DNA from: Echinarachnius parma
Taxonomy: Eukaryota > Echinodermata > Echinoidea > Clypeasteroida > Echinarachniidae
Assembly: GCA_037951105.1 (NCBI GenBank)
Contig: JBAMJV010008917.1
Location: 40,150-104,149, forward strand
Length of the DNA stretch: 64,000 nt
Reading direction: 5' to 3'
Position numbers and translations under genes: made by a program. Shown here one piece after another: positions 1-64,000 of the stretch (its first letter is position 1; each line of letters begins with the position of its first letter). The notes under the pieces were generated by a model. That model had not been told where the DNA came from and made no database searches. It was given only the letters and a program-made list of their open reading frames with translations.

Positions 1-239
1 AAGCACGGTCATCGAGAAGCCTGGCTGGAGGCAAACCTTTGATAGCCATCGTCGAATAGATGACCGTGCAGGGAGCACGAGCAACTTGCTAAGAAGGCGA
101 TAGCTCTTTGGGCTGGCATGCAGAAGAGCTATGGCAAATGACTTTTCATGGTATGACCATCGGCGTGCAGATTTTGGGGTGCGCCCAAGCCTCAATTGAG
201 TTGAAAAAAAGGCCCACAGTGATCTGTCTTGTAATTCTA
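1..239. other. Unassigned sequence with an 11 bp inverted repeat
   Basis: No gene recognised. GCACGGTCATC at 3-13 is repeated in inverted form at 59-69, giving a possible stem with a 45-base loop. The window edge cuts the context. Confidence 0.3.
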
Positions 240-516
240 CAGTCTTTGATTCGGGCCAACCATTTGCGAGTGCGCAAAAATGCTATTCACGCGCACGTTT
301 GTAAACAATAGATTCCCGGGCGATTCGTTCGCTCTGCATACATTGCAATTCACCGCACACATAGCAGTCTGCGTAATTCAGACCGCATGAACGCATGCTT
401 TATAATGGTGATGCGTTTCCAATCATTTTTTTTTTCTGGAAACATATTTTTGTGAACTTGTTGATGGAATGGCATACTACTTTAATAAGAATATTATTGT
501 TGGGTGGTGGTACCCT
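240..516. mobile_element. MITE copy of the AGGGGACCAC (TTAA-target) family, right part
   Basis: Closely resembles the right two thirds of the element at 57676-58096. Shared blocks include CATTTGCGAGTGCGC, a segment around 'attcagaccgcatg', 'ggtgatgcgtttcc' and the terminal GGTGGTACCCTT. The left end could not be located, so this copy is diverged or truncated. Confidence 0.5.
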
Positions 517-1102
517 TGAACACACTATTACCATAGGTTGTTTCAACAGGATGGGATAATTAACACAAAAGTGAGGACCGTCCTTTGGGATACCTGGACA
601 ATTCATATTCAGGAGAAGTAGCCCAGTTCATATAATAAGAGTATTTGGTATACTTTACATTTTGAGCGAGAATGCCGAGAAAATACAGAAGCTATGACGG
701 TTAAACACACATTTAGACCATCATTGGCGAGAAAGTAAAGCGACCAACCTAGTCTGCTAGTAGTAGTAGTAGTATGTCCAGGATTCTATGACGGGGGGGG
801 GGGGGGGGGTGGTAGAGGACAAGCTAGTTTTGAACCAACATGACACCTTAATTAAAGTCAAGGGGCATTTTCCGAGCTGTTTAGAAATCGGTTCAGAATA
901 TGAAGTGCACATTGCAAGCACCCTGCTTGAACCCTGAACTGGTTCAGTCTTTAGGGTTTTGAATATCAAGAACTAAAAATGTTTTTCATAATTATGTACA
1001 TACGTAAAACCGTTACGTGAATGTAAGCTCATTTTAGTGGGTATAGCGAGAAATCCTGATAAGTTGTGTATACAATGGACTTGGCCAGATGGCCTTAATA
1101 GA
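517..1102. other. Non-coding stretch with a poly-G tract
   Basis: No coding potential seen. It holds a short (TAG)n run near 760-775 and a G tract at about 791-809. Confidence 0.4.
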
Positions 1103-2281
1103 GGGCGTGTTGCACCACAAATTGTCGTACCTGCACAAATTGTCGTAGGCGACAATTTGTGCAAAATTTCACGCCACAAATTGTCGCCTCCTGCACAAAT
1201 TGTCGTTTGCGACAATTTGTGTTGCTCTCGCCGTCCCCATACCTGGCGACAATTTGTGAAATCACGTAAAACCTCACACCACAAATTGTCGCATATTGCA
1301 CAAATTGTCGTCAGTCGCTGTCTTCAAGCTACACAGATGATGATGATGATAATAATAATAATCAGTGTTGGTGGACTCGAGGCCGGTCTCGGCGTCGACA
1401 CCAGTGGAAGATTTTTACGAAGCAGAGACCGAGATCCGTCAACAAATCTCGAGGCCGAGACCGAGACTATTTGGTTTTGGGGGCCGAGACCATTAAAGAA
1501 ATTGGCCTCGAGACAACTTAAAAAACAACAAAAACAAGCCATGTGTGAGCATGTGTTAATATTCGTTTTTATGTGATTTCGGTGGTATTTCTGCTTTTCC
1601 TTCAGTTTCTAGCTAGGTACCTTTCATGGGTGTTTGTGAGCTGGGGGGGGGGGGGGGCAATGATTTGTCCCATTTTGATTTCTTGTCTTTTTTGTATTTT
1701 CGTTTGTGAATACATGGTTTATTTATTCGTGCTGTCTTCGTAATAATTAAAATGGTTATGTTTTGTTATTCGATGTCAAAAGAAATTTGTATTCAACCAG
1801 GCCTGGGGGGGGGGGGGGGGGGGGGGCTCGACCTTTCGCGTGATAATTCCGCAACGCACGCAGGTATCGCCGCGTGACTTCATGTTTTTTTTTTCATGTG
1901 ACCGTTTGTAAGTGAGCGTCGGCCCCAAAATCACTAAATTGTGTGTTTGGTGTACACATTCTAGATGGAAATGGTAAATAATTTTTTCCATTGAAAAAAA
2001 AAACATAAGTCTAAAAAACAAATAATAAGTAATTCCAATATCCGTATGTCAAGAATGATCATTTTAATCCAAAATGTATGTCATCATGGCTTTGAACAGG
2101 ACCGTAGGTGTGGCGACAATTTGTGGTGCCAGCTACCAGCACAAATTGTCGCCGTCACCTCCACAAATTGTCGCAAACGACAATTTGTGCAGAAAACGAC
2201 AATTTGTGGTGTCAACATTTTGCACAAATTGTCGCCTACGACAATTTGTGCAGGTACGACAATTTGTGGTGCAACAGGGCG
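1103..2281. mobile_element. Foldback-type element with ends made of CACAAATTGTCG repeats
   Basis: The left end (1103-1310) holds nine copies of ACAAATTGTCG in both orientations. The right end (2114-2281) holds eight. The outermost 65 bases of the right block are almost the exact reverse complement of the left (TGTTGCACCACAAATTGTCG inward from each side), so the blocks act as long terminal inverted repeats. The roughly 800 bp between them contain a GAGACCGAG-rich stretch, two G tracts and no transposase. No clear target duplication was seen. The superfamily is unknown; two independent insertions in opposite orientation are an alternative. Confidence 0.6.
1321..1515. repeat. (GATGAT)n microsatellite and GAGACCGAG low-complexity repeat
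   Basis: A (GAT)n/(AAT)n run leads into repeated 'gaggcc', 'gagacc' and 'gagaccgag' words. Similar text recurs at 23520-23690, 27040-27120 and 63105-63150. Confidence 0.6.
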
Positions 2282-2790
2282 CATCCCCCGGAAGATTTTG
2301 GATTTGGGCAGTCACTTAGCACTCTCAAGATGAAGAAGACTATTGTATCAACTTTCACACAATGAATGAGAGGGGGTAATGTCCCTTCATTTTAATGTTG
2401 TTTTATATTTCTGAACCCCAAGTATTGGGGAAGATGATAGTACAGGCCATACCCCGCACCTCATCCCCCGTGATCGACGCCCATGGTAATATGAACAATT
2501 TTCTCGCCTTGGCTCTGACAAAGATTTGATCAGAATCGAAAGCTTATCCACCTCTCTGATTATTCTAATTCAAATATAAAATTAACCGAGTGACAATTTG
2601 TATAACATTACCATTACTGTTTGTTTTCTCCTCGTGTTTACAATAGGTGAAGAAACAAACGCACGATCTGAATCATGCTCCTGTTCGTCATTACAGTCAT
2701 GGAGGACAGTCGCCATAGTATTTATTGTCTTAAGTTTGCTTCTTGCAGTAAGTAGTTTTCGTCCATAATTTTCAGTCCATAATTGTCAGT
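2282..2790. other. Unassigned AT-rich sequence
   Basis: No gene, repeat unit or terminal inverted repeat was recognised here. Confidence 0.3.
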
Positions 2791-3150
2791 TTAAAGGGAC
2801 TTAGTAACATTGTCCAAATCCTCAAAATCCAATATGAATTCTAGCGGTTCCCTCATACCTTGTTGTATTCGTATTAACGATAAAAGCGTGGGGCAGTTGT
2901 TGGTGTTCAAATTTTCCTTTTGTTAAAAAGATAGTTACGATTGAAGTGTTCGGATGTTAAATTGTCAACTGGACCGCGAAAACCGTGTACAAAGTGAGTG
3001 CAATGAGTTAGTGAATATCACCTTGCATTTCTGTTCATTACTCAGCCATATAACGTCCAATAAACTTGAAATATCCACACAAAACCCAGTGGACATATCA
3101 CAAAACAACAATATACATTGTATCAAGCACTCACCACTTTTTGCACCGCT

Positions 3151-3184
<34 letters not shown>
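2791..3184 (+). mobile_element. TTAA-target MITE, family AGGGACTTAGTAAC (copy 1, truncated)
   Basis: Begins TTAA-AGGGACTTAGTAAC and follows the shared internal sequence ('ccaaatcctcaaaatcc', 'cttgttgtattcg', 'gtacaaagtgagtgcaatgag', 'tccacacaaaacccagtggac') until a 30-base C tract at 3155-3184 replaces the right end. Other copies lie at 10424-10759, 11127-11510, 45022-47499 (split) and 47788-48145. Confidence 0.7.
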
Positions 3185-3186
<2 letters not shown>

Positions 3187-3416
3187 CCCCATCCCCACTT
3201 CCGGCGCCTATGGCTGACAATTGTTTTTTGTGTGCAAGGAGTGTCAATTTACAACCGTGCATAGAACACAAAACACAAGATAAATTAAAAACAAACGTTT
3301 TTTCAGGTAATATCTCTGGCTAAACTCGAACAAGCTTTCTATTTGTCCTGAGCAATTATGATGTGAGTGATTACATAACTTATTTTTAAACTTATGCCAT
3401 TCACTACAACGGTGGT

Positions 3417-3908
3417 TTGAGTGGTGGCATTCGCACTACGTTTTTCCGCCATTTCTGCCGGTTTCTTTCCAGGTGTGTAGCCTCTATGAAGAAATTTATA
3501 TTTCTATTGGTGCAGTCTGTCCATTGCTTTGGAGGTTTTTCACGTGGCCTGGCCCCGTCTATTCTTCCTTCTAGTACTATACTCTTGGGTAGCGTGGTAG
3601 AGGCATTCGCTGTGTATGTCCAAAGAAGCGAAGTCTTTCTGGGGATATCCGTCCACTACAGTGTGATTCATATTGAGTTGGTTTCTAATTTCTGTGTTTC
3701 TGATTCTGTCCATTCTTGTAACTCCAATAATATTCCTGAGGCATGTCATCTTAAATTTCAGGAGTCTTATCTCGTATTTCTTTTTTATGATACAGGTTTC
3801 AATAATTTTGACAAAACAAGCACTTTGAAAAGCTCCGTCTTAGATTTTTTTCTTCTAATTTTCGTTCATCGCCAGATGATGTGTCTTAGGACTGCGCCCA
3901 TAGCCTTC
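3417..3908 (-). pseudogene. RTE-like LINE reverse transcriptase, C-terminal half (decayed)
   Basis: On the minus strand the broken frames read in order: KAMGAVL..IWR, KTELFKVLVLS, RMDRIRNTEIRNQLN with MNHTVVD, LEGRIDGARPREKPPKQW, then ATHLERNRQKWR. This order is typical of the C-terminal end of endonuclease-reverse transcriptases of the RTE-like type. Frameshifts and stops break it, so it is not functional. Its upstream end at 3908 meets CAGTGGCGTAGC at 3911. The first readable codons continue exactly from the last ones of the N-terminal half that ends at 13534. Confidence 0.7.
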
Positions 3909-3920
3909 CTCAGTGGCGTA

Positions 3921-3967
3921 GCTACGGGGGGGGGGGGGCACGGGGGGGGGGGGGGGGGCACGTGCCC
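3921..3967. repeat. G-rich tract at the left CAGTGGCGTAGC end
   Basis: Two long G runs separated by CAC follow the terminal motif directly, then a C run. Confidence 0.8.
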
Positions 3968-4019
3968 CCCCCAATCGTTTGGCAAAAAAAAAAAAAATGA
4001 CAACCTGACATGAAGCCAA

Positions 4020-4690
4020 ATGTGTCTACAATGTATATCATTCATTATTATCACGTTTTATTTAATGTGTGATAATAATCATTATCAACGATAATAACCA
4101 AGAACATAACAGTCGTTCCCTAGTACTAGCAATAGCGCACCTATATCAGTTTGAAGAATCCTTCCAATATAGCGCCTTATGCAAATTTTCAGTCCCGTGC
4201 GCGAGGATCGACGCTCACCGCATTTCAGAAGACATAGAGCGCGTATAGGCCTAACAAACTTCCTAGCATGGTAAATCGTTTATCATACCAAGGGCCCTTT
4301 TAGTATCTTGAATCTGCCTCCCGCTTTTATAGATAATTTTGACGCCTTCATGCAGGCTATAAAGGCGCATAGCTGCACTACGTAGTCCTAAATGTCTAGG
4401 TAAAGACAAACTTCTTTTACTAATTTCTTCACTCCAAATGCACCCGTTCCATTAATTCATGATGCATATATAATCTAGGCATATTGTTGATGATCATGAT
4501 TGAAGGAGCACCAGTCATCTTCTCCAGAGTCGATATCTGCATCAGTTGAGCATAGGCCTACTGAAACTAATTCAAGGGACCCGAGCATAGCTGTTTTTTT
4601 GTTTGTTTGAAAAGGACTGTAAATCTTAATTTTTGCCGCGCACTTCGCGCGCATATTCTGAAATACTGATATATACGAAATTTATTAGAC
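4020..4690. other. Unassigned AT-rich sequence
   Basis: No gene or clear repeat is seen. Confidence 0.3.
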
Positions 4691-4697
4691 CCTCATA

Positions 4698-4985
4698 TCG
4701 TCGTCGGCAAATGAAAGGGCAGTTTGGGCGATAGTATCGAAAATATCGTTTTTCGTTTTTTTTGCATATTAGGATAGAGTATCAAAATACCTTTCCAATG
4801 ATGTTTTCAAATTTTCCAGATTTGCCCGAAATCCGGAGATAATCCCCAATAATCAAAGGGCGATATCGCCGAACTGCGCGATTTCGGCAATTAAAAGGGC
4901 ACTATCGCGCGCGCCCTTTTTCACATTCGCAAAGTGAGGTGAATTTCGGCAAATGAAAGGGCACTCCCTATACCGTACTGTGTTG
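4698..4985 (+). mobile_element. AAAGGGCA-motif MITE, partial (left end type)
   Basis: Starts TCGTCGTCGGCAAATGAAAG and then follows the left half of the intact relative at 23983-24538, including the 'gatagtatcg...tatcgttttt' stretch and 'agatttgccc'. AAAGGGCA-type words recur several times in both orientations. The right terminus is not found. Confidence 0.5.
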
Positions 4986-5109
4986 AAGGGCGCATACGTC
5001 TATGCAGGGTGTAGTGTAAGAGCATCTCCTTGAAGATCATAATTGTGTTTTTAAAAAAGACGTATCATATCATAAGATATGTTCACATAATCAACAAGTT
5101 TCCCAGATA

Positions 5110-6300
5110 TAATATGTATGCAAATTTATGCAAATTTATGCAAATTAGGGAAGCCATTTTGTAAAAATGTCATCTGTGATATTTCATCCATCAGTAAAGA
5201 TACTTTTACATTTTTTTCTCTCTATTTTCATGTTGTAAGGGTTAAGGATAATGTTAAAATTATTCGTGAGGTGACATTTGACTTTGTGACGTCATGATAT
5301 GCAAATTGTCAATAAATTTGCATAAAACTCCATTTTCTTTACATATAATGATGATTATAGCACGATATACCCGAAAAATAAACGTTAGTCAATATCTATA
5401 TATCAGAACCGCAGAGTGGAATATATCTCAATGTGATAACAATAGTAATACCTTCTCTCCGCATCTTTTTATGCAAATTTATGCAAATTAGGGTAGCTTT
5501 TTCTGAAAAAATATAATATGTGATATTTCTTACAGCAAGTAAGATATATGAACAAACAGTGTCACTATTTTGATGCTGTAAGAGTCAGTGATCGTGATCA
5601 AATTGTACATGAGGTGACCAGTTGAATTTGTGACGTCACAATATGCAAATTATGCCAGATATTTGCATAAAAACTTAATTTCATTGCATATGATGATGAT
5701 GTTATATTATACCCCCAAATCAAATTTGTATTAAATGAAATCATTCATATTTTCTTTCCGTATCATCTTATGCAAATTTATGCAAATTATGGTAGCCATT
5801 TTGGAAAAAAACTTAATATTTGATATTTCATCCATTAATATAGATACAATAACGTATAGGGTCTCCATGTTTTGTTGTATAAGGTTGAAAAGGTTAAAGA
5901 TAAAGCTATATAAAGGCGACTAGTTGAGTTTGTGACGTCATAATATGCAAATTAGACCATATATTTGCGTAACACTACATTTTCATTGCATGTAAAATGT
6001 AATGATGATGATGATACCTTGTTATGCCCCAAAATAAATCTTAAATCAATGTCTTTATACTGACAAACGCAGAGTGGAAGATATTCAAATGTTATGAACA
6101 AAGTTTGTTTTCTTTCCGTATTGTTCAGCGTAAATGTATGCAAATTAGGGTAGCCACTTTGGAAAACCCATCTTTGATATTTCATCCAGCTATGAATATA
6201 CATTAACGAATAGTGCATATACTCATATATTATACGATCAAGGATCCTGATGGAACTATGGATGTGTTAACTAGTTGACTTCATGACGTCATAAGTAATA
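5110..6300. repeat. Four-copy diverged tandem repeat with octamer and CRE motifs
   Basis: Four units of about 300-350 bp. Each starts with one to three ATGCAAAT words followed by 'agggtagccattttg', and ends with GTGACGTCA followed by 'atgcaaatt'. TGACGTCA lies at 5287, 5631, 5933 and 6284, spaced 344, 302 and 351 bp. ATGCAAAT/ATTTGCAT occurs about 13 times. No coding frame is conserved between units. Confidence 0.8.
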
Positions 6301-6872
6301 TTGTTTTGCCGTCAAAAATAAAACTTGTAACTTTTTCTCTATATCAGAAAAGCAGTGTAAAATACATTCACATGAGATTATAATTTTTTGCTCAAGCTTT
6401 CTGTATCGTCTGTAATGTTACAATTCATGCATAATTAATATCGTTGCCGACATAGTATAGCAGTGACATAATGAATCTCAACAACTATTGGAGAATAAAT
6501 GGATATTTAAAGAGTCACACCCACACAGCTGCTACCTCCAGGCAATATACCGCAATTCTCTCACTCAGGAGGGGTGTTTTCAACAACAATCATTAGTTGG
6601 AACTTATCGCTAAGTGGACTTAAAATAGTATTAAGAGCCATTAGGTTCTTTGAAAGTTGTTTTAAAAGTCCCTTTCAAAAGGCATATAATATTCTTATTA
6701 TTTCTATTATCTATCAAGGTATTCAATGTTTATGTTGTAACAATTTATGACAGTCTAAAAGCTTGTATTCTTGGTTCCGTAATAGTTCAGGGGTCCAACT
6801 TAGAGTTAAATTCAACATCTTTATGAACCCCCCCCCCCCCCTCCCCAGTTGTGTGTGGTCGCGGCTTCATCC
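6301..6872. other. Unassigned AT-rich sequence with a C tract
   Basis: No gene recognised. A C tract lies near 6828-6841. Confidence 0.3.
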
Positions 6873-8330
6873 TTTCATTTCATTTCATTTCATTTATTAA
6901 TCTCAGAAAACCAAAACAAGGAAATAATTTACAATATAAAAACAAGACATATGAATAATTCATTATAATACAACAATTGTACATATAAATATAATGAGAT
7001 AGGAATATGAGAAGGGGCCATAATTACAGATTAAACAATGTTGGTGGTGTATGGTCTTTATTTATTTATCAAAATATAATGATCCAGGCTAGTCGAATTC
7101 CTTGTTAAATCTAGAAATAAAGTTATTGAAAATAGTTTTGCATCCAAGGCACATATATAATGGTGAACATATTCTATAAAATGCTGAAGAGGTGGAGTGT
7201 TGAGGCCTGAAGCCATAACTGATTGGAAAATAACAATAATTTTTTTGAATAAATTAGTGAATAAACGCTATTATACATACATCTTTCCAAAGATCTTAAA
7301 AACTGTGGATAATAATGAAATTGGTCGAGAATTCGATAATAAATTATGATCACCTTTCTTATAAATGGTATAACTTTAGAAATTTTCATTTGGGTTGGAA
7401 AAATACCATGCAAAAATGATTTCTACATAGAGGTTCAGCTATTAAATGTATTACCCTTTTTCACAACAGAAATAGAAATATCATCAAATCCTGGGCTTGT
7501 TGCATTTTTCATTCCGAGAACGATATCACAATAATCTCACGAGAACTTACGGAGTGAACAAAAAACATGGATTGGGAATTAAAATGAGACATTAAAATGA
7601 CAATCAGAATTAACATCATGTACCGATTCCTTCAATAAATTAGATGCAGCATTTATGGTCTGGAATTGGAATACATCACTTTAAAAATTTGCATTTGATG
7701 ATTTCTTTTTTTTACCAAGGTAATTGGTTTATAACCTTTTCATGTTTCATATTACCTATAGTATCTTTAAATTTCAATTCTTAATATTTTCTTTTTGCTT
7801 TACGAGACTCAAAAGTGAACTTGTTTCTCACTTCTTATACTTTCTATCAGAGGGATTTTTAAAAATCTATAGTTTATACAAATTTAACTTCTTCCTTAAC
7901 ATAGTTTTTAATATAGAATTTTAAACCAAGGTTTCCTAAATATACTTTTTCTAATATTTACTATAGGACAAACATTAATCGGTATAACGACACAAAAATT
8001 ACTAAAAAAGTATTGTAACACTCATCTGGATCATTGTATTGGTGTAGGCCATTATAGCATTACTTAGTTTATGGAAAAATATAGCAATATTTGCATCAGT
8101 TATTTGCACGTTTTTTAATAAAAAGAATCAGAATTGTTTGTACCATCTTGTTTAAAAAATAAATCAGTGTTAACAAAAACAGGCAGGGTGATCGCTTACA
8201 ATCAGAAATAAATATACCTGAGTGAATAACAGCGTCCTCATTTGTTACAACATTGTCTAAAAGCGAATCCGATTGAACTGGTAATTCGTGTCGGAGCTTG
8301 ATAATTAGCAAGTGCTGTATCATCGAGGAA
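6873..8330 (-). pseudogene. CR1/Jockey-like LINE remnant with (AAATG)n tail
   Basis: On the minus strand, from high to low coordinates: an endonuclease piece (SLLDNVVTN..., then SGIFISD, 8096-8323), the segment SPGFDDISISVV (about 7480-7510), then a reverse transcriptase N-terminal block with GIFPTQMKISKVIPF, LERCMYNSVYS and SNQ (7174-7413). The 3' end is AT-rich and finishes in five ATTTC units (AAATG on the minus strand) at 6873-6897. Many stops and frame changes show it is dead. Motif order matches CR1/Jockey-type ORF2. Confidence 0.7.
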
Positions 8331-8370
8331 TGTTTTCACCACGACCAACGATGGATGCCCGGGAGGGCAA

Positions 8371-8390
8371 AGGGGGGGGGGGGGGGGGGT
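8371..8390. repeat. Poly-G tract
   Basis: About 19 consecutive G, next to a GGT repeat. Confidence 0.8.
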
Positions 8391-8434
8391 GGTGGTGGTA
8401 CACTCATGTATAATGTAAGACGGACATTTGTCGC

Positions 8435-9089
8435 TTAAAGGGGTCTTGCAAACACAAATGCATGTTTACTCCTGTATATCAGTATTAGCGTACACATTTG
8501 TAAATTGTTTTCTAAATTTCAAAAATATGTTTCGTATATTTGTAAATATTGTATCATTTATTTTTTCTTCATGTTGCTAAAGCCCCACCTCCTATAAAAA
8601 ACCTCCAGAGTGAATTATATTGTTGACTGGCGGTGACATCATCTGTCAATCACTGGTCAGTTACCATGATATTAACAAAAGATGAAAGTACAGAAAGATC
8701 ATGCACACAAAAGCATGCCCTGCATGCCTCCATAAAATAGCTTAGACAGTGCCCCTTCTCTGACATAGCAACTGCTATTGACATTGAAGGTGTGTGAGTT
8801 GGTAATGTATATATTCAACCGTGTGCTGCTATTGTGAATAGGCACTCAGTTTGGATGCAGGTCACTTCTTTGTAACTGAGTAGTGAATGACTGATGTCAC
8901 AGCCAGTCAACAATATAATTTTACTCTGGAGGTGGGGGGGGGGGGGGGGCTAGCAACTATGGAGACAAATAACTAATACAAATATATATACAAAATATGT
9001 TGGGTCAAATGGTTTACAAATAGTTGATGTGGTACACTAATACAGATGAACGGAAGATAACATGCGTTTTGGTTTGCCTGGCCACTTAA
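8435..9089. mobile_element. Foldback element with ~220 bp imperfect terminal inverted repeats
   Basis: Left arm from 'cttaaaggggtcttgcaaac' matches the inverted right arm ending 'gccaggcaaac...ttaag' near 9089. The inner arm part is strongest: CCTCCAGAGTGAATTATATT and 'gttgactggcggtgacatca' at 8603-8643, against the inverse at 8890-8935. A G tract interrupts the right arm at 8934-8949. No ORF. Confidence 0.6.
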
Positions 9090-9584
9090 ACAAAAAACCC
9101 GTTTTCACACCCGATTGCTGCTCGAAAGATACCCGACTTTCAAAAATTGCCGCTCTTTAGACCCACGGAATGACTTGGCTAAGTAGTTAAGCACCACCAA
9201 GTCCATTATTATTTATTTAGTATACAAACATACAAATTAGACAATAATATACCTTGAGTCACATATTCAGTCTATAACTTACCAAATCTTAGAGTACCAT
9301 TAAACAGTCCATTAATGATATAATTATGTCAGTTTCATGATATTCTAACTTTGATATGTAATTTCATTCTGAGTCATCGTTACTTGTGCATAATAGGGCT
9401 TTATCTGATATTTCGTTTTAATTCAATTTCGAATTTGGTATGTTTTCCTTTCAAGTTAATTCAGTTACAATTAGAATCCCCTTAACTAATGTTATTGCAA
9501 TTGCAGTAAACACATAATATTAGTCATAGTTCAGGTTTGGTTTAGAGGGTGCTTCGAGAAATAATTGTATCGATGTAATAGTAA
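9090..9584. other. Unassigned AT-rich sequence
   Basis: Nothing recognisable on either strand. Confidence 0.3.
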
Positions 9585-9588
9585 TTAA

Positions 9589-10151
9589 AGGGATAGTTGA
9601 GTTCTGGTAAAGAGAGTACAGTTTTGGTCAACTGAATTTTAGTAACCAAACATGCTCCATTACATTACAAACTAATAGTTATAACTCTACCATGCTTGAA
9701 AGTAATTCAAAATTACAAACGACTAAGTATAAAGCCTTTTATAATTCAAACAGAGCCGTTCAATCTCAAGATGAGCGCTCTCTAAAAACTCATTGGTTTA
9801 AACCATTTAGATAAAATGTTGTGCATGTGAAGGTTCGTAAAAATAGTGATTAGATAGAGAGATAATCAACAACTATTAAACAATTTCTTTTGAACATTTT
9901 TGAAAAGAGGAAGCATTTTTTAATATTTGTAACGGTTGGTTCAAAATTCTCTAATATTTGTGGGGCCCCACATTTATTACAAATGGTTACGTTTATGGAT
10001 ATTTCAGCAGTTTCTTAACCGATTTTGATCAAATAAAGTATACACTGTGACTAAAATACTATGCTCTATTAAATGTTACACTCAGTTTTTCATTATCTCA
10101 CAAGAAAATATTATGTGTAGCGCCCTCTCTACCAAAACTCAACTATACCCT
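9589..10151 (+). mobile_element. TTAA-target MITE, family AGGGATAGTTGAG (copy 1)
   Basis: Flanked by TTAA at 9585-9588 and 10152-10155. Ends are AGGGATAGTTGAGTT and the inverse CAACTATACCCT. The internal text includes 'agcgccctctctaccaaaac'. No ORF. TTAA duplications with AGGG ends suit the piggyBac/Kolobok group (inference). Other copies: 55121-55655, 58996-59550 and fragments at 10790-10925 and 63232-63439. Confidence 0.75.
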
Positions 10152-10159
10152 TTAAGTGT

Positions 10160-10423
10160 GAAGTTTGAAAGAATACGACTGAATTGAATTTGTTTGATCA
10201 AAATCACAAAATGGGTCGAGAAGTAGTTAGAATATCAACAATGTTGGAATGAATGTGGGGCCCATATGTATCCATGATTAAGAAAACACCAAACTTATCA
10301 TTATGATTATAACATTTTTTTTTTTAATGTAGCAAAGAGGTTTTTGAATAACTGTTGGTCATCTCTCTTTTGAAACTTTTCATTTCATTTTTATTCCAAA
10401 TTCTCAACATTCAATTAGTATTT
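10160..10423. other. Unassigned AT-rich sequence
   Basis: No gene or clear repeat. Confidence 0.3.
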
Positions 10424-10759
10424 TAGGAGTTCTCTCATACCTTGCTGTGTTCATTATTTACCTAAAAAGCATGGTACATGTTTTGTTTGTTTTTATTTTC
10501 CCTTTCGTTAAAAATATATTATTGAAGTCTCCGGATGATAAATTATCCAATTGCTCGTCGAAACCATGCGCAAAGTCAGTGCAATGCGTTATAATGAACA
10601 TCACTTTGCAATTTTCCTCATTACTCGGCCATATAATGTCCATTTAACCTGAAATTTTCACACAATTAGTGGACATAGCATATACCAACAATTTACATTG
10701 TATATATTAAACACTCATAAATTTTTGCACAGGCCAACAAAGTTACTAGATCCCTTTAA
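10424..10759 (+). mobile_element. TTAA-target MITE, family AGGGACTTAGTAAC (copy 2, left end missing)
   Basis: Begins inside the family at 'gagttctctcataccttgc' and runs to the right terminus GTTACTAGATCCCTTTAA. Confidence 0.7.
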
Positions 10760-10789
10760 TATTCGCATTTTTTAATAATAAGAAATGGT

Positions 10790-10925
10790 TGAAATCAATA
10801 TTTTGTAGAGAGCATCCTTTTATGGTTGCTTACAAAAATGGAAACAGTCACTAACTTGGCTTTGGTTGCGAATTTTGGTTACTAAAAATTCAGTTTGACC
10901 AAGACTGCACTCTATAATTCCTTTA
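10790..10925 (-). mobile_element. Fragment of the AGGGATAGTTGAG MITE family
   Basis: Contains 'gagagcatcc' and 'ttggttactaaaaattcagt' and ends 'ctataattcctttaaag', matching one end of the family at 58996-59550. Confidence 0.55.
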
Positions 10926-11126
10926 AAGACAATACAGTAAAATGTTATGTTGCAAATTGTCATTATTTGTGGAACTGAATTCCTAAAATTCAGCTGGCCT
11001 ATAGAAAATCGGTAGTAAGATAGATTTAAGAAAAATAAAATAATAGCATGATTAAGGCTAAGCAAAAGACAACGAGGATTGAAATTTAAAATGCCCTATT
11101 GATGTGAATTAAGGATAGTAGAAAAC

Positions 11127-11510
11127 AAAGGGATCTAGTAACTTTGTTGACATGTGCAAAAAGTGATGAATGTTTGATGCAATGTATATTGTTGTTATCT
11201 CATATGTCCACAGGGTATTGTGTGAAAATTTCAAGTGAAATGGACATTGTATGGCCAAGTAATGAGCAAAAATGCAAAGTGATAATCAGTAACTCACTGC
11301 ACTCACTTTGTACACGGATGAAAAACTCGCCCGGAGTTTTTCTTATCTGAATACTTCAATCATACATATCTTTGTAACGAAAGGGAAATTTGAAAAACCG
11401 AAACCTGTCCCGTGATTATATTGTTAATACGAATACAACAAGGTATCAGGGAACCGCTAGAATTAAAATTTTATTTTGAGGATTTGGACAATGTTACTAA
11501 GTCCCTTTAA
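11127..11510 (-). mobile_element. TTAA-target MITE, family AGGGACTTAGTAAC (copy 3, reverse)
   Basis: Both ends present in reverse orientation: AAAGGGATCTAGTAACTTTG at the left and TTACTAAGTCCCTTTAA at the right. It is the most complete uninterrupted copy, about 380 bp. Confidence 0.75.
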
Positions 11511-12170
11511 AGCATTCATAGGAAATATCAATCATGTCTAAATATTCGACACTACTACATCTCTATAGGAAAAACAAGTAAACATTATACAAGAACAAAG
11601 TAGGTTTTGCAATTCCGCCAAAACTCCCTTCGTGTAATTTTTTGTTTGTTTGTTTGGGGGGGGGGGGGGGGGGTGGGGCTGCGCCATGTGAATGCGAGTG
11701 GGATGAACATTGATTTACTAACTCACTTCCACATGTTATGTATGTAGACATATTAGTTTAGATGACCATTTCAACAAAATATTACATTATTATAAATGCC
11801 AATTAAGACATTCCCCACTAAGCCCCTCAAAAACAACCAATTACAACACAACTTGTCTAATTTGACTTCTATTATACACAAAACTTGAAATTATGCCACA
11901 TTTCTCCGAATTCGTAATATTCTATGTACAACAATTAAAATAGCATCGTTTATGCAAGAAAACTGTGTAACTTAGGCCTTCTAAATAAATGTCATTCTAG
12001 TATTTAAGCGTATATTGTTAGATTCTTCAATCGTGTCATAATACCATTCAGGAAAAGGTCCTTTTATGTACACGTCAACAAATTATTCTTAATTTATATC
12101 TATTCATTAGTACTTTTCAGAAATGTTATGCCTCTATCATGATGTTCACGACAACATCAGCTTGTAAACA
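11511..12170. other. Unassigned AT-rich sequence with a poly-G tract
   Basis: G tract at about 11657-11673. No gene recognised. Confidence 0.35.
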
Positions 12171-12604
12171 GCGATTATAAAATGCCCTTATTAAACGCGT
12201 AGTATATTGTATGCCAAATGTCCATACAATACACGTTTAATAAGGGCGCGCGCGATAATGCCCTTCTTATCATGCATAAGCGCGGTGATTATGCATACGA
12301 AATCGGCTAATGAAAGGGCGATATGCATACCGCCCTTTTATACATGCGCACTTTGGACTTTGCTTTGCGCGTAATAAGGGCAGTGTAATAAAAGTTCTTT
12401 TTCTTCGTTTTAAAACATAGATTTGACCTGTAAACCAAACACGGCGTTTATTTCTTACCACTTCATCATTTATTAAGCACAAAACTTCATTTACTCATAA
12501 TATATGAAATATAATGAAAATTTCATTTGCTTGTAAAAAAAACATGTATCGGTTTTTGCTATCGATAGCGTCATAGTGCCCTTTCATTTGCCGACCGACG
12601 ATAT
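12171..12604 (-). mobile_element. AAAGGGCA-motif MITE, partial (right end type)
   Basis: Ends 'gccctttcatttgccgacc' then 'gacgata', the inverse of the left end at 4698. It contains GCTATCGATAG as in the right end of the element at 23983-24538, and repeated 'aagggc'/'gccctt' words. Confidence 0.5.
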
Positions 12605-12699
12605 ATCATGTCTATAGCACACTATCATCGGAAATTAAAATAATTTGAAATAATATATCTTTTAGTAAATTCGGTCCATATGCGCTGAATGCAAATAAA

Positions 12700-13520
12700 A
12701 TTGGAATATTATGTCCCCCACATTAGAAAGGGGAGGAGATTGTCCCCCTCCTTTGTCATTAAGTATGTTTGGTTCCATACTTATATACTTTATATTACGT
12801 GAAATTTCTGTCTTAGGTGTGCACCAAATCGCACAATTTCAGGCCCTAAAATACGAAAGCTCCCTACTGTGGGAGGGGGACACCCCCTCCCACACCCTCC
12901 CCCAATCGGTCGCTTCGCTTCCTCGCAATATCTCCCCTCCACTTTTGCTTAGTTCCATTGGAGCTCAATGCCCTAGACTATATCGATGGCTCTATAGTAT
13001 ACAGGATCACGTGGATCCATCTCACGGGCTTAATCTTTTCTCGCTTTTACCGTTTTAAAATACTTAACGAGTAGATTCACTATTATATACCATTTTAACA
13101 CCCATGATTAAGACAATGATAAAGACAATAATGACCATACTTCTACAGTGATATTTTAAACACCAATTGCAAACATTTCAAAAAAATTGGGAGGGGGTGA
13201 ACCCCCTCCCACACCCTCCCCCAAATAAATGTAGACAAGCATACGGCGTGAGAGTATTTGAGTCTGGTGTGTGTGTACACGTAGGTTTGATTGTGTGTGT
13301 ATACTTTATCATGAGGGAAATGATTTCTTTAATTCAGTATTATCAAATTTCCTTCCAAGGTATGCACCAAATTGCATTATTTCAAGTAAAAATTTGCAAA
13401 AGCTCCCTACCGTGGGAGGGGGGACACCCCCCTCACACACCCCCCCCTGGGGCGCTACGCGCCCTCGGGCTTGGTCGCTCCGCTCCCTCGCAGCTGTGCC
13501 CCCCCCAATCACTTGACCCT
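12700..13520 (-). repeat. Diverged tandem units of a GC-rich dispersed repeat
   Basis: Three diverged units near 12730-12950, 13185-13225 and 13400-13533. Each holds a GGGAGGGGGT...ACCCCCTCCC inverted pair. Two also hold 'gctccctaccgtgggag' and a 'gcaccaaat' block. The same repeat recurs at 52780-53110. Confidence 0.65.
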
Positions 13521-13533
13521 CGCTACGCCACTG

Positions 13534-15390
13534 GCCATCCCAATGCGGTGCTTTACGTCCTCAGTGGTAGATCCGTTTTTGCTCATTATTCCGCCTAAGT
13601 ATGCACACTTTTCTACTTGCGATAGCCGTTTAATTCCATCTATTGTGATGTTAAGTTGTTTGACCTCTTTGCTGATGATCCGCGTTTCTGTCTTTTCTAT
13701 GTTGATCGTTAGCCCACATTCTGATCTGATTTGTTGGACTTTTTGGTCAACTAGAATTTGGAGGTCCTTTTCACTTTCAGCTATCAGTGCGATATCATCG
13801 GCAAAACGCTAGTTATTGATGATTTGGCCTGGGATAGTGTTGCTCCAATGTTGATATCCTCTAGTGCATATTGCATCACTAGTTCCGGTAGGATGTTAAA
13901 CAGTTATCATGGTTATGGCGACATAACACATCCTTGTCTTACACCTGTTGTTGTTTTGAACCAGACTGTAGGGTCACCATTGACTCGTACTGCACTGAAA
14001 GACTTCTGATACAAGGCCTTCACGAGATCAGTGATTTTGCTGGGGAACCAAAGAAGCCGAGAATCTTCCAGAGACTCGCCTGCCAACCCGAGTCAAAGGC
14101 CTTTTCGAAGTCGATGTAGCAGCAGTATAAGTCTCTATTCCTCTCTAGGTATGTTTTATTATTTGTCTGATTGTAAATAGGTTTTTCAGCATGAGCACAT
14201 GTCTGAGGTATTTTGTTTTCCTCATGGTCTTGAATTTTCGTAAGTCGGCTATCAAAAGCTGGTGTCCAGATCCTATTTCTGCACTGGGGAAACTTCTGGC
14301 ATTTGTGACACAGTTGTTGTGTTTACTGTTTACCATGATGGAATCTTATTGTGTGTCTTTTGGTCTGGGGATTCCCACGTCCATTGGCGGCTTGGTTTCT
14401 TTTGTTTGAACATGGTGTTGCATATGGACATGTCATTGAGCTTTTCACCCCTATCATTAACCTTGCCTTATCGATAGTTGCCCAGAACACTTTTCCAGTT
14501 TGAGCGATCTTCTCCAACTTTGGCATTGAAGTCTCCCACGATGACGAGTAAGTCACTACTATTTGATGACTATTTGCACTAGGTCAAAGAATTCTTCTAC
14601 CTTTTCCTCAGTGTCTGCTGTGTTATGTGCGTACACTTGTATATATTATGGTCATGGCGCCAGTTTTCATCTTAAATCGGGCCGATATTAGCCTAGGTGA
14701 TAGCGGGTTGTATCTTAATAAGGCATTGTTTTTTTGGTTCAGGATGAGTGCTTATTCTGCACGATGAGTTGACTTGTTGCTGGAGCACAGGATCTTGTAT
14801 CCCTGTGTTGTGAACTCTCCTTAGTCGACCCAGTGTGTTTCTGCGACTCCCAGCACTTCCTAGTCAAATGTCTCCATCTGTTTTTAGTAGAATGTCCAGA
14901 TTTCCTTGTTGGTGTAATGTCTTACAATTCCATGTTCCGATACCGGTGGTTGCTTTGGTGGTAGCGCCATCTTCCCGTCCAAGTTATCGGCATCATCCCG
15001 TCTAATCGGAGTTCGGCTTGGTGCTTGACCCGTTAGGTTGAGAGGTGAAGCGTCATCCTTCACTACGGTTGGTATGTTCATCAGTAAAGGTGGGTGGTTA
15101 GTACAGGCAGGCCTTAACCCTGGTGCTGGTTTTGACTTTTATCATGATGCAGTTTCGCTCATTATTAAGCTAGGTGGGTAAGACTGTCCTTTCGTAGCCG
15201 CACCCTGGTCTGTTTGTCGCCAACTAAACAAGTCAATTGTTTTACAATCCCACCACGCTAAAATGGCTAAGGTAGATCGGGATGATTACCCATTATCACA
15301 CAAGTCGGTTGTCCGCTCGCATCACACGCTTCATTGTGGTTGTAGTGTGGTGTTTGCTACCACGGACGGTCTCCTCCTTGTTGTCAATCA
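13534..15390 (-). pseudogene. RTE-like LINE, endonuclease and N-terminal reverse transcriptase half (decayed)
   Basis: Minus strand, 5' to 3': an N-terminal endonuclease start (TWNIRTLHQQGNLDILL, about 14880-14945), the endonuclease motif GDFNAKVGEDRSNW (about 14500-14538) followed by NDRGEKLNDM and WTWESPDQKTHNKI, then the reverse transcriptase core FADDIALIAESEKDLQ (13760-13810) and GLTINIEKTE, ending at DVKHRIGMA near 13534. FADD holds the catalytic aspartates. Stops and frameshifts lie throughout. The missing C-terminal part is found at 3417-3908. Confidence 0.75.
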
Positions 15391-15970
15391 TACAAGTATG
15401 CTAATATAATACAAGCTTTAATCACAGGTTGCATAACTCATGTTATGGATATAACAATGTTCTTTTATTCTATTCTCATTGCAGATTCCATGCGTCGCAT
15501 CGCTCTTCCTATTTTTATGGCTGTATGGTATATTTCCTAAGAACACACGTGCTAAACCGGTTGCAAAATCCTATTAATATCGGCACAGTTGGTGAAAAAT
15601 TGTGTTTCCAGTGATCCTGCTCTCCTACTTTACACCAGCAAAATTTTACTTTTATTTGATGGGGTACTTCTCGTAAAACTTACCATAAATGTAAGGCGAT
15701 GACAGGGGATATAATTGGTACAGATAAGAGTACACAGGAGCAGAACAAGTGCGGTTTTATGACAGCAACACAGTGTTCTATACAATATAATAAATAATTT
15801 TAATGATCCCACTTCATTTAAAATCTTGATGCCCATTGGAAATGTGTCGCCATATCTTCTAAATCATACGTTACTGTTATCTACTAAATATACTCCGATA
15901 GGATAAATAGGATATGCTTATATGCTGACACCTGTACAATTACGGTATCTTCTTTTTCTAATGAAAACAT
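15391..15970. other. Unassigned AT-rich sequence
   Basis: No gene recognised. It is the left flank of the outer LTR retrotransposon. Confidence 0.3.
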
Positions 15971-16325
15971 TCTAACGAAAATAGAAATACACTGTATAAA
16001 CCCAATACACACATTTATATTGTATCATGTTTATGTGGCACCCTGTATGGTACTGTAACGCGCCACGGCGCGTATATTTAATAAGTCTGTAATTAAGACT
16101 AGCAACACTTATATTATCGTAATATTTTGATTGTGAACTTGAACCTTTTGCTCGAGAAGGAAGATTGATAAGAGTGGATTAATTTACATACAAGGTAAAG
16201 TTATAGATTAGTAGCGTTGACATTGTTACTGATTGGATATGATTCTTGTGATGATGAATTGGACAATTAGTGTCGTATAACTCGCATTGTTGTTGTTTTA
16301 ATGCATTCCGAACTGCAAGTCAGTT

Positions 16326-16709
16326 GACAATGACAATGACAATGACAATGACAATGACAATGACAATGAATTTTATTCTCAATAACGGCCCCTCACGGGG
16401 GCATGGGAGAAATACAACAAGTGTATATATACATATATCAAGTATAAACATGATAAAAAACAAACAAAATCTTTGGCAACAACTTTTAACTAGCACACAC
16501 TAAGAAAACTTAGCCATAATAATACTACAAAACCTTGATAAATTTTTTAACTGTTTAATATTTCTAACATTAAATAACTGGTACATCTTATATACATTTG
16601 GCCTCTTAAAATAATGACCTTTAACTAGCTGCTTCCGATCATTCTGAAATGCAGGGCACACTAAGACATAATGAAATTCATCCCCCTGATCTTGTAAGGA
16701 ACACAAGCT
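16326..16709 (-). pseudogene. 5'-truncated LINE (CR1/Jockey-like), reverse transcriptase C-terminus and 3' end
   Basis: Minus strand encodes GDEFHYVLVCPAFQNDRKQL and later LFNVRNIKQLKNLSRF, the usual C-terminal region of CR1/Jockey-type ORF2, followed by a stop, a short 3' UTR with AATAAA and a (TTGTCA)n tail (plus strand GACAAT, 16326-16368). It is absent from the 3' LTR, so it arrived after the LTR element inserted. Confidence 0.75.
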
Positions 16710-17544
16710 TAAGCGCTGCGTTGTACGACGCACAGCACATTTGCATAGGCTAACTTTCGGTATGAAGCTTCATGAAATTGATTATTAAATTGCTCTTTAT
16801 TGTCAAATGTTATGATAATGTTATATATTGGATAGTTTAGAATGACATTTGTTACTCAGTATGTTAATAGTTCGATAGCTATACTTTGTTGTTATAGGAT
16901 AGAATTTAGCATGTTTATTATCGTAGTTGCACTTTTAGCGACTCCAAAACACACGATATGCAAATTACGCATTACAGCTCATTTGCATACGAGCGTCTTC
17001 CGGAGCCAGTAATTGATTATAAATTATCTTTATTTGTAGTTTTCTGCTATTTAAATGTAAAGCATGAAATGAATGATAGCTTATATGATATATAATTGAA
17101 ATGTTAAGAAGACTTGATACATGAATCGGTGTATTATGTATAGATGTCTTAGAAATAAGGGATTTTGTTAGGTCTTTGTACATAATTATTACTTACGATT
17201 TCGGTGAGCGAGCGGCGCGCGTGTGCGTTTAGTGTACAGGATTCAATTGTCTTGTACACATCTGTTATATATATACACTACGCGCACACGCGCTTCGCTA
17301 AGACGGATTTCCTCTAGGTCCGCATTAAGTGCTTATATCGGTGCATTTCTGCATTTCAGTGGACTCGGCTTACGGCCACACTGAGTACGTACTCGCAAAA
17401 CCGCTCCTTTTGGAGTTTGCAACCCAACCCAGTACATACTCTAGTTCCACACCTCCAAAACTCACTTAATGTAAGAACTTAGAAATAAATTGTCTTTAGT
17501 AGCTCCCCATATATAATAAGTATTACTTAATTATCTTTATTATA

Positions 17545-17930
17545 AAATAATATAAGTCACGATCAAAGGAACGTGTACTTAAGCATTGCCTTCTGTTATA
17601 AGATAATACAAGTCACGATCGAAGGAACGTGTACTTAAGCATTGCCTTCTATTATAAAATAATACAAGTCACGATCGAAGGAACGTGTACTTAAGCATTA
17701 GCCTTTTATTGATATAATACAAGTCACGAAAGAACGTGACTATAAAAGTATAAGTACTGCTAGTTAATTGATATAGTCACGACAGAACATGACTATAAAA
17801 GTATAAGTACTGCTAGTTAATTGATATAAAGTCACGACAGAACGTGACTATAAAAGTATAAGTATTGCTAGTTAGTTGATATAAAGTCACGACAGAACGT
17901 GACTATAAAAGTATAAGTATTGCTTAGTTT
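17545..17930 (+). promoter_or_regulatory. LTR tandem array with GTCACG/CGTGAC and TATAAAAG
   Basis: Three units of about 70 bp with 'caagtcacgatcgaagg' and 'aacgtgtac', then four units of about 58 bp with AGTCACGACAGAACGTGAC followed by TATAAAAGTATAAGTA. Each unit has a palindromic GTCACG...CGTGAC pair just upstream of a TATA-like box. A related array is in the 3' LTR at 25755-25990. A role as a repeated promoter/enhancer is inferred. Confidence 0.6.
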
Positions 17931-18284
17931 TCCCTTGTTAAATGTAAGTCACGAGATAGCGTGCATGTTATAAATATAAGTCACGATAGTGTGTAGATAC
18001 TTCATCATTTGATCAATTATAGTATACCAGTGGCGATAGGGACTTGTAATTATATTTGAATAAATATTGTTTTTATATTCTTTTTGTTCAAACTGAAATC
18101 TTTGTCCACACACATTGTGTTTTCATTTATTGTCTTGCATTATAATAAACAAAACAATCAACAACTCACCACTCTCGCATGACGCCATATATTTTGGCTA
18201 AACGAACCCACACATAATTAATTACCCGTCCTTGTCTCTAGAAGCTAACACCTTCCTGCAATTGCTATACCGCTCGGCTTGCAA

Positions 18285-19784
18285 ATGGCTTCTGGGGACA
18301 TTGACAATGGCGCCGCCCCCATACAAATCAGAAGTCAGGAAACTGACGAAGTTGGGAGTACTAGCGGAGGTCATTACAAATTTGGTGTCAGAAGTGGGAT
18401 ACATGCGATGAGTATGAGAAATAAGAAAAGTAAAATGGACAAAGACACGAAAGGTCACAAACCAGGAGAGATCGAAGATTCAGCTGATGAAACACAAAGT
18501 GAATTTTCAAACGCCACGAAAACTAGCTCGCAAAGTTCTAAATCAAAGAAAGTAGGACTTCAGACACGCTTGCTAGTTCAATTGACAAAACTTGTTGATC
18601 GAATGATGAAGAAAACGCGTAGGCACAAACACGTTAATTCTAGGGAAACCACAGAAGAACTATCCGATATTTCTTCTATGTCAGGAAGCGAGGTAGTACA
18701 AAGATTCTTGGACAATGAACACATGCCGCACAGCCAACAAATTGTCCCGAAACAGGAATCAAACGAATTCCGCCCCGAAACGATAGCGGCTGATAATGAA
18801 AGTCCAAGCTTCCATAAACAAACTCCCGTGCCTAACGAAAGCACAAGCTTTCACAAACAAAGTCCCGTTCCCAAAGAAGGCACAAGTTTCCGTGAACATG
18901 ACAAAGAAACACGCCCCGTACGACATAATCGTCCTACAGTCATAATGCCAGACAAATACGACGGAAAGTCAGATTGGACAGATTATATCTCCCACTTTGA
19001 ATCGTGTCAAGTTCTAAATGCTTGGACCAATGATCAAGCAGTACAAGTCCTAGCAGCTAGCCTTCGAGGTCCCGCACTTAGGTTGTTAAATGAACAAAAG
19101 AACACAAAATGGACCTACGAGGAAATGAAAATGGAATTGGCATTACGGTTCTCTTCTGTCAAACAATCGGAAGCGTATTTGTTAGAACTCCGAAATCGTA
19201 AGAGACGACAAAATGAGTCTCTTCGTGAACTAGGTCGTAACATTCGAGAACTAACTGCTCAAGCATACCCGAACTTTGATACGGACAGTATTGATACATT
19301 GGCAAAGCTCCACTTTGTTGATGCTATTCACAATTCGGAAATACGTGCCGGTATACTACATGCAAGAGCAGCCTCTCTTGATGAAGTTATTCAAGCCGCA
19401 ATAACCACAGAAACTTTCCTCCAAACTGAAGCACAACGAGTAGGATGGAAGCGAACCACCTACAACCGAATGGTAGAATCCAACTCTCCCACACCAACTG
19501 ATCCTCTAAACGTCACGAAAGAAATCATTAGTGCTGTTGAGGAAGCAGTTGAACGAAACATGAACCATAGAGTTCTCCAACGTCCGTCCCATGATCAAAA
19601 CACTGTGGTATGCTTCTATTGCGGTAAACACGGACACTTAGGGAGAAACTGCCGGAACAAACACGTAAACTTAAACCCATGTTTCAACGGTCGACATGCA
19701 GATCCCGAAACATGGAGACGCCGAGAAAAGTCCGTTGATAGATGGTCACCCCAACGACCCATGGGGCGATCAAATTATGAATAA
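18285..19784 (+). CDS. gag: Retrotransposon Gag polyprotein with CCHC zinc knuckle
   Basis: Structural protein that would package retrotransposon RNA into particles. From the ATG at 18285 it has 499 residues. Roughly 1-120 are polar and low in structure, with a basic stretch near 105-110. Residues about 216-385 form a retrotransposon Gag domain (KYDGKSDWTDYISHFE, then LAASLRGPALRLL). A zinc knuckle CFYCGKHGHLGRNC (C-x2-C-x4-H-x4-C) lies near 443-456, followed by a short basic tail. The first 31 codons lie inside the 5' LTR and the frame runs through the primer-binding site. The ATG at 18408, just after that site, is the more conventional start and would give 458 residues. The stop overlaps AATAAA. 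No pol frame follows. Confidence 0.85.
   Translation: MASGDIDNGAAPIQIRSQETDEVGSTSGGHYKFGVRSGIHAMSMRNKKSKMDKDTKGHKPGEIEDSADETQSEFSNATKTSSQSSKSKKVGLQTRLLVQLTKLVDRMMKKTRRHKHVNSRETTEELSDISSMSGSEVVQRFLDNEHMPHSQQIVPKQESNEFRPETIAADNESPSFHKQTPVPNESTSFHKQSPVPKEGTSFREHDKETRPVRHNRPTVIMPDKYDGKSDWTDYISHFESCQVLNAWTNDQAVQVLAASLRGPALRLLNEQKNTKWTYEEMKMELALRFSSVKQSEAYLLELRNRKRRQNESLRELGRNIRELTAQAYPNFDTDSIDTLAKLHFVDAIHNSEIRAGILHARAASLDEVIQAAITTETFLQTEAQRVGWKRTTYNRMVESNSPTPTDPLNVTKEIISAVEEAVERNMNHRVLQRPSHDQNTVVCFYCGKHGHLGRNCRNKHVNLNPCFNGRHADPETWRRREKSVDRWSPQRPMGRSNYE
18383..18400 (+). other. Primer-binding site, tRNA-Leu type
   Basis: TGGTGTCAGAAGTGGGAT, four bases after the LTR, is complementary to the 3' end including CCA of a eukaryotic tRNA-Leu (TCCCACTTCTGACACCA end). 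Copies recur at 29945 and 31363 in the tandem units. Confidence 0.8.
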
Positions 19785-21660
19785 AAGTCATATTAAACCG
19801 TCGTATTGATACCAGTCTGAAATAATGTTTTGACGTTAAGTAGTTCTCGAACATGACCTTAACCATTGTAATTAAAATAATAAACTTGTTAGGGCTCACG
19901 TCATAAGTTAAAGACGTACGTTGAATGCTTAGCAATTTAATTGCGAAACGACTTCATCAATTGTTTGGAAGGTCATGCCGGACAGCTCTGTCTGCCAGGC
20001 CTCATTGGTGAACTCTAAGGTTAACGAGCGCACACAATTATTGACGAACCCTAACACTTTGGAAGAATTTTAGACACTTACGTGCTATTTAATTGGAGTA
20101 TAAATTGTCGCAAGTTTGAAACGGTCAGGAACAGTGATAACTTTCCGAGGCAAGGTAAAACCTTTGCTGTTGTCACACACCTGAAAAACTATTAGACGTT
20201 ACTTTTATAGTCACGATAGACACGTTAAAATTTGAAGTATATAGATCACGTTGCGTAACCACGGCAATAACTAATTAATGAACAAACCGACAGTGAACAA
20301 ATCCCTGAACCCTGTCGACAATTCGGTGGCAACACCGAATACAAGTTAGGCGATACCAACGAACTTGATGAAATAGTAGTTAATTAAAAAATAATATTAA
20401 TTTGGTTTCCCGATATTGCGGAATGATATTGAAGCTGTGAGTAGGAATATATTGCCTTCGGAACTTATGTTTTATCATTCATGACAATCGGTCTTGTTTG
20501 AACATTATGTTTTGGACAGTTAAAATGTTAACCGTCATGGATCCCTTTTCCGACAGTAATTAGTTAATGATCGGAATTGATGAACTATTAAGTGTTATTA
20601 CCCGGGCGTAAGTTAGGATGTTTTGAATAAAGGTCCCTTAAGTTAGCTACTCAGGGATAAGAACTTCTAAACTTAGGCGGGTAGGAATGAAGGTACCATT
20701 GGCCTTCATTCCAATACTCGGTGCGCGAGTACAAAGTCGCACATGAGGGGAGGAAGGCACCTCTTTACTTGAGGCTATAGTAGTATAAGTACAAGCCCAA
20801 TGTGGAGCATATCGGATATGGCTCTGGAAATATGTCCTCTCACTGAAACTATGAACGAAACTTATACCACGTTCTAGTAATCAAGATAAAATAAGATTAC
20901 TTCACCAAGTTCGTTGAAACATGTTCCCTAACACCCCGTAACCCACACCTTCAAAGAGACACGTTACGTCCAAACATGCGATATCCCGTGCAATATAAAC
21001 TGGACGAAATCTTCTCGGTGGTACAACTTAGTTTCATCTCAGAAACTACACGTATCACAACCTCGAGAAGAGACAGCGAAACTTAACTAGAAACTCGGTT
21101 AATCTTTACGACGGAGATAAGAGACTGGTCTCATCGAAGGCTACACGTAATGGTGAAGTAACAGTTGGTCAACAATCCTGACGAGGAGCAGATCAACGCG
21201 TCGCAGAACTGTTACTATGGCGGAGAAGACTTGGATAAATTATGCGCTTGATAACCTATATACAAGCAAGAACAGAACTTTTAACAAAGATTTTGCAATG
21301 AATGAATGATATGATATAAATGTTTTCACAAATGTTTTCTCTCTTTCACTCTACCTATTTCTTCTATCTTCAGACTATCTACTATTCCATTTTCTCACTC
21401 TCTTCCTCTCTTCATTTTCTATTTTAGTATTTGCATTTGACATTATTGTAACGCCACTGAGTAGATGTAAGATTATTGTTATTTACATTTAGAATGTACA
21501 TTTTGAGTGATGACATAAATTGATTACAAAATGGCTAAGTTTGTTCTTATGATTACCAAAAGAACTTCGAATTGACACATTTGGAAGAAAGACAGATGTC
21601 TTAAGTTGCAAACAATAATTGATGATGAGTGTGGTTGATGATGATGGCAGTGTTGTAGTC

Positions 21661-21799
21661 GAGTCACCATGGTCCGAGTCCGAGTCCGAGTCCGAGTCAC
21701 CGTGGTCCGAGTCCGAGTCCGAGTCCGAGTCACCATGGTCCGAGTCCGAGTCCGAGTCCGAGTCACCATGGTCCGAGTCCGAGTCCGAGTCCGAGTCAC
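21661..21799. repeat. (TCCGAG)n minisatellite with CACCATGG spacers
   Basis: Four units of 30-36 bp, each CACC(A/G)TGG followed by three or four GTCCGA words. Open frames through it on both strands are products of the repeat. Confidence 0.85.
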
Positions 21800-23519
21800 C
21801 AAATTAAAATAATAATGTCATATTTTAATTTTTTGTTTATTTTAAACCTTTTTAAATCATACAATCAATCAAACACAATCACCCAATCAACAATTGATTC
21901 GAATCAACAATTACGAAATCAATTACTCTTGCGTTTTCGCTCTTTTTTTTAATAGAAATAGCGCCCTCATTGTTGAGTAGGGCGCCCTCTCTAGGCCAAT
22001 ACAATACATATTTCAAAAACATCTGCACCTGACCACAGCATTTTATCATATAATGGGTAACAAAACATAATACATTTTTACATACAGATTGTAGCATGTC
22101 TATCTGGAAAAAAAAGTTTGTCTTTATATGATGTTTTATGGCATATTTATCACAAAAAATGTGCATCACTGTCATGTACGAAATATTGCAAAAATATGAT
22201 GGTGCAACTGCAACATATTTATTCTGCCTTGGACTGTCTAGGGTTAGTTTTATACAATTTTCTGTACGATATATCATGTATTGTTTATATAATTAAGAAC
22301 GTATATTATAATCGTGCATTTTCAAATTAGTTTCATGTAGAGCGCCCTCATTGTGATCGAAGGGCGCCCTCATTCCGACACAAACAACCATATTTTCCGC
22401 CTAAATTCTGCATTATTCAAAGTGAACACCATTATTTTTATTGTAGGAAATGTTAATCTTTTTAGTAAAAATTCATAATTATTATAATTATACTTCATAA
22501 CCGTCAACTGATGCTCCAGAAGACCAGAATAATGTATAATTCTACCAGCGATTCAGTCTACGTCCACAGTATATAATTGTATGATTTTTATTTCAATGAC
22601 TTCGCCGGCTTCAATTCTGTTAAACTTCTACAGCAACTTCCAAACTGCTCCCAAGAGTAGACGCTTATGTTTGCATTGAATTTATTTTGGGTTATCTAAA
22701 TTTAAAAGTTCTTTCATTCATTGTAATTTTCAAGCGATAAAAACAGGACAACCACATGCAATAATTGCTATGGTACGAAAGGCAAACACACCGGCATTCC
22801 ATTTGTCACCAAAAAAATATCTTCCACGACCACGGCTTCGAACTCAAACTCGAAGTTTGAGTGGGAATAACAAAATAATTGTGAATGATCAGAGTAGTCT
22901 GCAGACAGAAAAATATTTATCAGTAATCACACTCCCAGTCAATTATTTGTTATTTTTTTATTGTGCTCTTATGGAATTTACTGAGAAAAGCACAAAATGA
23001 TAACAATCATTTTGGTGTTACTTCAAGCTCCGATCTACACTCACCGGGAATCCCCTGCATCAAGCGCCTGGCCGGTCGGCCTGGCGTCATCTTAGCTTAA
23101 TGCATAGCTAGCTGTATAACTATAAGAATCTCCCGAAAATATCGTACAATATCATTCAATTTTATTTCTTTGTCCGTGTATGATTGGTGTTCACGTTCGT
23201 TATCAATATAATAATAATCAGTTACCAACAAAATCTCGATAAATGCCGATTCTGGGTTGATAAATTACTCCTCGCCCTCCGTTGAAACGATCGTTTTTGG
23301 TTCACTACTTCCAAAATCACAAATCTTCAAATCACACGAAAATCATACTGAAAATACTACATGACGATAGCAACACTGTGACACATGTGACTTAGCGCAT
23401 CGCACGTAGCGCACACTGCATGCATATACACGTTATCATCACTCACACACACTTATATTGATACGCGCTTCCGGGCCGATGCAAATGTTGAATCTTAAAT
23501 TCACCAGATTCTATGAAAT

Positions 23520-23690
23520 CTTCCGGCCTCGAACCGGCCTCGACCCGAGTCATCGAGGCGCATGCTACGAGGCCGAGGACGAGTCCGAGTCACGGCATTA
23601 CGAGGCCAAGGCCGAGGCCGAGGACTGAAAAATCGGCCTCGAGGCCGGCCTCGAGGCCGAGGCCGGCCTCGAGACCTCCAAGACTGGATG
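23520..23690. repeat. GAGGCC/GAGTCC low-complexity repeat
   Basis: Dense 'cgaggccgagg' and 'ggcctcgagg' words. Same style as 1380-1510 and 27040-27120. Confidence 0.7.
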
Positions 23691-23935
23691 ATGGTGGCGC
23701 CAACACAACTATCCCTGTCCCGAATGTAATTTAGGTGATTCTCTGTGAGTGGGCAAAATAAGGCAACCATCATAACTTCCAAATGTCGAACTGAAATATT
23801 ATATTAGAAGCGTTTTTTAATTGTCTTGTAAATAAACACTTTGATATTTGCGATTAAGAGCAAGTATGAGAACTTTAATTAGGTTCATCACTCGAAATAT
23901 AAGTGTTGCACTCGAAATACGAGGACGCATTTTAT

Positions 23936-23950
23936 GGGGAGGAGGGCTGT
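23936..23950 (+). other. Polypurine tract of the inner LTR element
   Basis: GGGGAAGGAGGG then CTG directly precedes the 3' LTR start TGTAACG at 23951. It is the usual plus-strand priming site. Confidence 0.65.
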
Positions 23951-23982
23951 GTAACGCGCCACGGCGCGTATATTTAATAAGT

Positions 23983-24538
23983 CGTCGCTGGGCAATAAAA
24001 AGGGCAAAATGGCCGATATTATCGTCGAATATCGATTTTGTTTTTATTTTATTTTCAGATAGAGTTCTTTAAAACCTATCCGATGATATGTTTAGAATTC
24101 CCATATGTGCCCAACTTTTTGAGAAAATCAAAAATATATATCATATGGGCAATACGAAGGACAAAAATGGATTTGCCCTTTTAGCTGCCCATTATTGCGC
24201 CAAGTTGCGCGCATTGCCTGTGCATTATCAATGCGCGTAAAAGGGCAATACGCATTTTGTCCTTTTTCATGCCCAATATCGACGCGATATCGTGCATGTA
24301 AAAAGGGCAAATTCAGAAATGCGTACATAACTCCGTCAAAAAGTACTGAGCGTAGGCCAAATTAAACGACTTGATTGCTTTATAGCCTACATAACTGTTT
24401 CACTAAACAAGATTACTGGATTTGGCATTTTACAAATATTATTGCCCAAAATGTCAAAATGTTGTTTCTTCCAAAAAAGTAAGTATCGTTTTTTGCTATC
24501 GATACCGTCAATTTGTCCTTTTAATTGCCCAGCGACGA
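23983..24538. mobile_element. 556 bp TIR element of the AAAGGGCA-motif family, with known empty site
   Basis: Ends are TCGTCGCTGGGCAATAAAAA and the inverse of TCGTCGCTGGGCAATTAAAA. It is flanked by AG on both sides; the 5' LTR holds the empty site AATAAGTCTG at 16081-16090. This fixes both boundaries and a 2 bp (or 3 bp if one base is reassigned) target duplication. Internal 'aaaagggcaa' words repeat about six times in both orientations. No ORF, so non-autonomous. Superfamily not assigned. Confidence 0.8.
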
Positions 24539-25754
24539 AGTCTGTAATTAAGACTAGCAACACTTATATTATCGTAATATTTTGATTGTGAACTTGAACC
24601 TTTGGCTCGAGAAGGAAGATTGATAAGAGTGGATTAATTTACATACAAGGTAAAGTTATAGATTAGTATCGTTGACATTGTTACTGATTGGATATGATTC
24701 TTGTGATGATGAATTGGACAATTAGTGTCGTATAACTCGCATTGTTGTTGTTTTAATGCATTCCGAACTGCAAGTCAGTTGATTTAGCTAAGCGCTGCGT
24801 TGTACGACGCACAGCACATTTGCATAGGCTAACTTTCGGTATGAAGCTTCATGAAATTGATTCTTAAATTGCTCTTTATTGTCAAATGTTATGATAATGT
24901 TATATATTGGATAGTTTAGAATGACATTTGTTACTCAGTATGTTAATAGTTCGATAGCTATACTTTGTTGTTATAGGATAGAATTTAGCATGTTTATTAT
25001 CGTAGTTGCACTTTTAGCGACTCCAAAACACACGATATGCAAATTACGCATTACAGCTCATTTGCATACGAGCGTCTTCCGGAGCCAGTAATTGATTATA
25101 AATTATCTTTATTTGTAGTTTTCTGCTATTTAAATGTAAAGCATGAAATGAATGATAGCTTATATGATATATAATTGAAATGTTAAGAAGACTTGATACA
25201 TGAATCGGTGCATTATGTATAGATGTCTTAGAAATAAGGGATTTTACTAGGAATTTGTGCATGAGTATTTACTTGAAACGGACTCGGTTAGCGAGCGGCG
25301 CGCGTATGCGTTTAGTGGAATGTACACGGTTCAATTGTGTTTGCTAGTTGTGGATTTTGATTAGATTATAACTCAAGGAATGAGTTATGTGCTTGGAAAT
25401 ATGGCTTGTATGATAGCCAGTAAAATATTGAATTATATGGTGAAGTTGATATGAGAATAAGTGATGAAGTCTTTGTATAATTGGATATATTCGGCAATAA
25501 AACGAGCCGGTTTTGTATATTTCCACTACGCGCGTACGCACCCGCGCATCGTAGGTTGCTTTCCTCTTAGTCCGCATAAAGTGCATATATAGAAGTGCAT
25601 TTCTTGGATCGTGAGCTTTTTGGCCGCGAGGCCATACATGAGAGCTGCTCCTGGTCGTGAGGCCTACACGAGCTCTCAGCTCAAACACTCGCAAAACCTC
25701 TCCTTTTGGAGCTTGCGAAACTTAGTAATTACTTTAGTCCCACATCCAAAAAGT

Positions 25755-25990
25755 ATATAAGTATTGCTAGTTAATCGATATAAAGTCACGAAAGAACGTG
25801 ACTATAATTATAAGTATTGTTAGATAATTGATATAAAGTCGCGAAAGAACGTGACTATAAAAGTATAAGTATTGCTAGTTAATTGATATAAAGTCGCGAA
25901 AGAACGTGACTATAAAAGTATATAAGTATTGCTAGTTAATTGATATAAAGTCACGAAAGAACGTGATTATAAAAGTATAAGTATTGCTTA
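25755..25990 (+). repeat. 3' LTR copy of the GTCACG/TATAAAAG array
   Basis: Four units of about 58 bp with 'agtc(a/g)cgaaagaacgtga' then 'ctataa' and 'gtataagtattgctagtt'. Unit number and sequence differ from the 5' LTR. Confidence 0.7.
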
Positions 25991-26936
25991 GTTTTCCCTT
26001 GTTAAATGTAAGTCACGAGATAGCGTGCATGTTATAAATATAAGTCACGATAGTGTGTAGATACTTCATCATTTGATCAATTATAGTATACCAGTGGCGA
26101 TAGGGACTTGTAATTATATTTGAATAAATATTGTTTTTATATTCTTTTTGTTCAAACTGAAATCTTTGTCCACACACATTGTGTTTTCATTTATTGTCTT
26201 GCATTATAATAAACAAAACAATCAACAACTCACCACTCTCGCATGACGCCATATATTTTGGCTAAACGAACCCACACATAATTAATTACCCGTCCTTGGC
26301 CCCGTTGCAGAAAGAGTTACGATCGATCGTAAGTCCCAAAATTGATCGTAAATGGCCTTACTTACGACCAATCCAAGATTTACGATCAATCCTGTTGCAG
26401 AAAGAAGTTACGATCGATATTAACCGTAACTATTGGTCGTAAGTTTTAAAATTGATCGTAACTTTAACAGGTGATTTTTCTTTGGCGTAACTTACGATTA
26501 ATTATTCACAAGGCACAAACATGGGCAAACATACCAACATACACACTCATTCAAGCACATAAATACAGATAAAACTCATCCTCATAAAACAGATAATCAT
26601 AGTGTTACACACTGATTCATAATTTCATACATACATTAGATCATACTAAGGTTTTACTATATTAAATCGTAAAGGCCTGTATTGAAACAAAGGGTAATGC
26701 TTTACTTGACTGAGAATAAAAAAGGCCAACAAAGTGCATGTATTTTTATTCTTCAAATTTTTAATCCAAAAAGAGTACACAACACATGACTTTCGATTCA
26801 TTCCATCAAATAGAATGTTATTATTTTGTAGTGAAATGAATACATTCTCTAGTGACTATGCCAGTCCTTTACTCCTTTTCCCCCAATCAATAATAATTGT
26901 GGCTACTTAAATGTAGCGCACGCATAGGCGTACCCA

Positions 26937-26970
<34 letters not shown>

Positions 26971-26997
26971 GGGGGTTTAACCCCCCCCCCCCCCCCT
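26937..26997. repeat. 31-base G tract facing a C tract
   Basis: 'gcataggcgtacccag' precedes about 31 G, then a short AT spacer and about 18 C. The G and C runs could pair. Confidence 0.8.
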
Positions 26998-27164
26998 TTG
27001 ACCGAAAATGCTTTTTTTTTTTCTTTTTCAAATTTTAAATGGTCTCGAGACAAAATTTAAGCGGTCGAGTGGTCTTGGCCTCGAAAACTGCAAAAAAGCG
27101 TAGTCTCAGCTTCGAAAATGGTTGATCTCCGCATTGAAAATTGTCTACGACTTCCTGGCTACTC

Positions 27165-27400
27165 CCCCCCCCCCCCCCCCCCCCACGGCGCTCCCGTTGC
27201 ATCACCCCAGTCAGCTCAAAAAGTGCACATTGTCCACTTCCTGGGGAGGATTCCAGCTAGGCAACCTCCAAGGTGCAGACATGGCTACGTAACTCCTTTC
27301 CATCCTTCCGGGTGACATACCTTGGGCTCGAATTTGGGACCTCACATTGGAAGGCACACGCTCTACCAATCTTGCCACACCGTCTTGCTCTGTCATCCTT
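27165..27400 (-). mobile_element. Probable tRNA-derived SINE
   Basis: On the minus strand from about 27400: 'gtgtggcaagattggtagag' resembles a tRNA 5' half with A box, and 'ggtcccaaattcgagccc' about 35 bases on resembles a B box. A tRNA-unrelated body then runs to a C tract at 27165-27184. No tail is clear. Confidence 0.4.
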
Positions 27401-28431
27401 CTCCAGCTTGGGCGGATCCCGTCTGTCGTCGTCTTCTATCTGCTAGCTAGCTCCTCAAATCCAGGCGTCTACTGCATACACAAGAGGCTGCTTGATGAGC
27501 TGAAATATAATACAAATAACATGAAAATAAAAAATAGAGTATACTTAGTCTTGTTACCTAAACTATATTCAATGACACACAGTTTCATCATTCAGATTAA
27601 TAATTTTGTTCCCACAGTCAATGTCTTGGACATACCTATCACCTTGAAATGTCACGGTACAAGCTGTCACAGCTCTAGATAAAATACTAATTAAAACCAT
27701 TTGTTTTGGTCACATCACAGGCTATCCAATCCATGCTCACCTGCAAACTGGAATGTTCAAGGGATAAGTAATCAATTACATTTTATAAACCAGCATTCTA
27801 TTTTAAACGAGCCCAAAGAGACGAATTAAGTCATGTACATGTTAGCCCGTTGACTTTGTAAAGAATGCCATACTAATAAAACATTTTAATTTTGAGCAAC
27901 AAAATCATTTTAAAAATTATTTTAGCAAGTGACCTACTTAACCCATAATTATTTCATGCTAACTGAACTACAAACTAACGTCATAATAATCAAAGAAAAA
28001 TAAAAGCTTCAATATTTGTTTAAAGTAGCATTTTGTGTAAGATTGTCAAGTTCTCACCTATCCCATTGCTGTGGCTTGGCCTGGGGGCAACACCAGTGGC
28101 TCGACAGCTTACTCCAAGGCAAATGGCTCCAGCATGTCCTCCTCTCTCTTTCGCTTTCCTCCTTTCATCAGCCTGTCCATTCTGGTGATTTCTTCTGTGA
28201 TTATTCTGCCTCTCTCCCACTTGTTGTTATGACTATATGGCTGTATACCACTGTGGAATTGTACAGTAAAGAATGCAAATTACCACATAAATTTGAACAC
28301 ATGACTGAGACTGCATCAGTCCATGGACTCACAGGAGCTAGGAGGCTAATTTTGTAATTTGGTCCTCCATAATATTTAATGTTATACGATATTACCTGCC
28401 AGTAAATTCTCATGCATTGAGAACATACACA

Positions 28432-28975
28432 TTTTGGCGCTAATGTGGTTGCGTACCCTTTGTTTTTTCTTTCTTTTCCAACGCCTTATTTGTCTTTAAA
28501 CTCAACTAAATTAGTTTTACTCACTGCGCTTTGTCCTTATCCCTCAATGGTCTGTTGTAATATTTTGGTCAACATTTAAGCCCTTTTTTGGCAACTTTAA
28601 TCGATGGCTTTGAAAGCGTCGCGGCACCAGCTTCGCGGTCGCAAAAATCGAAATAGCAGGACTTCACGGGCGCAGGAGTAGTACTCTCTCCACGTTCATG
28701 TCACCGGTAGCTAGCGGCATAGCTGCTTGCGAAGTCCCGCTATTTCAATTTTTGCGACCGCAAAGCTAGTGCCGTTGCGGCAAAAACCCATTGATTAAAG
28801 TCGCCCAAAAGAGGGCTTAAATGTTGACCAAAATATTACAACAGACCATCGAGAGATAAGGTCAAAGTGCAGTGAGTAATATAATATAATACAAACTAAT
28901 TTAGTTGAGTTTAAAGACGAATGAAGCGTTGGAAAAAACCTAAAAAAGGAGTACGAAACCACATAAGCGCCCAAA
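28432..28975. mobile_element. Foldback element with ~250 bp arms inside the Harbinger-like element
   Basis: The left arm ('tttggcgctaatgtggtt', 'gtcaacatttaagccc', 'ttgcgaccgc' inverse) pairs with the right arm ending 'aaccacataagcgcccaaa'. The best pairing is CTGTTGTAATATTTTGGTCA at 28552 with its inverse near 28840. No ORF. Confidence 0.65.
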
Positions 28976-29846
28976 TTTCATCTTTGCATTGCCCTTGATG
29001 GCCATGGCATGTATACCTTTTTTTAATTTTTGTATTTCAGTTTTGCTTTAAAAGTTTAACTTATTTTTTACACATATTCATAAGACAATTTGTCATACAT
29101 GTATTTGGCAAATATTTGAAAGCTAGACCATATATCAAATACAACATCTACAAATAATTAATTAAAACAGGTTTCATAGATGTCTCTGATGTTCAGGTAC
29201 AATTTTTCCTATTCCCATATAAAATGAGTTCACAAATCACAGAAACAGTTTCGAGTTTGGAAATGGTATATGGATACTATGTACTAACATGGATTTCAAC
29301 ACATGGGGTAACATTGTAATAATATACGTTGCGAATCTGCATTCGAGATACCATTATGCTAGCATAATGACGATTCTATACAAAATGAGCAACACTTAAG
29401 ATCATTACATAGCAACAACATAATAAGGTAAGCTACATATCAATGCCGATTAATTTATCTTTGTAAAAGGTGTAAAATGTGTACTTACCGTTCACCACTC
29501 GAAGCAGGACTGCATGAAAAATTAGATTTGTCTGCCGCGTCTCATATCATAACAACAAGCCAAATTCCGCGGGAAATACGCTGAATTTCGCGGTAATGGG
29601 TCGTTGTCTTTATCCCAGCCGTGTTGAATTATGTTTTAAATGGCATTTTCTAAAGAAATCGAGCGCAAGTCAAATGCACTTACGGTTGAATTTAAACCTC
29701 CTTTCTGCAACGGACATTTGAAATTGATATAAACTTACGACTCAATAAATCGACTGTAAAGTTACGACCGATATTCTTTCTGCAACGGGGCCCTTGTCTC
29801 TAGAAGCTAACACCTTCCTGCAATTGCTATACCGCTCGGCTTGCAA

Positions 29847-31076
29847 ATGGCTTCTGGGGACATTGACAATGGCGCCGCCCCCATACAAATCAGAAGTCAG
29901 GAAACTGACGAAGTTGGGAGTACTAGCGGAGGTCATTACAAATTTGGTGTCAGAAGTGGGATACATGCGATGAGTATGAGAAATAAGAAAAGTAAAATGG
30001 ACAAAGACACGAAAGGTCACAAACCAGGAGAGATCGAAGATTCAGCTGATGAAACACCAAGTGAATTTTCAAACGCCACGAAAACTAGCTCGCAAAGTTC
30101 TAAATCAAAGAAAGTAGGACTTCAGACACGCTTGCTAGTTCAATTGACAAAACTTGTTGATCGAATGATGAAGAAAACGCGTAGGCACAGACACGTTAAT
30201 TCTAGGGAAACCACAGAAGAACTATCCGATATTTCTTCTATGTCAGGAAGCGAGGTAGTACAAAGATTCTTGGACAATGAACACATGCCGCACAGCCAAC
30301 AAATTGTCCCGAAACAGGAATCAAACGAATTCCGCCCCGAAACGATAGCGGCTGATAATGAAAGTCCAAGCTTCCATAAACAAACTCCCGTGCCTAACGA
30401 AAGCACAAGCTTTCACAAACAAAGTCCCGTTCCCAAAGAAGGCACAAGTTTCCGTGAACATGACAAAGAAACACGCCCCGTACGACATAATCGTCCTACA
30501 GTCATAATGCCAGACAAATACGACGGAAAGTCAGATTGGACAGATTATATCTCCCACTTTGAATCGTGTCAAGTTCTAAATGCTTGGACCAATGATCAAG
30601 CAGTACAAGTCCTAGCAGCTAGCCTTCGAGGTCCCGCACTTAGGTTGTTAAATGAACAAAAGAACACAAAATGGACCTACGAGGAAATGAAAATGGAATT
30701 GGCATTACGGTTCTCTTCTGTCAAACAATCGGAAGCGTATTTGTTAGAACTCCGAAATCGTAAGAGACGACAAAATGAGTCTCTTCGTGAACTAGGTCGT
30801 AACATTCGAGAACTAACTGCTCAAGCATACCCGAACTTTGATACGGACAGTATTGATACATTGGCAAAGCTCCACTTTGTTGATGCTATTCACAATTCGG
30901 AAATACGTGCCGGTATACTACATGCAAGAGAAGCCTCTCTTGATGAAGTTATTCAAGCCGCAATAACCACAGAAACTTTCCTCCAAACTGAAGCACAACG
31001 AGTAGGATGGAAGCGAACCACCTACAACCGAATGGTAGAATCCAACTCTCCCACACCACCTTTTTGTTCAAACTGA
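29847..31076 (+). pseudogene. gag: Gag copy 2, 3'-truncated
   Basis: Almost identical to 18285-19500 but follows the 3' LTR, carries its own primer-binding site (29945) and stops after SPTP. There the sequence jumps back to LTR text ('ctttttgttcaaactg') at 31059. The zinc knuckle is lost. It shares three replacements with copy 3 (Q to P, K to R, A to E) relative to copy 1. Confidence 0.8.
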
Positions 31077-31264
31077 AATCTTTGTCCACACACATTGTGT
31101 TTTCATTTATTGTCTTGCATTATAATAAACAAAACAATCAACAACTCACCACTCTCGCATGACGCCATATATTTTGGCTAAACGAACCCACACATAATTA
31201 ATTACCCGTCCTTGTCTCTAGAAGCTAACACCTTCCTGCAATTGCTATACCGCTCGGCTTGCAA

Positions 31265-32493
31265 ATGGCTTCTGGGGACATTGACAATGGCGCCGCCCCC
31301 ATACAAATCAGAAGTCAGGAAACTGACGAAGTTGGGAGTACTAGCGGAGGTCATTACAAATTTGGTGTCAGAAGTGGGATACATGCGATGAGTATGAGAA
31401 ATAAGAAAAGTAAAATGGACAAAGACACGAAAGGTCACAAACCAGGAGAGATCGAAGATTCAGCTGATGAAACACCAAGTGAATTTTCAAACGCCACGAA
31501 ACTAGCTCGCAAAGTTCTAAATCAAAGAAAGTAGGACTTCAGACACGCTTGCTAGTTCAATTGACAAAACTTGTTGATCGAATGATGAAGAAAACGCGTA
31601 GGCACAGACACGTTAATTCTAGGGAAACCACAGAAGAACTATCCGATATTTCTTCTATGTCAGGAAGCGAGGTAGTACAAAGATTCTTGGACAATGAACA
31701 CATGCCGCACAGCCAACAAATTGTCCCGAAACAGGAATCAAACGAATTCCGCCCCGAAACGATAGCGGCTGATAATGAAAGTCCAAGCTTCCATAAACAA
31801 ACTCCCGTGCCTAACGAAAGCACAAGCTTTCACAAACAAAGTCCCGTTCCCAAAGAAGGCACAAGTTTCCGTGAACATGACAAAGAAACACGCCCCGTAC
31901 GACATAATCGTCCTACAGTCATAATGCCAGACAAATACGACGGAAAGTCAGATTGGACAGATTATATCTCCCACTTTGAATCGTGTCAAGTTCTAAATGC
32001 TTGGACCAATGATCAAGCAGTACAAGTCCTAGCAGCTAGCCTTCGAGGTCCCGCACTTAGGTTGTTAAATGAACAAAAGAACACAAAATGGACCTACGAG
32101 GAAATGAAAATGGAATTGGCATTACGGTTCTCTTCTGTCAAACAATCGGAAGCGTATTTGTTAGAACTCCGAAATCGTAAGAGACGACAAAATGAGTCTC
32201 TTCGTGAACTAGGTCGTAACATTCGAGAACTAACTGCTCAAGCATACCCGAACTTTGATACGGACAGTATTGATACATTGGCAAAGCTCCACTTTGTTGA
32301 TGCTATTCACAATTCGGAAATACGTGCCGGTATACTACATGCAAGAGAAGCCTCTCTTGATGAAGTTATTCAAGCCGCAATAACCACAGAAACTTTCCTC
32401 CAAACTGAAGCACAACGAGTAGGATGGAAGCGAACCACCTACAACCGAATGGTAGAATCCAACTCTCCCACACCACCTTTTTGTTCAAACTGA
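31265..32493 (+). pseudogene. gag: Gag copy 3, frameshifted and 3'-truncated
   Basis: Tandem copy of the previous 1418 bp unit with the same 3' breakpoint. One A is missing in an A run at about 31500 (period 1417), so the frame breaks into 31265-31534 and 31549-32493. The primer-binding site is at 31363-31380. Confidence 0.8.
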
Positions 32494-32775
32494 AATCTTT
32501 GTCCACACACATTGTGTTTTCATTTATTGTCTTGCATTATAATAAACAAAACAATCAACAACTCACCACTCTCGCATGACGCCATATATTTTGGCTAAAC
32601 GAACCCACACATAATTAATTACCCGTCCTTGTCTCTAGAAGCTAACACCTTCCTGCAATTGCTATACCGCTCGGCTTGCAAATGGCTTCTGGGGACATTG
32701 ACAATGGCGCCGCCCCCATACAAATCAGAAGTCAGGAAACTGACGAAGTTGGGAGTACTAGCGGAGGCCATTACA
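32477..32775 (+). repeat. Terminal LTR 3' end of the inner element
   Basis: Starts at the same breakpoint ('ctttttgttcaaactg') and ends exactly at the LTR terminus CATTACA before GTAC. The whole array therefore lies inside the target duplication. Confidence 0.8.
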
Positions 32776-33224
32776 GTACCCTGTATTACTTTTGTGACAC
32801 AGTTTAGCAGTGTTTACATGAGGGAGGCCATTAGCTCCCCTTTCGAAAGTAGAGAGTTCAAAGTTCAAGTACCGCATGGGTACCGCATTAACCCCTTCGG
32901 TATTTTGGTTGTTATAAAAGTAAAAGTTAGTTTATAGCAGTGTTAGCATAATATGATAGTCGTAGAGTTAATAGATTTTGGCCCAATTCCAGAATTCTGA
33001 GATGCTAGTTTCGTCACTTTTGGGTGATTTGAGAATCTGGTTTTGAAAGAGGGTGGTGGCTGACTGAAGTGAGGTTGAGTTTTCGAACCGAGAAAAAGGA
33101 GAGGGAGAGTGGTACGAGAAATAGTAAAAAGTAGATGTATACCTGTATATACCATAGGACCCCGAATAAAACTTTCCAAACTACAAAAACTGTTGGCTTT
33201 AGACCCTCGGTGACGCTACAAAAC

Positions 33225-33242
33225 TGGTGGCAGCGGTGGGAT
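33225..33242 (+). other. Primer-binding site of the outer element, tRNA-Leu type
   Basis: TGGTGGCAGCGGTGGGAT is complementary to the 3' end of a tRNA-Leu whose acceptor region reads ATCCCACCGCTGCCACCA. It differs from the isoacceptor implied for the inner element. Confidence 0.75.
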
Positions 33243-33293
33243 CTTGGGAAAATTACAACTATACAAGATCCAGTGAAACGGACCCGCAAAATC

Positions 33294-33665
33294 ATGACTG
33301 AAGCAGCAAATACGAATGACAGGGAGGTAGATTTCAACTTTATGAATAAAAGACTTGGGACCAAACCAGAGCAGACCAGCAAACATATGAATTAGAAACT
33401 GAAACTGAAGAGGAGGAGAATGGAAACATACTCACCCAAGATATTAGAGCAGCTTTAAGGGGGGAGAAGAAAGCCAAGCTACGATATACAGCCATGGCCA
33501 GAGCACCAACATACAACGTAATTACTCCATGGGACGACTTCATTGATGTCATTTCAGATTTGAATTGAGGGAATCACCAAACGAAATGTATGCAACCTGC
33601 AAGGAACCTCTGAGTTTGAAGGCAAGAGTATTAGGCATACAGTCTGGAATGAAGGCTACAATATA
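33294..33665 (+). pseudogene. gag: Decayed gag of the outer element
   Basis: ATG at 33294 follows the primer-binding site. Readable pieces in shifting frames: DREVDFNFMNKRLGTKPEQTS, then LTQDIRAALRGEKKAKLRY, then ITPWDDFIDVISD and NEMYATCKEPLSLKARVLG. The order suits a Gag N-terminal and matrix-like region but stops break it. Confidence 0.55.
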
Positions 33666-33762
33666 GATAGAGCTCCAAACAGTTTTAAGTTTATTGGGTC
33701 GAGTTTTAAAAATTGAAAGAGAGGAGAAAATGAAATTTTTGAATTAATATGGATTTGATAAT

Positions 33763-33862
33763 TAGTGCTGTAACTGACCTTGATGATCGGATCGTTTGAT
33801 CGGATCGGCAACATTTTATCGATCTTCGAAATCGGATCGATGATCGGGATCGGATGATGGGC

Positions 33863-33905
<43 letters not shown>

Positions 33906-34273
33906 CCCAAAAAACACAATTTGGGAATATAAATGAATACCAAAGCAACATATATCCATATTAATAAGCCCAAGGTAATCTTGTACGGGTATGCTTTCAT
34001 TTCAAACTGATTACCTCTTCTTTTACCAAATTACTCACGCCGATTTTGAGCTTAGTCCCATGTGATTAATTTGGCGTAACCTTTCAGAAACACATGGGAC
34101 TAAGCTCAAAATCGGCGCGAATAATTTTGTAAAAGGAGAGGTAATCAGTTTTAAATGAAAGCATACCCATACAAGATTACCTTGGGCTTATTAATATGGA
34201 TATATGTTGCTTTGGTATTCATTTATATTCCCAAAATATGTTTTTTGGGATCATTTTCCAAAGAAAAAAAAAC

Positions 34274-34312
<39 letters not shown>

Positions 34313-34423
34313 CGATCCGATCTTCCGATTTTTTCTGCATGATCGGAAATCGGCAAAAACGGTCCGATCATGTATGATCGGATCGTGATCGGCATGCCGA
34401 TCCGATGATCGGTTACAGCACTT
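33763..34423. mobile_element. hAT-type foldback MITE
   Basis: Ends TAGTGCTGTAACTGACC and the inverse of AAGTGCTGTAACCGATC, with subterminal GATCGGATCGG words. The flanking 8-mers TTGATAAT and TTGATTAG agree at six of eight positions, as for an aged 8 bp hAT duplication. The two halves are inverted copies, each with a roughly 37-base A or T tract. No ORF beyond the palindrome. Confidence 0.7.
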
Positions 34424-34820
34424 TTGATTAGGATTTTGAGTTTGTATGAAAAGTAAGAAATTGGAATACATTTTGGTTAGCTTATTTAATTTTCGCTGCG
34501 ATTAGAGTGCTTGAGAGTCAGTACCCTTTCAGGTATACAGCACAATTTCAGCAGAACAAACACAGGGTTAGGGTTTACTGGGCTAATTGTATTAAACGTA
34601 TCGTGTGAGTGGGAATGAATGTATGAGAGTTGGATAGGATATCCACAATTAAAGAATGCGATTTGGACGAGATGATTTTGAATTTTGGACGATTTAAAAT
34701 ATAATATTTGGATGTTAGGAATAACGCTGTAACTGACCTTGATGATCGGATCGGTTGATCGGATCGGCAAAATTTGTATCATCAAAATCGGATCGCTACT
34801 TGATCGGGATCGGATGATCG

Positions 34821-34858
<38 letters not shown>

Positions 34859-34999
34859 GTTTTTTTTTTTTTCTTTGGAAAATGATCCCAAAAAACATAT
34901 TTTGGGACAATAAATGAATGACAAAGCAACATATATCCATATTAATAAGCCCAATGTAATTTTGTATAGGTATGCTTTCATTTCAAACTGATTACTTCT

Positions 35000-35870
35000 C
35001 CTTTTACGAAATTACTCACGGCGATTCTGAAAGTTTACGTCAAATTAATCACATGGGACTGAGCACACTGCAAAGTTTATGTGCTTGGCACCGAGTTTAG
35101 CGTCTTCATAATGAAGATGCTGTTATGCCTGCCAAGTACTTATACTGTGCAGTTCAGCACACTGCAGAGTTTAAGTACTTGGCAGGCGTAGTAGGCTTAA
35201 AGCCATTTGGACGACTTAATCAATAGTTTTGGATGCGCCGAGGCAGCTTGCTCGGAGCTAGCTGTGCATCGCGCGGGGCTGGCGCTAGCGTGGCCAACCG
35301 GGAGAGATAAGGCGGAGAAGACCGTCAGCGGAGGCTATGCTTTCCCGTGCATACCTGCATCGCGGCGCGCGCGCGCAGCATGCATGCAGCACGCGACATG
35401 TGACAGCTGATCTATCTCCGTCCATGTGACCTCTTTTTGTTGATGTTGTTGTTACTTATTTTTGCATTTTGTTTTTAGTTTGACATCGTTTTTTATGCTG
35501 TTGCTGCATGCATTTTCAGTCAGATTTTTGTGCATCGCTTGTTTATTTTATCCTGTTTCCTTGAATTGCAGCTTGATTATTAATATTACTCAGTATAAAA
35601 AAATAATTAAGATATTTTGATTTTGTTTTTCACGACTGATTTTCTAAAAAATAACTGGAGTTTATTTAACTGTTTTGTCATATCTTTGTTCTCCTTTAGA
35701 ATCAGTTTAACTCGATCAACAAGTTGGGTACATGATGTATTATAAGCTACATGCAGTATACAAATAATTCTGAAAAAAAAACAATAGAAAACATAAAATT
35801 AAGGGGACATTTTTTTAAATAAACAAAGTAATATACCCCCAATAATTGTTGTGCCCCCCCCCCCCCCCCC
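35000..35870. other. Interior of the hAT-type element, unassigned
   Basis: Holds an 'agcacactgca...agtttaagtacttggcagg' duplicated block (35060-35190), then a GC-rich patch and AT-rich DNA. No gene recognised. Confidence 0.35.
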
Positions 35871-35875
35871 CCCAT

Positions 35876-37390
35876 CAGTCCGACCATCTTCGCCACTGGC
35901 TACATGTGTTTGTTTGTTTGTTTGTTTGTATTTGATTTGATTAGTGTGTATTGCTTTGTTGTATTGCAACTAGTACACAAGTTTGTTCGCTAATTACTTG
36001 TACCAATAGCCCCAATATACCATTCCCCACGTCATTCAACAATCCGAAATGAGTTTTAAATGTACAAAAAAAATAATAGCCCCCCGCCCCCAAACTTCCC
36101 GTCGTCCGGCGTATAGGCCTACTCAAGAAACAAAGTACCCTCCCCCAGTCTACTGAGAACGATGCCACCCCCTCCCCGATTCGAAAACAAGTATACCGGG
36201 TATTATATTTATAAACTATTGTTTGACACCAAGTATAATAATAATAATCTCGATTTATAATTATAGCGCCTAATATGATTGATAAATGACGGAAATGATG
36301 AACTGATGAGGATGGCAATGAATGATCATTATGAAGATGGCGATGGCAATGATTATTATGATAAAAAAAGAGGATGGTAATGATCCATGATGAAGATGAG
36401 GATGATGGTGCATGTTTGACTAGTGATGATTATAATAATTACTAACATCGAGACGGACAAAGGGCTATTATAATGGAGCCAGGGGCGAAGCAAGAACATT
36501 GTATATACGTGTAAACTGCGTCATAGCAACTCCCCGATAAAATGTAAGTACATGTAGTATATAATTTATTATTATTTTTTAATTGCGTTACGTACTATCT
36601 TGAACAACTAACATGAACAATTATTAATAAACAAAGTAATAGTAATACACGGGTACCCCCAATAATTTTTGCCCCCCCCCCCCCCCAAATCAGTCCGACC
36701 ACCTTCGCCACTGGCTACATGTGTTTGTTTGTTTGTTTGTTTGTTTGTATTTGATTAGTGTGTATTGCTTTGTTATTTTGCAACTATAGTACATAAGTTT
36801 GTTCGCTTATTACTTGTACCAATACCATTCCCCACGTCATTCAACAATCCGAAATGAGTTTTTAATGTACAACAAAAAAATAATAGCCCCCGCCCCAAAA
36901 CTTCCCGTCGTCCGGCGTATATAGGCCTACTCAAGAAACAAAGTACCCTCCCCCAGTCTACTGAGAAGGCTGCCACCCCCTCCCCGATTCGAAAACAAGT
37001 ATACCGGGTATTATATTTTAAAATATATAAATTATTGTTATGTACACCGAGTATAATAATAATAATAATAATAATCTCGATTTATATAGCGCCTAATATG
37101 ATTGATAAATGACGGAAATGATGAACTGATGATGGCAATGAATGATCATTATGAAGATGGCGATGGCAATGATTATTATGATTAAAAAAGAGGATGGTAA
37201 TGATCCATGTTTGACTGGTGATGATTATAATAATTACTAACATCGAGACGGACAAAGGGCCATTATAATGGAGCCAGGGGCGAAGCAAGAACATTGTAAA
37301 CTGCGTCATGGCAACTCCCCGATAAAATGTAGGTAGTATATAATTTATTATTATTTTTAATTGCGTTACGTACTATCTTAACATGAACAA
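35876..37390. repeat. Direct duplication of ~815 bp
   Basis: CAGTCCGACCA at 35876 recurs at 36691, followed in both by CGCCACTGGCTACATG, (TTTG)n, 'aagaaacaaagtaccctccc', (ATA)n and GGAGCCAGGGGCGAAGC. Small indels separate the copies. Each starts next to a C tract. Confidence 0.8.
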
Positions 37391-37599
37391 TTATTGCAAT
37401 AATTACTAATACTTAAATTATGCGTAGCTTCGAGGTAAACTATATGGGGAGGTCCTCAATACAATGTGACAAAAAATGAAGAAAGCGTTAGCCTAATGGC
37501 AGTGTGAACGAAATAATTAGTTCCCCATTTGCGTGCCCCCCCCCCCCCCTGAAAAAATAAAAATAAAAAATCACACGGTCGCACATTTTTTTTATTTTT

Positions 37600-39130
37600 T
37601 TTATTTGGGGGGGGGGGGGGGGGGCTGACCACATTTCAATTGTTATAATTATCTTATCATCACCATTATTTTCAATTTGACGTTATTATTATGATGTTCT
37701 TCATCAAGTATATATATACAATTTCACAAGCCATCATCCGTCGGAAATAATAAGTATTTATATTTTGAACATCATCACGAGTACATAAAAATAAAAATCG
37801 CCACGTCGCACATCGGAAACTAAATCATAATCGGGGGCCGCATTGATATTGGGGGATGGGGGAGGGGGCTGACCACATTTCAATTGTTATCATAATTATC
37901 TTATCATCACCATTATTTTCAATTTGACGTTTATATTTATATTATGATGTTGATCATCAAGTATTTAATTTCACAAGCCATCATCAGTAGAAATAATAGA
38001 GTATTTATATTTTGAACATCATCATGAGTACATAAAAATTAAAATTGCACGGTCGCACATGAAACTAAATTATAATCAGGGGCCGCAGAATGTTTTTGAT
38101 TCGGGGGGGGGGGGGCTGACCACATTTAAATTGTTATCATAACTATCTTATCATCACCATTATTTTCAATTTGACGTTTATATTATGATGTTTTTCATCA
38201 AGTATACAATTTCACAAGCCATCATCCATCGGAAATAAGTATTTATATTTTGAACATCATCATGAGTACATAAAAATAAAAATCGCCCCGTCTCACATCG
38301 GAAACTAAATCATAATCAGGGGCCGCATTGATATTGGGGGATGGGGAAGGGGGCTGACCACATTTAAATTGTTATCATAATTATCTTATCCGTCACCATT
38401 ATTTTCAATTTGACGTTTATATTATGATGTTGATCATCAAGTATTTAATTTCACAAGCCATCATCAGTAGAAAATAATAAGTATTTATATTTTGAACATC
38501 ATCATGAGTACATAAAAATAAAAATCGCCCCGTCGCACATCGGAAACTAAATCATAATCAGGGGCCGCATTGATGATGGGGGAGGGGGCTGACCACATTT
38601 CAATTGTTATCATAATTATCTTATCATCACCATTATTTCAATTTAACGTTTATATTATGTTGATCATCAAGTATACAATTCACAAGCCATCATCCGTATA
38701 GAAATAATAGAGTATTTATATTTTGAACATCATGAGTATACACACAAATTAAAATTGCACGGTCGCAGAAACTAAATCATAATCATGGCCGGCAGAATGT
38801 TTTCGGGGAGGGGGGAGGGGGCTGATCACATTTCAATTGTTTTCATAATTATCTGATCATCACCATTATTTTCAACTTGACGTTTATGTTATGATGTTTA
38901 TCATCAAGTATACACTTTCACAAGCCATCATCCGTAGAAATAATAAAAGTATTTATATCATGAACATCATCATAAGCACGAGTACATAATAATTAATCAT
39001 AACAAAATCGCACAGTCGCACGTGAAACTAAATCATAATCAGCGGTCACAGAATGTTTTGATTTTTTTTTTTTTGGGGGGGGGGCGGGGGGTGGGGGAGG
39101 TGGCTGACCACATTTCAATCATTATCATAA
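37600..39130. repeat. Seven-copy ~240 bp satellite
   Basis: 'ggggctgaccacatttcaat' heads units at about 37620, 37866, 38112, 38350, 38586, 38818 and 39100. Each unit holds 'caagccatcatc', 'catgagtacataaaaat', 'tcgcacatcggaaac' and a G-rich end. Confidence 0.85.
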
Positions 39131-39995
39131 GTATCCTTTTAAGTCCCCCGTGCTCATGTTTATCTCGTCTTCCTCGTCATTACATAAATAATCACAGCGT
39201 AAACAAATTATAATTCTTTAAAGAACTTATAGTAAAACAAAAAATGAACGAAGGATCGGCCGAATATTATAGTAAAGTTGAAGGTTTCCGATGCTCGACA
39301 AAACGACTGCCTTAAAATAAAATTGGAGTGTCCGTCATCTTCCTAAAAAGGAAAGACAAAAAAAAAAAAACATGTTATGATTATGTTTATATAGTTAAAT
39401 TTTGACGCCATAGTCAATATAACAACATCTCCCAGAATTCGGGGACCGGGAGATCGAGAGAGCAAATTTACAGTTGATATGAAAAAATTGTCAGTGCATG
39501 TAATATAATTATGTACCAGCTTTCCTCTGAATCTTAGTCCTTGCTGGCGACTATAGATCAACAAATCGTTTTTATTTCCTCTTCCATAATGTATCAGCAT
39601 TCTCTATCAGTCGGTCGACAGTAAAAGACTGAATTTAACATGTAAAAGAGGATATGAAAACGATAATTTGTTGATCTATATAGCTTGCGACATAGGACAC
39701 GCATGCCGCCCGCATGCATGCACGCCAGCGCAGCGCCGATCGCGCGCGCGCCGGGTCTGACGGCCCAGAGTTCATGTGAACATTTGTCGGGAATATCGTT
39801 CAAATGACTAGCAATTTTGCGTGTCTTGTTCCGATTTTCGCTTTCAAAACGAAGTAAACTAACAAAGAGTATCTCGAAAATAAATTTTTTTTCAAGTAAA
39901 TGATATAGATTGTTCCTTTTTTAAATTTCAATTCCGATATTCTTCAAAGAAAATGGATGGTTTTCTCCCGGGTTTTTTGTTTTGTTTTTCACAAA
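39131..39995. other. Interior of the hAT-type element, unassigned
   Basis: AT-rich apart from a GC-rich patch at 39690-39770 with GCGCGCGCGC. No gene recognised. Confidence 0.35.
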
Positions 39996-40140
39996 AAAAA
40001 AAAAAAAAAAAAAAAATTATCCGATCCGATCTTCCGATTTTTTTTCTCAAGATCGGAAATCGGAAAAACGGTCCGATCAACCATGATCGGATCGGGATCG
40101 GCATGCCGATCCGATGATCGGTTACAGCGTTAGTTAGGAA

Positions 40141-42751
40141 TAATTATGTGACCGAGCTTTATGGGAATATGGAGAAGAAAAGTTTTAAAAGTCGGTGGGA
40201 CAGTGGGGCAGGAAGTTAGTTTCTGTTCCACAAAATTTTATTTTGATTTTATATAGTCGCAGTACAGGCACGGCATGGGCTTGGGACAAGGGGAAGAAAT
40301 ATCTCCGAACCGCCCGCGAGAGGGTACTGCTCGGGAGAGAAACCTTCATACCTGCTGGAAGTATTAGGCTATGTCAGACTCTGTTAGCAATACATTGTTG
40401 GAGGCGCAGTTAAAGATAAGTCGTCGGTCAGCATTGTCCACGCGCAGAGGGCTGATTTTTGTGTGTGTTTATTTTGGTTTTCTCTGGTCAGGTTTGAACC
40501 AGAGATGTTTTGGGCGAGTGGCGTCCTGTTACCTAGAAATTGCAGTCTGGGTTGTTAATGTGTCCATTCAAATGCCGCGGGGGAGTTTGTTATGATATGG
40601 AAAATGAAAGTGAGCTCGGTCATAATAATGTAGAATAAAATGCGGGATGATTTTTGTTGAACGTAGGTGTACATTAGGGTGGCTTGTTATTTTGAGGATA
40701 ACATTGCTATGTATTGGATAGAAGCAGGTGAAATATATAAAGGACCCTGAATTTAAAAAGGTATAGACAAAATGAGATCCAGAAGTAAAACTGGAATGTA
40801 AAAGGGAATATATATAAGCCTTTGAAATATATTAGGCCCTAAATTGGTGAAATGGTTTTAATACATGATCGTAAATAGAATAATGAATTAAGAACTTATT
40901 TCTTTGCTCGAATTTGTGATTTGAAGGATTCCTGTGTTTTGATAGAGAAGAATGAGGAGGTGAAGTTAAACAGGAATCAATGAGAATTTCAACGTCAAGA
41001 AATTCAATAATCTTGGAGGGACCGCAAATTTGCCAATTGGAATTATTGTAGGATAATATTTTGTGTCCTACAAATAAAAAGGAAAAGGAAAGCATTTATC
41101 CTTTACTTCTTTATTCGTATTTTCAATGAAGAATAACCCTTCCTCAGAGCCTGGGAGTGGTAGTACCTTTGATCACTTCGTGTGGTTTCTGGTCCACACC
41201 ATGTTCTGCCCCTTTCCCCTTAGATGTGGGAGAGGTAGTACCTTTAACTGTTCATTGTAAAATCAGTTACTGGTCCACACCATGTCGATCTAAATTGTAT
41301 CCAGATTGTTTTTGGCGGCCAAATCTCATTATCTTTATTCTTCATTATATTTCAAAATTAAAATATCCTCTTGGTTTTTATTGCGGTCCTTGCCAATCAA
41401 CGGAGTCAACGATAACACTAGTCATCGTCAAGGCTAGTGCCGGAGGAATCAACGACACAAATCTATGGTCCAAGAGAAGCCGGATAGAAGCTACAATCAA
41501 CCCTGGAACCCTGCAACCCCTGGACGGACGAATCTCCATCGATGCTAAAGACAATCGCGATTAATAATAGGCTAGAAATAACAACAAATAATTTTCGAAA
41601 TAGGAATGTCAAAAACAAGAATGAAAATTAATATTCGTTATATTTTAAAAGGAGACTTTTAAGATTTGAGCTTTTGAAGATAAATTTTGAGATGATTTGA
41701 AGATATAGAGAAGGACAGCAAGTTTTTAATTTAAATTAATTAAATTTATTTTTTTTGGTTTCCTTTTCGTGCGGATAATGTATTTAATTTTTGGATTGCG
41801 GAGAGCTGAATAAGGCTGAATAGTGAAATAAAAATAGCAGTTAGCAATTGCTGTTTGATTTCGGGTTTATTTTGGTAGACGATTGTTTTGAAACTTCCAA
41901 TAATATTGAAAATATTGGTTAGTTTGTTATATGGAGTGACGTTTTTAGTTTTGTATAAGTGAGTAGAGTTAGGGAAATTGCTCATATTTGGGAATTCAGA
42001 AATGAAATTGTTAGCAAAATAAAATAGAAGTTTTTATTTTGTTATAGTTTGTACTTGTATTTGATAAAAATTTAGAGAAGAAAGCCTCTATGTCCAAATT
42101 CCTCTGCAATTCAGCTGTATATAATATGTTGAAGGGTATAAACACAGAAACTGACAAAACCATTTCCATTTTAGTTTGAGATGATTTTAATAGGGCCTGC
42201 GACAAGGCAGAGAAAGTAATAGGACATGTTTTGGTCGAAGCTTTAGAATTGATTCTTGATATGCAATGGCATGTGTATCATTTGGAAAAGTTGAAGTGTT
42301 TTTGTTTTATGAATAGCGACACAAAATAATGGCGATTGTCAGTTTATGCAGATAGACCTTTCCTTTGTAAAATATAATTGCATGCCGTTTTGTGTTATTA
42401 TAATCCATGTATACTGCTTTGTAAATTGCTAAAATATGTAACATTGGGGGGAAAGTAGGGATGGTAAGAATTAAGTTTCGTAACCAAACGTTTGAGTAGC
42501 AGGAGTTAGTTTTGTGTAAAAGTTTTGTTGTTGTATTGTTTGGTAAAAGAAGGGTTGGGATGTCGATTTAGTTTTGTAAAATGAAGTGCAAACTGACCAA
42601 ATTCAGTTTAGTTTCGAAGTACAGTAACGTAGTATTTGCATTTTGATCAAGTGGCAGTTATATTGTAAGTTTTGAAAACTTAAAGTGGGATAACAAGTTG
42701 AAAACTTGCCCTGAAACTCCAGGAGGAGTTTGATATTTAAGGAGGGGGTGG
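40141..42751 (+). other. 3' internal region of the outer LTR element
   Basis: No long ORF. 41157-41564 stays open for 135 codons and ends with a coding-looking tail (SRIEATINPGTLQPLDGR), possibly a pol or gag relic. A 100 bp unit with 'ctggtccacaccatgt' is duplicated at 41155-41290. It ends at the purine tract before 42752. Confidence 0.4.
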
Positions 42752-42985
42752 TGTGACGAAAATAGAAATACACTGTATAAACCCAATACACACATTTATA
42801 TTTTATCATGTTTATGTGGCACCCTGTATGGTACCCTGTATTACTTTTGTGACACAGTGTAGCAGTGTTTACATGAGGGAGGCCATTAGCTCCCCTTTCG
42901 AAAGTAGAGAGTTCAAAGTTCAAGTACCGCATGGGTACCGCATTAACCCCTTCGGTATTTTAGTTGTTATAAAAGTAAAAGTAAA
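42752..42985 (+). repeat. Truncated 3' LTR of the outer element
   Basis: Matches 15971-16053 and then 32776-32925 without the inner insertion. After the 'ataaaagtaaaag' stretch it diverges from the 5' LTR. Confidence 0.75.
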
Positions 42986-45021
42986 AGACTTATGAGGTGT
43001 AACATACGTTACAACGAATAATAAATATAGCTAACTACTGAATATAATATAAATGATATGGAGTTGAGGCCAATAAGGTACATTGATATTACGTGAAAAT
43101 GAAAATTAAGTTCAACTAAAGGTTACTTATTTAGCCGATTAAAGGGACTTAGTAACATTGTTTTTATTTCTTTGTATTTACAGAGTACATATACCTGAGC
43201 TATAATCTTTAAATGTATTCAACAGTTATAGTTCTACTTTTTTTGTACAGTTATATCGCAATTTGTTTCATGTCTATAAGTCTATAATAATAAATTTATA
43301 TGGAAAATGTTGTGTATGTAGGCTCAATTGTTAGTCTGTATATTCTATGTGGAGGAATAAAACAAATCTCCTTAAAAAGTGTGTATCGATGTGTATTTAT
43401 ATTTGCTTACGTAGTTGTGTATGTGTGCATATACGTCTGTGTTAGTATGTGGTATGCATGTTTGTATGTGGGTGTGTGTGCCGTTGCATAATGATATTTA
43501 TTTAAGTAGATATATAATATATTTATGTACTGATACCCTTTTCATGATTTGTATGGCATTTTATGGCTTTTAAATTTAGGACGTTCTGTTTACTCTATAT
43601 TATTTCATTGATATAACATGATCAAATCGTTACGCAGTAATCTGATGTTTATGACTAATCAAGTTTTATACAACACAGCACCTTACACCTTGCCGCCATC
43701 AAGATGATCAATAGAAATATGTTTGACAAACACATTAAAATTAATTTCGTTGTTACTTTGGCTTCTTAAATTAAAGCAACACACATGTGCCAGACACATT
43801 TCAGTCAATGCTCATTTAATTGCATAGCATATGGATGTTAAAATCCACATTGCTGCTCTCTACCCAGGTGTATAAATGGGGACCCGGTGGGAGGTGAAAG
43901 CCTTTATGTGAACGATCTTCTCAATGCTCATGAGCCGCTTGGAAGAAATGCTCCCCAGTGAGTGGAATTCCCCATTTCGTTCCATTTGGATGAACATAAA
44001 ACATTTAGCGTTCAAAATTTGTCTTCATTTATACTTTATTAATTATTGAGAGGAAAACAAAACATATCACATTCTGTAATTCAAAATTATGCCATGTCAT
44101 GAATATATATAGCTTTTAAGATTATGCTTATCAACATTTATATCGTTGAATGGGTGTTCATTTTTTGCAATTTCTGAAAACAGAACTTGCGGTGGTTGAT
44201 TGACCGTGAATGATTCCATCTGGATTTAATACCGATATCGAAGAGGATAATTTTATCTTGAATATCATATCCGATAACATTTATTTTTATCGTACATGAA
44301 TATGAGATATTTTGTTTTAAATAAGTGTCCTGTTTGTTTGTTTGTTGTTTTTTTTAAACTCAGTATTGAGTCATATCTGGTTCAAAATTTATCTCGAAAT
44401 GTATCAAAGCGACAAGTCTAGAGGAAAAACAAACACATGTGATATGTTCAATTCCACTAGCGTAGCGACGGGAGGCTCATGGGTTCAACCCTCCCCTCAG
44501 GCTCTTTATTTTCTCTTGTTAGCCATTCACTTTGATATTGGAACGTTCAAAGTTGAATAGCTCAAATCTTAAATGGAGGCTCCACCCGCTCCACCCCCTG
44601 GATCCCACCAGAGGGCCTCCTAATAAGGCACGCCAAAAACATCTCACGCTCACGTATTTGGTATTTATTCAAGTTAATAAGGAATTGCTTTATTCAGTAA
44701 CTTTGTTTTCATTTTTAAAACGAAATGTGATTTTGGACTTTATTATGTACAAACATACTTGTATTGTTTTCTCACCAGCAGCGTAGCGTGGTCGGACTGA
44801 TGGGGAGGGGGGGGGGGGGGGGGTTCAAAATTATGGAAGGGGGGGCATGTGCTCCGTGCTCCCCCCTGTTGCATGATCACTTGTCTTCAATTGTATAGAA
44901 TAATGTATTCAATAATTATGCAGTTCTCTGTAGTGTATAATAAAGAAGATTATTATTTAAATTTCGCCCACTATCATTGAAACATACATAGAAGTATATA
45001 GTCTGATGTTTCTTCAATATC
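42986..45021. other. Unassigned sequence with minor repeats
   Basis: Contains a 25 bp fragment of the AGGGACTTAGTAAC MITE end at 43141, a TG-rich stretch at 43380-43490, a SINE-like block near 43860-43960 ('cccaggtgtataaatgggg') and a G tract at 44809-44823 next to CAGCGTAGCGTGG. No gene recognised. Confidence 0.35.
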
Positions 45022-45324
45022 TTAAAGGGACTTATTTAGTAACATTGTCCAAATCCTCAAAATCCAATTGAATTGAGCGGTTCCCTCTTACTTTGTTGTA
45101 TTCTTATCAACAAAAAAGGCATGGGACAGGTTTCGGTTTTTCAAATTTCCCTTTCGTTAAAAAGATATTTACGATTGAATTGTTCAGATGTCAAATTATA
45201 CAACGGATCGTCAGAACCGCGTACAAAGTGATTGCAATGAGTTGGTGAATGTCACTTTGCAATTTTTCTCATTACTCGGCCATATAAAGTCCATTTAACT
45301 TGAAATTTTCACACAACCGTGGAC

Positions 45325-47440
45325 CGTGTGTATGTTTGTACGTGTGTATATGTGCGTTGTGGTTATGGTGTGTGTGTGTGTGTGTGTGTTATTTGTGAGT
45401 GTGTGTGTGTGTTAAATTTAAAAGTACTTTACGTGTGGTGGCGTTGTTTGTTTTTGACTGGATGGTTTGACCACTCATGGGTGCATTCATGCGTGTTTCT
45501 TTCATTATTGTGGTGATAATAATATTATGTCCTTTCTCGCACGGGATGGTTCCACTCCCTCTTGGGTTTTGGGGGCTGGAGTTCCAACTTCCTGGGCTGA
45601 TCTGCCTGGTGGTGGTCTGGTTTCCCGTGGAATTGGTTTTACTTTGTTACGCCTTGGTTGTTTCTGGTCTCTTGGAGTGTATTCATAATGTACTTTTTAC
45701 TTTTTTTATCTATAAGATTCATTTATTCATTCAATATTCTAATTTGTCGTAATATTTTGTTTAATCGTGCATTATATTGTATTTTATATTATATGGGCAA
45801 TTCCACGAAAAATGTCACCCAAGGATGGAAAAATGAAACTCATGGGACAGCCTTGTTAACTACTGGATAGTAATGAGGAAGGACCATATTTTGATGACTA
45901 AAGGGAAAAAGTTTGAAATTCAATGCAGAATATTTTTTTTTTTGGCCATTGAAGTTGGGACAAAAATTGTATGTATTACCCCCAAAAATGATGAAATTTG
46001 CATCCGTTGTTGGTGAAATAAAATTTAAAAATATGGATCACTTCAGAACAATAATTCTACTTCTAATGTCTTGTTTATGCTTTGTTTTAACATCATAGAA
46101 AAGGAAATTGTGTAAAAATCTTTACTTTTTGAAAACTGTTATTGGATAAAATCTTGATTCTTACAACATTGATGTGTAATGTCCGTGACGTTTTAGATAT
46201 AAACGTTTTTGTAGAAGCAGAAGTCCTAATTCAATTTAATTCAAAATTCATTTGCAAAGCTAGAATTTTATATCATAAAGTATATCAACAGCATTTACTA
46301 AAATATTTGATGGCTTGTCCAGAATGGCGTCACGGACATTACATCACGGCTGCGTCACGGACATTACATACACAGTGAAGAGTATAAAAAAGCAGAGCAA
46401 ACAAATATCAAGCATTATTTTCTTATGTAAATGTCTTACTTTAGCCAAGAAATAAGATAATCCCAAGTAACAGGGGGAGTACTACCTTCCTGGTTCAAGT
46501 TTTAATAAATTGTATCGTTAATCAGATAGTGAACTTTGAGTCAGTACTCTGAACTATTTATAAAACTAAATTCCTTGCTTAATTTGAACATGCATGTCTC
46601 AATAATCAATAAAGACTTGACTATAACTTACTGGGAGGAGAAAGAGATGGTTAAATCTCATATAGTATGATCAAATTGCAAAAATTATACTCTTAGTCCA
46701 TGATTTTCAATGTGTTATGCCCATGATGTACACAACTTTTTTTAGATTTTACAATTTTTTGACACAAAACAGCATTGTACCTCATTAAAAATGAATAATA
46801 TTTTTTTTAATAGTTGAACATTTGGTTTACTGCACATTCTGTTGAAAAATTTCAAATTTTACAATAATTTTGGAAAAACTTATTAATATTTTTAAAATAT
46901 TTTTTTGCTAATGGAAAAAAAAATTGAAATATAATTTTTGTTCTCAAAACTGTTTGATTACATATCAAATGTACAATTAAAAAAGTGTCATGCACAATGG
47001 AGCATTTTTTGCGGGTTATTTCTGAGTTTAGAAAAAGTGGACAAAAGTGTAATGTCCGTGACGCTGAAAATGTAATGTCCGTGACGCAACGTTTTGATGT
47101 CTAGATCACATATGCCTGGCCCGTTTCCCCCAAAACAACTTGGATTCAATTCATCATTGCCTTGTCTATAATTAAAAACCTAAATCACCTTTGTGAGGTC
47201 TCAGAACTCACAGACTTTTGCAAAGATGTATATGGATGCAAAAAGTCATGTCCAAAAGATGTAATGTCCGTGACGGCGCACATTTCGCAGAATTACTCAG
47301 TAACGAATTAGATAAATGAAAATTCTCTGATTTGTAATGTCCGTGACGCTGGAGTTGCCCATATGTTATATTACATTGTATTAAGCCAACTATGTTTTAT
47401 ATTTGAGTTGCAATAAATGAATCAATGAATCAATCAAACC
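45325..47440 (+). mobile_element. Probable LINE 3' end with (AATGAATC)n tail
   Basis: A (GT)n run near 45330-45415 is followed by unassigned sequence. After the 45791-47364 insertion it ends with 'gttgcaataaatgaatcaatgaatcaatc', an AATAAA-containing tail of the CR1 type. No reverse transcriptase part is left, so the family is uncertain. Confidence 0.4.
45791..47364. mobile_element. 1.57 kb TIR element with seven TGTAATGTCCGTGACG repeats
   Basis: Inverted ends ATATGGGCAATTCCA (45791) and the inverse of ATATGGGCAACTCCA (47350-47364). The outer ATAT may be the target duplication. TGTAATGTCCGTGACG occurs unchanged at 46175, 47048, 47071, 47260 and 47333 and inverted at 46328 and 46353. The last copy abuts the right TIR. 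The interior is AT-rich with no ORF above 78 codons, so non-autonomous. Superfamily unassigned. Confidence 0.75.
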
Positions 47441-47787
47441 AATAATATATATTGTATCAACCACTCATCACTTTTTTCAAAGTTACTAGATCCCTTTATA
47501 GTTGGTTGTAACCAATACCAAGACACCTTCTACTCGGTGTTCAGGTAATCTGACACCGTACGGATTGTTAAATGACAAAAACAAAGCGAAATGATTTGAA
47601 TGGTCCGGTTTTACTTTCAACACGAAATCACATATTCCATTGAAAATAGCATACACAAGAATACTTTTCATCGTAGAGTAAATTAAAGTCAAACCTGCCA
47701 CACATCTCATCACATAGATATACTATATATTATTAAAGAATAGATACGAAGAAAAAACAAAATGACGTGAATGACCATAATTATTCA

Positions 47788-48145
47788 TTTAAGGGACTTA
47801 GTAACATTGTCCAAATCCTAAAAATAAAAAATTGAATTCTAGCGGTTCCATCATACCTTGTTGTATTCGGAATAACAATAAAATCATGGGACAGGTTTCG
47901 TTTGTCAAATTTCCCTTTCGTTACAAAAATATGTACGATTGAAGTTTTCAGATAAAAACATATCCGTTGGATTTCTGAAACAGTGTACAAAGTGAGTGCA
48001 ATGAGTTAGTGAATATCACTTTACATTTTTGCTCATTACCCGGCCATGCAACGTCCATTTGACTTGAAATTTTCACACAATACCCTGTGGACATAAATTG
48101 CATCAACCATTCATCACCTTTTGCACATGTCAACAAAGTTACTAG
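47788..48145 (+). mobile_element. TTAA-target MITE, family AGGGACTTAGTAAC (copy 5)
   Basis: Runs from 'tttaagggacttagtaac' to 'caacaaagttactag'; the last bases of the right terminus are lost. Confidence 0.7.
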
Positions 48146-48363
48146 TGTCAGTATGAAATTAAAACAATAAATTGATTTCTTTAATCCGTTTTTAATCCTG
48201 AAATCAGTGGTACAAAACACTTCTTAATTACGAGTCTACATTATCATTAAAAACTTATGATATATCATTCATTCATGATTGAATGGTATAAAAATATCAA
48301 CGGACAACCCCAAAGTTAAAAGGTTGATTTCAGTAAAACAGCATTAAACGCGAGAGGGCGCCG

Positions 48364-50609
48364 CACAGTGGGCCAGGTGTGAGCAAAAGTGCGCCAAAAT
48401 AGTGACTTGGTCATGGAAATGAAATTGCTTTTTTTCATGTTTTAAGCAAAGATTACAACCTGTAGAACATCTCCGAACAATATTTCTTCTCGATATTTAT
48501 TTTAAGTGGGTCATTTGTGACCTCACACCACAAAACGACCGTTATGTCGCTGTGGTAGTTTCTCTTTTATTTGCTAAACTAGTCAAATTTTGTTCAAAAT
48601 ATGAGATTTAGAATTTTGTATTTCCTGAAAAACCATATCTTAATCTAACTTCTGGAAAATTTTGAGCGTCAGAAATCATGTTTAAATATTGATTTTCCAT
48701 TTAATAAATGTGATCTTAGTACAGCCCATGAATAGGCACATATCTTTTAAGCGGCCCGTTTCTCCCTTATCTTAAAAATGCATCAGCTATATACCATGTC
48801 TTTGGCATTAATTTGGAAAGGGTTTGCTTAGTCCAAATATGACAAATTATATACCATTTTAAAGGTAATGACTTCTATTTTAATGTTATTTGAAAATCAG
48901 CAAAATCATTTTTCCCGACTTATTGGTCGTTTTGTCGTGTAAGGTCACATTTGTCTTCACAAAGTCCAGAAATGTTGATTTTAGGGAACACAATGTGTTA
49001 AATGCAATATTGTTGTTTTGTCATGATATTTGCCAAACGGCTTGCTTAATCGACTTAAAATTTGAAATGCTTGTTTTATAATAGTTATTCTAAGTAATCA
49101 TACATTTTAAAGCCAAACTATTAGTTATGTCGGAATTTATGTTTAGTAGAATCAAACAAATAATGGGAGAAAATCGATGTTTTTTTTTCATGCGCAAAAA
49201 TGGTCAACATTGCTGTCGATTGCTGCGCTAAAAATATCATGATTGCATTCCTTACAATGTATGCTTTACTTTGATACCAAATTTGTCTGCCACCATCTGC
49301 CACCTTATGAGTAAGAAGCGGTTTTCGCCCTTTTTTTTTGCCGAAATCGCCCTTTTTTGCGAAAGAGCGCGCCGTGCGCTCATACCAACGAACGTTGAGG
49401 GCGTAAACAACAATACTAAACACGTTCGTTGGGATCATACCATTGAAGTATATCACGTTAGTACTTCAATGGCTCATACATAGGCAAACTACATAAGATA
49501 CAGTTGTACGCTTTTTTCTTTGTTGACACAAGTAGCATCTATAAGAAGTCCTCTGACAATTTGTCTAAGATGATGGGACAAGCATATGGATTGTATGAAA
49601 GTAGTCAATGGTAGAAGAGAGCTCAAAAATGGAAAGAAAATCAAAGCGAAATTCAAGATAGCGGGGGAGAGAGATAGCGAAAGATAGAAATAGTTGGAGA
49701 AAGAGTGAGGGGAGAGAGGGGGAGAGACATTTGGAAATGCTCCAACTGTGTTTCTTAGGTCCAGATACCCCTTATAATTATGTTAATAATAATAATTATT
49801 ATTATTATAAGTTCCACTAATCAGTGTAATTTCAATCTGTCTATACGTTACAATGAATATATCCCTTGTCCAATCAGAAAACAGTATTTTGATGACGTCA
49901 GAGAAATTTATAAATGCTCCAATTGTGTTTCTTAGGTCCAGAAACCCCTTATAAGTTCCACAAATCAATGTAATATGAATCTGTCTATGTTTTACAATGA
50001 ATATTTGCTTTGTCCAATCAGAAAACAGTATTTTGATGACGTCAGATAAATTTGTAAATGCTCCAATTGTGTTTCTTAGGTACAGAAACCCCTTATAAGT
50101 TCCACTAATCAGTGTAATTTAAATCTGTCTATACGTTACAATGAATAGATCCCTTGTCCAATCAGAAAACAGTATTTTGATAACGTCAGAGAAATTTGAA
50201 AATGCTCCAACTGTGTTTCTTAGGTCCAGAAACCCCTTATAAGTTGCACTAATCAGTGTAATATGAATGTGTCTATGTGTAACAATGAATATTTGCCTTG
50301 TCCAATCAGAAAACAGTATTTTGATGACGTCAGAGAAATTAGAAAATGCTCCAACTGTGTTTCTTAGGTCCAGAAACCCCTTATAAGTTGCACTAATCAG
50401 TGTAATCTGAACCTGTCTATGTGTTACAATGAATATTTGCCTTGTCCAATCAGAGAACGGTATTTTGATGACGTCACACGGACTTGAAAATACTCCCATC
50501 GAATTCTATGGGTCTGAAAACCCTTAGTTCCTTTAAACTGGAACTTCATTAACCTTCTTCAATGAGTAATTAATTTTGGCACACTTTGAAACGGTTCTGG
50601 CCCACTGTG
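48364..50609. mobile_element. Transib-type DNA transposon with RSS-like CACAGTG ends, non-autonomous
   Basis: Both ends start CACAGTGGGCCAG, inward at 48364 and inverted at 50609, with a second conserved block CAAAGTGTGCCAAAAT (CAAAAGTGCGCCAAAAT at the left) about 20 bases in. The flanks are perfect 5 bp duplications CGCCG at 48359-48363 and 50610-50614. A CACWRTG heptamer with a GC-rich 5 bp CGNCG duplication is the hallmark of Transib, the superfamily related to the RAG1 recombinase. The 2246 bp interior lacks a recognisable transposase. It holds an inner inverted repeat pair (48513 and 48950, CACAAAACGACC), two short hairpins at 49383-49474 and a 144 bp satellite. Confidence 0.8.
49735..50500. 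repeat. 144 bp tandem repeat, about 5.2 copies
   Basis: Starts of 'aaatgctccaa' at 49735, 49912, 50056, 50200, 50344 and 50488. The first unit has a 33 bp AAT-rich insertion. Each unit contains 'ttgatgacgtcag', 'cttgtccaatcag' and 'agaaaccccttataag'. 144 is divisible by three, so a 126-codon minus-strand frame (50119-50499) stays open. It is probably not a gene. Confidence 0.85.
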
Positions 50610-50614
50610 CGCCG

Positions 50615-51502
50615 TTCAGTCACCGGATAGTTCATAGAGAGATTACCAAATAACAAACTTGAAAGCCACTAACTTAAAATAAAGGTAAATTGTCAAGAAT
50701 ATGTAGGCTCTTTATCTATTTCCGAAATTATCGAATTGAGAGACCCACATGTATTCCAATTGGGCATACGAAATTACGCATGGATTTTAAAGGTGCCTTT
50801 GAACCAATTTAAATGAAACAGTTCATTTTGTCTTTAAAATCACGTGCTTTTTCAAATCATGTTACAGTTATTCGTCATTACATCACAAAGAAGTCATGTT
50901 TTGAACAAGTGTTGAAGCTTTCTCTTTCTCAACCAAAACTCCACTTGACCCAGCTGTAAGTTAGCACAACTGCAAGTCGCGATCGGTGCTCTTTATTATC
51001 TATAATTACCAAGATTATACAATAATTATTCAAATGACTTCGTATACATTAAAATGAAAAGCATAATTTATATAAAACTAATTTATTTGTTCATCAAATA
51101 CATTGGGAGGGTCTTACGAAATGAATATCGTGTTATTTGTTCTTTGATCTTCTGGGGTAAAGCTATCCCTCTTGTATATATGGTGTACAAATCTGACAAT
51201 AATCTAATAATAAGTGCTATAAATTATATTAGTGGAATAATATTAGTATTTTGACGAGAGACGACCATGTCACTCATCGAGTTAAAATAAGACATTTGCT
51301 CCCGACTCACAAATTAGTATGCATGAAAATTTAGCTCTCGATCTAAATCGTACACAAATTTACCTGGTCATAAAAACATTCCCTGACTCCTGCATGGGAT
51401 TTTATAATTATACAAATTGTATTTTAGTCATATTCTGTATTTTCAGTCATGTTATTAAATTAACTATACAAAACATGCTTCGAGAAAAAAAATAAAAAAA
51501 GA
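50615..51502. other. Unassigned AT-rich sequence
   Basis: No repeat or gene recognised. Confidence 0.3.
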
Positions 51503-51820
51503 TCAGTTGGCACGCGATCCGACGCGATTGACCGCCTTCTCCAGAAAGCTTGTGACGGAATTCCACTGCGCGCCTCGGGATAGGTACGTCACGCATGCGC
51601 AGAAGAGGACGAGCTGCGCATACTCTCCTATCTCCGGCTGTCTGCGCAGGTACGGAAACAGTGCGAGTGGATTCTTTACGTCCCCAATCATCACGGCAAT
51701 GCGTTCCTTACCTGTATTGGAATAGATTGAGAATTGTTCAGATTTAACAGAATGTTTTCTTACTGCCGCATTCCACAGCATGCGCGTGGGTATTGTGTTA
51801 ATCGTTCTTATTAATTCCAA
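51503..51820 (-). CDS. Candidate short coding exon or ORF of unknown function
   Basis: A 105-codon minus-strand frame whose 3' two thirds lie in a locally GC-rich, CpG-rich patch (51500-51720) unlike the surrounding DNA. The C-terminal part looks protein-like (DVKNPLALFPYLRRQPEIGE, then ending RVGSRAN) with no repeat bias. ACAG-GTAAGG in the middle would act as a splice donor, so either the upstream or the downstream half might be exonic. No family recognised. It may equally be chance in a CpG-rich patch or a transposon relic. Confidence 0.25.
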   Translation of the reverse strand: MELIRTINTIPTRMLWNAAVRKHSVKSEQFSIYSNTGKERIAVMIGDVKNPLALFPYLRRQPEIGEYAQLVLFCACVTYLSRGAQWNSVTSFLEKAVNRVGSRAN

Positions 51821-52680
51821 TGAATCCTATATACAAACGAGTATAATACAGTATGTGTCTAACAACCCATTTTTACATTAATGATCGTGTGAAATATAAC
51901 ATCATGATCATTTTATACAATGTACAATTCATTGATTAATTCGTTTCCATAGCAACCAATATTCCCCAAATATTACTTTCAATGAGATTGTTGTGGAATC
52001 AATCTGATTGACCCTAAGTTTAGACTAAAGTTTTAAGAGCCAATATTGTGTTACATGGTAATCATTTTGATTGGTTTTGCATGTTTATGTCAAATAAAGT
52101 TCGTTATCAATGTAAGAGGTTTTCTGATATCAATATGTTAAATACAATAATAAACAAACACACCCAAATATGGAAACAAACGCATGCGCACACACACTCA
52201 AACACAAACAAAATTGATGTGCATGCATTATATAATTTGTGTATGAAATCGTCTACGCAGGATGGTATATAAAATACTTTCATATAGTAGAGAAAATATG
52301 ATTGGAAATATACATTTAATGTGAGAAAACCACGCACACACACGCATGCACACACACACTTACACATACAAATGCACACACATATATAGAAAAAACGCTG
52401 GCACACCCAAACTCATTCAAAATTAAAAGTCACCATTAAACAGGAATGCAGAGTCACATGCTAATATTATGTTTTCCCATTGCCACATTTCCTTTCATGA
52501 AGTTATAACCAGTGACCATATTCATAAAAGCCCGATAGCCTATCTGTCAGCTAAGCCTTATCTCCTTGCCAAAATACCAGTTTGGACGATAACTAGCGGC
52601 GAACTCACGAAACTCGCTCGAGTGATCACCTTTGTATTCACAGACCAGTGCACAACACACACTTGCAGGCGCGCCGGAAG
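51821..52680. other. Unassigned sequence with a dispersed repeat
   Basis: 52135-52335 is a dispersed repeat ('cacacccaaatat', 'gatgtgcatgcatta', 'gaaatcgtctacgcagg') found again at 63445-63632. CA-rich stretches lie at 52180-52210 and 52335-52385. Confidence 0.5.
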
Positions 52681-52684
52681 CAGT

Positions 52685-53110
52685 TTTGGATTGGGGGGGG
52701 GGGGGGGGGGCAAAACCCTAAGGGGGCTCACGATTTATGTGTTTAGGGGCTCATGCCCAACCGCACTCACAGGGTTGCCAACTTTGAGCCAGAGAGTGAG
52801 ACATTGCAAGGATAAAGCGACCAAGCCCGAGGGAGAGAAGTGACTGATCGGTGTGTCCTCCCCCCCCCCCCCACCCCCCGCCCCCCTCCCACGGTAGGGA
52901 GCTTTTGCATTTTTTGACTTTAAATTGTGCAATCTGGTGCATAAAAACATGATCCAACAACATAGCGTACAGCCAAAAATGAGTCCCGAGGGAGCGAATC
53001 GACCGAGGGCTGGGGCAGAGCCAGAGGGGGAGGGTTTGGGAGGGGGTATCCCCCTCCCAAGGGGAAGATTTTGCATTTATGTACTTGAAATGGTGCGGAT
53101 AATGGTGCGT
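52685..53110. repeat. GC-rich dispersed repeat with G and C tracts
   Basis: Shares 'ctcccacggtagggagcttt', 'tgcaatctggtgcata' and an opposed GGGAGGGGG/CCCCCTCCC pair with 12700-13520. G tract at 52692-52710, C tract at 52859-52872. Confidence 0.7.
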
Positions 53111-53309
53111 CTAGATGACGGGGATACGCTTTTCGCATTGCGCTTTCTGCCATAGAACAAGTGTCGTCAGGGGCGATCAGTTTCTACCAATACGGGTTAG
53201 AATGTGTCCCCAATTCCAATCTGCTCCGTGGACGGTCGATTTATCTTGACACTAGGGACTTTTCGCTAGTGTGGACGAGAACGAGTTTCCCGTTCTGAAA
53301 CGACCGTTT

Positions 53310-53524
53310 CAGGGTGGCCCAGAAATAACGGAACGGGGTATTTTCCATTGTAAAGAAACGTACATAATAGGTTCACTGGATAGATACCAAACAAAAAACT
53401 ACTTGACCAAATTACTGTTGTTGATATAAAATTTCTTCTTAAAAGATTATCTATCCAGTGAACTTAGTCTGTATGTTTCTTTATAATGGAAAGTACCCCG
53501 TTCCGTTATTTCTGGGCCACCCTG
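53310..53524. mobile_element. Mariner-like MITE, CAGGGTGGCCCA ends (copy 1)
   Basis: Inverted ends CAGGGTGGCCCAGAAATAAC and 'ggaacgggg' with matching inner arms ('aggttcactggatagat' and inverse), forming a hairpin of about 215 bp. The right flank is TA; the left TA is lost. Copy 2 at 62117-62362 has TA on both sides. Confidence 0.7.
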
Positions 53525-53529
53525 TATAA

Positions 53530-53689
53530 GCAAATAATATGCGTATGACGTAATACTCCCCGTTGACAAGCTTAACAATAGTAACTAGGTCCGTCAAGCT
53601 CCGGCATACTTAGCTTGCCGGACCTAGTTACTATTGTTAAGCTTAATCTTGTCAACGGGGAGTATGTACGTTATACGCATATTATTTGC
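53530..53689. repeat. 160 bp near-perfect palindrome
   Basis: GCAAATAATATGCGTATGAC...ACTCCCCGTTGACAAG and AACAATAGTAACTAGGTCCG are mirrored on the right with one small bulge. The loop is about 25 bases. It starts five bases after the mariner-like MITE. Confidence 0.85.
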
Positions 53690-53779
53690 ATACATCACAG
53701 AAGCGGTCTATTGGATCTAGTCAACCAGTCCTGTTCACTACCTGTTCGCTCCCTTTCAACCATCTATGCTTTTAGTCAA

Positions 53780-54480
53780 CACTCATGTCAAACACTCACA
53801 TACACACATACACATGCGCACCAAACACTTAAATACTTAAACTTCAACACGGACACACACACACACACATACACGCATTCAATCACACAAACACACACAC
53901 ACACTTACACATACGCATACTCACACGCAAAAACATCCACTCCCGCACGCACGCACGCACTCGCACTCAAACAAACACAAATGCACACAAACACCCCACA
54001 CATGCGCACACACAAACACAAACCCTTACACACGCGTATACACACAAACACAACATTAATAAAACTCCCACACATACGCATACAGATACACAACACACAC
54101 CCACACAAACACAAACACATGAATGCACACTCACAAATGCACACAAACAACCACACACGCACATCCACACACACACACACACACAAACACACGCACGCAC
54201 ACTCATCCACGCGAGCACTCAAACAAACACAAACACACGCACACACTCAAACAAAAACCCATACCCGTATACACATACGCATATACACACACGCACGCAG
54301 GCACTCGCATTCCAACAAACACAAACAAACACATATACACTCACAAACACACACACACACGCACAAATGCGCACACACGTACAGAAACGCACACATTCAA
54401 ACACACACGCATACACCAGTTACATAATCCACCACACATACACATACACACGTATAAAAAACACACACACACATACATGT
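53780..54480. repeat. CA-rich minisatellite
   Basis: About 700 bp of CACA, ACGC and AAACAC words. A 270-codon plus-strand frame (His/Thr-rich) is a consequence of the repeat, not a gene. Confidence 0.9.
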
Positions 54481-54633
54481 TGATACTTCTCTGATTACGT
54501 CATTCTGAAGACGGTGCACTGGATTTTCCGACGAACCTGAAATCGGGCATGAACTAGTGCTCAGATTGGCCAGACGACGAGAGAAAACGTAAGTGACGTA
54601 ATTTCTCGCCTAAATGACGTCATTTCTTCTAGT

Positions 54634-54872
54634 AGGGGCCACAAATATGGGTGCTCACTGCAGTTTGGGGTACAATTGTTTTACTTGGCATACAAACTCC
54701 TTGGATCAAAAGAAAAAAAATTATCGAAAGAGACACTCTGTATCAATTATGGAAATTAGGCCTAATTTGCATAGATACAGAGTGTCTCTTTTGACGAATT
54801 TTCTTCTTTCGATCCAAGGAGTATGTATGCCAAGTAAAACAATCGTACCCCAAAATGCAGACATGGACCCCT
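54634..54872. repeat. ~240 bp palindromic foldback element
   Basis: Arms include 'ttggggtacaattgttttac', 'ttggcatacaaactccttgg' and 'agagacactctgtatc', all mirrored on the right. 'aggggccac' and 'tggacccct' are the outer ends. Confidence 0.8.
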
Positions 54873-55120
54873 TAACCACCCCATTACTCGTCGTCCTCAG
54901 GTTTGCGAAAAGTCCGTATTGTCACTGCTATTCTTATTCATTATTTGGTTGCTCGAGCGAGTACAGATGCCGCCGAATGACAAAATGATGGTTTAGTTGA
55001 TTTTCAGTGTGGGCACGGTATTCAATCCCTGAACGCACATACCAAGAGGGCCAAGTCAGCAGCACGACCTTTGTTGTGGTGTTATATGCCTTCATTCATC
55101 GGATTATTCAAATCCATTAA

Positions 55121-55655
55121 AGGGGTAGTTTAGTTTTGGTAAGGCTGAACTTTAGTAACCAAACCTGGACAATAACCTTCAAAACTAATAGTAATAACTC
55201 CACTATGCTCGAAAAGTATACAAACTTGCAAAATGACTAAGTAAAAAGCATGTTATCATTAAAAAAGAGCCATTTTGATCACGAGAGGGCGCTTTTTTAA
55301 AGGCGTCAGTTTCAACCATTTTCCATAGACAATAATGCATGTGATGTTTTATTACCAGACTGATTTTATAGAGAGAACATCAACAACTACTTAAATAACA
55401 CTTTCGAAATTTTTTGAGAAAGTGGAAGCATTTTTTGAATTTTTTGAAAAAACCGTTAATTATTTGGGCCCCAAATAATTATAAGATCAGATACATTTAT
55501 TGATATTTCAGCCGTTTGTGGGCCGATTTCGACCAAATAAAGTTTATTCTGCCATTAAAATTGTATGTTCTCTCAAATTTGACACTCAGTTTTTAATTAC
55601 CTCACAAAAAAATTGCGATGTGCAGCGCCCTCTCTACCAAAACTAAACTACCCCT
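55121..55655 (+). mobile_element. TTAA-target MITE, family AGGGATAGTTGAG (copy 2)
   Basis: TTAA at 55117-55120 and 55656-55659. Ends AGGGGTAGTTTAGTTTTGGT and the inverse AACTAAACTACCCCT. Confidence 0.75.
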
Positions 55656-56778
55656 TTAAGTAATACTTGTTGTCTGCTTGAGCGTGCCTTTGTTTCTTCG
55701 TGACGGTCTCGAACACGTGTTTGACGATTGTCTAACGACTGATTGTATTTACTGAATGCGCTGGTGTTGGCCTGGATGTTTGGAAGACTTCAATGCCAAT
55801 ATGTGGCTCGGACATATACGGGGAGCTTAGTAGCTGGTAATCCAGGAATGTAATCCAAGCAGGCGGTATTCTGGCGCTTGTTGCAAGAAAGGGTCCTATC
55901 TTTAGGACGTCCTAAATGTCACGTGACTGTCATGTGACTACGTACACTTAGGACAGTTGTCCTAACTTCGCGAACGGAACAAACCCCATCATCGGTCAAA
56001 TGTAAACATGTTTTATGGAAAGCTTGCGTTATTTCAATCAGTGAGAAGGGGACACGATATAAAATGAACTAAACTATGTATGATTACATTTGGAATAATA
56101 AATCAAATATGAGTTACCGAATGGGGTAGGGAATGAATCCCCTTATATCGAGGGAAGTGTAATGTACAAATTTCACCCCCCCCCCCCCACCCCATAATAA
56201 CGAATCGGATTGCGAACTTGAATATAATGGTAAATATATTTTTCGTTTGTATGTATCGGTTATACTTGTAAGTGCCCAGCCCCAATCTGATTAAAGGGTT
56301 TTATAATCGCAACTACACGATGCTTAAATATATATGGCTTATATTTAGTACTTACTTTACGATATAATTTTTTTTAATTTTTTTATTTATTTAATTTACA
56401 TCATATTCCATAGACGTCGATCTGTAATCAATACATATTGTTCAAGTAATACATCCTAATTCCCTTTGCCTCCTCATCAAATGTAAGGCCTTTCTGGTGC
56501 CCAGCCCCTCCTCCGATTCTGGAAAAATTACAGCTACGCCACTAGCCTATTTGGGAAATGAATTTAACTTTCAAGACGAAATATATATATACGTTAGTAT
56601 CGCTGATGTTTTCTTATGGTATCGGGAACGAAACGTATATCGTGAACAAGCAGTTTCCATACTTTATAGAATGGTCTCGATAAAGAAGACCTCTCTTGAA
56701 TATAAATATTGTTCAATTCAAACATATAGGGAAACTGACCAAGAATATATTGTGATTAAAAGTGAGCAAAGAAAAATG

Positions 56779-56851
56779 GGATTCCAACGGGATTCGAACC
56801 CGAGACCTCCGGATTGCTGGACCGGTGCTCTACCGACTGAGCTATAGAAAA
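56779..56851 (-). tRNA. tRNA-like unit, anticodon position AGC (Ala-like), probable pseudogene
   Basis: Cloverleaf as in the plus-strand copies: D arm GCTC/GAGC and T loop TTCGAAT. The anticodon loop is CCAGCAA, so the invariant T33 is C. The outer two acceptor pairs do not form. A and B boxes are intact. Confidence 0.55.
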
Positions 56852-57182
56852 CCCTACGACGGCGTTCTTCCCAGAAACCCCTTAATTCAACTTTGCTCAA
56901 GTATAGTCAGAAGCTTTATAAACCTGACATAAACCCGAAGCGGATTAAAATCAACTTGGGGATAAATGCGAGGGATCGCCGAAGCGATACAGCTTGTTTG
57001 AATTAATTATTATATATGTTTGAATTAATTATTATAAAAAGCTGTATCGCTTCGGCGATCCCTCGCATTTATCCCCAAGTTGATTTTAATCCGCTTCGGG
57101 TTTATGTCAGGTTTATAAAGCTTCTGACTATACTTGAGCAAAGTTGAATTAAGGGGTTTCTGGGAAGAACGCCGTCGTAGGG

Positions 57183-57255
57183 TTTTCTATAGCTCAGTCG
57201 GTAGAGCACCGGTCTAGCAATCCGGAGGTCTCGGGTTCGAATCCCGTTGGAATCC
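57183..57255 (+). tRNA. tRNA-like unit, anticodon AGC (Ala-like)
   Basis: 73 bases. D arm GCTC-AGTCGGTA-GAGC, anticodon arm CCGG(T)-CTAGCAA-(T)CCGG with anticodon AGC, T arm CGGG-TTCGAAT-CCCG. A box TAGCTCAGTCGG and B box GGTTCGAATCC are perfect, and TTTTT at 57258-57262 is a Pol III terminator. Acceptor pairs 1-2 and the pairs 31-39 and 49-65 are mismatched, which argues for a SINE-type or pseudo-tRNA. Confidence 0.6.
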
Positions 57256-57475
57256 CATTTTTGTTTGCTCACTTTTAATCACAATATATTCTTGGTCAGT
57301 TTCCCTATATGTTTGAATTAATTATTATAAAAAGCTGTATCGCTTCGGCGATCCCTCGCATTTATCCCCAAGTTGATTTTAATCCGCTTCGGGTTTATGT
57401 CAGGTTTATAAAGCTTCTGACTATACTTGAGCAAAGTTGAATTAAGGGGTTTCTGGGAAGAACGCCGTCGTAGGG

Positions 57476-57548
57476 TTTTCTATAGCTCAGTCGGTAGAGC
57501 ACCGGTCTAGCAATCCGGAGGTCTCGGATTCGAATCCCGTTGGAATCC
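57476..57548 (+). tRNA. tRNA-like unit, anticodon AGC, B box mutated
   Basis: Same as the copy 293 bp upstream except G53 of the T arm is A (GGATTCGAATCC context). This breaks the universally conserved closing pair and weakens the B box. Confidence 0.5.
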
Positions 57549-57675
57549 CATTTTTCTTTGCTCACTTTTAATCACAATATATTCTTGGTCAGTTTCCCTA
57601 TATGTTTGAATTAATTATTATAAAAAGCTGTATCGCTTCGGCGATCCCTCGCATTTATCCCCAAGTTGATTTTAA

Positions 57676-58096
57676 AGGGGACCACCAGGCAAAGGACAAC
57701 ACATTATTATATGTTTTGGTACCATTTTCTGATATCAAATATATACCCAACATTTTGCAAAGGGTTGTGTAATTCATAAACAAAGCAATTAATTTCCACC
57801 ACTTACGGAACCACGACTATCTTTTGGTTCCACACGGGCCAGGCATTTGCGAGTGCGCCAATGCAATACACGCGTACGTCAATAGAATCCCGGATGATTC
57901 GTTCGGTCTGCACAGAGCGCCGCTGGCCGCTAGTCTGCGCATTCAGACCGCATGGCCGCATGGCTGAGAATGGTGATGCGTTTTCCAATTATATATTTTT
58001 TCTGAAAACCTATTTTTGTGAACTTATTGAAGGAATGGAATACTAAAGATGTTACCTTTCTATAATTAGATTATTATTTGGGGGTAGTGGTACCCT
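57676..58096. mobile_element. TTAA-target MITE, AGGGGACCAC family, inserted in the tRNA array
   Basis: AGGGGACCACC at the left and GTGGTACCCT at the right are flanked by TTAA (57672-57675; 58097-58104 is TTAATTAA). The uninterrupted unit reads 'gattttaatccgc' at 57370, so the insertion is certain. No ORF. Confidence 0.75.
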
Positions 58097-58198
58097 TTAA
58101 TTAATCCGCTTCGGGTTTATGTCAGGTTTATAAAGCTTCTGACTATACTTGAGCAAAGTTGAATTAAGGGGTTTCTGGGAAGAACGCCGTCGTAGGGT

Positions 58199-58271
58199 TT
58201 TTTTATAGCTCAGTCGGTAGAGCACCGGTCTAGCAATCCGGAGGTCTCGGGTTCGAATCCCGTTGGAATCC
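58199..58271 (+). tRNA. tRNA-like unit, anticodon AGC, acceptor stem mutated
   Basis: Fourth copy. The 5' acceptor is TTTTTTA, losing one more pair. A and B boxes and the anticodon AGC are intact, and ATTTTT follows as terminator. Confidence 0.5.
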
Positions 58272-58995
58272 CATTTTTCTTTGCTCACTTTTAATCACAA
58301 TAAATATTGTTCATTACTTATTTCAAAGGTAAAAGGTCTTCCTTTTGCCAGATCATCTACTTTTCAGGCAAATGTAATATTTATTGATAAAGTGTAGCTG
58401 ATCAGATAAGTTAATTGTAGCGAAAAAATATATAATATTTTTCGCATGTATAATAGGGTCTGTTTGATGAAGATACTAATTAATGGTGTCTTTAAATAGG
58501 CACAAGTAGCAACATAAGCAAATCTTTTCCGAATAATATATTTCAAGTTTTTTTTGTGTGTTCGCTTTCAGCTACCCGTTTGCTTTGCATGTGAACTGAA
58601 CATTGTAATATGTTCTTGTGTATGTTTTATATCATGTGTCATTCTAACGCACCTATAGACCAGCAATAGGCTCCTATGCTGATAATTATTTTACAGATTA
58701 TACATTAGGTCCATGGCAAAGGCTAATTTCGACTTAGGAGCCTTTCTTGCAATAGTTTAGGATAACTGTCCTATGTACGTAGTCATATGACAATCACGTG
58801 ACATTTAGGACGTCCTAAAGATAGGACCCTTTCTAGCAACAAGCCCCAGCTCTCCAGACGGGGACAGTAGATCGGATAACAGTCAGCCTCAGAGATGGCT
58901 CGATCATATATCCTAGTCGACGGACAGTCCTGGCATGTCCGAATCTACTTTTCAGATGTTTTCAGCTGAATCATTTTGAACCCGAACATGCTTAA

Positions 58996-59550
58996 AGGGA
59001 AAGTTGAGTTTTGGTAGAGAGGGCGCTAGACTACTTAATTGGTTTGTGAGGTAATGAAAAACTGAGTGTAAAATTTGAAAGAGCATAATATTTAAACAAT
59101 AAAATCATCTTTGTTTGATCAAAATCGGTTCAGAAACGGCTGAAATATCCATAAATATAACAATTTGTAATAAACCCAGGGCCCGGGTTTATTAGAGAAT
59201 TTTGAACCAGCCGTTAAAAATTTTAAAAAATGCTTCCTCTTTTCAAAAAAGTTACAAAATAGGTATTTAAATAGTTGTTGGTTATTTCTCTATCTAATCA
59301 CTATTTCAACAAAGCATCACATGCACAATATTTTATTCAAAATGGTTGAAACCGATGAGTGTTTAGAGAGCGCCCTCTTACGTTTTAACGGCTCTTTTTG
59401 AATGATAACATGATCTTTACTACGTCATTTGTAATTTTGTGTTCCTTTCTAGTTATAACTATTAGTTTGTAATGTAATGATGCAGGTTTTGGTTACTAAA
59501 ATTCAGTTTCACTAAAACTGTACTCTCCTTACCAGAACTCAACTATCCCT
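58996..59550 (-). mobile_element. TTAA-target MITE, family AGGGATAGTTGAG (copy 3, reverse)
   Basis: TTAA at 58992-58995 and 59551-59554. Ends AGGGAAAGTTGAGTTTTGGT and the inverse CAACTATCCCT. Flanked by about 36 bp direct repeats ('cagctgaatcattttg', 'cgaacatgc') at 58958 and 59568, longer than a TTAA duplication. Confidence 0.75.
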
Positions 59551-59609
59551 TTAAGGGCGGTATATAGTTTCAGCTGAATCATTTTGCCCCCGAACATGCA
59601 TGCTTAGGA

Positions 59610-61890
59610 GCGGTATATTAGTTTGTTTGTTTGTTGTTGGTTTTTTTTTTCGCTATCATGGCCGTCAGGCTGTTTTTCAGCTTTACAGTTGCAGCTTTAC
59701 ATCGCAGGACATAGCATGGGCCTACAGTGTGTGAGTGACGTATCGCTAATGACTTCTCTCTTGAGGGAAGTTTTCGCTTTGATCTGCTAGTCCGACAGGG
59801 GTCAACCTGCGTTTGAGATTCGCCTGCTTTAGCCCTACGATTTACTTACGAAGCACTAGATAGTGTGCCTTCAGCGACCGACCATTTATGTGTTAGTACG
59901 TTAGGAAATGGTGCTTCGTCGTCTGGTCATATCGGACAGGCCTGTCCCCCTCGACCAGTCGGGGGGAATGATGGTGCAGTGCCAAACTTACAGTGGTATG
60001 ACACTTTTACATATTATGCATTTCTACATAATCGTGTCTGGCTAGGAAAGAATCATATTTGTGCCGACTTTTTATGAATACTACATGGTAATTGTTGTTT
60101 GGGACTTATGGTTGAGATCGACGCTATTATGCCTTTCATAGATTCGGGACGATGGTAGACGAGTCATTACAAGACAGTGTTGCTGACCATTAATTGTTGA
60201 TTAATTTATGGAAATGATATACGAAGAGGAATGAGATATTCAGCGATCATTCAGTTCCGATGTGTGGCTCGGTATCGATCATTTGATGCACTATGCGTGC
60301 TTGCGCCTTTTGTATTCACTGTAGGCGGATGTAGGCAGGTCAGGTGGACTCCCAGTTGTCCGGTTCCCTGGGCGGACACATTGCTATTTAATTGTGCATA
60401 TCGCCGGAGGGGCGAGTTTTTGGGTAATAGCGTAAACTGACACCAACATAATACCAGGGAGATAAGGAAGAGTGGAAGTTCCAGGAGTTCATTCGTTTCT
60501 CGAATCGCTCAAATCATCTATTCTATTTCATTTTGCCTTTACCGGACTCGTGAATGTACTGCTTGACTCATTATCACCCGTTATGGGGGTAATTATGGTC
60601 ATGCTTTGCTACGACATTGATGACATATTATTCATTATGCACCTATGTTTTGGTTCGGTATGCGTGCGTCCTTGTATTTGGTGGAGTAGATCTAACATGA
60701 GTGGCCACCTAATGACCATTATGCCAGGAGCTCGGTGGTGTATATCTATCTGGTTTGACCGAGATCCGATGACATAGCTATGTCAAGCGGGAATGACGCT
60801 ATATAAAGGACCGATACTGCTTTTATAGCTTGAACAGCATCCCAAGAGTTTGCCAAAATGTATGCGCCTTTGCTGCAGCTACGTGTTAGACATTTTATAT
60901 GGCTCACATTTTCGCGACATGCCGTCAATCCAGTTAGGCCGTAGTTCTCCTTGTTATTTTAGGCATCGATTGCCTTCGCTTTTCTGGGTTACACTCGGCG
61001 TAGAAATGTGACCATGTATAGGGGGTTCACTTCCCACTTCAAGTGCATGGGTTTCCGGGCTCCATATCATTTGTGTGCACTGTGCTGGGGGGAAAAAGAT
61101 GACACAAAACGAGCTTTGCATTAATAGGGAGTTAAACCGAAATGTGACGTGACGGTGATCGCGTATTGTATCATTGGTCCGCAGCGGTTTACGCGGCAAT
61201 GTTTCGTCTTCGGTCAAGGAATCGTCCAGAAGCGGTAGACTCTCTCACTTGGGTATCCATGAATGGGAAAATGATAGGGCATGTAAAACCCACATATATC
61301 ATGGGGATCATACGCGTGACATTGTGATTCCGATATGCTACCCTGATTTTGCATTCTTTGTTTTGTCTCATGTTTGCTGATTGTGATAGAGAGGGTGGAT
61401 TGAAAACTGACTCGTGACAGCTATAGGTGACCAAGATGGAAGAATTTCATTTTTTGCGCCATAGTGCGCTTGTTCTTTAGTGTAGGGTCACGTTGCTATG
61501 GTCATCGGGTTCTTTACTGCCCTTTCCCCGTACCTTTCAGTCAATACACAGTGACGTGATTGTTCTTCATTGTGAATATAACCCCCATGTATGTAATTGG
61601 GTCATGTTTCCACTCAATTGCACGACAATGTGTATAATAGTTACACTCTCAGACTTGAGATTGCATATTTGTTAATTGTTATTAATGGTTGGATGTCTCT
61701 TCATGAGGATCCTTTGTTGGAATGCTGTTCATGTGGTTACATGAACACACCTCCTGTTTTTGGAGGTTGAAACATCATCACATAGCCTATCTGGCCCGTT
61801 GAGTGATGTGCAAGCTGTGTTGAGTGGCTCATCCAACTCTCTGGGGCTTTGAAGTCCCATGCATGATTCCTATGCCATTAGGCGATACGG
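59610..61890. other. GC-richer block without recognisable genes
   Basis: About 2.2 kb with clearly higher GC than its flanks. Frames up to 101 codons are present (60472-60777) but none resembles a known family. It could be a decayed coding region or the interior of an unrecognised element. Confidence 0.35.
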
Positions 61891-61893
61891 AGT

Positions 61894-62550
61894 ATAATCG
61901 GAATATTAAACGAGATTTAAATGAAATTTAGATTGAAGTTTAATAAAGATTATATGTCCCCAGCCCCCAGGAATCATGTCCCACCCAAATTATTGACTTG
62001 TGAAGTTCGCTTCGGATTTTACTTGATCCACGCGTGTCCCTCCCTGTTAGTCCAGATTGTTGGACGAGCCTTGCATACTTTGAACACTGGCGACTGGGTG
62101 TGCGAGCGGGCTTATACAGGGTGGCCCACAAATAACGGAACGGGGTACTTGCCATACTAAAGACTCATGATGCCCGCCATACTGCATCGAGCATGTCGAG
62201 TAACGATCAACCGTGCGCCATTGTGAGTGTGCGTTCAGCTGTGTATAGAGAAGAAAGGGAACTAACAATGGCGCACGCATTGAACGTTACTAGTTGCTAT
62301 GACGGGCACCATGTGTCTTCATTATAGCAAGCACCCCGTTCCGTTATTTCTGGGCCACCCTGTATAGGTATCGGCGAGGGAGCTCATTTGCATATGAAAG
62401 CAATCCTTTTGTTTGCTATGAACTGTGACGCTCTATTGATTACAGGTGTACAACCCATACATGATTCCTCAGATTAGGCGATAACTTCGTATAATCTTTA
62501 TTAAACTTCAATCTAAATTTCATTTAAATCTCGTTTAATATTCCGATTAT
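61894..62550. mobile_element. Element bounded by a perfect 60 bp inverted repeat
   Basis: 61894-61953 (ATAATCGGAATATTAAACGA...) is the exact reverse complement of 62491-62550. A second feature precedes both arms: a diverged direct repeat with 'catgattcct', 'attaggcgata' and 'cgtataat' (61862-61893 and 62459-62490). A mariner-like MITE lies inside. Confidence 0.7.
62117..62362. mobile_element. Mariner-like MITE, CAGGGTGGCCCA ends (copy 2)
   Basis: Ends CAGGGTGGCCCACAAATAAC and the inverse of CAGGGTGGCCCAGAAATAAC, flanked by TA on both sides. Inner arms share 'aatggcgcac'-type inverted text. No transposase. Confidence 0.8.
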
Positions 62551-62564
62551 CGGGGTTTTATGAA

Positions 62565-63160
62565 TATGGCCACAGGTCACTTATTTATAATCATCAAATG
62601 TATTTTACCTCATTCGAAATAAAATAATAAAATGAACATGACTGTTAAATTAATGAACGAGTCTTCCAGAAAAGAAGTAATGAGCTCCAGTTTGTATTAT
62701 GGTTGTATAAAGCAATTGTCTCGATACATATGAGTATTGTTATTCACGCTAACCGTATATGGATGCTTGCCAAGTACATGTAAATGCAAGTTTTGGCCAA
62801 ATATCCCCATTTTAAGGATTATGGGTACATTAATGAGTCTAAAAAAAAATCATGTAAACACAACGACATTCATTCTTCAGTGGTCATTTTGAAGGAAATG
62901 CTATGGAAAATACATTTTGGTTTGTGATGTTATATTGGATTGAGGTAAACAAACAATACAATTTTCAAATGTCTGAAGTTGATAGCGCATAGTCCCAATG
63001 GAGGCTGTGCTATAACATAACTTTTAAAATAATGTGAGCTTAATCACTAATGTCATCATAGGCATATTCCAGGGGTATAAGGTCTTAGAGCCAATTTTCT
63101 TTCCCGGCCGAGACAACCTCCCAATATGTGTCGAGACCAAGACAATTGGTTCAAAGCCCT
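62565..63160. other. Unassigned AT-rich sequence
   Basis: No gene. A short 'ggccgagacaacc...gtcgagacc' segment precedes the G tract at 63166-63188. Confidence 0.35.
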
Positions 63161-63231
63161 CTCAGGGGGGGGGGGGGGGGGGGGGGGGTGGGGGTGGTGT
63201 TCGTCGTCTAACATCACATGCATAATTTGGT

Positions 63232-63439
63232 ATGAAAATGGTTAAAACCAATGCCCCTTTAGACAGCGCCCTCTTGTGTTTGATTGGCTTTTTTTTAATG
63301 ATAACATGCTTTTTACCTAGTCGTTTGTAATTTGTATATCTTTCGAGCATGGTGGAGATATAACTATTAGTTGGTAAAGTTACTGTGCAGGTTTCGGTTA
63401 ATAAAGTTCAGCTTTACCAAAACTGTACTACCCCTTTAA
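63232..63439 (-). mobile_element. AGGGATAGTTGAG MITE family, partial (copy 4)
   Basis: Contains 'agcgccctcttgtg' and 'ataactattagttgg' and ends 'actacccctttaa'. The left end is missing. Confidence 0.6.
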
Positions 63440-63444
63440 ATAAA

Positions 63445-63632
63445 ATAATAAATAAACACACCCAAATATACCAACACACGCATGTGCACCGATACACTCG
63501 AACACAAACACAATTGATGTGCATACATTACATTTGTTATGAAATCGTCTACGCAGGCTGATATATCAAATAATTTCATATAGTAGAGAACATATAAAAT
63601 TTAATGTAAATATATAATTAATGTGTGATAAC
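63445..63632. repeat. Second copy of the dispersed repeat at 52135-52335
   Basis: Shares 'aataaacacacccaaata', 'attgatgtgcatacatta', 'gaaatcgtctacgcaggc' and 'tttcatatagtagagaa'. Confidence 0.7.
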
Positions 63633-63654
63633 CACACTGAAACCTTTACCTAGT

Positions 63655-63901
63655 CAGGCGCTGGCTGGACGAACCTTAAACTAGTCCGGCTGGTTAGTCC
63701 AGCTTGCTTGACTATAGGTTTTAGGCTACATTTCATGTCTTGCAAGTCTGCTGGACTAGTTAGAAACTGCTGGACGAATGGTTGATTAGTCCAGCTCACT
63801 TTACTAACGTAATTTGTGCCGCTGGACTAATTTATAAATCCGATGACCGACTATAGCTTTATCCAGCCGGACTAGTATAACGTTAGTCCAGTCAGCGCCA
63901 T
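63655..63901. mobile_element. Small TIR element made of CTGGACTA motifs
   Basis: Ends GGCGCTGGCTGGAC near 63658 and the inverse of GGCGCTGACTGGAC at about 63898. Between them CTGGAC(T/G)A or its inverse TAGTCCAG occurs about nine times in 250 bp, in both orientations. No ORF. Confidence 0.55.
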
Positions 63902-64000
63902 GTCAACAAATTGCATATATCTTTGTGTAGTGTGCTGTACATATACAGTACATAGTATAGTACATTGTATTACCGTTGTAGAACGGCATAGCCACATACA

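Follow-up and report, generated by a model that had tools for sequence, protein, structure and literature searches.

A probable non-autonomous Transib-type element with CACAGTG tips and a CGCCG target duplication in Echinarachnius parma

Introduction

Ends that start with CAC, combined with a 5-bp duplication of the target site, have been described as common to Transib transposons, RAG-like transposons and the RAG recombinase (PMC7204232). The terminal inverted repeats (TIRs) of fly Transib elements are reported to be 40–45 bp long (PMC10299278), and Transib TIRs are described as mostly symmetric, with spacers of 20–22 bp, the 12/23 asymmetric ends of Transib N1–N3 of Anopheles gambiae being given in the same source (PMC8355894). 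In the bat star, TransibSU-1 has 13-bp identical TIRs and was called analogous to known Transibs (PMC4411706).

The target sites reported for these systems are diverse. For transib insertions in moths the motif given is CGNCG (PMC4735498), and the target in a structure of the mouse RAG strand-transfer complex is CGCCG (PMC11844651). In flies, the preferred target is reported to be CCANTGG for both hopper and transib2, and 532 of 533 hopper insertions and 7 of 7 transib2 insertions carried a 5-bp duplication. The targets given for Hztransib and TransibSU-2 are GCTCG and CCAGG (PMC4411706 for the latter). CGNCG is thus no universal Transib rule, since hopper, transib2, Hztransib and TransibSU-2 use other targets.

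Here we describe an element found in a 64-kb stretch of the genome of Echinarachnius parma (contig JBAMJV010008917.1), referred to below as the window, which an earlier note on this DNA had taken to be of the Transib type.

Results and discussion

The element and its ends

The element occupies positions 48364–50609 of the window (2246 bp, 34.8% G+C), and its existence was confirmed by sequence reading and by inverted-repeat analysis. Both termini are exactly CACAGTG, as the earlier note had stated (48364–48370 on the + strand and 50603–50609 on the − strand), and these heptamers form the outer part of a perfect inverted repeat of 13 bp, CACAGTGGGCCAG. When the window was searched for CACAGTGGGCCAG with up to two mismatches, three matches were obtained, namely the two tips, both exact, and a site at 40199 with two mismatches. 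CGCCG is found directly outside each tip, and the length of this duplication is fixed at 5 bp by the adjacent bases, G at 48358 and T at 50615. The features of the two ends are as follows.

48359–48363, no strand: target site duplication, left, CGCCG (direct reading, flank comparison)
48364–48376, + strand: left TIR block 1, CACAGTGGGCCAG, starting with the RSS-type heptamer CACAGTG (13/13 against the right end)
48377–48385, + strand: left inter-block spacer, 9 bases (1/9 in common with the right end)
48386–48400, + strand: left TIR block 2, AAAGTGCGCCAAAAT (14/15 in register against the right end)
50573–50587, − strand: right TIR block 2, AAAGTGTGCCAAAAT on the − strand (end alignment)
50588–50596, − strand: right inter-block spacer, 9 bases (end alignment)
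50597–50609, − strand: right TIR block 1, CACAGTGGGCCAG on the − strand (end alignment, motif search)
50610–50614, no strand: target site duplication, right, CGCCG (direct reading, flank comparison)

Comparison of one end with the other gave 13 matches in positions 1–13, one in the nine positions 14–22, 14 in the 15 positions 23–37 and 11 in the 43 positions 38–80. Each end consists of 13 bp, 9 bp and 15 bp, so that the spacing is symmetric (9/9 spacers). A second shared block had been foreseen by the earlier note and does exist, with its start displaced from the proposed 12–13 bases: AAAGTGYGCCAAAAT begins 15 bases past the heptamer at both ends, the length difference being zero. The match of 14/15 in register was equalled in none of 200000 single-base shuffles of positions 14–60. 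Against a 28-position motif built from these same ends both ends score 28/28, and the next best score in the window is 18; ten first-order Markov sequences used as a control for this motif had peak scores of 18–20. CACAGTG taken alone is unremarkable, with 12 occurrences in the window against 5.5 expected.

The duplication CGCCG fits the CGNCG pattern of moths, as had also been claimed, and within the window CGNCG is present at 92 of 63996 positions. Joining the flanks gives 50 bp around the insertion site with 54% G+C, a value matched or exceeded by 8% of window 50-mers.

Coding content

The longest open stretch within the element comprises 128 codons and lies within a tandem array described below. 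No RAG1 or Transib name was obtained from Pfam for the ten ORFs of the element and all six frames (X at stops), or from the PDB for its six frames (X at stops) at E up to 1; three of the PDB searches returned 1, 5 and 2 unrelated chains at that threshold and the other three returned none. Convergent RAG1L and RAG2L genes were likewise absent from the six frames in both databases. Two Pfam matches, to DUF2534 (8e-5, 23.2 bits with a cut-off of 22.4, 24 residues) and to a clamp_Gag1-like family (0.00037, under its own cut-off, 34 residues), were judged spurious, both being in frames that run through the 144-bp tandem array. Across the window, a Pfam scan of 77 ORFs (70 of the 145 ORFs of at least 75 aa and 7 shorter ones within the element) yielded 14 families at E up to 0.05, none of them named RAG1 or Transib. 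As far as tested, the element is non-coding, and the earlier statement that it lacks a transposase holds with the reserve that a very decayed or very divergent piece could escape the Pfam and PDB searches. A missing transposase does not exclude a non-autonomous Transib, because non-autonomous members are by definition without one.

Other copies and relatives

No second copy of the element was found within the 64-kb window by end-motif and similarity searches. The joined flanks gave no convincing match across the junction that would mark a paralogous empty site elsewhere in the window; the alignments obtained (54 columns at 72%, E values of 0.069 and 0.24) involved the left flank only. When longer flanks were joined, the strong matches covered positions no higher than 382 of 600 and ended 218 bp to the left of the element. 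In a prokaryote collection the 18-base end pattern occurred at three loci, in Flavobacterium, Saprospiraceae and Acidobacteriales, none having an exact or duplication-matched partner end in the forms tested. These loci were dropped because 257 Gb of sequence should by chance contain about 7 matches and partner ends were lacking. In viral contigs neither the end pattern nor a pattern from the internal repeat was found, and plasmid and phage searches gave no match to the element. A literature text search did not return these particular ends, the letters of CACAGTGGGCCAG being met only in unrelated papers, and gave no match for the phrase "non-autonomous Transib".

Likeness to recombination signals

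The heptamer CACAGTG is the same as that of the V(D)J recombination signal sequence (RSS), whereas these signals pair as 12/23 and the element has neither a convincing nonamer nor a 12/23 pair. Nonamers were scored against the consensus ACAAAAACC (PMC8289069). The left end scored 5/9 at spacings 11, 12, 22 and 23, and the right end 3/9 at 12 and 5/9 at 22 and 23, its best score being 6/9 at a spacer of 1. A score of at least 5/9 is reached at 7.6% of window positions, so none of these scores is evidence for a nonamer. The 12-RSS geometry suggested by the earlier note did not hold up: GCAAAAGTG does lie 12 bases past the heptamer at the left end, but the same place at the right end is occupied by TTCAAAGTG (3/9), the left score is within background and the spacing is symmetric. 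Nor was a nonamer found at 12 from one heptamer and at 23 from the other.

Both ends have CCAAAAT in common, 23 bases past the heptamer. Should any resemblance to an RSS be looked for, this motif is preferable to the one at 12 bases, and the resulting arrangement would be 23/23 rather than 12/23. It is very unlikely that the ends form a symmetric 23-type pair (heptamer, 23 bases, CCAAAAT) read by an undescribed RAG1/Transib transposase of this animal through a contact of the nonamer-binding type; were it so, a transposon would carry one half of the RSS layout in the form of a matched pair.

Identity of the element

The element is most probably a non-autonomous member of the Transib superfamily of DNA transposons that was moved in trans. 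This agrees with the type proposed in the earlier note and is supported by the CACAGTG tips, the 13-bp perfect repeat and the 5-bp GC-rich CGCCG duplication. Of the features that characterize Transib, the element has TIRs with an RSS-like CAC heptamer, present at both tips within 13 perfect bases, and, in a single insertion, a 5-bp GC-rich duplication of the kind known as CGNCG in moths; a RAG1-core-type transposase was not found in its six frames (Pfam, PDB). We know of no other superfamily that combines a 5-bp duplication with CAC ends. Against this assignment stand the single copy, with no empty site, autonomous partner or second copy seen within the 64-kb window, the chance occurrence of 6-bp CAC pairs with 5-bp flanks in shuffled sequence, and the fact that CGNCG is not universal.

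Fly Transib1–4 and Hztransib, as they are described, resemble the element in several respects: the tips are heptamers of the CAC type, the duplications measure 5 bp, the TIRs are about 40 bp long (about 37 in the element) and the spacing is symmetric, a likeness judged from their descriptions and, in sequence, from the heptamer. They differ in that they encode a transposase or derive from an element encoding one, while the present element shows none. In the names Transib N1–N3 the letter N stands for non-autonomous. These Anopheles gambiae elements have Transib ends and, like the element, are probably without transposase, but their ends are described as 12/23 and those of the element are symmetric.

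One alternative, a chance inverted-repeat pair with a chance 5-bp match and no element at all, was examined by counting pairs with identical 5-bp flanks in the window and in 20 shuffles of it. Short pairs are common in shuffles (mean 69 for 7+5, 20 for 8+5 and 1.3 for 10+5, the largest count for the last being 4), and at the level of a 6-bp repeat starting with CAC the window has one pair, which is the element, where shuffles average 1.7 (largest 4), so this level is not significant. The window holds six 10+5 pairs and five 13+5 pairs, two of the latter AT-rich (window count only). Chance is nevertheless an extremely improbable explanation, for the 13 perfect bases are accompanied in register by the 14/15 block, never reproduced in the 200000 shuffles, and the runner-up in the window reaches 18/28. 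The statistical weight is carried by the second block and the 13 perfect bases, and not by the heptamer or the 6+5 pair.

Descent from a RAG-like (RAG1L-RAG2L) transposon, instead of a plain Transib, has more in its favour and is still unlikely. Non-autonomous RAG-like elements described from the pearl oyster and several deuterostomes share with the element a TIR pair, 5-bp duplications and the lack of an intact transposase gene (PMC7204232), and RAG-like TIRs may be bipartite, with 13 + 10 bp in AanRAGL (PMC9435367). The sequences themselves disagree, however: the protostome RAG-like consensus CACTWMCAAACKTYKBB (PMC7204232) departs from the element after CAC, with 4 agreements counted by eye in the first 13 positions and with AAA at 8–10 where the element has GGC, the ends reported for ProtoRAG are CACTATG and not CACAGTG, and the AanRAGL spacing is given as asymmetric, 4/13 (PMC9435367), against 9/9 here. 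End sequence and symmetric spacing would thus weakly favour Transib proper over a RAG-like origin. Another or an undescribed superfamily, with CACAGTG ends and 5-bp duplications by chance, is highly improbable. Protein evidence for any superfamily is absent from the element, and two further elements of the window, 1108–2276 and 26299–29791, combine inverted repeats and 5-bp duplications (GGGCG and CCTTG) with quite different ends; against it, an exact heptamer, a CGNCG duplication and a bipartite end coincide in the one element.

For the non-autonomous Transib a route of movement may be proposed. A Transib transposase, related to the RAG1 core and encoded elsewhere in the genome, would pair both ends and nick at the heptamer tip, leaving hairpins on the flanks and blunt element ends, and these would be joined, with a 5-bp stagger, to a GC-rich CGNCG site, repair of which would give the CGCCG duplication. 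The inner 15-bp block may serve as a second transposase contact. Hairpin and blunt-end chemistry has been reported for Hztransib (PMC6941560) and is carried over to the element by analogy.

The element represents one likely helper-dependent transposon with an exact RSS heptamer and a CGCCG target, and its ends are usable as bait for an autonomous Transib or RAG1-like partner in the host genome. Alone it leaves the account of the origin of V(D)J recombination unchanged, as ends of the Transib type, GC-rich 5-bp targets and relatives without genes have been described before. With gene-less RAG-like elements and the Anopheles Transib N1–N3 in print, the kind is already known and the element itself is new.

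Interior of the element

Five features were recorded in the interior.

48516–48549, + strand: left arm (34 nt) of an internal inverted repeat, with 85% complementarity to 48916–48949 (repeat search)
48916–48949, − strand: internal inverted repeat, right arm (repeat search)
49340–49500, + strand: three consecutive hairpins (folds better than 200/200 shuffles, z −4.57, DNA parameters)
49640–49740, + strand: purine-rich (GA) tract (direct reading)
49805–50476, + strand: tandem array of 4.7 copies of a 144-bp unit, with 91% matches (repeat search)

The inverted repeat, hairpins, purine tract and array had no match elsewhere in the window (E up to 0.01), and the tandem repeats and hairpins need have no role in transposition. 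The array holds four exact TGACGTCA and five CCAATCAG; the latter is present in each 144-bp unit, five times on the + strand, and nowhere else on the + strand of the window. Four units also contain TGACGTCA, a combination that, to judge from the motifs, resembles a CCAAT plus CRE promoter module.

Other features of the window

The inverted-repeat element at 1108–2276 measures 1169 bp and has a 60-bp perfect TIR that starts with TGTTGCACCACAAATTGTCG, and that at 26299–29791 measures 3493 bp and has a 17-bp perfect TIR that starts with GCCCCGTTGCAGAAAGA; two ORFs inside the latter and one on the opposite strand gave no Pfam match. AGAGGGCGC occurs 8 times in the window against 0.06 expected, its sites including 48353–48361 and 1100–1107. 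Six of the AGAGGGCG sites were placed by eye in two repeat contexts, and the duplications of the Transib-like element and of the element at 1108 each overlap a further AGAGGGCG site, which may reflect either a preferred target or a fragment of an old repeat. Between 5100 and 6300 lie long, diverged repeats whose units measure some 300–350 bp, with TATGCAAATTTATGCAAATT and TGACGTCA.

On the − strand, positions 1–282 hold what remains of the HTH domain of a P-element transposase (Pfam PF12017, 1.4e-5). Near-identical gag-like ORFs occupy 18249–19781, 29811–31073 and 31229–32490, the first with a zinc knuckle, and two copies are separated by about 1417 bp, an arrangement that may reflect a recent duplication or an effect of assembly. 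The stretch 56778–58273 contains four genes for tRNA-Ala(AGC), of which three are direct and one is inverted, partly in 293-bp repeat units.
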